DNA from: an alpha proteobacterium AAP38
GTDB taxonomy: Bacteria; Pseudomonadota; Alphaproteobacteria; Azospirillales; Azospirillaceae
Assembly (NCBI GenBank): GCA_001296005.1
Contig: LJHR01000012.1
Location: 1-44,322 of the forward strand
Direction of reading: 5' to 3'
DNA length: 44,322 bases
Shown: positions 1 to 44,322 of the stretch, one piece after another
Layout of the letters: each line of letters opens with the position of its first letter
Position numbering within the stretch: the stretch's first letter is position 1
Notes under the pieces: model-generated
Told to the model about the DNA's origin: nothing
The model's input: the letters and a program-made list of their open reading frames with translations, nothing else
Database searches by the model: none
Made by a program: the position numbers and the translations under genes

Positions 1-180
1 CAGGCGAACCGACTGCAATGCACTGCAACCCAGTCGCACTTCAGCGTGAATCCGCCAAAGAACCGGCGCCCGGATTGGCCCCCTGGCACAATCCATTTTC
101 GGCACCTCCGCTTAACCACTTGGTAAGGTTTGGCCGCTCTGTTATGGATCGTATACCAAAACAGGGAGCTTCAACCGGAC

Positions 181-1827
181 ATGAAGTATCTACTGCTGGC
201 CACAGCGGCCCTTTCCTCCACCCTGGCCTTTGCGGCTGAACCTCAATTCGACATGAAGCGCGTATCGGACGATATCCGCGTCATGTCGGCAGATGATTTC
301 CAGGGCCGTGCGCCCGCGACAGTGGGCGAGACGAAAACCGTCGCCTTCCTGATCGAGAAGATGAAGGCGGCGGGGCTGGAACCTGGCGGCAGCATCGGGA
401 CCGATGGCAAGCGCGGCTGGACACAGGATGTGCCGCTGCGCATGTCCGATATCGTCGGCAAGCCCAACTTGTCGCTGAGCTATGGCGGCAAGGCCCATGC
501 CCTGAACCAGGGCAAGGAGATCGCCGTGCGCGCCGCCCTGACAGGCCAGGACAGCGTGACCTTGAAGGATGCGCCCCTGCTGTTCGTCGGCTATGGCATC
601 AAGGCCCCGGAACGCAGCTGGGATGATTTCAAGGGCCAGGACGTAAAGGGCAAGATCCTTGTCGTCCTGATCAACGACCCGGATTTCGAAGGGCCGGAGG
701 GCAAGTTCGGCGGCAAGGCCATGACCTATTATGGCCGCTGGACCTATAAGTATGAGGAGGCAGCGCGCCAGGGTGCCGCCGGTGTCCTGATCGTACATGA
801 AACGGCCCCTGCCTCCTATGGCTGGGCCACGGTCGCCAGCTCGAACCCGAACACGATGTTCGACATCGTGCGCGCCGATCCCAAATCCGCCCACACCCCG
901 TTCGAAAGCTGGATCCAGCGCGACGTGGCGGTGGACCTGTTCAAGGCATCGGGCCTGGATTTCGAGAAGCTGCGGGCGGACGCGCGCAAGGACAGTTTCC
1001 AGCCGGTGCCACTGAAAGCCACCTTGTCGGCGGATTACAAGGTGAAGACGGAAGTCATCACCTCGAAGAACGTGATGGGCCGCCTGACCGGGACCAAGTA
1101 TCCCGATGAAACCGTGGCCTACACGGCGCATTGGGACCATATCGGCGTGGGCGAACCCGACGCCAATGGCGACAATATCTTCAACGGTGCCCTGGACAAT
1201 GCGTCGGGCATCGCCAGCCTGCTGGAACTGGGCCGTGCCTTCAAGGCGGCGGGTCCGGCAGAACGCTCCGTCCTGTTCCTGGCCGTAACGGCAGAGGAAA
1301 AGGGCCTGCTGGGCTCCACCTATTACGCCAGCAACCCGGTCTATCCGCTGGGCAAGACGGTGGGCGTCATCAACATGGATGGCACCATCGGGCCGGGTCC
1401 CGCCAAGGATTTCACCATTTCCGGCACGGCCAAGCTGGGCCTGCTCGACATGCTGATCGAGGAAGGCAAGAAGGCAGGCCGTACCTATACGCCTGATCCG
1501 CGTGTGGAGGCCGGCGGCTTCTTCCGCTCCGACCATTTCCCCATGGCCAAGGTCGGCGTGCCCGCCATTTCCTTTGGCGGTGGCATCGATCTGGTGAATG
1601 GTGGCGTGGCGGCGGGCAAGGCCTGGCGCGATGCCTATATCAAGGATAAGTACCACCAGCCCGACGACGAATGGTCCCCGGACTGGAACATGGACGGCGC
1701 CAAGCTGGACATGGGCTTGCTCTACAGCCTGGGCCGCCGTCTGGCCGATGGCCGCGACTGGCCCAACTGGAGCCAGGATAGCGAGTTCCGGGCCGCGCGC
1801 GACGTGAGTGCGGCGGAGCGGAGGTAA
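181..1827 (+). CDS. Exported M28-family zinc metallopeptidase with PA domain
   Basis: This is a secreted or periplasmic aminopeptidase-like protein of 548 residues. The N-terminus (MKYLLLATAALSSTLAFAA) is a typical signal peptide. A protease-associated insert lies at about residues 120-250 (from DAPLLFVGYG to GAAGVLIVHE). The M28 catalytic region follows, with zinc-ligand motifs AHWDH, GALDNASG and TAEEKGLLGS, and a late Asp/His region (FFRSDHFPMA) near residue 440. The reading frame extends upstream to a TTG at 130. The ATG at 181 is preferred because it has an AGGGAG ribosome site at 163-168 and begins the signal peptide. It stands upstream of the glycosidase genes but is separated from them by a long hairpin, so it is probably its own transcript. 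Family knowledge predicts release of N-terminal amino acids from peptides; the exact substrate is unknown. Confidence 0.9.
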   Translation: MKYLLLATAALSSTLAFAAEPQFDMKRVSDDIRVMSADDFQGRAPATVGETKTVAFLIEKMKAAGLEPGGSIGTDGKRGWTQDVPLRMSDIVGKPNLSLSYGGKAHALNQGKEIAVRAALTGQDSVTLKDAPLLFVGYGIKAPERSWDDFKGQDVKGKILVVLINDPDFEGPEGKFGGKAMTYYGRWTYKYEEAARQGAAGVLIVHETAPASYGWATVASSNPNTMFDIVRADPKSAHTPFESWIQRDVAVDLFKASGLDFEKLRADARKDSFQPVPLKATLSADYKVKTEVITSKNVMGRLTGTKYPDETVAYTAHWDHIGVGEPDANGDNIFNGALDNASGIASLLELGRAFKAAGPAERSVLFLAVTAEEKGLLGSTYYASNPVYPLGKTVGVINMDGTIGPGPAKDFTISGTAKLGLLDMLIEEGKKAGRTYTPDPRVEAGGFFRSDHFPMAKVGVPAISFGGGIDLVNGGVAAGKAWRDAYIKDKYHQPDDEWSPDWNMDGAKLDMGLLYSLGRRLADGRDWPNWSQDSEFRAARDVSAAERR

Positions 1828-1833
1828 ACTACT

Positions 1834-1887
1834 GTCGTACCCTCACCCTCCCAAGTCTTTGCAGACTTGGGAGGGTGAGGGTACGAC
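1834..1887. repeat. Perfect 25-bp stem palindrome, family A (CCCTCACCCTCCC)
   Basis: Arms 1834-1858 and 1863-1887 are perfectly complementary and enclose a four-base loop. The core CCCTCACCCTCCC recurs at 7291 and 40550. It lies 6 bp after the M28 peptidase stop, so it could act as a transcript end or mRNA stabiliser, but there is no T tract. The shared core at three unrelated loci points to a dispersed palindromic element rather than a gene-specific terminator. Confidence 0.85.
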
Positions 1888-1985
1888 GCCTTCTCTGACA
1901 ACCCTGTCAAACCCCTGGACAGACCCCATTCGTTTCCTCATGATAACGCTAACAATCCGAAAAGGATCGGCGTTCGGGAGGAACA

Positions 1986-3680
1986 ATGCGGTTGGGTCGA
2001 TGGGCATCGCTGCTGGCGATGGGTTTGCTGCTGGGGACATCCGGCGTCGGATATGCAGGTGAGGCGCGGTTCGACTGGTTCGAATATCGCGGATCGGACC
2101 CGGCAGATGCCAAGACCCTGGGCACCAACGAATACCGCAATCCCATCATTGCCGGCTTCTATCCAGACCCGTCAGTCACACGGGTCGGCGACGATTATTA
2201 TCTGATGAATTCCAGCTTCGGCTGGCTGCCGGGCCTGCCCGTTTTCCATTCCCGTGATCTGGTCAACTGGACCCAGATCGCGAATGCCATCGCCCAGCCC
2301 GGTCTGGTGAATTTCGGCAATGGCGGCCTGACGGGCGGGTTATTCGCGGCGTCGATTAGCCACCATGACGGCCTGTTCTATATCGTCAATACCAGCTTCT
2401 ACAGCGGCGGCAACTTCGTGGTTACGGCCAGGGACCCTGCCGGCCCCTGGTCCGATCCGGTCTGGCTGCCCGACCTGCGGAACGGCATCGACCCGTCCCT
2501 GTTCTTTGACGATGATGGCCGCGCCTGGATCCTGAATAACGACCTGCCGGAAGGCGACAAGGAGGCCTATGACGGGCACCGCGCGCTGTGGATTCAGGAA
2601 TTTGACGCCAAAAACCTGAAGACCATCGGCCCACGCACCATGATCGTCAGCGGCGGGGCGGATATCACCACCAAGCCCGGTTATGTCGAAGGTCCGCACC
2701 TGTACAAGAAGGACGGCTTCTACTACCTGACGGCGGCAGAGGGCGGGACCGGCACCGGCCATACACAGATGATCTGGCGCGCCCCCTCCCCCATCGGCCC
2801 CTTCACGCCCGGCCCCACCAACCCCATCCTGACGCAGCGCGACCTGGACCCCAAGCGTCCCAACCCGATTGAGGCGGCGGGCCATGCCGATCTGGTAGAG
2901 ACGCAGAAGGGCGACTGGTGGGCCGTCTTCCTCGCCGTCCGCCCCTATGCCGGCGGGGAGATGTTCAATACGGGGCGGGAGACGTTCCTGCTGCCGGTGC
3001 GTTGGGTTGATGGCTGGCCGCGCATCCTGGACCCCGGCATAGCGATCCCGCGTACGCATGCAAGGCCCGACCTGCCGGCCCAGCCGCCCGCCGCCATCCC
3101 TGGCCCCACCGCCGGCCCCTTCACAGTCCGCGATGAATTCGACGGTACGGCCCTCCCGCTTTACTGGATGACCCCGCGCCGGCTGGATGGTGGCTGGTGG
3201 CGCCTGTCGGGCGGATCGCTCCACCTGACGCCTCAGCCCGTCACCCTGTCCGACCGCGCCAGCCCCAGCCTATGGGCGCGCCGGCAGCAGCATCGCGACG
3301 CCAGTTTCACCACCGAATTCTCCTTCACCCCCGATCAGCCGGGGCAGCGGGCGGGTCTGGCCGTCATCCAGAATGACGAATACTGGTTCCGCTTCACCGC
3401 AGAGCTGGTTAACGGCGTGCGCACCCTGACCGTCGCCGTCCGCGCCGGGGAGAATGATCCAAAGCCGGGCCGCATACTGGCCAGCCAGCCGGCGCCCGGC
3501 GACGGCGCCTTGCGCCTGCGCGTCACGGCGCGTGGCGGTGCCTATGATTTTTCGGTGGGTATGGGCAAGGATGGGTGGAAGACCATCCTGAAGGATGCCG
3601 ACGGCACCATCCTGTCCACCGCCACTGCACGCGGCTTCATGGGCGTGATGGTTGGGCCTTATGCGGAGGGGACGCCATAA
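1986..3680 (+). CDS. Exported glycoside hydrolase family 43 (beta-xylosidase/arabinofuranosidase type), copy 1
   Basis: Predicted extracytoplasmic GH43 enzyme of 564 residues that trims xylose or arabinose from hemicellulose fragments. It has a signal peptide (about residues 1-25), then a five-bladed propeller. Visible family residues are the base Asp61 in FYPDPSVTR, the pKa-modulating Asp169 in GIDPSLFF and the acid Glu235 in VEGPHLYKK. A C-terminal beta-sandwich begins near residue 375 (FTVRDEFDG), as in two-domain GH43 xylosidases. The ATG is preceded by GGGAGG. It is followed 88 bp later by a paralogue with the same architecture and then by a GH9 gene, indicating a polysaccharide-utilisation operon. 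Exact specificity (xylo- versus arabino-oligosaccharides) cannot be read from sequence alone. Confidence 0.9.
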   Translation: MRLGRWASLLAMGLLLGTSGVGYAGEARFDWFEYRGSDPADAKTLGTNEYRNPIIAGFYPDPSVTRVGDDYYLMNSSFGWLPGLPVFHSRDLVNWTQIANAIAQPGLVNFGNGGLTGGLFAASISHHDGLFYIVNTSFYSGGNFVVTARDPAGPWSDPVWLPDLRNGIDPSLFFDDDGRAWILNNDLPEGDKEAYDGHRALWIQEFDAKNLKTIGPRTMIVSGGADITTKPGYVEGPHLYKKDGFYYLTAAEGGTGTGHTQMIWRAPSPIGPFTPGPTNPILTQRDLDPKRPNPIEAAGHADLVETQKGDWWAVFLAVRPYAGGEMFNTGRETFLLPVRWVDGWPRILDPGIAIPRTHARPDLPAQPPAAIPGPTAGPFTVRDEFDGTALPLYWMTPRRLDGGWWRLSGGSLHLTPQPVTLSDRASPSLWARRQQHRDASFTTEFSFTPDQPGQRAGLAVIQNDEYWFRFTAELVNGVRTLTVAVRAGENDPKPGRILASQPAPGDGALRLRVTARGGAYDFSVGMGKDGWKTILKDADGTILSTATARGFMGVMVGPYAEGTP

Positions 3681-3691
3681 CCCATTCCCTT

Positions 3692-3722
3692 TCGTCATCC
3701 CGGCGCCAAGCCGGGATGACGA
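3692..3722. repeat. REP-like palindrome, family B (CGTCATCCCGGC)
   Basis: A 13-bp perfect stem (3692-3704 with 3710-3722) encloses a five-base loop between the two GH43 genes. The same TCGTCATCCCGGC unit forms both arms of the larger element at 29316-29436. There is no T tract. It resembles the common REP-type hairpins of proteobacterial intergenic regions and might attenuate or stabilise the operon mRNA between the paralogues. Confidence 0.75.
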
Positions 3723-3768
3723 GAAGAACACAGAAGAGTTCACAGAAAACACATAAGCGGGAGGAAAA

Positions 3769-5457
3769 ATGCGTGGATTGACGACAGCCCTGGCCCTGAC
3801 CACGGCCCTGTTCACCGCCCCGGTGGCCCTGGCTGCCGATACGGCCCGGTTCAACTGGCTGGATTATCAGGGGGCCGACCCGTCCGATGCCGTGGTGAAG
3901 GCCAAGCCGGGCGAGTACCGCAATCCCATTCTGACCGGCTATTACCCCGACCCCTCCATCACGCGGGTCGGCGACGATTATTATCTGGTGAATTCCACCT
4001 TCAGCTGGTTCCCCGGCATCCCGATCTTCCATTCGCGTGATCTGGTGAACTGGACCCAGATCGGCAATGCCATCGACCGCCCGGATCAGCTGGATTTCAA
4101 GGCGCTGGGCCTGTCACGCGGTGTCTTCGCGCCCGCCATCGATTATCATGACGGTACCTTCTATATCCTGAACACCTGTGTCGATTGCGGCGGCAATTTC
4201 ATCATCACCGCCAAGGACCCGAAGGGCCCCTGGTCCGATCCCATCTGGCTGCCCGATCTGGAAGGCGGGATCGACCCATCGATCTTCTTCGAAGGGGACC
4301 GCGCCTGGATCATCAATAACGGCCCGCCGGAGGGCGAACCGCTTTATCAGGGGCACCGTGCCATCTGGGTGCAGGAACTGGACCTGAAAACCATGAAGAC
4401 CATCGGCCCGCGCAAGGTGCTGGTGAATGGCGGTGTCGATATCTCCAAAAAGCCGATCTGGATCGAAGGGCCGCATATCTTCAAGAAGGATGGCTTCTAC
4501 TATCTGATCTGTGCCGAGGGTGGCACGGCCATCAACCATTCCCAGGTGGTTTTGCGCGGCCCCGGCCCCATGGGCCCCTTCACCCCCAATCCCGCCAACC
4601 CGATCCTGACGCAGCGTGATCTGGACCCGGCCCGCCCCTTCCCCGTCACCTCTGCCGGTCACGCCGATTTCGTGGTGACGCCGAAGGGTGAATGGTGGGC
4701 CAGTTTCCTTGCCATCCGCCCCTATGGCGATGACTTGTACAACACCGGGCGGGAGACGTTCCTGATGCCCGTGCGCTGGGTCGATGGCTGGCCGCGCATT
4801 ACCGAACCCGGTCAGGCCATCCCCCTGACCCATGCCAAGCCCGACCTGCCGGCCCAACCCGTGCCCAAGGTGCCGACCACCGGCGCCTTTCAGGTGCGCG
4901 ATGAGTTCGACGGCGACCGGCTGCCGCCTTACTGGATGATGGCGCGCAATCCCAAGGGCGACTGGTACCGCCTGTCGGACGGGGCGCTGACCCTGAAATT
5001 GCAGGCTGTGGGCCTGTCCGACCATGGCAACCCCGCCTTCTGGGCACGGCGTCAGCAGCATCACCAGGCGGTGATCACCACCGACATGGTCTTCACCCCC
5101 GACCGACCGGGCGAACGCGCCGGTCTGGCGGCGGTGCAAAGCGATGAAAGCTGGATGCGCTTCACCCTTGAGAAGGAGGGCGGGCAGCTGGTGGCCCGTG
5201 TGGCGGCGCGCGCCGGCAAGGATACCCCCGCCGATGGCACGGTCCTGGGCCGCGTGCCGGTGAAGGAAGCCGCCTCCTACCGCCTGCGCATCACGGCGCG
5301 CGGCGGGGAGTATGATTTCGACGTGGCCGCCGCCGGGGCCGACTGGCAGCCGGTGGTGAAGGGGGCCGATGGCACCATCCTGTCCACCAAGAAGGCCGGC
5401 GGCTTCATCGGCGTCATGGTGGGTCCCTTCGCGCAAGGGCCGGGCAAGGGGAACTGA
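3769..5457 (+). CDS. Exported glycoside hydrolase family 43, copy 2
   Basis: 562-residue paralogue of the preceding gene, with the same layout: signal peptide (about residues 1-23), GH43 propeller, and a C-terminal beta-sandwich starting near residue 367 (FQVRDEFDG). Catalytic positions are retained: Asp61 in YYPDPSITR, Asp169 in GIDPSIFF, Glu233 in IEGPHIFKK. It differs from copy 1 in active-site neighbours, for example CVDCGGNF where copy 1 has SFYSGGNF, which adds two cysteines, and SWFPGIP where copy 1 has GWLPGLP. That suggests diverged specificity rather than a recent duplication. The start has GGGAGG upstream. The stop is only 2 bp before the GH9 start codon, so these two genes are very likely co-translated. 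Confidence 0.9.
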   Translation: MRGLTTALALTTALFTAPVALAADTARFNWLDYQGADPSDAVVKAKPGEYRNPILTGYYPDPSITRVGDDYYLVNSTFSWFPGIPIFHSRDLVNWTQIGNAIDRPDQLDFKALGLSRGVFAPAIDYHDGTFYILNTCVDCGGNFIITAKDPKGPWSDPIWLPDLEGGIDPSIFFEGDRAWIINNGPPEGEPLYQGHRAIWVQELDLKTMKTIGPRKVLVNGGVDISKKPIWIEGPHIFKKDGFYYLICAEGGTAINHSQVVLRGPGPMGPFTPNPANPILTQRDLDPARPFPVTSAGHADFVVTPKGEWWASFLAIRPYGDDLYNTGRETFLMPVRWVDGWPRITEPGQAIPLTHAKPDLPAQPVPKVPTTGAFQVRDEFDGDRLPPYWMMARNPKGDWYRLSDGALTLKLQAVGLSDHGNPAFWARRQQHHQAVITTDMVFTPDRPGERAGLAAVQSDESWMRFTLEKEGGQLVARVAARAGKDTPADGTVLGRVPVKEAASYRLRITARGGEYDFDVAAAGADWQPVVKGADGTILSTKKAGGFIGVMVGPFAQGPGKGN

Positions 5458-5459
5458 TC

Positions 5460-7280
5460 ATGAAGGCCTGCGCTGTCCTTCTCGCCACCCTTCTGGCCCT
5501 GCCCGTCCTGGCCCAGGAGGCCCTGGTCAGTCCCATGCGGCTGAACCAGTCGGGGCTGCTGGCGACGGCACCGAAGATCGCGGTTCTGCCCGATGCGGCA
5601 ACCAAGCCCGTGGCCTGGACCCTGCGCGATGCGGGCGGGCAGGTTGTGGCCAGCGGCAACAGCATCGTCACCGGCGATGATGCGTCGTCGGGCCAGCACC
5701 TGCACCGCATCGACTTCTCATCCGTCACGGCCACGGGCGACGGCTTCACCCTGAGCGTGGGCAAGGTCAGCAGCCGGCCCTTCGCCATTGGCCCCGGCCC
5801 GTACAAGGCGCTGAAGCGCGATGCGCTGGCTTATTTCTACCATAACCGCGCCGGCACACCGGTTGAGGCGCGGCTGGTGGGGGAGAAATGGGCGCGCCCC
5901 GCCGGCCACCCGAAGGAGGTCGCGCCCTGTTTCGGGGGCAAGGACAATGCCGGCAATATCTGGCCCGCCTGCCCGCACAGTCTGGACGTCACGGGCGGCT
6001 GGTACGATGCCGGCGACCATGGCAAGTACGTGGTCAATGGCGGCATCTCCGTCTGGACCCTGCTGAACCTTTACGAACGTCAGGCGCTGAAGGGCAAGGC
6101 ACCCGCCTTCACCGACGGCACCGCCGCCATCCCGGAGGCGGGCAATGGCATCAATGATCTGCTGGATGAGGCGCGCTGGCAGATGGAGTTCATGCTGGAT
6201 ATGCAGGTGCCCGACGGCACCCGCATGCCCCTGCCCCTGGGTCCGCAGGATGGCAAAGGCAGGCTGACTTTCACGCCGGATGTCGATGTGTCGGGCATGG
6301 CCCATCACAAGGTGGCGGATGAACGCTGGACGAAACTGCCCCTGCCCCCGCATCTGGACCCCGAACGCCGCTTCCTCTACCCGCCCTCCACCGCCGCTAC
6401 CCTGAACCTGGCCGCCACGGCGGCACAGGCGGCGCGCATCTGGAAGACCATTGATCCGGCCTTTGCCGACCGCTGCCTGAAGGCGGCGCTGAAGGCCTGG
6501 AGGGCGGCATTGCGTGTGCCGACCGCGCTGGCCATCGGTGATTTCAATGGCAGCGGCGGCTATGGCGATAATGACGTCTCGGATGAGTTCTTCTGGGCGT
6601 CTGCCGAACTGCTGGCCACCACGCGACAGCCGCTGCTGGTCGATGCCGTGACCAAGGCGCAGTTCTTCAACCGCGACGCCATCCCCGAACCGTCCTGGGC
6701 ACAGGTGGGGCCGCTGGGGTGGCTGACGCTGGCGCTCTATCCAGAGGTGCTGCCAGAGGCCGACGCCGCCCGCATCCGCAGCGCCATCGTGAAAAGTGCC
6801 GATGCCTATGTGAAAGAGGCGGGCGACAGCGGCTATCGCCAGCCTCTCTCGCCCAAGGGCTATGGCTGGGGATCCAACTCCGGCCTGATGAACCGGGCCA
6901 TCGTTCTCGCCTATGCCCATGATACAACGGGCGACGCCAGATACCGCGACAACGTGGTGGATGTTGCCGACTATCTGCTGGGCCGCAACCCGCTGGACAT
7001 CTCCTATGTCACGGGTTACGGCCCGCGCGCCATGCGACACCCGCATCACCGGTTCTGGGCCCATGTCCTGGACCCCAAACTGCCGCCCCCGCCGCCCGGC
7101 GTGGTGTCGGGCGGGCCGAACATCACCAGCCTGGGCAAGGAAGGCCGCGAACGCATCGGCGATTGCGCGCCGCAGACCTGCTGGAAGGATGATATCGACC
7201 TGTTCACGGTGAACGAGGTAACCGTGAACTGGAACGCACCGCTGGTCTGGCTGGCGGCGTGGCTGGATGAGGGGCGGTAA
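5460..7280 (+). CDS. Exported glycoside hydrolase family 9 (cellulase/beta-glucanase type)
   Basis: 606-residue exported GH9 protein. It starts with a short signal peptide (MKACAVLLATLLALPVLAQ), then an N-terminal Ig-like CelD_N domain (about 22-110), then the (alpha/alpha)6 catalytic barrel. The catalytic aspartates lie in GGWYDAGDHGKY (Asp183, Asp186). The downstream family signature is RHPHHRFWAH, and the general-acid Glu is in VNEVTVNWN near residue 586. No cellulose-binding module or dockerin is visible, so it may act on soluble or periplasmic oligosaccharides such as cello- or xyloglucan fragments. The start codon lies 2 bp after the GH43 stop, placing it in the same operon. A long nested palindrome follows 10 bp after its stop codon. 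Confidence 0.9.
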   Translation: MKACAVLLATLLALPVLAQEALVSPMRLNQSGLLATAPKIAVLPDAATKPVAWTLRDAGGQVVASGNSIVTGDDASSGQHLHRIDFSSVTATGDGFTLSVGKVSSRPFAIGPGPYKALKRDALAYFYHNRAGTPVEARLVGEKWARPAGHPKEVAPCFGGKDNAGNIWPACPHSLDVTGGWYDAGDHGKYVVNGGISVWTLLNLYERQALKGKAPAFTDGTAAIPEAGNGINDLLDEARWQMEFMLDMQVPDGTRMPLPLGPQDGKGRLTFTPDVDVSGMAHHKVADERWTKLPLPPHLDPERRFLYPPSTAATLNLAATAAQAARIWKTIDPAFADRCLKAALKAWRAALRVPTALAIGDFNGSGGYGDNDVSDEFFWASAELLATTRQPLLVDAVTKAQFFNRDAIPEPSWAQVGPLGWLTLALYPEVLPEADAARIRSAIVKSADAYVKEAGDSGYRQPLSPKGYGWGSNSGLMNRAIVLAYAHDTTGDARYRDNVVDVADYLLGRNPLDISYVTGYGPRAMRHPHHRFWAHVLDPKLPPPPPGVVSGGPNITSLGKEGRERIGDCAPQTCWKDDIDLFTVNEVTVNWNAPLVWLAAWLDEGR

Positions 7281-7290
7281 AAGCGTCGCT

Positions 7291-7428
7291 CCCTCACCCT
7301 CCCAAGCCTTTACAGGCTTGGGCCCCTCCCTCTCCCGCAAGCGGGCGAGGGGCGAAAATTTGGCTCCCTCGCCCACGAACGTGGGAGAGGGAGGGGCCCG
7401 AACGCGCCAGCGTTTGGGAGGGTGAGGG
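7291..7428. repeat. Large nested palindromic element, family A
   Basis: The outer arms CCCTCACCCTCCCAA (7291-7305) and its complement (7414-7428) bracket further perfect inverted repeats: a local hairpin at 7303-7320, a 16-bp pair at 7321-7336 with 7383-7398, and a 9-bp pair at 7343-7351 with 7366-7374. The structure looks like one palindrome inserted inside another. It fills most of the 253-bp gap between the GH9 gene and the DUF2306 gene; nothing else recognisable is in that gap apart from a GGAGG ribosome site before 7534. It may end the glycosidase transcript. Confidence 0.85.
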
Positions 7429-7533
7429 CACAACATCCCCCACCCGTCGCCCCTATCCGTCATTCATCGCACCCCTACTCCACCGACCGCAGATAAGCGC
7501 CAGGATCAGCCATCACATGATGGAGGAGCCCCC

Positions 7534-8358
7534 ATGTCCCTGGCCGCGACAATCCCGCAAAGCGCCCGTCCCGATCCCGCCACCGCCAAACGCTGGCTGG
7601 GGCGGGCGGGTCTGCTCTGGCTATTGGTGGCCATTGCCGGGCAGATGATCTTCTCGCTCTATGTCATGGCCACCCACGGGCGGGAATGGCTGACGGGTCA
7701 GGGGCTGCGGGGTGGGCCGGTGGAAGGGCAGCTTCCGGGTGATGTCCTGGGCAATGCGCTTTACGCCCTGCATATGCTGTTCGCGGTGGTGATCATTGTC
7801 GGTGGGGCCTTGCAGCTCTGGCCCGCGCTCCGCCGCCACCGGCCCGCCTTTCACCGCTGGACGGGCCGCACCTACATGATCGCCGCCACCATCCTGTCGC
7901 TGGGCGGGATTGGATTGATCCTGCTGCGCGGCACGGTCGGCAGCACCCTGATGCATGTGGGGACCAGCATGAATGGCGTGGTCATTCTGATCTGTGCCGG
8001 CATGGCCTGGATGCTGGCGCGGCGGCGGCAGTTCGATAGCCATCGCCGCTGGGCGCTGCGCCTGTTCCTGGCGGTCAGCGGGGTCTGGTTCTTCCGGGTC
8101 ATGTTTATGCTGTGGATGCTGATCTTCCAGGCGCCCGTCGGCTTTGATCCCAAGACCTTTACCGGCCCCCTGCCGGAGACGCTGGCCTTCGCCCAATATC
8201 TGCTGCCGCTGGCGGTGCTGCAGCTCTACTTCCACGCCATGGACCGGGGTGGTTCGGTGTTGCGGCTGGGTGTGGCGGGACTGCTGACTTTGCTGGCGCT
8301 GCTGACCGCCGGTGGTATCTTTGGCGCGACCATGGGCATGTGGCTGCCCCGGCTGTGA
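7534..8358 (+). CDS. DUF2306 multi-pass membrane protein
   Basis: 274-residue inner-membrane protein with about seven or eight hydrophobic segments. It carries the DUF2306 hallmarks HRWTGRTYM (about residue 110) and HRRWALRLF (about residue 170), with conserved histidines in the membrane (YALHMLF, LMHVGTSMN). Family members are uncharacterised; the histidines hint at cofactor or metal binding, but that is speculative. GGAGG precedes the ATG. Its 3' end lies only 26 bp from the preferred start of the sensor kinase gene, or overlaps it if an upstream GTG is used. The protein is therefore probably co-expressed with, and may be sensed by or regulated through, the adjacent LytS/LytTR pair. Confidence 0.85.
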   Translation: MSLAATIPQSARPDPATAKRWLGRAGLLWLLVAIAGQMIFSLYVMATHGREWLTGQGLRGGPVEGQLPGDVLGNALYALHMLFAVVIIVGGALQLWPALRRHRPAFHRWTGRTYMIAATILSLGGIGLILLRGTVGSTLMHVGTSMNGVVILICAGMAWMLARRRQFDSHRRWALRLFLAVSGVWFFRVMFMLWMLIFQAPVGFDPKTFTGPLPETLAFAQYLLPLAVLQLYFHAMDRGGSVLRLGVAGLLTLLALLTAGGIFGATMGMWLPRL

Positions 8359-8384
8359 CACGGGGCGACGGGAAGGACGGGTGG

Positions 8385-9467
8385 ATGGACGCGACGGCCG
8401 GCAGTATCGGGCACAGGCTGGTGGCCATCATCCATTGGCGCCGGCTGCGGACGGCGGCGGTCCTGGCCGGTATCTTCTCCCTACTGCTGCTGCCGGCCTG
8501 GGAGAACCATGTCTGGGTCCTGCTGCTGCGGATGTTTGTCGTCTGCCTGATGTGCGTGCTGGCCTTCGGCTTCTGGGAACGGTTTCCCCGCCGCCTGCCC
8601 CGTTGGATCGCGCGCTGGGTGGTGCAGGTGCTGGCGGTGGCCCTGACGGTGCCGCCCACCATGGTGGTGATCTACATCCTCACCGGACCAGAGGTGGGGC
8701 CGGCCCTGTGGCAGGATAAGCCGCGCCTGCAATCTCTTTTCATCATGATCGTGCTGGGCCTGCTGATCGGCCCCTGGGTGGCGCTTGGCGCGCTGGTGCG
8801 GCAACGCGAGGCGCTGGCCCGGCACCAGGCCCTGTCCTTTGCCCTGGAACGCAGCGAGTTGGAACGCCGGGCCACCGATGCGCGCCTCGCCTTGATGCAG
8901 GCACAGGTGCAGCCGCATTTCCTGTTCAACACGCTGGCCAATGTCCGGGCCTTGGTGGAGACGGGATCACCACAGGCCCTGCCCGTGCTGGACAGCCTGA
9001 TCGCGTATCTGCGCGCCGCCGTGCCGCGTCTGAACGCTTCCATGGGTACGCTGGCGGATGAGATGGGATTGGTCCGGGCCTATCTGGACATCATGGTCAT
9101 GCGCATGCCCGACCGCCTGTCCTTCTGCATCGATCTGGAACCGGGGACCGACGCCCTCCCCTGCCCGCCCATGGCGGTGCTGACTCTGGTGGAGAACGCG
9201 GTCCGACACGGCATCGACCCGGCGGAGGATGGCGGGGCCATCGACATTGCGGCGACCCTGCGCGCCGGCACCCTGCATGTCACGGTCAGCGACAGCGGCC
9301 TGGGCCTGGGTGCCGCCGGCACGGGTGGGCTGGGCACGGGGCTTTCCACCCTGCGCCAACGTCTGGCACTCTGTTTCGGCCCCGCTGCCACCCTGTCGCT
9401 GACCGAACGCGGCGGCGGGGGCGTGGTGGCAACCCTGTCCTGGCCCGCGCGGGAGGCGGCGGAATGA
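8385..9467 (+). CDS. LytS/YehU-type membrane sensor histidine kinase
   Basis: 360-residue kinase with four predicted membrane segments (about residues 22-38, 44-63, 78-100 and 117-138), a coiled linker, and a His_kinase domain. The phospho-acceptor His178 lies in the motif QPHFLFNTL. The ATPase part shows the N box LVENAVRHG, a D/G motif DSGLGLG and a glycine-rich GGLGTGLSTLRQRL. There is no periplasmic sensor domain, so a membrane-embedded signal is likely. The frame is open back to GTG codons at 8340 and 8355 that overlap DUF2306. The ATG at 8385 is preferred for its GGAAGGA site. Its stop overlaps the regulator start (ATGA), so the two are translationally coupled. Confidence 0.88.
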   Translation: MDATAGSIGHRLVAIIHWRRLRTAAVLAGIFSLLLLPAWENHVWVLLLRMFVVCLMCVLAFGFWERFPRRLPRWIARWVVQVLAVALTVPPTMVVIYILTGPEVGPALWQDKPRLQSLFIMIVLGLLIGPWVALGALVRQREALARHQALSFALERSELERRATDARLALMQAQVQPHFLFNTLANVRALVETGSPQALPVLDSLIAYLRAAVPRLNASMGTLADEMGLVRAYLDIMVMRMPDRLSFCIDLEPGTDALPCPPMAVLTLVENAVRHGIDPAEDGGAIDIAATLRAGTLHVTVSDSGLGLGAAGTGGLGTGLSTLRQRLALCFGPAATLSLTERGGGGVVATLSWPAREAAE

Positions 9468-10246
9468 ACGGACCCACGGCCCTGGTTGCCGAAGATGAAC
9501 CCCTGCTGCGCGACACCCTGATCCGGCAGCTTTCCGCCGCCTGGCCCGCTCTGCACGTGGTGGCGGAGGCACGCAACGGGCGCCAGGCCGTGGAACTGTT
9601 TGAACAGCACCGGCCCGATATCTGCTTCCTGGACGTGCATATGCCCGGCCTGTCGGGGGTGGAGGCGGCGCAGGCCATCGGGCGGCGGGCCCATCTGGTC
9701 TTCGTCACGGCCTTTGACCAGTACGCGGTGGCGGCCTTTGCCCAGGGGGCCCTGGATTATCTGGTGAAACCGGTGGAGGCGGCGCGTCTGGCCGATACCG
9801 TCGCGCGATTGCAGGAGCGGCTGCGCGCGGCACAGCCGGCGATCATGCCCGACGAATTGCTGGCAAGGCTGGCCGAACAGTTGCGCCCCGCCATCGCCGC
9901 CGCTCCGCGCCTGACCTGGCTGCGCGCCTCTGTCGGCCCTGTGGTACGGCTGATCGCGGTGGAGGATGTCGATTTCCTGTTGGCCGGCGACAAATACACC
10001 CATGTCGGCTGGCGCGGCGATGGCGGCACGCCACAGGAAGCCGTCATCCGCACCCCCATCAAGGAACTGGCCGAACAGCTGGACCCCGACCGCTTCGCCC
10101 AGGTCCATCGCAGCGCCATCGTCAACCTGCGGTCCATCAGCCACGTGGTGCGCGGGGAGAATGAGACGGCCACCATCCACCTGAAAACCCGCGCCGACAC
10201 CATCCCCGTCAGCCGCGCCTGGCTGCACCTGTTCCGGCAGATGTGA
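9464..10246 (+). CDS. LytTR-family response regulator
   Basis: 260-residue DNA-binding response regulator. The receiver domain (about residues 4-120) has the acidic pair AEDE, phospho-acceptor Asp57 in CFLDVHMPG, a Thr in VFVTAF and the Lys of YLVKP. A LytTR DNA-binding domain spans about 150-258, with the characteristic FLLAGDKYTHV, FAQVHRSAIVNL and IPVSRAWLHLF stretches. It overlaps the kinase gene by 4 bp. The natural target is often the cognate membrane gene, here perhaps DUF2306, but no LytTR direct repeat could be assigned with confidence upstream of 7534. Confidence 0.92.
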   Translation: MNGPTALVAEDEPLLRDTLIRQLSAAWPALHVVAEARNGRQAVELFEQHRPDICFLDVHMPGLSGVEAAQAIGRRAHLVFVTAFDQYAVAAFAQGALDYLVKPVEAARLADTVARLQERLRAAQPAIMPDELLARLAEQLRPAIAAAPRLTWLRASVGPVVRLIAVEDVDFLLAGDKYTHVGWRGDGGTPQEAVIRTPIKELAEQLDPDRFAQVHRSAIVNLRSISHVVRGENETATIHLKTRADTIPVSRAWLHLFRQM

Positions 10247-10251
10247 GCGGT

Positions 10252-10269
10252 GCTTGCGACGTCGGAAGC
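10252..10269. other. Degenerate copy of the parS-like palindrome
   Basis: GCTTGCGACGTCGGAAGC is an 18-bp palindrome apart from one opposing G/G pair. It matches the TTCCGACGTCGGAA core of the sites around parAB at 13 of 14 positions. It lies 5 bp after the response regulator stop, about 9.6 kb from parB. It could be a weaker ParB site or chance; a genome-wide count would decide. Confidence 0.35.
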
Positions 10270-10347
10270 GGGGGTGCGTAGAACGCCGTTCCCCAAAGGC
10301 GCATACACGACTTAAATTGTGGTTGTGCAACCAAGAGGCGGGGCGCC

Positions 10348-11148
10348 GTGATGTTGATGCGTGCTTGGGTTACGTTGTTGGTACTCCTGGTCAGCGTTGG
10401 ACCGGTTTGGGCTGCCAGCGCGAAGCAGGACGTCCTGAAACTGGCGCTGGAAACACCGCTGACTGACCTGCCAAAGCTGCCCGTCGACGGGCCTATCACG
10501 CCGCCTCCGGAACCGGCGGAGGCGGCAGAACTTCTGCGTCAAGGGCGCGAAGCCGCAGAGCTGACGAACGGAAGTATCGATGTCGCAGCGGCGCTGACCT
10601 ATTTCCGTAAGGCAGCATCCAAGGGCAGTTTTGAGGCCACCGCTGAATACGCCTATCTGCTTCGGACGGGCGGCGCGCCGCCTGAACAGAAGGCCAATTC
10701 GATCACGATTACGCGTTACCTGGCAGCCCATGGACATCAGGGTGCCGCCGCCGCCATGGGCATGCTGGGCTTCATGGGGCGGCTTGGTCCAGAGGATGGC
10801 GCAACGGCCAGCAAATACTGGTTCAACATTGCGCGCCGCGCCGGCAACGCCGACGCGATCAAGACGAACAACAATGTTCTGACCAGCCTGCGGAGCAGAG
10901 GCGACCTGCCGCCGGGCGTGGGTGATGGCGATCGTGTGGAAACAGCCTTCGCCTTCACCGGCATCACCACAACAGCGGACGGTGCGGCGGCGGTCGAAAA
11001 AACCATGTCCACCCTCTTCAAATCAGGCTGGACGCAGGTGGGTGTCTCCAGCCTGACCGCACAGGACAAGACATTTGCCCGGCACCTTCTGGCCGATGAC
11101 AAGGGGCGCGAGATCGCTGTCTTCTTCGACACCACCGGCTGGCGCTGA
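10348..11148 (+). CDS. Exported Sel1-like repeat protein
   Basis: 266-residue protein with a signal peptide (about residues 4-22, ending VWAAS). Two Sel1/TPR-like units follow (AALTYFRKAASKGSFEATAEYAYL and the later GATASKYWFNIARRAGNADA region, about residues 65-175). A C-terminal region after about 190 lacks a recognisable family and has a mixed alpha/beta look. Start choice is ambiguous among GTG 10348, ATG 10351 and ATG 10357; AAGAGG at 10333-10338 fits the first two. Its codon use is slightly less GC-rich than its neighbours. Sel1 repeats usually mediate protein-protein contacts in the envelope. No specific function is inferred. Confidence 0.7.
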   Translation: MMLMRAWVTLLVLLVSVGPVWAASAKQDVLKLALETPLTDLPKLPVDGPITPPPEPAEAAELLRQGREAAELTNGSIDVAAALTYFRKAASKGSFEATAEYAYLLRTGGAPPEQKANSITITRYLAAHGHQGAAAAMGMLGFMGRLGPEDGATASKYWFNIARRAGNADAIKTNNNVLTSLRSRGDLPPGVGDGDRVETAFAFTGITTTADGAAAVEKTMSTLFKSGWTQVGVSSLTAQDKTFARHLLADDKGREIAVFFDTTGWR

Positions 11149-11180
11149 GGTTGGGATGGGGGCATCGCGGCCCCCTGCCC

Positions 11181-12953
11181 TCACCCCGCCTTGGCCTGCG
11201 CAATCCAGGCGTCGATGCGCTGTTCCAGCATGACCATGGGCAGCGGCCCGTCATTCAGGATCAGGGCGTGGAACTGCCGGATGTCGAACCTCGACCCTAA
11301 GGCGGCCTCCGCCTTCTGCCGCAGGTTCAAGATGGTCAGCTGCCCGATCTTGTATCCCAGCGCCTGCCCGGGCCAGGCGATGTAACGGTCAGTCTCGCTC
11401 TGGATGTTCTTTTCGGCGAGCGCGCTGTTGTCGCGCAGGCAGCTTGCCGCCTCGTCACGGCCCATGCCCTTCCAATGCAGACCGACATCCATGACCAGCC
11501 GGCAGGCCCGCCACATCTCCATCGACAGTTTGCCGAAATGTTCATAGGGCGTGGTGTAGAGGCCCATCTCCTCCACCAGCTTTTCAGTATAAAGCGCCCA
11601 GCCCTCGACATAGGCGGTCGTATCCTCCTGCCGGCGGAATTGCGGCACGTCGGTCAGTTCCTGCGACAGGGCGATCTGCAAATGGTGACCGGGCACCCCC
11701 TCATGCGCCACCAGGGCCGGCAGCTCATAGAGCGGGCGCATGGACAGGTGCGAGGTGTTGATCATCAACCCGCCGGCAATGCCCTGTTCCGGGCTGCCGG
11801 GGAAGTAACGGCCCGTGGTGTAGCCCTCCTCAATCTCTGCCGGCACCGGTCGCACGCCATAGGGCAGGCGGGGCAGCAGGCTGAAATAGCCTGGCAGCTG
11901 ATCATCAATGCGCTTGGCCAGACGGCTGGATTTCTCCAGCAACTCCTCACGCGACTTGGCATAGAATTGCGGGTCGGTGCGCAGGAAGGTCAGGAAGGCC
12001 TTGAAGTCCCCCTGGAACCCTGTCTGCTTGATGATGCTGTCCATCTCCGCCCGGATGCGGGCGATCTCCGTCTGGCCCAGGGCGAAGACCTGATCCGGGG
12101 TCATGGCCGTCGTCGTTTCCCGCTTCACGCGGTAGGCATACCATGCCTTGCCATTGGGCAGGTTGGACGCCCCGATCACCGGCTTGGTCTTCGGCAGATA
12201 TTCCTTCTCAAAGAAGGTGGCGAGCGCCTGTTCGGCAGGCCGCACGCGGTCGCGCAGGATCTCCTGCCCGCGCTTCAGCAGGGCCTCGCGCTCGACCTGG
12301 GGCACCGTCGGCGGCAGACCTTTCAGCGGGGCCAGCAGCGGATGCCCGTCCAGCGGCATGGCGGCCAGCGTCCGGGTCATGGTAACCGCCCCTTCGGCGA
12401 TCAGGCGCGGCTGGGTGAAGCCGGTCTTCAGCCCCCGGCGCATATTGGCGGTTTCAGTGGCATAGAAATCCGGCAGCGATGACAGCCGGACCAGATAGGC
12501 CTCCGCCTCCGCCGCGTTCTTCAACCGCATGGCGCCGGCCACATAGCCCGGAGCGGAGAAGAAGCCGCTGTCATTGTTGAACGGCATGCGTTCCTCATCG
12601 AACGCCACACCCTCCAGGTCCAGCGCCACCCGCCGCGACAGCAGCGCATAGTTCAGCGCATCCTGCCCCGTCAGGCCCGTCCCCGGAATGCCGGCTAGCC
12701 GATCCCGGAACACCGCCAACGCCTTGGCCCGATCCGCCACCGCCTTGGGACTGTTGTCGGGCCAGCGCCTGGCAGCATTCATATCCCCGCGCTGGCTGGC
12801 CCCGATGGGATCATGGACCTCCAGATAGCGGTCATAATCAGCCAGCACGGCGCGCAGATCATCAACCGGTACCGCCTGCACCGATCCGGTCAGCAGCAAC
12901 AGACCCAGACCGGCAGCAGCCAGCAGGCGGGGACGCAGAAGCGGTGTGCGCAT
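11181..12953 (-). CDS. Exported DUF885 putative metallopeptidase
   Basis: 590-residue exported protein of the DUF885 family (PF05960, distantly related to zinc carboxypeptidase-like folds). It carries a signal peptide (MRTPLLRPRLLAAAGLGLLL). The family's putative metal site is seen as VAHEGVPGHHLQ near residue 415, followed by TTAYVEGWALYTEKL. The frame is open upstream to 13040. ATG 12953 is chosen because it starts the signal peptide, has AAGGA at good spacing, and avoids overlapping hipB. It lies 40 bp downstream of hipB on the same strand and could be read from the hipAB promoter. Peptidase activity is a family prediction only. Confidence 0.85.
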   Translation of the reverse strand: MRTPLLRPRLLAAAGLGLLLLTGSVQAVPVDDLRAVLADYDRYLEVHDPIGASQRGDMNAARRWPDNSPKAVADRAKALAVFRDRLAGIPGTGLTGQDALNYALLSRRVALDLEGVAFDEERMPFNNDSGFFSAPGYVAGAMRLKNAAEAEAYLVRLSSLPDFYATETANMRRGLKTGFTQPRLIAEGAVTMTRTLAAMPLDGHPLLAPLKGLPPTVPQVEREALLKRGQEILRDRVRPAEQALATFFEKEYLPKTKPVIGASNLPNGKAWYAYRVKRETTTAMTPDQVFALGQTEIARIRAEMDSIIKQTGFQGDFKAFLTFLRTDPQFYAKSREELLEKSSRLAKRIDDQLPGYFSLLPRLPYGVRPVPAEIEEGYTTGRYFPGSPEQGIAGGLMINTSHLSMRPLYELPALVAHEGVPGHHLQIALSQELTDVPQFRRQEDTTAYVEGWALYTEKLVEEMGLYTTPYEHFGKLSMEMWRACRLVMDVGLHWKGMGRDEAASCLRDNSALAEKNIQSETDRYIAWPGQALGYKIGQLTILNLRQKAEAALGSRFDIRQFHALILNDGPLPMVMLEQRIDAWIAQAKAG

Positions 12954-12993
12954 GGATCGGGTCCTTGTTGTTGATTGTTGGAAAATATGGCTG

Positions 12994-13293
12994 TCATGAA
13001 GGCCCGTCCTCATCTTGACGGGGCCGGGATACGAAGCCAAGGACGAAGCCGAAGGGCCGGCCGATCCTTTCCAGCGTTTCCCGGGTTGGATTGGCGCTGC
13101 CCTTTTCCAGGTTCAGAACCTGGATGCGGGTCAGGCCGAATTTCGCACCAAAGGCCGCCTGGGTCATATCCAGCGCCTCGCGCATCTCGCGGATCGCATC
13201 AGGCAGTCGAAGATCGCCCGCCGCCGCGCGGGCCGCCAATGCCTCCCGCCGGGTCAGCTTCTCCTCACGGCTAAGTGGTGTGCGGCGGGGCAT
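12994..13293 (-). CDS. hipB: HipB-like XRE antitoxin / regulator
   Basis: 99-residue helix-turn-helix protein. The HTH runs from about residue 36 to 80 (TQAAFGAKFGLTRIQVLNLE), followed by a short charged tail. It starts 2 bp after the stop of the HipA-like kinase, so the two form one transcription unit. HipB proteins bind operator palindromes and hold HipA inactive; here that role is inferred from the pairing. The antitoxin is downstream of the toxin, the reverse of the classical hipBA order. An extended 30-residue N-terminus rich in Arg and Ala precedes the HTH. Confidence 0.82.
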   Translation of the reverse strand: MPRRTPLSREEKLTRREALAARAAAGDLRLPDAIREMREALDMTQAAFGAKFGLTRIQVLNLEKGSANPTRETLERIGRPFGFVLGFVSRPRQDEDGPS

Positions 13294-13295
13294 GA

Positions 13296-14600
13296 TCAGA
13301 CCACCCGTTCCAGGGCGTCGGCGACACTATCGCCCTGAAACGCCCGCGCCACCACCAGTGGCGGCACGCCCAGGTCCAGGCCCAACTGCCTCAAATTCCG
13401 CAAGAGGGGCAGTTTCGACAGAAGCACCTGCCGCACCCGGTTGGCGGGCAAGCCGTCAAACGCCACCGCATCGGCGATGCGGCCCCAGTCGGGGTCGATC
13501 CCGCGTCCGCCCAGACAGCGCCAGCGTGTACTGCGCCCCACCCCCGCCGCCGACAGGCGCATGGGCGCGAAATCATACAGCGGCGACAGGCGGACACCGC
13601 CCGTTGCCGGCTTGTGCAAGGCGCTGTTGCGGCCATGATTGTCGGGATTGCCCATGGCCGCGTTCAACAGGTCGCGCAACAGATATTCCAATGTGTCGGC
13701 CACGGGATCGTCGCTGGCGCTACGGACGACGGCAAGATAATCCTCATGCCAGGCCAGATGGCCAAAGGCCGCCACGCCAAGGGCGGAAACAAGGCTTTCC
13801 TGTCCATGCAGCAGGACCATTCCGTCGCGGACGCTACGGTCGAAGCGCGGCATGAACAGCACGCCATTGCCATAACGCAGCGGGGCCGCCACCCGCAGGC
13901 CAAAGCTGCGCGCCACCTCCAGATAGGGGGCCTCGCTGGCGATGATCAGCGCATCCTCCGCCCCGGACGAGCGCAGCAGCTTCACGATGGCATGTTCGGC
14001 CCCCTCGCCCGTCGGCACGAACGGGTCAGGGTACCAGGCTCCATCCCGCACTGACCGGGTCATCAGGGCCTTGGGCCATTCCCCCTGCACCCCGCTGGAG
14101 CCGGACGCCAGATGCGCGAAACGGTCCACCACCTCCAGGAACCGCTCGCTGCGGTCGGCAATATCCCGGTCGGTCAGGGGCGGACAGGTGACGCCGGCCA
14201 GACGCTGCTGCTCCTCTGCCCACACCTCCCGGATACGCAGGTTGCCAATGGGCGAACCGGCGGCACGGCGCAGGATCGGCAATTCCGAGGTCGGACCATC
14301 CGGCGACAGGTTCAGCGTGGCCGCAATCCGCTGCCGCGCCACGCCCTGCGGCATCAGATCCAGCAGCCAGGGCGGCCAGCTGTCCCAAGATCGGCTTTCC
14401 AGATTGACGGGACAGCGGACCGACAGCGCCCGCCGGTCAATCACATCGCCGTCCAGCCCGTCAATGGCGGCATGATCAAAGAAATAGGTATCGTCATAAC
14501 TGAACCGGCTGGCGCCAGCGATGCCGCGTGCAGGATCGGGCAGCCGCAGCAAGCCCGCCTCCCGCCACACCCCATCGATATGCGCTTCCAGCGTCAGCAT
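13296..14600 (-). CDS. hipA: HipA-like serine/threonine kinase toxin
   Basis: 434-residue HipA-family protein, close to the full length of E. coli HipA. An N-terminal subdomain (about residues 1-100) is followed by a loop SSGVQGEWPKALM that matches the glycine-rich/activation loop (VAGAQEKTAL in E. coli). A Lys in AEHAIVKL is the candidate ATP-binding residue. The catalytic block GNPDNHGRN lies near residue 317 and the metal-binding LSPLYDFAP near 340. HipA kinases phosphorylate aminoacyl-tRNA synthetases or related targets and cause growth arrest. A palindrome overlaps the start codon. The gene is followed after 2 bp by hipB. Confidence 0.87.
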   Translation of the reverse strand: MLTLEAHIDGVWREAGLLRLPDPARGIAGASRFSYDDTYFFDHAAIDGLDGDVIDRRALSVRCPVNLESRSWDSWPPWLLDLMPQGVARQRIAATLNLSPDGPTSELPILRRAAGSPIGNLRIREVWAEEQQRLAGVTCPPLTDRDIADRSERFLEVVDRFAHLASGSSGVQGEWPKALMTRSVRDGAWYPDPFVPTGEGAEHAIVKLLRSSGAEDALIIASEAPYLEVARSFGLRVAAPLRYGNGVLFMPRFDRSVRDGMVLLHGQESLVSALGVAAFGHLAWHEDYLAVVRSASDDPVADTLEYLLRDLLNAAMGNPDNHGRNSALHKPATGGVRLSPLYDFAPMRLSAAGVGRSTRWRCLGGRGIDPDWGRIADAVAFDGLPANRVRQVLLSKLPLLRNLRQLGLDLGVPPLVVARAFQGDSVADALERVV

Positions 14601-14609
14601 TCAGAATGC
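14597..14609. promoter_or_regulatory. Candidate HipB operator overlapping the hipA start
   Basis: GCATTC-A-GAATGC is a perfect 6+1+6 palindrome covering the hipA start codon. The 78-bp gap upstream of hipA is visibly AT-richer than its surroundings and must hold the hipAB promoter. Autoregulation by HipB through palindromes near the start is the norm for this family, so this is a reasonable operator candidate, but it is not proven. Confidence 0.4.
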
Positions 14610-14678
14610 ATCATCATAACAATACCTATTTGGGGAGTATGGACCTTAAAAGTATCAGGTCAATGATATTTATTACCC

Positions 14679-15878
14679 TCACCCGAACGGCTTGTCGATC
14701 GACGGCGAGGGTTCGGTGAACCAGGCGGCACCGTCCTGCGTGATGTACATATGGTCTTCCAGGCGGATGCCGAAGGCGCCGGGGATGACGATCATCGGTT
14801 CGTTGGAAAAGCACATGCCGGGCGCCAGGATGGTCTTGTCGCCCCGCACCAGATAGGGGCCTTCATGGATTTGCAGGCCGATGCCATGGCCCGTGCGGTG
14901 CGGCAAGCCCGGCAGTTTGTAATCCGGCCCCAGGCCATAGCGTTCCAGGACGGCGCGGGCGGCATCATCGACGCTTTCGCAGGTCTGGCCGGGGCGCGCG
15001 GCGGCGAAGGCTGCGGCCTGGGCCTCATGCTCAATGGCCCAGATGCGGCGCTGTTCGGCGTTGGGTTCGCCAAACACATAGGTGCGGGTGATGTCCGAAT
15101 GATAACCGTCGATCTGACAGCCCGTATCGATCAGGACGATATCGCCCTCTGCCAATTCCTGATCGCCGGGAATGCCGTGCGGGAAGGAACTGGCGACCCC
15201 GAACTGCACCGCGCAGAAGGTGGAACCATTGTCGGCCCCCACGGCCCGGTGCGCCTGATCAATGAAGCGCTTCACCGCACTGGCACGGATGCCGGCGCGT
15301 AGTATCGCGGCGGCGCGGCGGTGGATATCCAAGGTCAGACCCTTGGCATAGGAAAGCAGCGCCAGTTCCGTCGCCGATTTGCGGGTGCGGCAGCCATCGA
15401 CCACAGGCGTGGCATCCACCACTTTCAACGCCGGCGAGATGGCGCGCAAACGGCTGAACAGCAGGAACGGGGCCACCGGGTCCAGGGCCAGCGTCTCATA
15501 CCCCGCCACAGCACTGACCAGCAGTTCGGCAGGGCACTCATCCTCCTCCCACAGAAGGATGTCGGCATCGATGGCCATCACCTCTTTCAGCGACCCCAGC
15601 TCAAAGGCTGGGCAGATCATCGCCGGGCGGCGACCCCGGCGCAGCAGCAGCGCCACCAGCCGTTCCGTCGCCCCCCAGGGCACGCCCGTGAAATAGCGCA
15701 GGCTGGCCCCCGCACTGATCAGCAAGGTCCCTGCCCCCATCTCCTCCATCAGGCGATGGGCCTTCTCGATGCGGGCGGCATGTTCAGCGGGCTGGATGGC
15801 GGGCGGGCGCTGGCCCGACCGGTCAATGGCGGCAAGGCTGGCCAGTTCGGCTTCAGCCGTTGATCCCCCGATGCTCAT
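14679..15878 (-). CDS. M24-family Xaa-Pro dipeptidase/aminopeptidase
   Basis: 399-residue metallopeptidase of the creatinase/prolidase fold. A creatinase-like N-domain spans about residues 35-165. The pita-bread catalytic domain has all five metal ligands visible: Asp in IDTGCQID, Asp in HSDITRTY, His in HGIGLQIHEGP, Glu in SNEPMIV and Glu in RLEDHMYI. The frame begins at GTG 15890, but ATG 15878 has AGGGAG eleven bases upstream and is preferred. It lies 78 bp downstream of the hydroxyproline epimerase on the same strand. Prolidases cleave X-Pro and X-Hyp dipeptides, so this enzyme could supply free hydroxyproline to the neighbouring pathway; that link is inference from position. Confidence 0.9.
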   Translation of the reverse strand: MSIGGSTAEAELASLAAIDRSGQRPPAIQPAEHAARIEKAHRLMEEMGAGTLLISAGASLRYFTGVPWGATERLVALLLRRGRRPAMICPAFELGSLKEVMAIDADILLWEEDECPAELLVSAVAGYETLALDPVAPFLLFSRLRAISPALKVVDATPVVDGCRTRKSATELALLSYAKGLTLDIHRRAAAILRAGIRASAVKRFIDQAHRAVGADNGSTFCAVQFGVASSFPHGIPGDQELAEGDIVLIDTGCQIDGYHSDITRTYVFGEPNAEQRRIWAIEHEAQAAAFAAARPGQTCESVDDAARAVLERYGLGPDYKLPGLPHRTGHGIGLQIHEGPYLVRGDKTILAPGMCFSNEPMIVIPGAFGIRLEDHMYITQDGAAWFTEPSPSIDKPFG

Positions 15879-15956
15879 TCTTCTTGTCACTCCCTGTTAC
15901 GGGGCGGGGTGTCCAGCCCCGCCGCCCGGTTGGGAAACATACGGCGTCGGCTTCGC

Positions 15957-16955
15957 CTATACCACCGTGAAGCCTGCCCAGAACGGGTCCTCGCGGTCGA
16001 TCCAGATGGTGTTGAAGCCCGTGGAAACGGCACTGCCCTCAATCGACGGGATGATGGCCGCATGGCCACCCAGATCAGTCAGGGCCTCCACCCGGCCCGT
16101 AAACCGGCTGCCGATATAGCTTTCATGCACGAAGGCATCGCCGACCTTCAGCCGCCCCTTGGCCGCCAGATGCGCCAGCCGGGCCGAGGTGCCGGTGCCG
16201 CAGGGGCTACGGTCGATGGCGCGTTCGCCATAGAACACAGCATTGCGACCATCGGCCCCCTGCCCTTTCGGCCCATCGGCCCACAGCACATGCGAAACGC
16301 CCCGGATGCGCGGATCGATGGGGTGCACCGGCTCCACCTTTTCCCGCATCAGGGTGCGGATGGTCCGCGACAGTTCCACAATGCGCGCGGCCCCCAGATC
16401 GTCCAGGCCCTTATACGGTCCCTGCGGTTCGATGATGGCGTAGTAGTTACCGCCATAGGAGACATCGACCGACAGGGGACCAAAGCCCGGCACCTCAATC
16501 TCCACCCCCCAGGCCGCGACATAGGAAGGCACGTTGCGGATGCGCACCCAGGTGACGCGCTTGCCCTCTGTGCCATAGGTGATGTCGATGATGCCCGCCG
16601 GCACCTCCACCCGCAGCGTCCCCGGCGTGCGGGGCAGGATCAAACCGTTTTCCAGGCCGAAGGTGATCATGCCGATGGTGCCGTGCCCGCACATGGGCAG
16701 ACAGCCGCTGGTCTCGATGAACAGAATACCGATATCGGCGTCGGCTTGCGTGGGCGGATACAGGAACCCGCCCGACATCATGTCATGTCCGCGCGGTTCA
16801 AAGCACAGACCCGTGCGGATCCAGTCGAACCGTTCCAGAAAATCCTGCCGCCGCTCCGCCATCGACGCCCCCCGCAGCAACGGCGCCCCGCCGGCAACAA
16901 GGCGGACCGGGTTGCCGGCGGTGTGACCATCGATGCAGAAGAACGTGTGGCGCAT
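15957..16955 (-). CDS. 4-hydroxyproline 2-epimerase (proline racemase family)
   Basis: 332-residue member of the proline racemase family. Both catalytic cysteines are present: Cys89 in PMCGHGTIG and Cys252 in SPCGTGTSA. This fits an epimerase or racemase and argues against the trans-3-hydroxyproline dehydratases, where the second Cys is Thr. The neighbouring deaminase and D-amino-acid dehydrogenase identify the pathway: trans-4-hydroxy-L-proline is epimerised to cis-4-hydroxy-D-proline in the cytoplasm. The frame extends to a TTG, but ATG 16955 follows GAGGGA at proper spacing. It is transcribed with the DapA-like gene upstream (17969) and the M24 peptidase downstream. Confidence 0.9.
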   Translation of the reverse strand: MRHTFFCIDGHTAGNPVRLVAGGAPLLRGASMAERRQDFLERFDWIRTGLCFEPRGHDMMSGGFLYPPTQADADIGILFIETSGCLPMCGHGTIGMITFGLENGLILPRTPGTLRVEVPAGIIDITYGTEGKRVTWVRIRNVPSYVAAWGVEIEVPGFGPLSVDVSYGGNYYAIIEPQGPYKGLDDLGAARIVELSRTIRTLMREKVEPVHPIDPRIRGVSHVLWADGPKGQGADGRNAVFYGERAIDRSPCGTGTSARLAHLAAKGRLKVGDAFVHESYIGSRFTGRVEALTDLGGHAAIIPSIEGSAVSTGFNTIWIDREDPFWAGFTVV

Positions 16956-17021
16956 TTTTTGTTCCCTCAAACGCCGGGCGCCGCCATCCGGCGGCTTGGC
17001 TTACGCGGCCATGGGGCAGCG

Positions 17022-17039
17022 GGCCGGCGGTCGCCGGCC
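17022..17039. terminator. GC-rich hairpin between deaminase and epimerase genes
   Basis: Eight-base arms GGCCGGCG and CGCCGGCC are separated by two bases in the 117-bp gap between the deaminase stop and the epimerase start. No T tract follows on either strand, so it is more likely a processing or pausing structure than a full terminator. Confidence 0.3.
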
Positions 17040-17072
17040 TTGGGTGCCCATCCTACCAACAAATCTGCCCGA

Positions 17073-17969
17073 TCAAACCGGCCGCGTCGCGGCGGCCTTT
17101 TCGACCATGGCGGTGACCTGGGCGCGGCGCACACCAGACAAAGGCAGGCGCGGCAGGCGGACGCGTTCGCTGCCCCGGCCCATGATCTGTTCGGCCAGCT
17201 TGATCGACTGTACCAGATCATGTTCAGCATCCAGATGCAGAAGCGGCATGAACCAGCGATAGATGCGCCGCGCCTCCGCAATGTCACCCTTTTGCAGCGC
17301 CTTGATCAGGGCCACGGACTCCTGCGGAAACGCGCTGGTCAGGCCCGACACCCAGCCATGGGCGCCCAGGATCATGCCCTCCAGCGCCACATCATCCAGG
17401 CCGGCCATCAGCACGAAACGGTCGCCGAACTCATTGATCAGGTCGGTGAAACGGCGCGGGTCGGGCGCGCTTTCCTTAACCGCCACGATGTTGGGAATGT
17501 CAGCCAGCTTGGCCAGCACGCGGGCGGAGATCGACACGCGATAGGCGGGCGGGTTGTTGTACAGCATGATGGGCAGGCTGGTCGCATCCGCCACCGTCTT
17601 GAAATGCGTGTACAGCTCCTCCTCCGTCGGGACATAGACCATGGCCGGCAGCAACATCAAGCCATCCACGCCCAATGCCTCCGCGTCACGCGCGAAGGCC
17701 ACGGCGCGCTTTGTCGTCAGTTCCGATACGCCGGCCACCACGGGGACCCGCCCCCCGACGGCGGTGCGGGCGCGGTCCAGGATGGCGCGCTTTTCGTCCG
17801 GCTCCAGGGAGTTATTCTCCCCACAGGTACCCAGCAGGATCAAGCCATCGACACCATCGCGGATCAGGGCATCCTGAACTCCGGCGGTGGCATCATAATC
17901 CACCGACAGGTCTTCGGCGAATTGGGTGGTGGCGGCCGGGTACACGCCCGTCCAGGTCAGCTTGGCCAT
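17073..17969 (-). CDS. DapA-family deaminase, probably 1-pyrroline-4-hydroxy-2-carboxylate deaminase
   Basis: 298-residue TIM-barrel protein of the dihydrodipicolinate synthase family. The Schiff-base Lys165 lies in NIVAVKESAPD and the catalytic-type Tyr137 in IMLYNNPPAY. The substrate carboxylate-binding strand appears as LGTCGENNSL, where true DapA has a G-T-T-G-E type motif. In bacterial hydroxyproline catabolism a DapA homologue deaminates pyrroline-4-hydroxy-2-carboxylate to alpha-ketoglutarate semialdehyde. The adjacent epimerase and FAD dehydrogenase make that the favoured call over lysine biosynthesis. It is divergently transcribed from the dehydrogenase across a 71-bp gap. Confidence 0.85.
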   Translation of the reverse strand: MAKLTWTGVYPAATTQFAEDLSVDYDATAGVQDALIRDGVDGLILLGTCGENNSLEPDEKRAILDRARTAVGGRVPVVAGVSELTTKRAVAFARDAEALGVDGLMLLPAMVYVPTEEELYTHFKTVADATSLPIMLYNNPPAYRVSISARVLAKLADIPNIVAVKESAPDPRRFTDLINEFGDRFVLMAGLDDVALEGMILGAHGWVSGLTSAFPQESVALIKALQKGDIAEARRIYRWFMPLLHLDAEHDLVQSIKLAEQIMGRGSERVRLPRLPLSGVRRAQVTAMVEKAAATRPV

Positions 17970-18040
17970 GGGTCACTCCTGCATTGCGCTCAAAATCGTA
18001 TACTATATAATATCATGACGGAAAAGAGGGGAGTGTGAGG
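17970..18040. promoter_or_regulatory. Divergent promoter region of the hydroxyproline genes
   Basis: This 71-bp AT-rich gap separates the deaminase and dehydrogenase starts. It contains GTATACTATATAATAT at about 17998-18013, an imperfectly symmetrical, GTATAC-containing sequence reminiscent of operators bound by FCD-type GntR regulators. No regulator gene for this cluster is in the window. The dehydrogenase ribosome site AGAGGGGAG sits at 18025-18033. Both promoters must overlap here. Confidence 0.45.
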
Positions 18041-19273
18041 ATGCGGTCCTTCCTGGTGATCGGCGGTGGCATTGTCGGCTATAGCATTGCCCTGGCGCAG
18101 CAGGGGTTGGGCCGGTCGGTGACGCTGGTGGATGACACGCCATCCACACCGCCCGCCTCCTGGGGCAATGCCGGGCATATCGCGGTGGAACAGGTGGAAC
18201 CGCTGGCCAGCGCCGCCACCCTGCGCGCTGTTCCCAAACGCCTGCTGGCCCGCGATGATGCACTGTCCCTGCCCCTACGCGACATCCGTCACTGGCTGCC
18301 CTTCGGCCTGCGGTTAACGGCGGCGGCGCGACCGGATCGGTTCCGGGCGGGAAAGGCGGCCCTGTCCACGCTGGTGGGCGCCGCCATGCCGGCCTGGGAA
18401 CGGCTGGTCGAAGGGATCGGACAGCCCGACCTGTTGATCCGCGACGGGCATTTCGTGATTTGGGATACGCCCGACAGCGCCGCGCACGGCCTGCGCGCCT
18501 GGCAGGCGGCGGATACGGGCACAACCCGGTTCCGGTCGATTGACGCGGGGGAGCGGGAGCGGCTTACCCAGCTTCTGGGCCGCGCGCCGGCGGGCGCCAT
18601 CCGCTTCACCGGCAGCGGGCATATCGCGTCCCACGATCTGCTGTTCGGGGCCTTGCGCCGGCATTTCACCGAACGTGGTGGCGTGGTGGTGAGGGGCCTT
18701 GCCACCCATCTGCCCCGCAGTGATGGCAATGTGTCCGTGGCGCTGGCCGATGGAAGGGTTCTGGACGCGGATGGGGTGGTGGTGGCGGCGGGTGTGGCCT
18801 CAAAACCGCTCCTGGAAGGGATCGGCCACCGCGTGCCGATGATCGCGGAGCGCGGATACCATCTACATTCCGACGTCGGAAGTTGGCCTGCTGACCTTCC
18901 GCCCCTGGTCTTTGAAGACCGCGCCCTGATCGTAACGCGGTTTCACGACTATCTGCGCGCCTCCAGCTTTGTGGAATTCAGCCACCCTGACAGCCCGCCC
19001 GATGCGGCCAAATGGGAACGGCTGCGCGGGCGCATCCGCGACCTGGGCCTGCCCTTCCCCCTACCCGCGCGCGAATGGGTGGGGTGTCGCCCCACCCTGC
19101 CCGACTATCTGCCCGCCATTGGCCGGTCGGACCGCGCCTATAACCTGTTCTACGCATTCGGGCACCAGCATCTGGGCCTGACGCTGGGGCCGGTGACGGG
19201 GGAGCGCATCGCGGCCTTGACGGTCGATGAAGGCCCGGACCTGTCAGCCTTTGACCTGCGGCGGTTTGGGTGA
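18041..19273 (+). CDS. FAD-dependent D-amino-acid (D-hydroxyproline) dehydrogenase, DadA-like
   Basis: 410-residue flavoenzyme of the DAO/DadA family. The dinucleotide-binding motif VIGGGIVGYSIALAQ starts at the N-terminus, followed by an acidic strand end TLVDD. The C-terminus carries WVGCRPTLPDYLPAIG and the flavin-binding GHQHLGLTLGP, as in DadA-type enzymes. Context gives the role: oxidation of cis-4-hydroxy-D-proline to pyrroline-4-hydroxy-2-carboxylate. A GTG at 18035 is in frame, but ATG 18041 has the better-spaced AGAGGGGAG site. A perfect palindrome identical to those at parAB lies inside this gene at 18868-18881. Its stop is only 7 bp from the stop of a convergent small membrane-protein gene. 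Confidence 0.87.
   Translation: MRSFLVIGGGIVGYSIALAQQGLGRSVTLVDDTPSTPPASWGNAGHIAVEQVEPLASAATLRAVPKRLLARDDALSLPLRDIRHWLPFGLRLTAAARPDRFRAGKAALSTLVGAAMPAWERLVEGIGQPDLLIRDGHFVIWDTPDSAAHGLRAWQAADTGTTRFRSIDAGERERLTQLLGRAPAGAIRFTGSGHIASHDLLFGALRRHFTERGGVVVRGLATHLPRSDGNVSVALADGRVLDADGVVVAAGVASKPLLEGIGHRVPMIAERGYHLHSDVGSWPADLPPLVFEDRALIVTRFHDYLRASSFVEFSHPDSPPDAAKWERLRGRIRDLGLPFPLPAREWVGCRPTLPDYLPAIGRSDRAYNLFYAFGHQHLGLTLGPVTGERIAALTVDEGPDLSAFDLRRFG
18868..18881. other. Candidate parS site inside the dehydrogenase gene
   Basis: TTCCGACGTCGGAA, a perfect 14-bp palindrome, is identical to the cores at 19825-19838 and 20940-20953. Here it lies within coding sequence, where codons (His-Ser-Asp-Val-Gly-Ser region) have been constrained to keep it. 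Three identical palindromes within 2.1 kb around parAB is the pattern expected of ParB-binding centromere sites. Confidence 0.6.
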
Positions 19274-19280
19274 TTGGATA

Positions 19281-19655
19281 TCACCCACCTTCCCGCCCGT
19301 CGCGCAGCCGGTCGATGGCGGCCCAGATCTCCTGGCCGCCCTTCTCATGCCGGTCCGACAGCTTTTGCAGGTCGGCGGCCAGATGGCCGATGTCGGAGGA
19401 GATTTTGCTGACCATCATCTCCACCGCCGCAAAGGCGCGGCGGCCCGCCTTGTCATTGGCAATGTCGGCCTCTGCCCGGTCCAGCCGGGCCGTGATGCGT
19501 ACCAGTTCCATCTGCATCTGATGCATCAGGCCGGGCAGCCCATCCAACTGCTTGGCCTTGGACGCGGCCAGCCACCGCAGCCCCGCCACGGCCCCCGCTG
19601 CCGCCAGCGCCAAACCCCCGCCGGTCAGCGCGTCGGGTGAAAGCAGATCCGCCAT
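19281..19655 (-). CDS. Small membrane-anchored coiled-coil protein, unknown
   Basis: A 124-residue protein with one hydrophobic segment (about residues 11-28, ALTGGGLALAAAGAVAGL), then a largely helical, heptad-rich tail (MHQMQMELVRITARLDRAEAD and onward) typical of a coiled coil. ATG 19655 is preferred over 19661 because AAGGA is seven bases upstream. I do not recognise a named family. Its size and shape resemble small phage or gene-transfer-agent lysis-cassette proteins, and like the holin at 36567 it is preceded by a strong hairpin. It sits alone between the dehydrogenase and the parAB operon. Confidence 0.55.
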   Translation of the reverse strand: MADLLSPDALTGGGLALAAAGAVAGLRWLAASKAKQLDGLPGLMHQMQMELVRITARLDRAEADIANDKAGRRAFAAVEMMVSKISSDIGHLAADLQKLSDRHEKGGQEIWAAIDRLRDGREGG

Positions 19656-19690
19656 CGTCATGTCCTTGCTGCCTGAGGCCCCAAAAGCAA

Positions 19691-19718
19691 AGGCCCCGGT
19701 GCGGGTGCAGCGGGGCCT
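19691..19718 (-). terminator. Intrinsic terminator downstream of parAB (minus strand)
   Basis: Read on the minus strand, AGGCCCCG (19718-19711) and CGGGGCCT (19698-19691) form an 8-bp GC stem, followed by TTTGCTTTTGG. This sits 125 bp after the parB stop and 36 bp before the small membrane-protein start, so it probably ends the par transcript. Confidence 0.65.
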
Positions 19719-19799
19719 GTTGGCTTGATTGATAGCAACAGCATCGGTCAGGGCAGGGGTGACGTCAAGAATTAATTCCTATATTCTTCATCGGACGGG

Positions 19800-19815
19800 C
19801 GTTGAAAAGGTCCGG
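19800..19815 (-). repeat. Solitary inverted iteron downstream of parB
   Basis: CGTTGAAAAGGTCCGG is the exact complement of the oriV iteron CCGGACCTTTTCAACG. It lies 8 bp from the parS-like palindrome at 19823 and next to an AT-rich TTAATTCCTATATTC stretch (19772-19786) that nearly repeats one at the origin (22975-22989). It may be a Rep-binding site for copy control or a relic of an older origin edge. Confidence 0.7.
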
Positions 19816-19822
19816 TGAAACA

Positions 19823-19840
19823 AGTTCCGACGTCGGAACT
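19823..19840. other. Candidate parS site just after parB
   Basis: AGTTCCGACGTCGGAACT is a perfect 18-bp palindrome, the longest of the family, positioned 2 bp beyond the parB stop codon. Placement next to parB and identity of the 14-bp core with two other nearby sites support a centromere function. Confidence 0.7.
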
Positions 19841-19842
19841 GG

Positions 19843-20700
19843 CTATTTCCCGGCCAGAACCGCCTCAATCGCCGCTTTCAGGGCCAGCAGCTCCTCACGT
19901 TCCTGCTTGCTCAGGCTGGTCCCCTTCACCGCCTGCAAACTGCGGGTCCATTTGCCAATGGCGGGCAGACGTGGGGCCGTGCCGGTAGCGGCGGGGGCAG
20001 GGGAGGGGAGGTCCCCCTCATCCTTGGCCTGCCGCGCCGTGCGGACATTCAGCTTGCCGTCACGCGCCAGTGCCCACAGCTTGGGCTGCTGCTCCGCCGG
20101 GGCGCGGGCGATTTCAAACAGGGTGCCACGTGGGACCGTGGCCCCAGCATCGCTGCCAAGGTCGGACAGGACCGGCGCGGGCAGGGTCAGGATTTTCAGC
20201 AGGCTGCTGACCTGGACCGTGCTTTTGCCGACCAGAGAGGCCACCTCCTGCTGCTTCAACCCGCGTTGCCGCATCAGCCGTTCCAGACCTTTGGCCTCTT
20301 CCAGCGGCGTCAAATCCACGCGCTGGAGGTTCTCCACCAGGGCCGCCGTATCGGCATCGCCATCGAAGCGCAGCGCCACCATGCTGGTCCACCCGGCCAG
20401 CCGGGCCGCGCGCCAGCGGCGTTCGCCGGCAACCAGGATATAATGGTCTGGCCGCGCCGGATGCGGGCGGACCAGAATGGGCGACAGTTGGCCAACTTGC
20501 TTCAAACTGTCCGACAGGGCCGCCAGCTCGCCCTCATCGAAATGCTGACGGTTCTGCGCGGGGTCGGGCTCAACCCGGTCAAGCGCCACCTCGAAACTAT
20601 GGTTGAAGCGACTGTTCAGTGCCGCCAGCGACGTGCTGCCCTGGGCAAGGCGGCCCGACAGGGCGGCCAGGGCGGGGGGCGGGGTCTTGCTCTTGGCCAT
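19843..20700 (-). CDS. parB: ParB-family partition protein
   Basis: 285-residue ParB/Spo0J-type protein that loads on parS and partners with ParA to segregate the replicon. Visible parts are the N-terminal CTPase/ParB-N domain with GQLSPILVRPH and the arginine motif GERRWR (residues 92-97), then the HTH region (about 140-172, QEVASLVGKSTVQVSSLLKI). A flexible Pro/Ala linker follows, and then a short C-terminal dimerisation helix ending at the stop. It starts 4 bp after the parA stop, so the pair is one operon. It is about the usual length for plasmid ParBs. Confidence 0.93.
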   Translation of the reverse strand: MAKSKTPPPALAALSGRLAQGSTSLAALNSRFNHSFEVALDRVEPDPAQNRQHFDEGELAALSDSLKQVGQLSPILVRPHPARPDHYILVAGERRWRAARLAGWTSMVALRFDGDADTAALVENLQRVDLTPLEEAKGLERLMRQRGLKQQEVASLVGKSTVQVSSLLKILTLPAPVLSDLGSDAGATVPRGTLFEIARAPAEQQPKLWALARDGKLNVRTARQAKDEGDLPSPAPAATGTAPRLPAIGKWTRSLQAVKGTSLSKQEREELLALKAAIEAVLAGK

Positions 20701-20704
20701 GGGT

Positions 20705-21688
20705 TCAGCCTCCCGTTACCGTCGATGCCTGTGCCAGCGGCAGGGACGCACCTGCTGCGATGGCGGCCGCCAATTCGCGATATGTCGCGACACCGGCGGC
20801 ATCGGGGTATAGTTCCACCGCCGGCTTATAGTTCAGGTTGGCCTTGCCAAAGGCACTGTTATCGTCAATAGGGGCCAGGACCGGTACGGTGGCCCCCAGG
20901 CTGGCGATCAGCAGGTCCAAGATCTGTTTATCCACCGACTTCCGACGTCGGAACTGCGTCGGCAGGATGCCGGCCAGACGCAGGCCGGGGTTCAGGCGGC
21001 GCTGCACCTTGGCGATGGTATCCTGCATCAGGGCCAGACCCATCGTGTCCATCGGCTCCGTCCGCACGGGCACAAACACCTCATCCGCTGCCGTCAGGGT
21101 CATCAGGGTCATCATGCCCAGATTGGGCGGCCCATCGATGATGATATGGTCAAAGCGCTGGCGCAGCGGGGCCAGACATTCGCGCAGCAGCATTTCCGTC
21201 CCCGGCTCCCGCACACCATCGGCCTTGGCCAGATCGATATGGGAGGGCAGAAGGGTGAAATTCCCGACCGGGATCAGGGCATCATCAACGGGAGCCGCGT
21301 CCAGCAGCACATGGGGCAGGGTGCGTCGTTCCCGGTAAAGATCGACCAGCGGCACGCCCAGGCTTTCACTGGCGCTGGCCTGCGGATCGGCATCGACCAG
21401 CAGCACGCGCCGCCCGGACCCGGCCAGGGAGGCGGCGATATTGATGGCGGTGGTGGTCTTGCCCACGCCGCCCTTCTGGTTGGTGAAGGCCAGGATACGG
21501 GCCGGCAATTGCTGGCTGGCGATGAAGGCGGCGATCTCCTTGGGGATACGCTCGCCCCCGCTTTCCCATTTGCTGATCCGGGCATTGTCGATGCGCTTGC
21601 CCAGCCGGTCGTTCAGCCACAGCGCGAACTGTTCCTGCGTCAACCCGCCCAGCCGGTGGCGGAACACACGCAATTCCTCGCCCGTCAT
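20705..21688 (-). CDS. parA: ParA-family partition ATPase with N-terminal HTH
   Basis: 327-residue type I partition ATPase. An N-terminal helix-turn-helix of about 60 residues (LTQEQFALWLNDRLG then ARISKWESG) precedes the deviant Walker A motif KGGVGKTT (about 72-79). The Walker A' Asp is in LLVDADPQAS and Walker B is in IIIDGPPNLG. The HTH marks it as an autoregulating type Ia ParA. Three in-frame ATGs exist (21712, 21694, 21688); 21688 has GAGGGG seven bases upstream and is chosen. A parS-like palindrome lies inside the gene at 20940. Confidence 0.93.
   Translation of the reverse strand: MTGEELRVFRHRLGGLTQEQFALWLNDRLGKRIDNARISKWESGGERIPKEIAAFIASQQLPARILAFTNQKGGVGKTTTAINIAASLAGSGRRVLLVDADPQASASESLGVPLVDLYRERRTLPHVLLDAAPVDDALIPVGNFTLLPSHIDLAKADGVREPGTEMLLRECLAPLRQRFDHIIIDGPPNLGMMTLMTLTAADEVFVPVRTEPMDTMGLALMQDTIAKVQRRLNPGLRLAGILPTQFRRRKSVDKQILDLLIASLGATVPVLAPIDDNSAFGKANLNYKPAVELYPDAAGVATYRELAAAIAAGASLPLAQASTVTGG
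20940..20953. other. Candidate parS site inside parA
   Basis: TTCCGACGTCGGAA, the same perfect 14-bp palindrome as at 18868 and 19825, falls within the parA coding sequence (Arg-Arg-Arg-Lys-Ser-Val region, read on minus). Confidence 0.6.
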
Positions 21689-21776
21689 GGCCATACCCCT
21701 CGCAAATACCATCCAGCCTATGGATGAATGTTTGTTACAAGCGGGTCAACAGGATTTGTAAGTGCCCAGGGTTTTA

Positions 21777-21792
21777 CCGGACCTTTGCAACG
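21777..21792 (+). repeat. Solitary iteron between rep and parA
   Basis: CCGGACCTTTGCAACG matches the oriV iteron consensus and lies 10 bp beyond the rep stop, in the promoter region of parAB. Rep binding here could couple partition expression to copy number. Confidence 0.7.
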
Positions 21793-21802
21793 GGGATGTG
21801 GC

Positions 21803-22873
21803 TCAACACACCAACTTCTCCTCCGCCACCACCGTATCGGCGATGGCCGGCACCCATTTCTTCAGGTTGGTGGGTGCCGTGGCGGCGGCGGGCAGGGTGA
21901 CGCCTAGTTGTTTGGCGCGTTCGGCCCAGGCCTTGCGCGTGTTGAAATCGGCGGCTTCCAGCCAGCGCAGGGCGGCGATGACGCCACGCTGCTTGAAGCG
22001 CCTTGCCTCGGCGGCGGCGGCCATCTTTTCGGCGGCTTCACCCTGGCGCTGCACCTTGGGTTTGGCGGCCGTCTTCACGGCCTTTTCCAGTTCCCCCACA
22101 TCCTTGCTGCGGACCCGGAAAACCAGACCGACCACGCGCCCGCCATTGCCGCCGCGTCCCTGCCGAATTTCGTCCATCTCCACACTGAACTCGGCCAGCT
22201 CGTTGATTTCCTGAATGGCGGGATCCAGCGCCTTTTTGCGCAAATCCTTGAAATCCTTCAGCTTGTCACGGCAGCCCAGGACGTCGCGCACCTCGTCGAT
22301 CTTGGCACTCCAATAGGGCTCCGTCGCCTTGCGGTCGGCATAGCGTTTCAGGATTTCATAGAGGGTGAGGGCATATTTGCTGGTGAATTGATAGATCACC
22401 GACAAGGACAGGGCGGAATACAGCGCCGGTTCAACCAGACGCTGGGCGACTTCCTCTGGAAACTCAAAGGTCAGTTCGCCTGTCACCTCATTGATGGTGA
22501 CACGGCCCAGAAGATGGTCGGACACCCAGGTCCGTCCATCAGACCCCAGGACATCATACTGGACCAGAACCTTCTGCAGCCGGGTCAGGCTCTCTTTCAG
22601 CCAGAAATTGGTATCGCCATGCGAGGCGGCGTCGCGCGCCTCTGCCGCGAAGCGCCTGATATCGGACAGGTGGGTATTGTGCCGCGTCGCCTTGCCGATA
22701 TTGGGGGCGGCGATGGCCAGCAGATGGTTGAACAGCTTGCGGTCGGACAGGCGCAGATCTTCATTGCCGGTCGCCCGCACCTCAACCAGGGCGGTGGCCT
22801 TGATCAAGGTCCCACTCAATTTCTTGCGGCGTGCCGTCTGGGTCGCCACAATGGATAGTGATGGTTCCGACAC
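21803..22873 (-). CDS. Rep_3-superfamily replication initiator
   Basis: 356-residue plasmid replication initiator with two winged-helix units, as in RepA/RepB/RepE of iteron plasmids. The first contains LSDRKLFNHLLAIA, and the second the family stretch SLSVIYQFTSKYALTLYEILK followed by a specificity helix region (DEVRDVLGC). A C-terminal extension of about 100 residues (charged, then AAAATAP) is longer than in minimal Rep_3 proteins. The start codon is GTG at 22873, with no strong ribosome site, as is common for tightly limited initiators. It is transcribed away from the iteron array directly upstream. This, with parAB, defines the replicon core. Confidence 0.9.
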   Translation of the reverse strand: MSEPSLSIVATQTARRKKLSGTLIKATALVEVRATGNEDLRLSDRKLFNHLLAIAAPNIGKATRHNTHLSDIRRFAAEARDAASHGDTNFWLKESLTRLQKVLVQYDVLGSDGRTWVSDHLLGRVTINEVTGELTFEFPEEVAQRLVEPALYSALSLSVIYQFTSKYALTLYEILKRYADRKATEPYWSAKIDEVRDVLGCRDKLKDFKDLRKKALDPAIQEINELAEFSVEMDEIRQGRGGNGGRVVGLVFRVRSKDVGELEKAVKTAAKPKVQRQGEAAEKMAAAAEARRFKQRGVIAALRWLEAADFNTRKAWAERAKQLGVTLPAAATAPTNLKKWVPAIADTVVAEEKLVC

Positions 22874-22940
22874 GAAACCTGCCCCCGTTTCCAGTGACGG
22901 CAGTTAGGCATAACCCGGACCAGATGAAAAGAAATGAGTC

Positions 22941-23412
22941 CGTTGAAAATGTCCGTTGAAAAGCCCTGCTTTCTTTAATTCCTAGATTCCTTAGAATCCT
23001 AGGGCTGGATTACAGCGATTTTTCAATAGGTTGCGGGGTTTACCCGGACAAACGCAACGCTCCCCCGGACCTTCACAACGTTTCAGGGGGAGGTTCCCAA
23101 CGCCCCCCGGAACCTAACCCGGACCTTTTCAACGCCACCCTTTGATATCAGCGCTTTATGCCCCGCTACCGGACTTTTCCTACGCTTATCCGGACCTTTT
23201 CAACGGCTCCCCGCTTCCGGCTTTCACCGGACATTCCCAACGGGGATGCCGAAAGCGGCCCGAATCAAGGGCTTGCGATTCGGATTCAGCGGACTTTTTC
23301 AACGGGTTCACCGGACTTCTTCAACGCCCCTTGTAAGCTCTGATGAGAGTTCACCGGACATCTCCAACGGGGGACAGTGAGGGCAGAAGCCTTTATCCGG
23401 ACCTTTTCAACG
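22941..23412. other. Iteron-type origin of replication (oriV)
   Basis: The 803 bp between rep and the aldehyde dehydrogenase carry no gene. Direct iterons of consensus CCGGACNTTTNCAACG start at 23044, 23065, 23119, 23169, 23190, 23227, 23289, 23311, 23354 and 23397. An inverted copy is at 22941-22955, with a degenerate one overlapping it. Start-to-start distances (21, 54, 50, 21, 37, 62, 22, 43 and 43) are mostly near whole helical turns. The AT-rich stretch 22965-23035, which includes an imperfect palindrome at about 22981-23004, is the likely opening region. The 264 bp from 23413 to 23676 show nothing recognisable except the ribosome site of the next gene. Confidence 0.88.
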
Positions 23413-23676
23413 GGTGGAATCGGGAGCGGACAAATGATCCCCCGCCTGGTGGACATTGGCCTTGGATGGGCTGGAACAGGCCCCGCCGGGTCTGCGTCTT
23501 ATCCCGACAGGGTGATCGCTGTGGCGGTGAAGGTCCGCGTGGCCGGCAATCCGGCCATGACCTGCCTCTACTTGGCGGGACCGGAAACTTCGCCCAGCTT
23601 GAGTGATGAAGCCGGGGACGGAACCGGAGCCGACCCGGCGCCTTGAAGAAACAAGAACACGCGAAGGGTACAGAAG

Positions 23677-25149
23677 ATGGACCAGATGCAGCACCCGATG
23701 GGGCTTTCCGATGCCGGCCTGCTGCGCACCCACGGTGTGATCGGCGGTGCCTGGGTGGGTGCCGATGCCGGCGGCCTGCTGGATGTGCGCAACCCGGCCA
23801 CGGGTGCCTTGCTGGCGCAGGTGCCGATGATGGGCGCGGCAGAGACTGCCCGCGCCATCGATGCCGCCGCCGCCGCCCTGCCGTCATGGCGGGCCCTGAC
23901 GGCGCAGGAACGGGCAAAGCTGCTGATGCGCTGGCACGATCTGATGCTGGACGCTGCCGATGATCTGGCCCTGTTGCTGACCCAGGAACAGGGCAAGTCC
24001 CTGGCCGAGGCCAAGGGGGAAATCACCTATGGCGCCAGCTTCATCAGCTGGTTCGCGGAAGAATCCCGCCGCGCCTATGGCGATGTCATCCCCACGCACA
24101 AGCCCGGATCACGTCTGATCACCATCAAGCAGCCGGTGGGCGTGGTGGGCGCCATCACGCCCTGGAATTTCCCCAACGCCATGATCACGCGCAAGCTGGG
24201 GCCGGCCCTGGCGGCGGGCTGCACAATTGTGCTGAAACCGGCGGAGGCAACGCCCTTGTCGGCCCTGGCCTTGGCGGTGCTGGCTGAACGGGCGGGCATT
24301 CCGGCGGGCGTGATCAACATTGTCACGGGCGATCCCGTTGCCATCGGCGGCACGCTGACCGCGTCCTCCACGGTACGGAAGATCAGCTTCACCGGCTCCA
24401 CCCGCGTGGGCCGGTTGCTGATGGCGCAAAGCGCGCCGACGGTAAAGCGCCTGTCGCTGGAACTGGGTGGCAACGCGCCCTTCATCGTGTTTGACGATGC
24501 CGATCTGGGGCCGGCGGTGGCCGGTGCCATGGCGTCGAAATACCGCAATTCCGGCCAGACCTGCGTCTGCGCCAACCGCCTGTTTGTCGAAGATGGCATC
24601 CATGATGCCTTTGTCGCCAAGCTGGCCGAGGAAGTGGGCAAGCTGAAGGTCGGCAATGGTGTGGAAGCCGGTGTCAATCAGGGGCCGCTGATCAACCGGG
24701 CCGCGGTTGAGAAGGTGGAGGAACTGGTGACCGACGCCCTGGAAAAGGGCGCGACGCTGGTCACGGGCGGCAAGCGCCATGATCTGGGCGGCTGCTTCTA
24801 TGAGCCGACGATCCTGACCGGTGTCACCGGTGAGATGCGGATCGCGCATGAGGAAATCTTCGGCCCCGTCGCCGCCATTCAGCGCTTCCGGGGTGAGGAG
24901 GAGGTGCTGCGTCTGGCCAACGATACCGAGTTCGGTCTTGCCGCCTATTTCTACAGCCGCGACCTGGGCCGCATCTGGCGCGTTGCCGAGGGTCTGGAAA
25001 GCGGCATGGTCGGCGTGAATGAGGGCCTGATTTCCACCGAAATCGCGCCGTTCGGTGGCGTCAAACAGTCCGGCCTGGGCCGGGAGGGCAGCAGCCTGGG
25101 CCTGGATGAGTATCTGGAGGTGAAATACATCTCAATGGCCGTGGGGTGA
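23677..25149 (+). CDS. gabD: NAD(P)-dependent succinate-semialdehyde / alpha-ketoglutarate-semialdehyde dehydrogenase type ALDH
   Basis: 490-residue aldehyde dehydrogenase of the GabD branch. It shows the N-terminal PWNFPNAMITRKLGPALAAG stretch, the cofactor loop FTGSTRVGR, the general base Glu in LELGGNAPF and the nucleophilic Cys in NSGQTCVCANR. The C-terminal EIFGPV and GGVKQSGLGREG complete the family signature. Succinate-semialdehyde dehydrogenase is the default call. Some GabD-like enzymes in Azospirillum-type bacteria oxidise alpha-ketoglutarate semialdehyde, which is exactly the product of the hydroxyproline deaminase at 17073. Lying on the same strand as the D-hydroxyproline dehydrogenase but beyond the replication cassette, it could complete that pathway. 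Confidence 0.88.
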   Translation: MDQMQHPMGLSDAGLLRTHGVIGGAWVGADAGGLLDVRNPATGALLAQVPMMGAAETARAIDAAAAALPSWRALTAQERAKLLMRWHDLMLDAADDLALLLTQEQGKSLAEAKGEITYGASFISWFAEESRRAYGDVIPTHKPGSRLITIKQPVGVVGAITPWNFPNAMITRKLGPALAAGCTIVLKPAEATPLSALALAVLAERAGIPAGVINIVTGDPVAIGGTLTASSTVRKISFTGSTRVGRLLMAQSAPTVKRLSLELGGNAPFIVFDDADLGPAVAGAMASKYRNSGQTCVCANRLFVEDGIHDAFVAKLAEEVGKLKVGNGVEAGVNQGPLINRAAVEKVEELVTDALEKGATLVTGGKRHDLGGCFYEPTILTGVTGEMRIAHEEIFGPVAAIQRFRGEEEVLRLANDTEFGLAAYFYSRDLGRIWRVAEGLESGMVGVNEGLISTEIAPFGGVKQSGLGREGSSLGLDEYLEVKYISMAVG

Positions 25150-25180
25150 GGGGCGGGGGAGCTTTTCATCCACTTCTATC

Positions 25181-25206
25181 GCCTTCCCGGCTTTCGCCGG
25201 GAAGGC
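25181..25206. terminator. Convergent-gene hairpin, likely bidirectional terminator
   Basis: Perfect 10-bp arms (25181-25190 and 25197-25206) enclose a six-base loop in the 69-bp gap between the ends of the aldehyde dehydrogenase and cysG genes. The core CCCGGCTTTCGCCGGG matches the centre of the family B REP-like repeats. AAAA follows on the plus strand; no clear T tract is present. Confidence 0.55.
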
Positions 25207-25218
25207 AAAATGGTGGGC

Positions 25219-26631
25219 TTACGCCGCACTGACTTGCTCCATCCCCACCACCGCCCACCCCGGCGCATGCGCCACCGCATCCCCCACCAGGATCAATGAC
25301 GGGGCGCCAGGGTCGGTGAGTGCCGGCGCGTGGGGCAGGGCGGCGATGGTGGCAAACCGCACCTCCGCATCCGGGCGGCAGGCATTGGCGATCAGGGCGG
25401 CGGGCGTGTCGGGCGGCAATCCCGCCTTGATCAGGCTGCCCGCAATATCGCCCAGCCGGTCGCGCCCCATATAGAGCGCCAGGGTCGTGCCCGGATCGGC
25501 CAGCTTGGTCCAGTCGATGGCATCGGTTTCGCCCGATGTGCGGCAATGGGCAGTAACCACGCGCATCGACCGCGCCACGCCGCGATGGGTCAGCGGCAGG
25601 CCCAGCTGTGCCGCCGCCCCCATCGCCGCCGTGATGCCGGGGATCACCGTCACGGCCACGCCGTGACTGCGCAGAAATTCCGCCTCTTCGCCGGCGCGGC
25701 CAAAGATGAACGGGTCCCCGCCCTTCAGCCGCACGACGCGCAGACCCTTTTTGGCACAGGTGGCCATCAGCCGGTTGGTGAATTCCTGCGGGACGGAGCG
25801 GCAGCCCGCCCGCTTGCCTACCGACACCAGCCGCGTTTCCCGCCGCGCCAGGGCCAGGATGCTGTCGGGCACCAGCGCATCGTGCAGGATGATATCGGCG
25901 GACCCGATAGCGCGGGCGGCATGCAGGGTCAGCAGGCCCGGATCACCGGGGCCGGCACCCACCAGCGTGACGGCCCCGCCCTCATCCCGCCCGCCGGCGG
26001 TGAAGCGGGACAGTTCGGCCATGATCTCTGCCACGGCCCCATCTTCGTCCATGCCCATCAACCGGTCGGCCAGGCTGCCTGACAGGACCCGGTCCCAGAA
26101 ACGCTGCCGGTCGCGGGTGGTGGACAGGGTGTGGCGCACGCCGTGACGGGCGCGCTGCGCGGCCCGCGCCAAACTGGCATAGCCGGCGGGGATCGCCGCT
26201 TCCAGCCGCTGGCGGATATTGCGGGCCAGGGCCGGGGCGCCGCCGCCCGTCGATACCGCCACCACCACGGGCGACCGGTCCAGGATGGCCGGCACCGTGA
26301 AATCGCACTGTTCGGGCACATCCACGACATTGACCAGCACATTGCGGGTAAAGGCGGCACAGCGGATACGGTCCGTCAGGTCGGGATCACCCGACCCGTC
26401 CATGGCGATGGTTACCCCGTCCAGAAGCTCTGGCCGGAACTCCGTCTCCCGCCGCCGGATGGCACCGCTTTCCAGCAGTTCCAGCATCTCCTCCCCCACC
26501 TCTGCCGCCAGAAGCAGGATATCGGCCCCGGCGCGGATCAGCAGCCGGGCCTTGGACGCCGCCGCGTCACCACCGCCTGCCAGCAGGACCGACCGGCCCC
26601 GCAGATCCAGAAACAGCGGGAAATAGGGCAT
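25219..26631 (-). CDS. cysG: Siroheme synthase (CysG)
   Basis: 470-residue trifunctional enzyme. The N-terminal precorrin-2 dehydrogenase/ferrochelatase part starts with MPYFPLFLDLRGRSVLLAGG and the C-terminal half is the uroporphyrinogen-III methyltransferase (from about residue 210: VTLVGAGPGDPGLLTL, later VVRLKGGDPFIFGRAGEE and GITAAMGAAAQLGLPLTHR). It makes siroheme from uroporphyrinogen III, the cofactor required by the NirB nitrite reductase encoded upstream. The frame is open far upstream, but the family start is ATG 26631, which lies 13 bp after the nitrate reductase stop. It is the last gene of the nirB-nirD-nasA-cysG transcription unit. Confidence 0.93.
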   Translation of the reverse strand: MPYFPLFLDLRGRSVLLAGGGDAAASKARLLIRAGADILLLAAEVGEEMLELLESGAIRRRETEFRPELLDGVTIAMDGSGDPDLTDRIRCAAFTRNVLVNVVDVPEQCDFTVPAILDRSPVVVAVSTGGGAPALARNIRQRLEAAIPAGYASLARAAQRARHGVRHTLSTTRDRQRFWDRVLSGSLADRLMGMDEDGAVAEIMAELSRFTAGGRDEGGAVTLVGAGPGDPGLLTLHAARAIGSADIILHDALVPDSILALARRETRLVSVGKRAGCRSVPQEFTNRLMATCAKKGLRVVRLKGGDPFIFGRAGEEAEFLRSHGVAVTVIPGITAAMGAAAQLGLPLTHRGVARSMRVVTAHCRTSGETDAIDWTKLADPGTTLALYMGRDRLGDIAGSLIKAGLPPDTPAALIANACRPDAEVRFATIAALPHAPALTDPGAPSLILVGDAVAHAPGWAVVGMEQVSAA

Positions 26632-26644
26632 GGGGCTTGCCGGA

Positions 26645-29290
26645 TCAGGCCGCGACGACAGGTGCAGCATGGCGCAGGATCTCCTTGATCTCGGGAAGGC
26701 AGGAACCGCAGCCGGTGCCGGCGGCGGTGAGTTTGCCGATATCGGCGACGGAGCAGGCTTTGCCCGACCGGACAGCGGCGGCGATCTTGTTGCGGCCCAC
26801 CCCATGGCAGGAACAGACGATGGGGCCATCATCGGCCCCCTCCGTCTCCGGCGCGCGACCGGCCAGAAGGCGGGTGCGGTCCATGGGCGTCAGGGTCGGC
26901 TTGGCGAACAGGGCGGACAGCCAGTCGCGCGAAATCTCCGGCCGTTCGGGGGCCAGGAACAAGGCGGCTGTCAGCTTCCCATCCTTCACCCAGGCCCGGC
27001 GCGTGACTGCGCGGGACGGGTCGGTGAAGTCCAGGATTTCGCAATCCTCCAGCCCGGACAGGGCAGGGGCGTCATCACCAGCCAGCTCAAAAATCCGGCA
27101 CGCCCCCGCCTCCTGCCGCACCCAATAGGGAATGGCGGAAAACTCATGCTTGCGCGTGGTGAAGAACAGGCCCGCCCAGGCGGTGATGAACCGTTCCACC
27201 CGCACGGGCACATGCTTGCTTTCCGGCTGGCCCGACACCGGGTCGGTATGCGGGGCGATCAGGCGGCCGATGCCCCCCTTGGCCGACAGTGTGTCGGACC
27301 AATGCATGGGGATAAAGACCTGACCCGCCCGCTGTGCCTCGGTAATCGCTACGCGCAGCACGGCCTCGCCCTGCAAACTGATCACGCGGGCCAGTTCACC
27401 GTCCAGAAGGTCGGCGGCCTGCGCGTCGGTGGGGTGGATTTCCAGCAGCGGTTCCGGGCGGTGGGCCGACAGGCGGGCGGACAGGCCCGTGCGCGTCATC
27501 GTGTGCCATTGGTCGCGATACCGCCCCGTATTGGCGATCAGGGGAAAGCGCAGGGAGGCGCGTTCCACGGGCGGCACATGGCGTACGGCCAGCATGCGGG
27601 CCCGGCCATTGCCGTGGGTGAAGCGGCCATCAGCATACATCCGGTCGGTGCCGCGCTTGGCGCCTGCCGGCATTGGCCATTGGAACGGCTCCATGCCCGC
27701 ATAGTCCGCCTCCCGCTTGCGGCCCCAGGCGGCGATGTCGAAGGCGCGCAGGCCATCATTCTCAAACCCCGACAGGATGGCATGTTCGCGGAACACCTCG
27801 CCCGGTGTGCGCCAGGCGAACGCGGGGCCGTAGCCCATGACGGTCGCGACCTTGGACATGATCCACCAATCGGCCTTGGCCTCCCCCGGTCCGTCGCGGA
27901 ACGGGCGCTGGCGGGAAATGCGGCGTTCGGAGTTGGTGACGGTGCCATCCTTCTCCCCCCAGCCCAATGCGGGCAGGCGGATATGGGCGTAATCCATACT
28001 GTCGGTGCTGCCCACGATGTCGGACACGATGACCGTGGGGCACAGGCGCAGGGCCTCGCGCACAAGGTCCGCTTCGGGCAGGCTGACCGCCGGGTTGGTG
28101 GCCATTATCCACAGGGCCTTGATGCGGCCTTCCCGGATGGCGCGGAACATGTCCACGGCCTTCAACCCCTGCCCACCCTTCAACGCCGGGGCGTTCCAGA
28201 ACCGGCGCAGCCTTTCCACATCCGCCGGGTCGTCGGGGTTCATATGGGCGGCCAGCTGGTTGGCCAGCCCGCCCACCTCGCGCCCGCCCATGGCATTGGG
28301 CTGCCCGGTCACGGAAAACGGGCTGGACCCCGGCTTGCCCACCCGGCCCGTGGCCAGATGCACATTCAGGATAGCATTGACCTTGTCGGTGCCGCGCGAC
28401 GACTGGTTCACACCCTGGCTGAAGACTGTCACGGTACGCTGGGTGGCGGTGAACCAGTCATAGAAGGTGGCGATATCGGTAGGGTCCAGGCCACAGGTTG
28501 CGGCCACATCGCCCGCATCCTCGGCCGCTGCTTCCAGCGCTGCCTCCAGCCCCGTGACATGGCGCAACACATAGGCGCGGTCGATGGCCTCCACCCGGTC
28601 CAGATGCGCCAGCAAGCCGTTGAACAGGGCCACGTCGCTGCCGGGCTTCAAGGCCAGATGCAGATCGGCCAGATCAGAACTGGCCGTGCCGCGCGGATCG
28701 ATCAGGACGACGCGCGTGCCCCGGTCCCGCCGGGCGGTGCGCAGGCGCTGCGCCAGCACCGGGTGACACCAGGCCAGATTGGACCCGACCAGCACCACCA
28801 GATCGGCAATCTCCAGATCCTCATAATTGCCCGGCACCACATCGGCCCCGAAGGCGCGTTTGTGGCCGGCGACCGTGGAGGCCATGCAAAGTCTTGAATT
28901 GGTGTCGATATGCGGGCTGCCGATGAACCCTTTCAGCAGCTTGTTGGCGACATAGTAATCCTCCGTCAGCAACTGGCCGGAGACGTAGAAGGCGATGGCG
29001 TCGGGGCCATGTTCGGCCAGGGTTGCGGACAGCCGCCCCGCCACTTCGGCAATCGCTGTGTCCCAGGTGACCCGCTGACCGGCCACTTCCGGGTACAGCA
29101 GACGCACATCGCCTGCCGCCTCGGCATTGACCGTATCGATCAGGGCTGCCCCCTTGGAACAAAGACGCCCCTGGTTGGCCGGGTGGTCGGGATCGCCGCC
29201 CACCACCCAGCCATCCCGCGCCCGGCTGACAACCAGCCCGCAGCCAACGCCGCAATAGGGGCAGGTGGTGCGGATTTCGGTGGTGGACAT
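26645..29290 (-). CDS. nasA: Assimilatory nitrate reductase catalytic subunit
   Basis: 881-residue cytoplasmic molybdoenzyme reducing nitrate to nitrite. The N-terminal [4Fe-4S] site uses Cys10, 13, 17 and 44 (TCPYCGVGCG, RLCSKG). The bis-MGD molybdopterin oxidoreductase core follows, with the molybdenum-ligand region NSRLCMAS near residue 130, and the C-terminal dinucleotide-binding domain includes NTGRYRDQWHTMTRTG. A BFD-like [2Fe-2S] domain ends the protein (CSCHGVGRNKI then CGSCLPEI), supplying a second electron entry. No signal peptide is present, which excludes periplasmic NapA. GGAG precedes the ATG. A REP-like element separates it from nirD. No separate NasB/NasC reductase subunit is visible nearby, so the electron donor is unknown. 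Confidence 0.93.
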   Translation of the reverse strand: MSTTEIRTTCPYCGVGCGLVVSRARDGWVVGGDPDHPANQGRLCSKGAALIDTVNAEAAGDVRLLYPEVAGQRVTWDTAIAEVAGRLSATLAEHGPDAIAFYVSGQLLTEDYYVANKLLKGFIGSPHIDTNSRLCMASTVAGHKRAFGADVVPGNYEDLEIADLVVLVGSNLAWCHPVLAQRLRTARRDRGTRVVLIDPRGTASSDLADLHLALKPGSDVALFNGLLAHLDRVEAIDRAYVLRHVTGLEAALEAAAEDAGDVAATCGLDPTDIATFYDWFTATQRTVTVFSQGVNQSSRGTDKVNAILNVHLATGRVGKPGSSPFSVTGQPNAMGGREVGGLANQLAAHMNPDDPADVERLRRFWNAPALKGGQGLKAVDMFRAIREGRIKALWIMATNPAVSLPEADLVREALRLCPTVIVSDIVGSTDSMDYAHIRLPALGWGEKDGTVTNSERRISRQRPFRDGPGEAKADWWIMSKVATVMGYGPAFAWRTPGEVFREHAILSGFENDGLRAFDIAAWGRKREADYAGMEPFQWPMPAGAKRGTDRMYADGRFTHGNGRARMLAVRHVPPVERASLRFPLIANTGRYRDQWHTMTRTGLSARLSAHRPEPLLEIHPTDAQAADLLDGELARVISLQGEAVLRVAITEAQRAGQVFIPMHWSDTLSAKGGIGRLIAPHTDPVSGQPESKHVPVRVERFITAWAGLFFTTRKHEFSAIPYWVRQEAGACRIFELAGDDAPALSGLEDCEILDFTDPSRAVTRRAWVKDGKLTAALFLAPERPEISRDWLSALFAKPTLTPMDRTRLLAGRAPETEGADDGPIVCSCHGVGRNKIAAAVRSGKACSVADIGKLTAAGTGCGSCLPEIKEILRHAAPVVAA

Positions 29291-29315
29291 GGGGTGCTCC
29301 TACAAACGCTCTTAC

Positions 29316-29436
29316 CGTCATCCCGGCGAAAGCCGGGACCCAGGGGTCCCAGGCTCAGGCCTGTCGGCAGCGTTGATGAACGGTGGGGACATGTTGGGCT
29401 ATTGGCCCCTGGGTCCCGGCTTTCGCCGGGATGACG
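29316..29436. repeat. REPIN-like paired REP element, family B
   Basis: Two 31-bp arms (29316-29346 and 29406-29436) are perfect inverted copies, and each contains its own short palindrome around CCCGGCGAAAGCCGGG. The 59-bp centre shows no gene. The arms share the TCATCCCGGC core with the hairpin at 3692. It occupies most of the 177-bp nirD-nasA gap within the operon and may fold the mRNA into a long stable hairpin, lowering or stabilising expression of nasA-cysG relative to nirBD. Confidence 0.8.
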
Positions 29437-29467
29437 AAACGGGGGCGAATGCAGGTGAGGGAAGGCG

Positions 29468-29791
29468 TCACACCACCAACCCCAGCTCCACCCGCCCATC
29501 GACCAGCCGCGCGGGGATGCGCCCCGTGCAGCCTTCGTCCGGCCCCTGCGCAAAGCCGGTGGCGAGGTCAATGACCCAGTTATGCAGGGGGCAGGTCACG
29601 GCATGGCCATGCACGATGCCTTCCGACAGCGGCCCCTTCTTGTGCGGGCATTCATCGCGCAGCGCGAAGACCTGATCATCGATGGTGCGGAACACCGCGA
29701 TGCGGCCTTCCCGATGGTCCACACGGCGGGCACCCTGGACGGGAATGTCCGTCAGCGGGCCGATATCTTTCCATTCAAGCGGGCGGTGCAT
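29468..29791 (-). CDS. nirD: Nitrite reductase small subunit (Rieske-like NirD)
   Basis: 107-residue NirD with a Rieske [2Fe-2S] fold. Unlike many NirD proteins, which have lost the ligands, all four are present: Cys48 and His50 in CPHKKGPL, Cys67 and His70 in CPLHNW. It therefore probably holds a real cluster. It begins 6 bp after the nirB stop and is co-transcribed. Together with NirB it forms the NAD(P)H nitrite reductase that makes ammonium. Confidence 0.92.
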   Translation of the reverse strand: MHRPLEWKDIGPLTDIPVQGARRVDHREGRIAVFRTIDDQVFALRDECPHKKGPLSEGIVHGHAVTCPLHNWVIDLATGFAQGPDEGCTGRIPARLVDGRVELGLVV

Positions 29792-29797
29792 GGCGGC

Positions 29798-32272
29798 TCA
29801 CTCCACAGTGGCAAGTGCTTGGAAATCACGGGACGCCGGGGCACCGGGTGCGCGTTCGGCCCAGGGATCGACCTGCGCATGGCGCTGGCTGGCCAGGAAC
29901 CGTTCGTGCAGGGCGCGGCGGTTGTCGGCATCGTCCACCACGCGGGTCTTGACGAAATCCAGGCCCACCCGCTCGATCCAGGGGGCCGTGCGTTCCAGGT
30001 AATGCGCCTCTTCTCGATAGAGCTGCATGAAGGCGCCGCAATATTCCTGCACCTCCTCTTCGGTGGTCACCTTGGCCAGAAGGTCGGTGCCGCGCAGCTT
30101 GATGCCGCCATTGCCGCCGACCAGCAGGTCAAAGCCGCCATCGGTGGCGATGACGCCGAAATCCTTGATCGTCGCCTCCGCACAGTTCCGGGGACAGCCC
30201 GACACGGCCATCTTGAACTTGTGCGGGGTCCAGGAGCCCCAGGTCATCCGTTCCAGATTGACCCCGACCTCCATGGATTTCTGCGTGCCGAACCGGCACC
30301 ATTCCGACCCCACACAGGTCTTTACCGTCCGCAGCGCCTTGCCATAGGCATGGCCCGACACCATGCCGGCCCCGTTCAGATCGGCCCAGACGGCGGGAAG
30401 ATCTTCCTTCTTGATGCCCAGCAGGTCGATACGCTGCCCGCCCGTCACCTTCACGGTTGGGATGTCGAACTTGTCCACCACATCGGCGATGGCGCGCAGT
30501 TCCTTGGCATTGGTCAACCCGCCCCACATGCGGGGGACGACTGAATAGGTGCCGTCCTTCTGGATGTTGGCATGCACGCGCTCATTCACGAACCGGCTGG
30601 CGCCGTGGTCGACATACTCACCGGGCCAAGTGGCCAGCAGATAGTAATTCAGGGCCGGGCGGCAGGTGTGGCAGCCATCGGGCGTCTTCCATTCCAGCGC
30701 CTGCATGACGGCGGGAATGGATTTCAGTTCCTGCACGCGGATCAGGCGGCGGATCGTATCATGGTCATGGTCGCTGCATTTGCAGATCGGCTTGACCCCT
30801 GCCGCCTCATACTCACCACCCAGCGTATGGGCCAGCAGCCCTTCCACCAACCCGGTGCAGGACCCGCACGACGCCGATGCCTTGGTCGTGGCCTTCACCT
30901 GATCCAGGGTTGTCAGACCCTTTTCGGCGATGGCCTTGACGATGGTGCCCTTGCAGACGCCGTTGCAGCCGCAGATTTCTGCCGTATCAGGCAGCGCCGC
31001 AACGGCGGCGGTAGGGTTTGCGGCACCGCCTTCCTTGGCTGCGAAACCCTGCCCGAAGATCAGGGTGTCGCGCAGGCCGCTGACATCCTCGCCTGCCTTC
31101 AGAAGCTGGAAATACCAGGCCCCATCGGCGGTATCGCCATACATCACCGCACCCTTGATGCGGCCATCCTGCAGAACGATGCGCTTGTAAACGCCACGGC
31201 CCGCATCGCGGAAAACGATATCCTCCGTCCCCGGCCCACCGCTGAAATCACCGGCGGAGAACACGTCCACGCCCGTGACCTTCAACTTGGTGGAGGTGAC
31301 GGAACCCGGATAGCCCGCAGCCTGTTTACCGGCCAGATGATCTGCCAGGACCTTGGCCATCTCAAACAGCGGCTGCACCAGACCGTAACAGGCCCCGCGA
31401 TGCTGCACGCACTCGCCGACGGCAGTGATGGCGGGATCGTTGGTCACCATATGGTCATCGACCATGATGCCGCGCCCAACCTCCAAACCTGCTGCTGCCG
31501 CCAGCCTTGTGTCGGGACGGATGCCCACGGCCATCACCACCAGATCGGCCTTCAGTTCGGTACCGTCCTTCAGCGCCACACCGGTCACATGGGTGTCACC
31601 CAGGATGGCGGCGGTATCGGCGCTGGTCAGGACGGTCAGGCCCCGGCGTTCCAGTTCCCGGGCCAGCAGATGACCGGCGGACGGGTCCAGCTGCCGTTCC
31701 ATCAGATGCCCGGCCAGATGCAGGACGGTAACGTCCATTCCCCGCGCCTTCAGGCCGACGGCGGCTTCCAGGCCCAGCAACCCACCGCCGATAACCACGG
31801 CGTGCCCGCCCTGGGCACTGGCGGCCAGCATGGCATCGACATCATCCACGTCGCGGAAGGTGACCACGCCGGGCAGGCGCGCGCCTGGGATGGGGATGAC
31901 GATGGGCATGGAACCGGTGGCGATCAGCAGCCGGTCATAGGGGACGGAAAGGCCGGAACGCGTGATCACCACCTGATCATCGCGGTCGATCTGTTCCACC
32001 GGGTCGCCGGCATGCAGCTTGATATGGTTGCTGGCGTACCAGTCCAGGTCGTTGATCACGATCTGGTCAAAGGTCTTTTCGCCCGACAGCAAGGGCGACA
32101 GCATGATGCGGTTATAATTCACGCGCGGTTCGGCGCCGAACACCGTGATGTCGTACAGGTCGGGGGCCCGTTCCAGCAATTCCTCGACAGCGCGGATGCC
32201 GGCCATGCCATTGCCGATAACGACCAGCCGGGGGCGTGAACGGGTGGCCGGGGGGGCGGAGAAGGGGGTCAT
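29798..32272 (-). CDS. nirB: NAD(P)H nitrite reductase large subunit
   Basis: 824-residue cytoplasmic siroheme enzyme reducing nitrite to ammonium. The FAD/NAD(P)H domain starts with LVVIGNGMAGIRAVEELL and contains AVVIGGGLLGLEAAVGL. A rubredoxin-reductase-like part and BFD [2Fe-2S] domain follow (CGCNGVCKGTIV and ASCGSCTGLVEG). The siroheme/[4Fe-4S] half-domains end with ligand Cys in CVGSEWCRFGTQ (near residue 650) and SGCPRNCAEATIKD (near 690). The frame stays open upstream to 32554; ATG 32272 is preferred, with GGAG six bases before it, and ATG 32284 is the alternative. It is preceded by a sigma-54 promoter and an attenuator leader, which place it under NtrC and NasT type control. Confidence 0.93.
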   Translation of the reverse strand: MTPFSAPPATRSRPRLVVIGNGMAGIRAVEELLERAPDLYDITVFGAEPRVNYNRIMLSPLLSGEKTFDQIVINDLDWYASNHIKLHAGDPVEQIDRDDQVVITRSGLSVPYDRLLIATGSMPIVIPIPGARLPGVVTFRDVDDVDAMLAASAQGGHAVVIGGGLLGLEAAVGLKARGMDVTVLHLAGHLMERQLDPSAGHLLARELERRGLTVLTSADTAAILGDTHVTGVALKDGTELKADLVVMAVGIRPDTRLAAAAGLEVGRGIMVDDHMVTNDPAITAVGECVQHRGACYGLVQPLFEMAKVLADHLAGKQAAGYPGSVTSTKLKVTGVDVFSAGDFSGGPGTEDIVFRDAGRGVYKRIVLQDGRIKGAVMYGDTADGAWYFQLLKAGEDVSGLRDTLIFGQGFAAKEGGAANPTAAVAALPDTAEICGCNGVCKGTIVKAIAEKGLTTLDQVKATTKASASCGSCTGLVEGLLAHTLGGEYEAAGVKPICKCSDHDHDTIRRLIRVQELKSIPAVMQALEWKTPDGCHTCRPALNYYLLATWPGEYVDHGASRFVNERVHANIQKDGTYSVVPRMWGGLTNAKELRAIADVVDKFDIPTVKVTGGQRIDLLGIKKEDLPAVWADLNGAGMVSGHAYGKALRTVKTCVGSEWCRFGTQKSMEVGVNLERMTWGSWTPHKFKMAVSGCPRNCAEATIKDFGVIATDGGFDLLVGGNGGIKLRGTDLLAKVTTEEEVQEYCGAFMQLYREEAHYLERTAPWIERVGLDFVKTRVVDDADNRRALHERFLASQRHAQVDPWAERAPGAPASRDFQALATVE

Positions 32273-32308
32273 GTCTGGCTCCATCCATCTCTTGCGCAAA
32301 AAACGCGC

Positions 32309-32371
32309 AATAAAAAAGGCGTCCGACCGTGCATCGTCCCTCGCCTGGGGACAGTTACACGTTCGGACGCC
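32309..32371 (-). terminator. Attenuator terminator in the nirB leader
   Basis: Read on minus, GGCGTCCGA (32371-32363) pairs with TCGGACGCC (32326-32318). Inner CGTG/CACG and GTCCC/GGGAC pairs follow, and the stem is followed immediately by TTTTTTATT. It is a very strong intrinsic terminator located between the sigma-54 promoter and nirB, so transcription must be antiterminated for the operon to be expressed. A further short inverted repeat (TTGCGC at 32292-32297 and GCGCAA at 32305-32310) lies just past it, before the ribosome site. Confidence 0.85.
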
Positions 32372-32381
32372 ATTATCCGGT

Positions 32382-32454
32382 GGGGCCCGGCCTTGGACCC
32401 CTATATGCACCCTTCCCACCGGGAAGGGCCGTCGCAACGCTGCATCGCCTTGCG
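32382..32454 (-). ncRNA. ANTAR-type antiterminator leader hairpins of the nirB operon
   Basis: On minus, P2 (32401-32382) is a 7-bp stem with hexaloop AAGGCC, having the A1 and G4 that ANTAR proteins recognise. P1 (32454-32433) folds as CGCAA/TTGCG plus GC/GC around hexaloop GATGCA, with an internal G-G mismatch. A third strong hairpin (32428-32410) lies between them. The set is directly upstream of the terminator at 32371-32309. The adjacent nasT gene encodes the expected RNA-binding antiterminator. P1 has G rather than A at loop position 1, so it is less certain than P2. Confidence 0.7.
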
Positions 32455-32467
32455 CCGCTCCCCTATT

Positions 32468-32483
32468 TGCGAATGCCGTGCCA
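32468..32483 (-). promoter_or_regulatory. Sigma-54 promoter of nirB operon
   Basis: On minus the sequence TGGCACGGCATTCGCA matches the sigma-54 consensus TGGCACG-N4-TTGCW at every fixed position except one (C for the second T), with GG and GC exactly ten bases apart. Transcription would start near 32457, giving a leader of about 185 bases that contains P1, P2 and the terminator. Confidence 0.75.
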
Positions 32484-32562
32484 AGGCGGCAACCCGTTGG
32501 AATCACAGGATTCCAGGGGAGGGAGGCCGACGTAGGGGACCCATCCATTGCCAAAAATTAAG

Positions 32563-32583
32563 GCATCGCCCAAACGGTGATGC
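32563..32583. promoter_or_regulatory. NtrC-like palindrome between divergent promoters
   Basis: Arms GCATCGCC and GGTGATGC (7 of 8 complementary) flank five bases. The centre is about 115 bp upstream of the predicted nirB start and about 100 bp upstream of the transporter start. That suits an enhancer shared by two sigma-54 promoters. It departs from the textbook GCACC-N5-GGTGC spacing, so the binder is tentative. Confidence 0.45.
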
Positions 32584-32647
32584 ATTTTTGTGCAGTTACG
32601 AAGGGTCGCGGTGGCGCAAAGCCCCGGAATCCCGCGCCTGCGCCCGC

Positions 32648-32663
32648 TGGCACGGCCATTGCT
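32648..32663 (+). promoter_or_regulatory. Sigma-54 promoter of narK-nasTS
   Basis: TGGCACGGCCATTGCT is a full match to the sigma-54 consensus TGGCACG-N4-TTGCW. It is followed by AT-rich sequence and a start expected near 32674, about 127 bp before the transporter gene. Confidence 0.82.
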
Positions 32664-32673
32664 GAATAAAACC

Positions 32674-32742
32674 TGTCCCGAGGCAGGGATATTCCATCGT
32701 CCAACGGCGGACGACCAGGCAGGGGTGGGTTGATCCCCCACC
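32674..32742 (+). ncRNA. ANTAR-type leader hairpins of the transporter operon
   Basis: P1 (32674-32691) has the stem UCCC/GGGA extended by two weaker pairs and hexaloop GAGGCA. P2 (32697-32714) is TCGTCC/GGACGA around hexaloop AACGGC with A1 and G4. Only five bases separate them. The loops mirror those in the nirB leader (GATGCA and AAGGCC). A third hairpin, GGTGGG/CCCACC (32724-32742), follows but lacks a T tract, so the effect here may be on translation or a Rho-dependent event rather than intrinsic termination. Confidence 0.65.
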
Positions 32743-32800
32743 GCAACGCATGGCCGCCGACGGGGAACCGACAGGCGGCCCGGACGACAAAGGCATCACG

Positions 32801-34129
32801 ATGGATATCCGCAACAAGGCCACGCGCATCGACCTGTTCACGCTGAAAAGCGTGCAGATGCGGGCCTTTCACATGACTTGGTTTGCGTTCTTCCTCTGCT
32901 TCTTCGGCTGGTTCGGTATTGCCCCGCTGATGGCGGTGGTCCGTGACGATCTGGGTCTGACCAAGGGGCAGATCGGCAATATCATGATTGCGTCGGTGGC
33001 CATCACGGTCGCCGTGCGCCTGATCATCGGGCCGATGTGTGACTGGTTCGGCCCGCGCCGCACCTATACCGGCCTGTTGGCGTTCGGCTCCGTGCCCGTC
33101 ATGTGCGTGGGTCTGGCCGATAGTTACGAGACGTTTCTGCTGGCCCGTCTCGCCATCGGTGCCATTGGTGCCGCCTTTGTCATCACCCAGTATCATACCT
33201 CGGTGATGTTCGCGCCCAACGTGGTGGGCACGGCCAATGCGACCACGGCGGGGTGGGGCAATTTGGGTGGCGGGATCACGCAAATGGTGATGCCGCTGGT
33301 CCTGACCGGCATCCTGTTCCTTGGCGTGGACAAGGGCCATGCCTGGCGGCTGGCCATGGTGGTGCCGGGTCTGGTGCTGCTGGTGGCCGCACTCGCCTAT
33401 TGGCGCTTCACCCAGGATTGCCCGGAGGGTGATTTCAAGGATCTGCGCGCCGCTGGCCGCCTGCCGCCCGCCGGTGGGGGCAAGAACGGGGGCAAGGGCA
33501 AGGGTGGTTTCGTTACGGCCCTGTCCGATATCCGCGTCTGGGCCTTGTTTATCGCCTATGGCGCCTGCTTTGGCGTGGAGCTGACCCTGCACAATATTGC
33601 GGCCATCTATTTCTTCGACAATTTCAAGCTGGACCTCGCCACCGCCGGCATCATCGCGGGCCTTTTCGGTTCGATGAGCCTGTTTGCACGCACCCTGGGC
33701 GGCTTTCTCTCCGACCGCTGGGCCGGACAGGCCGGCTTGCAGGCGCGTGTGCGCCTCCTGTTCCTGGTGCTGTTTGCCGAAGGGCTGGCGCTGCTGCTGT
33801 TCTCGCAGATGACGGTCCTGTGGATCGCGGTGGCGGCGATGCTGTTCTTCTCGCTGTTCGTGCAGATGGGCTGCGGCGCCACCTTTGGCATCGTGCCGTT
33901 CGTGAACCGCAAGGCGCTGGGGTCCGTGTCGGGCATTGTCGGCGCGGGCGGGAACATGGGGGCGGTGGCCGCCGGTTTCCTTTTCAAGGCGGAAGGCATC
34001 ACCTATCAGCAGGGGCTGATGTATCTGGGCATCGCGGTGACCTTGGCGTCGCTGCCGACCCTGCTGATCCGCTTCAATGAGGGTGCGGTGGACGAGGTGC
34101 GGGGACCGGTCCCCGTGCCGGCGGAGTGA
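32801..34129 (+). CDS. narK: NarK/NasA-family nitrate/nitrite MFS transporter
   Basis: 442-residue, 12-helix inner-membrane transporter. The N-terminus after ATG 32801 (DIRNKATRIDLFTL then FHMTWFAFFLCFFGWFGIAPLM) matches the NarK/NrtP family start. The nitrate-signature-like glycine-rich stretches appear as GWGNLGGGITQMVMP and later GIVGAGGNMGAVAAG. Arg in VRLIIGPMCDWFGPRR is a candidate substrate-binding residue. The frame also opens at ATG 32750, but this falls inside leader structure and adds residues unlike the family. A weak AAAGG precedes 32801. It is the first gene of the narK-nasT-nasS unit. Confidence 0.9.
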   Translation: MDIRNKATRIDLFTLKSVQMRAFHMTWFAFFLCFFGWFGIAPLMAVVRDDLGLTKGQIGNIMIASVAITVAVRLIIGPMCDWFGPRRTYTGLLAFGSVPVMCVGLADSYETFLLARLAIGAIGAAFVITQYHTSVMFAPNVVGTANATTAGWGNLGGGITQMVMPLVLTGILFLGVDKGHAWRLAMVVPGLVLLVAALAYWRFTQDCPEGDFKDLRAAGRLPPAGGGKNGGKGKGGFVTALSDIRVWALFIAYGACFGVELTLHNIAAIYFFDNFKLDLATAGIIAGLFGSMSLFARTLGGFLSDRWAGQAGLQARVRLLFLVLFAEGLALLLFSQMTVLWIAVAAMLFFSLFVQMGCGATFGIVPFVNRKALGSVSGIVGAGGNMGAVAAGFLFKAEGITYQQGLMYLGIAVTLASLPTLLIRFNEGAVDEVRGPVPVPAE

Positions 34130-34146
34130 GGGTGACAGACAAAAGC

Positions 34147-34734
34147 ATGGCCAATCCTGAACCCAATATCCTGGTCATTGACGGCAATCCCGACCGTGCG
34201 GCGGTGGTGGAACGGGGGCTGGTGGAATCCGGTTGGGTGCGGGTCAGCACCATCGGCCCCTCGGTCAATCTACTGGCCCGCATCCAGGCGCTGGCGCCGG
34301 ATGTCATCATCATCGACCTGGAAAATCCCGACCGCGACACCCTGGAGCAGATGTTCCAGGTCAGCCGCGTGGTGCAGCGGCCCATCGCCATGTTCGTTGA
34401 CCAAAGCGACAGCCAGATGATTCATGCCGCTATTGAGGCCGGGGTCAGCGCCTATGTCGTGGATGGCCTTCGTCAGGACCGTATCAAGCCCATTGTTGAA
34501 ACGGCCATCACCCGCTTCAACGCCTTCGACCGGCTGCGCCGCGAACGGGACGAGGCGCAGTCCAAACTCCAGGACCGAAAACAGGTGGAGAAGGCCAAGG
34601 GCCTTCTGATGAAGCATCGCGGCCTGTCGGAGGAGGATGCCTACAACCTGATGCGGCGCACCGCCATGAAGCAGAACCGCAAATTGTCCGACATCGCGCA
34701 GAGCGTGATCACCGCCTTCGAGATGGAGCTTTGA
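34147..34734 (+). CDS. nasT: ANTAR-domain antiterminator NasT
   Basis: 195-residue regulator with a pseudo-receiver domain (about residues 5-120, ILVIDGNPDRA and VIIIDLENPDRD) and a C-terminal ANTAR domain (about 130-192, VEKAKGLLMKHRGLSEEDAY then RRTAMKQNRKLSDIA). In the NasS/NasT system it binds paired hexaloop hairpins in nas leaders and prevents terminator formation when nitrate releases it from NasS. Those hairpins are present in both leaders of this locus. The first in-frame starts, GTG 34126 and GTG 34132, overlap or abut the transporter stop. ATG 34147 fits the family N-terminus, but GTG 34132 has a better GGAG site. Confidence 0.92.
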   Translation: MANPEPNILVIDGNPDRAAVVERGLVESGWVRVSTIGPSVNLLARIQALAPDVIIIDLENPDRDTLEQMFQVSRVVQRPIAMFVDQSDSQMIHAAIEAGVSAYVVDGLRQDRIKPIVETAITRFNAFDRLRRERDEAQSKLQDRKQVEKAKGLLMKHRGLSEEDAYNLMRRTAMKQNRKLSDIAQSVITAFEMEL

Positions 34735-34736
34735 GA

Positions 34737-35744
34737 ATGGCCGAGATCGTCAAGCTGGGCTTCGCGCCCCTGGTGGATTGCGCCATTCCCGTCGCCGCCG
34801 CCGAAATGGGCTTTGCCGCCGCCGAAGGCATCGACCTGATGCTAGACCGCGCCCCGTCCTGGGCGGCCTTGCGGGACAAGCTGGCCTTCGGGCGGGTGGA
34901 TGGTGCCCATATCCTGGCACCCCTGGCGCTGGCCATTCATCACGGCATTGCCGGCGTGCCGGCCACGCCGCTGGTCGTGCCCGTGTCGCTGGGGCTGGCC
35001 AATAATGCCATCACTGTGTCGATGGAGCTTTATGAACGCATGGTGGCGGCGGCACCCGATGTGATGGCGGGGCCGCCTTCCCTGCGGGCGCGCGCGCTGC
35101 GTCCCGTCATCGATGCCGACCGCGAGGCGGGCAAGCCGTTCCTGTCCTTCGTCACCGTCTTCCATTTCTCCTGCCACCATTATGAGCTGCTGAAATGGCT
35201 GGCCGATGGCGGGATCAATGGGCGCACGGAGGTGAATATCGGCGTCATCGCTCCGCCGCGCATGGCGGAAAGCCTGGCCGCCGGCTGGATCGACGGCTAT
35301 TGCGCGGGCGAGCCCTGGAACCTGCGCGCCGTCCAGCGCGGGGTGGGCCAGGTGGTGGTGACCAAGGCCGATATCAGGCCCGATGGGTTGGAGAAGGTGC
35401 TGGGCCTGCGCGCCGATTGGGCCGATGCCGACCCCGCCCGCACCTCCGCCCTGATCCGCGCCGTGGTGAAGGCCGCCGACTGGTGCGCCGATCCGGCCAA
35501 CCGGGGCGATCTGGCCCGGTTGCTTGCCGAACCCCGCCATGTCGGGCTTGCGGCAGACCTTATTGCCGAAACCCTTGCCGGCGCCATGCCGGCCCCCAAC
35601 CGCAACCGACCCGACCCGGCGGATGTGGGCCGGCTGCTGACTGAGATGGCGGCTGCGGGGCAGTTGCAGGCGCCCGCCGATGGAGGGGCAGCGCTGACCG
35701 CCGTCTGGCGGCCTGATCTGTATGACGGGGCAATGGGGGGCTGA
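34737..35744 (+). CDS. nasS: Nitrate sensor NasS (NrtA/CmpA-like, cytoplasmic)
   Basis: 335-residue periplasmic-binding-protein-like fold without a signal peptide, hence a cytoplasmic sensor rather than a transport component. The start matches family members (IVKLGFAPLVDCAIPVAAAEM), and ligand-pocket regions VTVFHFSCHHYELLKWL and GYCAGEPWNLRAV are seen. NasS sequesters NasT without nitrate or nitrite and frees it when the ligand binds. GGAG lies eight bases before ATG 34737, inside the nasT 3' end, so the two are translationally coupled. The gene ends 8 bp from the convergent cupin gene. Confidence 0.92.
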   Translation: MAEIVKLGFAPLVDCAIPVAAAEMGFAAAEGIDLMLDRAPSWAALRDKLAFGRVDGAHILAPLALAIHHGIAGVPATPLVVPVSLGLANNAITVSMELYERMVAAAPDVMAGPPSLRARALRPVIDADREAGKPFLSFVTVFHFSCHHYELLKWLADGGINGRTEVNIGVIAPPRMAESLAAGWIDGYCAGEPWNLRAVQRGVGQVVVTKADIRPDGLEKVLGLRADWADADPARTSALIRAVVKAADWCADPANRGDLARLLAEPRHVGLAADLIAETLAGAMPAPNRNRPDPADVGRLLTEMAAAGQLQAPADGGAALTAVWRPDLYDGAMGG

Positions 35745-35752
35745 TGCCCCCC

Positions 35753-36463
35753 TTACGCCGGGCGGTAGATCGCGTAGATCTTCGCCACGTCCACCCGGCT
35801 TTCCCAGGAACAGGTGGCGGCCTGTTCGACCAGGAAGATGTCGCCCTTGTTGAATGTGCCCTCGCGTCCGGCCTCATCCACGAAGGTGACGGACCCGTCC
35901 AGCAGCAGCATCAGTTCAAAATGCCGATAATACATGGCGCGGCGGTGATAAGGGGTGCTGTCCCACACACCGCACATGAAGGTGCCGCTGCCCGACACAT
36001 AGGTCGTATGGTTGCGGCAGGCGGGCGTGGGCGACAAAAGCAGTTCGGCCAACGGCGCGCCTGACGGCGTCAGGGCCACGCCGGTATCGATGGCAACCAC
36101 CCGGTCAGCACCCGGCCCGCCTTCTTCCGCACAGCCCATGATCAGCAGGGTGGCACCAGAGGGTGCGGACCATGACACAGCCTGCCCGCGCGGTACCACG
36201 GCACTGTCATCGGCCCCCAGCGTCACGGCAGTGCCACCCGCCACCAGGGCCAGGCTGCCCGACAGGACCAGCACGAACTCGTCGCCGGCCTGTGCTGGTG
36301 ACTGCCCCTCACCGGGTGCCAGGCGCAGGGCCGACAGGGTGACGGGGCCGGGGGCAAGGTCCAGGGCCTTGCGCCCGTTGGTCCAGGTGCCGCTGGCCGC
36401 ACCATCGGCAAGTGCCGATGCCGCAAAGGCACGCAGATCAATGAAGCTAAAAACCCTGTCCAT
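35753..36463 (-). CDS. Bicupin-fold protein (DUF861/ethanolamine-utilisation-like)
   Basis: 236-residue soluble protein with two cupin barrels: first at about residues 45-100 (GDEFVLVLSGSLALVAGG then AVVPRGQAVSW) and second at about 155-232 (RAMYYRHFELMLLLDGSVTFVDE then GDIFLVEQAATCSWES). The second barrel keeps a His-Glu pair (YRHFE) suitable for metal, and the first lacks most histidines. Such proteins often act as small-molecule sensors, isomerases or dioxygenases; no function is assigned. The start is ATG 36463; the open frame upstream has no family-like sequence. It is not clearly linked to its neighbours. Confidence 0.8.
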   Translation of the reverse strand: MDRVFSFIDLRAFAASALADGAASGTWTNGRKALDLAPGPVTLSALRLAPGEGQSPAQAGDEFVLVLSGSLALVAGGTAVTLGADDSAVVPRGQAVSWSAPSGATLLIMGCAEEGGPGADRVVAIDTGVALTPSGAPLAELLLSPTPACRNHTTYVSGSGTFMCGVWDSTPYHRRAMYYRHFELMLLLDGSVTFVDEAGREGTFNKGDIFLVEQAATCSWESRVDVAKIYAIYRPA

Positions 36464-36566
36464 ATCCCGTTCCCCATGCTGGTTCGCGCCGCGACGATAG
36501 GGGAGGTGGGGCGGCGGCGGGCACCGATCCGGGCAGCGGCCACGGCAGTTCATGCCGTCCCCGGCA

Positions 36567-37139
36567 TCAACCCTTGGCATCCGCACCGTTGCGGCGGTTC
36601 CATTCGCGAATGGCCGCTTCCGACAGGGGGGTGCCCCTATCGGCCATTTCGGCCTTGTACTGATCGGGGTCCATGGGGGCGGGTGCTCTGGTCGCCTCGA
36701 TCTGCCGCTGCGTCGCCAGGACGGCCTGCACCTGTTCCAGGCTCGGCCCCCTGGTGCGGCGGGCCGACAGCAGGGTGCGGTCGCCAAAGAAGAAGGCGAT
36801 GATGGCGCCCAGCACCACCCACATCTCTTCCGGGATCAGGGCCCAGGCCTGGGCCGCCGCCGCAAAGCCCACCGGGTCCGCCGACGCCCAGACGAAAATG
36901 CCGATCACCCCCAGCGCCATGGCGGGCCGGGGCAGACGGTTCAGCCCGTCGATGAAACTGTCCCACCAGGTGCGGCCCTGGCGGTCGGCGAATTCGGCCC
37001 CGAACTGCTGAAACCGGGCCAGCATCTCGCCATGGCGGCTGGTCTCGTCCTGGGTTCTGTCGCCGGTAAAGGGCGTGATGGCGCCGGCCAGGGCCTGGGC
37101 ACCACCGCCGACCAGCGCCTGTAACAGCTTGCTCAGCAT
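36567..37139 (-). CDS. Gene-transfer-agent-type holin (GTA_holin_3TM family)
   Basis: 190-residue protein whose middle carries two strong hydrophobic helices (MALGVIGIFVWAS and MWVVLGAIIAFFFGD) after a polar N-terminal third that ends WWDSFIDGLNRLPRP, a typical GTA_holin_3TM layout. This family forms membrane holes for release of gene-transfer agents or phages. No capsid, tail, portal, terminase or endolysin gene is present in this window, so it is an orphan. ATG 37139 follows a hairpin. A separate role in programmed lysis or as a phage remnant is possible. Confidence 0.8.
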   Translation of the reverse strand: MLSKLLQALVGGGAQALAGAITPFTGDRTQDETSRHGEMLARFQQFGAEFADRQGRTWWDSFIDGLNRLPRPAMALGVIGIFVWASADPVGFAAAAQAWALIPEEMWVVLGAIIAFFFGDRTLLSARRTRGPSLEQVQAVLATQRQIEATRAPAPMDPDQYKAEMADRGTPLSEAAIREWNRRNGADAKG

Positions 37140-37161
37140 GGGTTTCAATCCTTCAAATGCA

Positions 37162-37201
37162 CAAAGGCGGCGGCAGCCGATCAGGGCCGCCACCGCCTTT
37201 G
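37162..37201. terminator. Strong hairpin upstream of the holin gene
   Basis: A 17-bp stem with two mismatches (37162-37178 with 37185-37201) and a six-base loop ends in GCCTTTG on either strand. It lies 22 bp before the holin start and could block read-through into it from upstream genes. A similar GCCTTTG hairpin stands before the small membrane gene at 19655. Confidence 0.5.
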
Positions 37202-37277
37202 CAGGGATTCCGGGTGGGTGTGGGAAAACATTATAGGAATAAAGTCAGTTTTGCAAGCGTGGCCGGTCTGGATCGCC

Positions 37278-37580
37278 TCATGCCGGAACCCGATCCAGGG
37301 CACGGATCAGGATGTCTCCATGGTTGGCAAGGTTGCCCGCGTAACGCCCCAGTGACGATCGGGGAATGTTGGTGATCTCAAGCGCCTGAAAATGCAGCGA
37401 TACGCCGTCGACCCTGACAATGGGCGCCATGGTGGGATCGCGGAAAAAGCCAGGTTCGGGGGACAATGGGACGACAATACACCGCTCCCATTGCCGAAGC
37501 AGCCCGGTCTGCACAATCACGAAATACGGAAAAAGCTTTTGGGATCGCCCATTGTTCACATGAACATCAAACTGGGGCAT
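37278..37580 (-). CDS. ccdB: CcdB-family toxin
   Basis: 100-residue CcdB-like protein (start MPQFDVHVNNGRSQKLFPYF, then RCIVVPLSPEPGF). CcdB toxins poison DNA gyrase. In the F-plasmid toxin the last residues Trp-Gly-Ile are essential for gyrase poisoning. Here the C-terminus reads DILIRALDRVPA and lacks them, so the toxin may be inactive against gyrase or use another target. Its start overlaps the antitoxin stop by one base. The pair fits a plasmid-stability role on this replicon. Confidence 0.88.
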   Translation of the reverse strand: MPQFDVHVNNGRSQKLFPYFVIVQTGLLRQWERCIVVPLSPEPGFFRDPTMAPIVRVDGVSLHFQALEITNIPRSSLGRYAGNLANHGDILIRALDRVPA

Positions 37581-37765
37581 CAGTGCTGGCCATACTCGTC
37601 GGCAACGGAAATGCCCTGGGCGGACCAGCGATTATAGCGTTCCATCTCCTCGTCCATGCGAGCCTGGAGTTTGTCACGCTCCGTCTGCACAGGCGCGATG
37701 ATCTCCTTGCTGCCGATGGTTTCCGGCAGGTTCACCGGCTGCTTCACGGCCTTGGCGCTGCTCAT
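37580..37765 (-). CDS. ccdA: CcdA-family antitoxin
   Basis: 61-residue antitoxin. Its C-terminal half (MDEEMERYNRWSAQGISVADE) resembles the CcdB-binding tail of CcdA (the R-W and ADE positions). The N-terminal part would be the ribbon-helix-helix DNA-binding region that autoregulates the pair. GAGGGA lies eight bases before the ATG. It overlaps ccdB by one base (TGATG), consistent with translational coupling that keeps antitoxin in excess. Confidence 0.85.
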   Translation of the reverse strand: MSSAKAVKQPVNLPETIGSKEIIAPVQTERDKLQARMDEEMERYNRWSAQGISVADEYGQH

Positions 37766-37827
37766 CGTCCGCGTCCCTCACCATATCCAGGGGCGATCAT
37801 ACCATTCCGCCGCCCCCCTGACGATGC

Positions 37828-38829
37828 CTATGCATGCCCCGTCAGGGCCAGCAGGGCGAAGGTGGCCAGCCAATGTTCGCCCATATAGTCGCCGGCCACA
37901 TGCGGCAGGCTAGCGGCCAGATGGGCATCCGCCGCTGCCTCCGCCCGTTCGCGCGCCCTGTCCGGCAGGGCGGGGGCGATGGCGCGCCAGCACCAGGCAC
38001 GCGACAGGTTCAACCCGTCCAGATGCGCGATCTTGCCGTCCGTCCGGTCGCTGGGCGTGGCGGGCTGGAACAGGGTCGCCGGCTCTGCGTCCGCCAGACG
38101 CGGCAGGAAGGAAGACAGCCAGTGGGCATAATCACCCGGCGGCAATGCGTGACGCATCAGTTCGGCCACCATCAGGGTGGGGGACAGGAAATCATCCTGC
38201 GACGGTTCCCAGGCCTGGGCATCGCGGTCGCCGCCATGCCAGGCCTTTGCCCGGTCACGGCACAGGTTGGCCAGGGCCGCATCCCCCACCTGATCGGCAT
38301 AATCCAGTGCCAGGGTCAGGGCGAAGGCCGTATTGCCATGGGTGCCGGCCCGCACCGGATATGTGGCCAGCGGCAGGAACGCCTTGAACCTGTCGGCGAA
38401 ATCCTGGGCCAGCGGGGTGAGCGCTGCCGCCCATCGCCGCCCATCCGCATGGTCCGCGCGGTTCAGTTCGGCGGCCAGCGCCAGCAGCCAGCCCCAGCCA
38501 TAGGGCCGTTCAAACCCGCGTGCCGTGGGCCGGGTCAGATAATCCCGCTCGCCCGCGATCCTGGCCGGCGTCAGATGGCTGTCAAACAGCGCCTTAATGG
38601 CGGGACCCGTCGTCAGACCGGGGAACAGCCGCCGCAACCGGGCCAGCAGCCAGTAACCATGCACGCAGGAATGCCAGTCGAAACTGCCATAGAACACGGG
38701 GTGCAGGCCGCGCGGATCACCCACATCGTCGGGACCGGCCAGGACATGATCCAGCTTGTTTGGATACTCGCGGGTGACATGGCCCAGGGCCAACGCCGCT
38801 AACTTGTCGGCAAGGGCTTGATCCAGCAT
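37828..38829 (-). CDS. DUF2891 family protein
   Basis: 333-residue soluble protein of the DUF2891 family, all-alpha in appearance. Conserved aromatic and His-rich motifs are HPVFYGSFDWHSCVHGYWLL (about residues 43-62), RPYGWGWLLALAAEL and LDGLNLSRAWCWRAIA. The alternating helices resemble an alpha/alpha barrel, so a glycosidase- or epimerase-like activity is conceivable but unproven. It stands 13 bp downstream of the DUF979 gene on the same strand, making a DUF969-DUF979-DUF2891 unit. From memory, this set recurs in other bacteria near pyroglutamate (5-oxoproline) genes. Confidence 0.85.
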   Translation of the reverse strand: MLDQALADKLAALALGHVTREYPNKLDHVLAGPDDVGDPRGLHPVFYGSFDWHSCVHGYWLLARLRRLFPGLTTGPAIKALFDSHLTPARIAGERDYLTRPTARGFERPYGWGWLLALAAELNRADHADGRRWAAALTPLAQDFADRFKAFLPLATYPVRAGTHGNTAFALTLALDYADQVGDAALANLCRDRAKAWHGGDRDAQAWEPSQDDFLSPTLMVAELMRHALPPGDYAHWLSSFLPRLADAEPATLFQPATPSDRTDGKIAHLDGLNLSRAWCWRAIAPALPDRARERAEAAADAHLAASLPHVAGDYMGEHWLATFALLALTGHA

Positions 38830-38842
38830 CCGTCCCTCTCCC

Positions 38843-39793
38843 TCACCGGAAAGCCAGCAGATACATCAGCGCGATATTGATGCCCAGCAGCGGCAGGGCC
38901 GTGGGGATCTGTGCCTTGATGACGCCGTTGCGGTCCTTCAGTTCCAGAAGCACCGCCGGCACCACGTTGAAATTGGCCGCCATCGGCGTCATCAGGGTGC
39001 CGCAGAAGCCCGACAGCATGCCGATGGCCCCCATCACCGCCGGGTCGCCCCCGAACTTGAACACCACCAGCGGCAGGCCCACCGCCGCCGTCATCACGGG
39101 GAACGCGGCGAAGGCATTGCCCATGATGATGGTGAACAGCGCCATGCCCAGGCAATAGGCCAGCACGGCGGCAAATGGCCCGTTCAGCGGCAGATAGTCA
39201 CCGATCAGCGTCCCCACCGCCTGACCCACCCCGCCCAGCGCGAAGACAGCCCCCAGCGAGGCCAGCATCTGCGGCAGGATGGCGGCCCAGCCGACGGAAT
39301 CCAACAACCGGCGCCCCTCCTGTACCGCCGCCACCGGGCCGGGCCGCAGCCAGACCAGACACAGCGACAGGGCCAGCAGCACGCCCAGGGTCAGGGAGAC
39401 CAGCGTCGCATGCCGGCTTTCCACCAGCGCCTCCCCCCCGATGGTCAGGTGCTTGAACAGCAGGGTGCCGACCAGAACCGTGGCCGGGATGACCAGGGCG
39501 GGGATCAGCAGCCTTCCCCCGCGCCGGGCCGCCCTTTCGCGCCGTTCCTCCACACTTGTGGTCCGCGCCGTCCCCTTGCCCAGGCCGACGGCACCAACGG
39601 CCACCAGCCCCAGGACCAGCAAGCCATTGCCAATATCGCCCAGGTGGTCGCCGGCCAGGAACGACGTGGCAAGCCCGCCCCAGAACAGGAAATTCAGCCA
39701 GCGGCGGGGATTGCCCCGGTCCAGCAGGCCATAGATGGCGCAGGCCCCGAAGAACAGGCCGCCGATGATATAGATCTCGTGCAGCCCGATCAT
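38843..39793 (-). CDS. DUF979 membrane protein, predicted transporter subunit
   Basis: 316-residue, roughly nine- or ten-helix inner-membrane protein of the DUF979 family. The N-terminus IYIIGGLFFGACAIYGLLDR and the late motif LPLNGPFAAVLAYCLGMALF with MGNAFAAFPVMTAAVGLPLV are family-like. DUF979 and DUF969 proteins occur as pairs and are predicted to form a single permease. It overlaps the DUF969 stop codon by four bases. A substrate such as 5-oxoproline or a related amino acid has been suggested for the family; it is not shown here. Confidence 0.87.
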   Translation of the reverse strand: MIGLHEIYIIGGLFFGACAIYGLLDRGNPRRWLNFLFWGGLATSFLAGDHLGDIGNGLLVLGLVAVGAVGLGKGTARTTSVEERRERAARRGGRLLIPALVIPATVLVGTLLFKHLTIGGEALVESRHATLVSLTLGVLLALSLCLVWLRPGPVAAVQEGRRLLDSVGWAAILPQMLASLGAVFALGGVGQAVGTLIGDYLPLNGPFAAVLAYCLGMALFTIIMGNAFAAFPVMTAAVGLPLVVFKFGGDPAVMGAIGMLSGFCGTLMTPMAANFNVVPAVLLELKDRNGVIKAQIPTALPLLGINIALMYLLAFR

Positions 39794-40461
39794 GCCACGG
39801 CCCCCTTCATGCCCAGGCGCCGATCCAGGGCACGCAGCCGGACGGCATGCACGCCAAGCGCCGCGATGGCCGACGGGATGGCCCAGATCGACAGTTGCAA
39901 CGGTTCCACCATCACGCCGTTCTGTTCCAGGAACCCCTTGATCAGCAGGATCGACGCGATAGCCAGGAAGATGTCTTCGCCAAAGAACAGGGCAATATTG
40001 TCCACCGCCGCCGCATGGGCACGCACCAGATTGCGGGTGTCATCATCCAGCGGCCCGTGCCGCTGTTCGGCCGCCGCCTCCGTCATGGGGGCCAGCAGCG
40101 GGCGCACCGTCTGTGCATGACCCCCGACGGAGGTCAGGCCGACTGCGGCCAGCGCCTGACGCACCACGAAGTAACCCAGCAGCAGCCGGCCCGGTGTCGC
40201 CGCCTTCACCCGCGTGATCAGGCCGCGCGCCAGTTCCTGCAAACCTTCGCGTTCCAGCAACCCGATGACGGGCAGCACAATCCAGATCAGGCTGACATAG
40301 CGGTTATCATTGAAGGCCTTGCCCAGGGCCGCGATCAGGGCCAGCGGCTCCATCCCTGCTGCCAGCCCCGTGGTGATGGCCGCCGCCGCGATGACCAGCA
40401 AGGGATTGATCCGGGCCACAAACCCGATGACCACAACCCCCACACCCAACAAAACCCACAT
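39790..40461 (-). CDS. DUF969 membrane protein, predicted transporter subunit
   Basis: 223-residue multi-pass protein of the DUF969 family. It has MWVLLGVGVVVIGFVARINP at the N-terminus, a conserved SLIWIVLPVIGLLEREGL segment, and the polar membrane motif TSVGGHAQTVRPLLAP, where His and Gln could line a pathway. ATG 40461 matches the family start; the frame extends to ATG 40500 and beyond with unlike sequence. It is the first gene of the DUF969-DUF979-DUF2891 unit. The upstream 90 bp hold a family A palindrome, which may insulate the unit. Confidence 0.85.
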   Translation of the reverse strand: MWVLLGVGVVVIGFVARINPLLVIAAAAITTGLAAGMEPLALIAALGKAFNDNRYVSLIWIVLPVIGLLEREGLQELARGLITRVKAATPGRLLLGYFVVRQALAAVGLTSVGGHAQTVRPLLAPMTEAAAEQRHGPLDDDTRNLVRAHAAAVDNIALFFGEDIFLAIASILLIKGFLEQNGVMVEPLQLSIWAIPSAIAALGVHAVRLRALDRRLGMKGAVA

Positions 40462-40549
40462 GGCGCCCCCGGACCCGGCAATGAAGGCGACAGGGTGCAT
40501 GGATGGGCAGCAATTTGCCAAGGGAAATGGCGGGTCCGGGTGTGTCGCT

Positions 40550-40591
40550 CCCTCACCCTCCCATTGGCTGGCGCCAACGGGAGGGTGAGGG
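40550..40591. repeat. Family A palindrome
   Basis: A 19-bp stem with one mismatch (40550-40568 with 40573-40591) and a four-base loop has the same CCCTCACCCTCCC arms as the elements at 1834 and 7291. The inner sequence differs, so the arms rather than the whole stem are the conserved unit. It lies in the divergent gap between DUF969 and the DUF4112 gene. Confidence 0.8.
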
Positions 40592-40773
40592 GTCAACGGA
40601 AGGCTTCGAAGCAAACCACAAAAAATCACCATCCCACCCTTGAACCCCCGGCCCACCCCCCTTACATCAGCGACATCCTGGGTCCGGGCCCCTCTGGCGT
40701 GATGGCGACAGCCGCACGCGATGTCGGACTCCTTGGGCGAAGCTATGGCTTGGTCGTGAAGGAGCCTGTCTTT

Positions 40774-41232
40774 ATGTCGAACCTGGAACGTTACTCCCCC
40801 CGTTACGATGATGCCGGCGCCGATGCGCATATGGACAATCACTGGCGCATCCGCCGGCGGTTGGACCGTGTGGCGCGGCTGCTGGACAGCGCCATCAAGC
40901 TGCCTATCGTCGGGCGGGTGGGTCTTGACGCGCCGCTGAACCTGATCCCTGGCGCCGGTCTGGCGCTATCCACGGGCGTTGCCGGCTGGCTGGTCTGGGA
41001 AAGTTCCCGGCTGGGTGCGCCCAAACGGCTGGTCACCAAGATGGCGGGCAATGTCGTCATCGACAGCCTAATCAGCGCCATCCCCGTCGTGGGCTGGTTC
41101 GGCGACCTGTTCTTCCGCGCCAATGACCGCAATGTTGAGCTTCTGCGCCGTCACCTTGATGGCCAGCACCCCTTCCGCCGACCCCAGAACGGGCGCGGCG
41201 GGGTTATCGACGGGAACTATACCCGTCTCTAA
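40774..41232 (+). CDS. DUF4112 domain protein
   Basis: 152-residue small membrane-associated protein. The DUF4112 core spans about residues 35-130, from LLDSAIKLPIVGRVGLDAPLNLIPGAG to ISAIPVVGWFGDLFFRANDRN, and contains two hydrophobic hairpins. The function of the family is unknown. GAAGGAG at 40758-40764 fixes the start at ATG 40774; the long open frame upstream is unrelated. It lies 42 bp before the TerB-like gene and is likely co-transcribed with it. Confidence 0.85.
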   Translation: MSNLERYSPRYDDAGADAHMDNHWRIRRRLDRVARLLDSAIKLPIVGRVGLDAPLNLIPGAGLALSTGVAGWLVWESSRLGAPKRLVTKMAGNVVIDSLISAIPVVGWFGDLFFRANDRNVELLRRHLDGQHPFRRPQNGRGGVIDGNYTRL

Positions 41233-41274
41233 AATATCAAAATAAAACAACATCTTGGCAGATGAGGTCCTGAT

Positions 41275-41787
41275 ATGAGCCTGTTCAACATGTTCAAAAG
41301 CGACAAGGGCGAGGCAATGACGGCCCACAAGGCCTTCGCCATCGCCCTTCTCTATACCATGGCCGCCGATGGCGAGATGGATGCCGAGGAGGTGGGTCAC
41401 CTTCTGGCCGTCATCGGCGGGGAGAAGTCGGGCGGCACCATCGGTGTCGGCGCCAACAACCAGGCGCTGTTGAATTCCGCCATGAAATATGTGCGCAGCC
41501 ACAGCCATGAGCAGTTCCTGGCCGAGGCGACGCCCGTCCTGACCACGGCGCAGCGCCTGTGCATCCTGATGAACCTCGTCGACAGCGCCCTGTCGGATGG
41601 CGAGGCGGAGCCGGAGGAGCGCGAATTCTTCGACAAGGCGCAGAAGGCCTTCGGCATCACCGACGCGCAGTTCAGCCCCTATTTCGAAGTCATCATGATG
41701 AAAAATGACCGGTCGGTGTTCGTGGACAAGAACCACCCCATGAACCAGCCCGGTTTCCAGGTCGGCATGCCGGGGCAAGCGGCATGA
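41275..41787 (+). CDS. TerB-like family protein
   Basis: 170-residue soluble, all-helical protein with a TerB-like domain (AHKAFAIALLYTMAADGEMDAEEVGHLL then NLVDSALSDGEAEPEEREFF). Two DGExxxxE segments supply the acidic residues that bind metal in TerB. The family is named for tellurite resistance, but most members act in general stress or membrane-linked processes. No other ter genes are near, so a tellurite function should not be assumed. It follows the DUF4112 gene. Confidence 0.85.
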   Translation: MSLFNMFKSDKGEAMTAHKAFAIALLYTMAADGEMDAEEVGHLLAVIGGEKSGGTIGVGANNQALLNSAMKYVRSHSHEQFLAEATPVLTTAQRLCILMNLVDSALSDGEAEPEEREFFDKAQKAFGITDAQFSPYFEVIMMKNDRSVFVDKNHPMNQPGFQVGMPGQAA

Positions 41788-41860
41788 CCGTTGCGGCCGC
41801 GGGCAACACGTCCCGCGGGCCGGCTCCCCTGTCCCGACCCGCGCGCCCGCGGCCGCCTTT

Positions 41861-43105
41861 TCATAAAGGTGGCTCCATCGGTGGCCGTGCCCTGGCTACC
41901 GCGAAGAACACCAGTGTCATGGCAGCCGCCATGATGATGAACCCCACCAGCACCCCTCCATAGCCGCCGGTCATGTCATAGACCAGGGCGGCGAAGGACG
42001 GGGCCAGCGCCCGCACCACGCCGATGGGTGTGGTCAGCAAGCCGTTAATGGCGCCATACGCCCGGCGCGTCAGCATTTCCGGCACCGCAGCCCCACGCAC
42101 GATGGTCAGGATGCCGTTGGCGGCGCCATAGATCAGAGCAAAGCCGACCAGCACCGCCATCTGCGTCCCAGCCGCCGCCAGACCCAATAGCGACAGAGCC
42201 AGGGTCAGGGTGGTAAAACAGCCGATCCGGGCAATGGGCGTAGCCCGCGCCAGGGCGACCATGGCCACCCGTCCCGCCACCTGTGCCGGACCGATGATGG
42301 CCATGATGGTCACGACATGGGCCGCGTCCAGCCCGCGTTCGGCCAACAGCGGGTAAAGGTGGAAGGTGACCCCCGTAAAGGCCGCGAAATACAGCATGAA
42401 GGCCAGGGCCAATCCCCAGAAGGCCCATTGCCGCAGAGCCCAGCGCACAATCACCCCATCGCCGCCCACACCGGCCGCACTGCCGGCCATTCCCGAGGCC
42501 GCGCCATCATCGCGCAGCAGCCATAGATGCAGCGGCAGATTGACCAGCAGAATGAACCCGGCCAGGGCAAAGGCTGTCCCGCGCCAGCCCAGATGATCCA
42601 GCAGCGCCTGTGTAATGGGGATGAAGACTGTGCTGGCAAACCCGCCCCACAGGGTCAGGGCCGTGATCTTGTCACGGGCATCCCTCCCAAACCGCCGGGC
42701 AATGATGGCAAAGGCCGGTTCATACAGCGTCATGGCCTGGGCCACGCCAATGCCGATGAAGGCCGGAACCAGCAGCCAGGCCGATCCCGCCGCGCCCCAG
42801 GCCACAAGCGCCAATGCCCCCAAGACCGATCCCGCCGCCATCACCGCCCGGCCCCGCCCCCGGTCAATGGCCCGACCCACCGGATAGGCCGACAGACCCG
42901 CCATCCCCAACGCCAGGGAGGCCAGAAGATAGGTTTCCATCTTCGACCAGCCCAGTTCTGTCCCCATCGGGGCGGCCAGCAGCGGGAAGGCATAGAGCAG
43001 GCTGCCCCAGGCGATGACCTGTCCAACACCCAGCCCAGCGATGAACAGGCGGATACGGGCGGGCGGGGGAGGGGCGTTGGTCACGATTCTGGTAAATCCA
43101 GCCAT
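41861..43105 (-). CDS. MFS transporter, substrate unknown
   Basis: 414-residue, 12-helix transporter of the MFS_1 type. Family features are the loop-2/3 motif VGRAIDRGRGR and paired six-helix halves separated by a hydrophilic stretch (LRDDGAASGM). The frame opens at 43171, but ATG 43105 starts just before the first helix; neither has a clear ribosome site. It is divergent from ohr across a region with an inverted repeat. The N-half resembles monocarboxylate/oxalate-type carriers in general style, which is only a hint. Confidence 0.82.
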   Translation of the reverse strand: MAGFTRIVTNAPPPPARIRLFIAGLGVGQVIAWGSLLYAFPLLAAPMGTELGWSKMETYLLASLALGMAGLSAYPVGRAIDRGRGRAVMAAGSVLGALALVAWGAAGSAWLLVPAFIGIGVAQAMTLYEPAFAIIARRFGRDARDKITALTLWGGFASTVFIPITQALLDHLGWRGTAFALAGFILLVNLPLHLWLLRDDGAASGMAGSAAGVGGDGVIVRWALRQWAFWGLALAFMLYFAAFTGVTFHLYPLLAERGLDAAHVVTIMAIIGPAQVAGRVAMVALARATPIARIGCFTTLTLALSLLGLAAAGTQMAVLVGFALIYGAANGILTIVRGAAVPEMLTRRAYGAINGLLTTPIGVVRALAPSFAALVYDMTGGYGGVLVGFIIMAAAMTLVFFAVARARPPMEPPL

Positions 43106-43184
43106 TTCAAGGTGCTTATGCCAGCACCCGCCCGCCGGAAAGGTCAAGCCCGTCAAACGCAGAAAATGCATAGCAAGCGATATA

Positions 43185-43215
43185 ATCGTACGCGATAAAT
43201 TAAGTTGCGTACGAT
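43185..43215. promoter_or_regulatory. Inverted-repeat operator candidate between MFS and ohr
   Basis: The arms ATCGTACGC (43185-43193) and GCGTACGAT (43207-43215) are perfectly complementary with a 13-bp AT-rich centre. Spacing of about two helical turns between GTAC centres suggests two dimers or one large site. The position ahead of ohr suits an OhrR/MarR-type peroxide regulator, whose gene is not in the window. Confidence 0.6.
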
Positions 43216-43309
43216 CTAATTGTGAGCGATCTTTCCATCACGAGATCGACGGCGCCAACCGGCCCCGCCAACCACCCGGCTAAAGAGCCGACAGACAGGA
43301 GTGATGATC

Positions 43310-43729
43310 ATGAAGGTTCTCTACACCGCCAATGTGACCTCGACCGGTGGCCGCGATGGCCGCGCCACCTCCGACGACGGCATCCTGGATGTTAAGCTGG
43401 CCCCGCCGAAGGAACTGGGCGGTGCCGGTGGCGCCACCAACCCGGAGCAGCTGTTCGCCGCCGGCTATACGGCCTGCTTCATCGGCGCCATGAAGTTCGT
43501 GGGTGGCCGTGACAAGATCGCCGTGCCGGCCAATGTCTCCGTGACCGCCAATGTCGGCATCGGCCAGCGTGATGATGGTGAAGGTTTTGGCCTGATCGTG
43601 AAGCTGAATGTCAGCCTGCCGGGCCTGGATGCCGCCACGGCCCAGGATCTGGTGGCCCGCGCCCACAAGGTCTGCCCCTACAGCCACGCCACCAAGGGCA
43701 ATATCAGCGTGGAGACGGTGATCGTTTGA
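43310..43729 (+). CDS. ohr: Organic hydroperoxide resistance protein (Ohr)
   Basis: 139-residue OsmC/Ohr-family thiol peroxidase that reduces organic hydroperoxides. The redox pair Cys56 (GYTACFIGAMKF) and Cys122 (KVCPYSHATKGN) is present, with the conserved Arg near residue 18 and Glu in NPEQLFAAG. Starts at 43301 and 43304 are in frame, but AGGAG at 43296-43300 favours ATG 43310. It is a monocistronic unit followed by a terminator. Confidence 0.94.
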   Translation: MKVLYTANVTSTGGRDGRATSDDGILDVKLAPPKELGGAGGATNPEQLFAAGYTACFIGAMKFVGGRDKIAVPANVSVTANVGIGQRDDGEGFGLIVKLNVSLPGLDAATAQDLVARAHKVCPYSHATKGNISVETVIV

Positions 43730-43757
43730 TCACGGACTTGTACGACACGGTGAATGG

Positions 43758-43787
43758 GGCGCTGCGTTTTTACGCGGCGCCTTTTTT
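43758..43787 (+). terminator. Intrinsic terminator after ohr
   Basis: GGCGCTGCG (43758-43766) pairs with CGCGGCGCC (43773-43781), with one G-T pair, and is followed by TTTTTT. The hairpin overlaps the 3' end of the convergent DUF417 gene, whose stop codon (43770-43772) lies in the loop. Confidence 0.85.
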
Positions 43788-44255
43788 CGCATCTGCAAGA
43801 CGGTGCCCGGCATCCAGCGCCAGTGCGAAGCACGCGGCCAGCAGCACCACATCCTTGAACAGGAACTGCGCCAGCGATCCCATGAAGGGGAAGCCGTAAT
43901 CCTTCTGCCAGAGATTGGCGCCGATGGAGAAGCTGAGCGTGACCAAGAAGGTGGCGATTCCCATCACCCCACCCAGCAGGCCGGCCCGGTGCGACCAGGC
44001 CCCCAGCGCGATGAACGTCCCCGCCGACAGTTCCAGGACGCCGATGGTATTGCTGGCGCCTTGCACGCCCCAGAGCGGGTACATCCAGGCAAACAGCCAG
44101 TAATGTTCGGCAATGCGGGCCACGCCTTCGGCCTCATAGGTCGCAAATTTAGCGATGCCGAACATGGCGAAGATGAAAACCATTGACCAGCGAAGCGCCT
44201 GAATGGCGGCAGAAGGTCCCGGAAGGCGGTTTAGTGCGCTGTCTATGGCGGTCAT
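43770..44255 (-). CDS. DUF417 (YkgB-like) membrane protein
   Basis: 161-residue inner-membrane protein with four hydrophobic helices, matching DUF417/YkgB. Helix 1 is followed by IFAMFGIAKFATYEAEGVARI, a family hallmark, then HYWLFAWMYPLWGVQ and TIGVLELSAGTFIALGAW. Related DoxX-like proteins take part in redox or stress responses; no activity is established. GGGGAG precedes the ATG. It is convergent with ohr, and the two tail regions share the terminator. The last 67 bp of the window after it hold no gene. Confidence 0.87.
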   Translation of the reverse strand: MTAIDSALNRLPGPSAAIQALRWSMVFIFAMFGIAKFATYEAEGVARIAEHYWLFAWMYPLWGVQGASNTIGVLELSAGTFIALGAWSHRAGLLGGVMGIATFLVTLSFSIGANLWQKDYGFPFMGSLAQFLFKDVVLLAACFALALDAGHRLADAKKGAA

Positions 44256-44322
44256 GGTGGCTCCCCTGGCGTGCGTGGTTCACCATCATTCGCGCCAAGG
44301 GTGCGGAGGTTACGGGGGGGGG

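Follow-up and report, generated by a model that had tools for sequence, protein, structure and literature searches.

The region between nirB and narK in the 44,322-nucleotide stretch of DNA analyzed here (the window) is quite probably a divergent nitrate assimilation control region, in which RpoN and NtrC serve the promoters and NasT acts on the leaders of both operons. It contains two sigma-54 promoters, hexaloop hairpins behind each of them and, in the nirB leader, a hairpin (P3) that overlaps an intrinsic terminator. The same intergenic anatomy is conserved in 31 related loci from Niveispirillum, Caenispirillum, Thalassospira, Tistlia and their kin, with covariation in the form of compensatory changes in the stems. 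A further reading, tentative and on balance unlikely, is that NasT regulates the operon in which it is encoded by way of a leader that retains the hexaloops without a U-tract terminator, with Rho-dependent termination, translation or RNA stability as the output, while the divergent nirB leader is a three-hexaloop antiterminator, so that one protein would have two output mechanisms.

Gene content and comparative sample

The features are collected in Table 1. The initial annotation had placed nasT and nasS in the transporter operon, and this is borne out by the gene order narK-nasT-nasS and by the domain matches, with a receiver-ANTAR gene (PF00072 and PF03861) adjoining a gene for an NMT1-like binding protein (PF13379), as in a NasS-NasT gene pair. 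Note that narK, nasT and nasS overlap one another in turn by 4 nt, provided that their listed starts are correct. This nasT is the sole ANTAR match in the genome, which also encodes RpoN and an NtrC above its curated cutoff (737 versus 558.6 bits). For the nasA-like protein no listed NCBIfam model scored above its cutoff. Among the Rfam families searched across the whole window, a terC RNA (RF03067; 40676-40736 on the plus strand), which at 56.3 bits exceeds its gathering score, was the single match above threshold, with none in the nirB-narK intergenic region.

Table 1. Genes, promoters and leader elements of the locus, in order of their position in the window
Feature	Position	Strand	Remarks
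cysG/cobA-type siroheme synthase	25219..26625	-	NF007922, 508 bits; start inferred from profile
nasA-like assimilatory nitrate reductase, C-terminal BFD domain	26645..29290	-	
nirB, nitrite reductase large subunit	29798..32272	-	TIGR02374, 958 bits; ATG at 32272
nirB intrinsic terminator, GGCGUCCGA..UCGGACGCC-UUUUUU	32312..32371	-	exclusive with P3; stem 32371-32318, U run 32317-32312
nirB leader hairpin P3, CGGAU-AAUGGC-GUCCG	32364..32379	-	within terminator 5' arm; motif in 32/32 loci
nirB leader hairpin P2, GGGGUCC-AAGGCC-GGGCCCC	32382..32401	-	
nirB leader linker hairpin between P1 and P2	32409..32430	-	not an A1/G4 hexaloop
nirB leader hairpin P1, loop GAUGCA	32433..32454	-	G.G mismatch in stem; weakest of the three
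Sigma-54 promoter of nirB-nasA-cysG operon, TGGCACGGCATTCGCA	32468..32483	-	score 11.9 of 13.5
TGCATTTTTGTGCA between promoters, candidate activator site	32581..32594	.	only exact genome match to TGCAYWWWWKTGCA
Sigma-54 promoter of narK-nasT-nasS operon, TGGCACGGCCATTGCT (-24/-12)	32648..32663	+	score 13.5 of 13.5
narK leader hairpin P1, UGUCCC-GAGGCA-GGGAUA	32674..32691	+	G1, G4; from about +1
narK leader hairpin P2, UCGUCC-AACGGC-GGACGA	32697..32714	+	A1, G4; nearly invariant
G+C-rich hairpin past P2, GGUGGG..CCCACC-GCAACGC	32724..32742	+	no U run; at expected place of a terminator
Hairpin GGCCGCC..GGCGGCC	32752..32780	+	directly before narK ribosome-binding region
narK-type nitrate/nitrite MFS transporter	32801..34129	+	ATG at 32801; TIGR00886, 302.8 bits, just under cutoff of 311.7
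nasT, receiver and ANTAR domains (PF00072, PF03861)	34126..34734	+	listed start GTG; ATG at 34147 possible
nasS, NMT1-like binding-protein homologue (PF13379)	34731..35744	+	listed start TTG

Out of 80 relatives, 31 (L002-L030, L032 and L035) were analyzed together with the window, giving 32 loci; in L031, L033 and L034 nirB lies further off, and L036-L081 lack the divergent nirB/narK-nasT layout. A tblastn search found nirB, narK and nasT together in 26 of the 31. In the others, nirB is cut off (L002), narK is missing (L004, L010), or narK gave no match though the reading frames start alike (L015, L020). As judged by comparison of NasT, the nearest named relatives are Niveispirillum, with 91-99% identity. 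Three alignments were used, A1 with 31 nirB leaders (L017 was excluded for its Ns), A2 with the 22 distinct narK leader sequences and A3 with 14 Thalassospira-type narK leaders, and a set of 29 narK leaders was folded, from which L004 and L010 (unused) and L028 (no start found) are absent. The automatic search for P1 and P2 of the nirB leader failed in L005, L006 and L009 (wrong anchor) and in L015 (none found); inspection of A1 by eye located both hairpins in the first three, and P2 of L015 was not recovered.

Sigma-54 promoters and the DNA between them

Two divergent sigma-54 promoters had been proposed from the sequence, and they stand. They were scored with a hand-made matrix based on the sigma-54 consensus (maximum 13.5), and none of 300 dinucleotide shuffles reached either score in Table 1, the highest shuffle scores being 11.55 (plus strand) and 11.25 (minus strand). 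Both the GG/GC core at sigma-54 spacing and RpoN are present in this genome, and the perfect pattern TGGCACGNNNNTTGCW occurs 11 times in its 5.78 Mb, versus 0 for the reversed control pattern. On the narK side the best score is 10.8-13.5 in 32/32 loci, and on the nirB side 8.9-13.5 in 31/32, with L017 at 4.5 owing to its Ns there. In Thalassospira the -12 element of the nirB promoter is weak (TTGAA or TTGTA).

Sigma-54 transcripts begin about 12 nt beyond the GC element, and by this rule P1 starts at about +1 on the plus and at +4 on the minus strand. Counted from the -12 C, the P2 loop of the narK leader is 40-50 nt away in 10 loci (L008 of Caenispirillum, L015, the window and seven loci of Niveispirillum type, with L010) and 65-78 nt away in the remainder, so that promoter-to-P2 spacing varies among clades.

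Between the promoters, a clear NtrC site upstream of either one was not identified. With up to two mismatches allowed, TGCAYWWWWKTGCA is matched in 18 of the 31 central intergenic regions, that of the window among them, versus 17.6% of shuffles, a loose conservation, and the copy at 32581, TGCATTTTTGTGCA, does not fit the NtrC consensus. A perfect inverted repeat, TGGAATC-ACAG-GATTCCA (32498-32515), also lies between the promoters; an altered copy is seen in L002, and by eye it is not kept further.

The nirB leader has three hexaloops and an overlapping terminator

Paired hexaloop hairpins had been predicted for both transcripts. The hairpins are indeed conserved and covary, but the nirB leader holds three of them, the third, P3, having been missed. 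The P3 motif CGGAU-AAYGRC-GUCCG matches in 32/32 loci, and in all 32 its segment GRCGUCCG pairs 8/8 with a downstream arm that is followed by at least four T, a count in which the 3' arm may take in the first two T. One terminator pair inside the P3/terminator overlap is compensated, being G-C in 13 loci and A-U in 19. As P3 shares its sequence with the 5' arm of the U-tract terminator in 32/32 loci, it corresponds to the antiterminator hairpin of the canonical ANTAR scheme. Judged by sequence, P2 and P3, and not P1 and P2, form the canonical pair to which a mutually exclusive terminator belongs; P2 and P3 also provide the two A1/G4 hexaloops (AAGGCC and AAUGGC), which are conserved in A1 except for P2 of L008 (GAGGCU) and P2 of L015.

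For the window leader, the unconstrained minimum-energy fold contains P1 and P2 of the minus strand and is markedly stable (z = -4.3, with 0/200 shuffles equally stable). When the minus leader is shuffled 1000 times, 0.7% of the shuffles hold at least two strict A1/G4 hexaloops, the number observed; the corresponding figure for at least two R1/G4 hexaloops in the plus leader is 2.2% of 1000. Since such counts are unlikely yet possible by chance in the window alone, it is the comparison of 32 loci that settles the hairpins. Applied unprompted to the 31 leaders of A1, RNAalifold returned exactly three hairpins, all with hexaloops; it did not predict the linker hairpin, similar small versions of which are seen by eye, uncounted, in relatives.

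With the named three-hairpin structure imposed on A1, 92.4% of cells pair. Changes on both sides occur at 8/18 pairs versus 4.8 in shuffled alignments (reached by 1/500) and in 40 cells versus 15.4 +- 2.8, and the covariation score is 0.251 versus 0.135 shuffled, with each of six slid controls below 0.14; the count of further pair types was not above shuffles (162/500). This covariation sits in P1 and P2 and, as the stem pairs of P3 hardly vary, is no test of P3 itself. P1 lies upstream of P2 at a loop-to-loop distance of 47-53 nt (28 rows in which both were found automatically). Its loop begins with G, not A, in the window and several relatives, and the window clade combines this G1 loop with the G.G mismatch, a pair present in 5/31 rows.

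The narK-nasT-nasS leader keeps its hexaloops without a U-tract terminator

In the narK leader the loop of P2 is of the A1/G4 type, that of P1 is G1/G4, and P1 in relatives has either A1 or G1. The consensus of P2 is CGUCC-AAYGGC-GGRCG; its presence in 32/32 loci is partly by construction, as P2 served as the search anchor. P1 was found in 32/32 loci with a loop [AG]NNGNN, at a loop-to-loop spacing of 22-30 nt. Note that folding does not single out this leader: its stability is unremarkable (z = -1.8, 10/200 shuffles equally stable), the minimum-energy fold has P1 with a 4-nt loop and not the hexaloop, and on free folding of the 29 leaders the mean probability of P2 is 0.21. In A2, 97.3% of cells are paired versus 88.9, and 19 cells are changed on both sides versus 6.8 +- 1.9; two coarser measures do not stand out from the shuffles (both-side-changed pairs 48/500, pair types 42/500). 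Three stem pairs of P1 are changed on both sides, in two cases with at least six sequences.

One could take the repeats of both leaders for conserved DNA sites that bind a protein near the promoters, given that those of the window lie within about 120 bp of them and that plus-strand P2 is almost invariant. Compensatory changes affect P1 in the two leaders, P2 of nirB and the nirB terminator; they argue for RNA hairpins instead, and make the DNA-site reading highly improbable.

No U-tract terminator excluded by P2 was found in the narK leader, where the longest T run within 32664-32800 is 2. In 26/32 loci no T run longer than 3 follows P2; in the remaining 6, TTTT lies 14-16 nt past P2, and in L026 and L030 also further on. 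A terminator scan of the narK leader reported none, a weak result as its 8-base loop limit also misses the nirB terminator. Instead, G+C-rich or mixed helices follow P2 in the narK leaders of the window clade and of Thalassospira. In L005-L009 (N. irakense-type and Caenispirillum) the narK side has a third hexaloop, for example CAGGC-AAUGGC-GCCUG, overlapping a terminator-like stem that is then followed only by UUAU or UUCAU. The ancestral narK leader may, on the evidence of these sequences, have worked as an antiterminator, a form since lost in the window clade.

In the Thalassospira narK leaders (e.g. L018, 4288-4477), P2 and the start of narK are about 180 nt apart, and this stretch has a mean column identity of 81% among 14 sequences and several predicted helices that no U tract follows. 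In L004 (5402-6001) and L010 (3318-3891), where narK is missing, the leader continues towards nasT, which strengthens the case for nasT itself being under the leader.

It is a real possibility, if somewhat short of probable, that NasT acts on the narK-nasT-nasS leader without an intrinsic terminator. The conserved hairpins that lie between P2 and the start codon would then be its means of affecting termination (Rho-dependent or atypical), the initiation of translation or the stability of the RNA. P1 and P2 are kept in 32 loci in spite of the short T runs, both-side changes occur in 6/46 predicted pairs of the additional helices in A3, and ANTAR RNAs are stated to regulate translation or transcription (PMC8164766). 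The candidate switches that we tried speak against it. Sequestration of the ribosome site gained no support, the mean unpaired probability being 0.36 in the free fold and 0.40 with P2 forced, and accessibility of the start codon changed from 0.33 to 0.41 (29 leaders, the start of L035 being doubtful; no shuffled control). A duplex of the linker and the narK start codon, of about 12 bp including one bulge (-17.3 kcal/mol), was discounted as evidence, 56/898 control ORFs being equally strong. The third hexaloop and terminator-like stem of L005-L009 moreover point to antitermination in those loci. A long-range 'anti-P2' helix from clade-wise RNAalifold was also discarded for want of covariation, its partner strands being invariant, or broken in L011, L023 and L027 by eye.

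The narK-leader hairpins might otherwise be a sink for NasT or a negative feedback element and not an induction switch. The missing U-tract terminator would fit such a role, as would narK-bjgb-flp of Bradyrhizobium diazoefficiens, whose leader has predicted NasT hairpins and which, in the results given for it, went up in a nasT mutant (PMC6759348); the conserved P2 and the promoter just upstream suit regulation in cis, and we regard a sink or feedback element as improbable.

Related leaders elsewhere in the genome

The initial annotation had advised a model search for the ANTAR hairpin pair. Models built from A2 and A1 recognized their own leaders as the best matches in the genome (E = 3.2e-10 and 1.5e-17). 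The Rfam models matched the narK leader only below threshold: it scored 18.9 bits against 43.2 for RF00625 (Pseudomonas P11) and 14.7 against 70 for RF03032 (narK RNA), and the nirB leader gave no match to either up to E = 10. Among the candidates scored in the two genome searches (150 of 5027 and 150 of 7127 at first look), only the two window leaders matched strongly, with a further match at C3:194801 (E = 0.02). The narK-side model matches in 9/11 genomes of the genus and gave one weak match, which looks coding by eye, among 71 other genomes of the family (G029).

This further match is a third NasT-type leader (G000:C3:194801-194879; L089, L103), outside the window and before a porin-like gene. 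By eye it has a sigma-54-like site and the hexaloops AACGGC and AAUGGC, the second overlapping a U-tract terminator. The gene has a weak alginate-export-type match (PF13372, 23.9 bits, under the cutoff of 25.2), and its product no NCBIfam match. Each of the 4 genomes whose porin match is nearly full-length, own included, keeps the leader (L103-L106); a porin match of any kind exists in 5/11 genomes of the genus. In two (G070, G073) the porin gene lies about 7-9 kb from the nas leader on one contig, and in the own genome and G068 it is on a separate contig.

The P3 motif GGAYAAYGRCGTCY has 8 exact matches in the genome, two of which are the nirB and porin leaders. Of the remaining six and four weaker model or near matches, 0/10 showed a P3-like hexaloop followed by a matching terminator; by eye, L113 resembles coding sequence, and L114 is simply a terminator. 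Taken with 49 one-mismatch matches, the motif is no commoner than a control pattern (57 versus 71).

Proposed mechanism

RpoN holoenzyme would start both transcripts, with activation under nitrogen limitation most likely by phosphorylated NtrC. The default state of the nirB-nasA-cysG leader would be the U-tract terminator. Nitrate would bind NasS and free NasT, as known from Paracoccus, and NasT dimers would bind the A1/G4 hexaloops. With P3 kept folded, the 5' arm of the terminator would be unavailable and RNA polymerase would read through the nirB leader, P1 possibly serving as an extra upstream docking hairpin. The same NasT would also bind P1 and P2 of the narK-nasT-nasS leader and so act on its own operon. 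We infer NasT binding, dependence on NtrC and the direction of control; the promoters, the hairpins, the P3/terminator overlap, conservation and covariation are seen in the sequences.

A two-layer control, with nitrogen limitation at the promoter and nitrate at the leader, had been suggested from the outset. The sigma-54 promoters followed by ANTAR-type leaders are in line with it, as are the genes for RpoN and NtrC; read-through on the narK side, where no U tract is found, is the part left unsupported. That the RNA regulator controls the operon encoding it is suggested by the conserved hairpins before the nasT operon, which no U tract follows. A simple reading of the narK side is opposed by the B. 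diazoefficiens result above, as narK, in spite of the NasT hairpins predicted in its leader, was not activated by NasT there (PMC6759348).

Comparison with known systems

Two-layer nitrogen and nitrate control of nas operons is already known from Klebsiella and Paracoccus, as the account of these systems in PMC5424462 has it. What is left as new is a nirB leader with three hexaloops, a leader of NasT type that stands before the nasT operon and has no U-tract terminator, and the conservation of the two as a divergent pair. A limited literature search, in which Azospirillum was the sole genus of these loci to be named, turned up no publication about the locus in the genera concerned. With one RNA-binding regulator and two divergent leaders, one with and one without an overlapping terminator, the locus offers a compact natural test bed.

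In Klebsiella oxytoca, nasF is reported to be under NtrA/NtrB/NtrC control for nitrogen limitation, and an ANTAR protein that acts on a hexaloop leader containing a terminator makes it respond to nitrate (PMC5424462, PMC3369936). The nitrogen-limitation layer and the nitrate layer at an ANTAR/hexaloop leader would be common to both systems, but nasF has a one-component NasR with a NIT domain and two hairpins in one leader, whereas the window has NasS-NasT, two divergent leaders and three nirB hexaloops. In Paracoccus denitrificans, the nasT promoter is described as controlled by NtrC and the nasA leader by NasT (PMC5424462), and nitrate is reported to dissociate NasS-NasT and NasT to bind the nasA leader RNA (PMC3795266). 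There the leader stands before nasA and nasT has its own promoter with an NtrC site, whereas in the window nasT lies behind a NasT-type leader.

The Rfam consensus letters of RF00625 and RF03032 contain a sigma-54-like core. In P11, the nirB leader, the annotated structure has the hexaloop AUAGAA, and GGAC-AAAGGC-GUC can be read as a second one, overlapping GGCGUC..GACGCC; the end of the narK RNA, CGAC-AAAGAC-GUCG, can likewise be read as a hexaloop. A prediction of 66 sigma-54 promoters for the COG that includes NasT, mainly in beta- and gammaproteobacteria (PMC12316311), agrees with the sigma-54 promoter before narK-nasT-nasS.

In Pseudomonas aeruginosa amiECBRS, AmiR is described as answering to the ligand-binding AmiC, and amiR lies in the operon whose leader AmiR targets (PMC3369936), a regulator-in-operon feedback implied by the gene order. 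AmiR and the Enterococcus eut regulator are ANTAR proteins like NasT, with signals different from that of the window system. In the eut, amiE and nasF leaders, as the papers depict them, the second hexaloop overlaps the terminator (PMC3369931, PMC8934654, PMC3369936), and P2, P3 and the terminator of the window nirB leader have this same arrangement. With one more conserved hexaloop, placed about 50 nt upstream, the nirB leader bears on the two-hexaloop rule, whereas in eut the length of the linker is reported to be critical (PMC3369931, PMC8934654).
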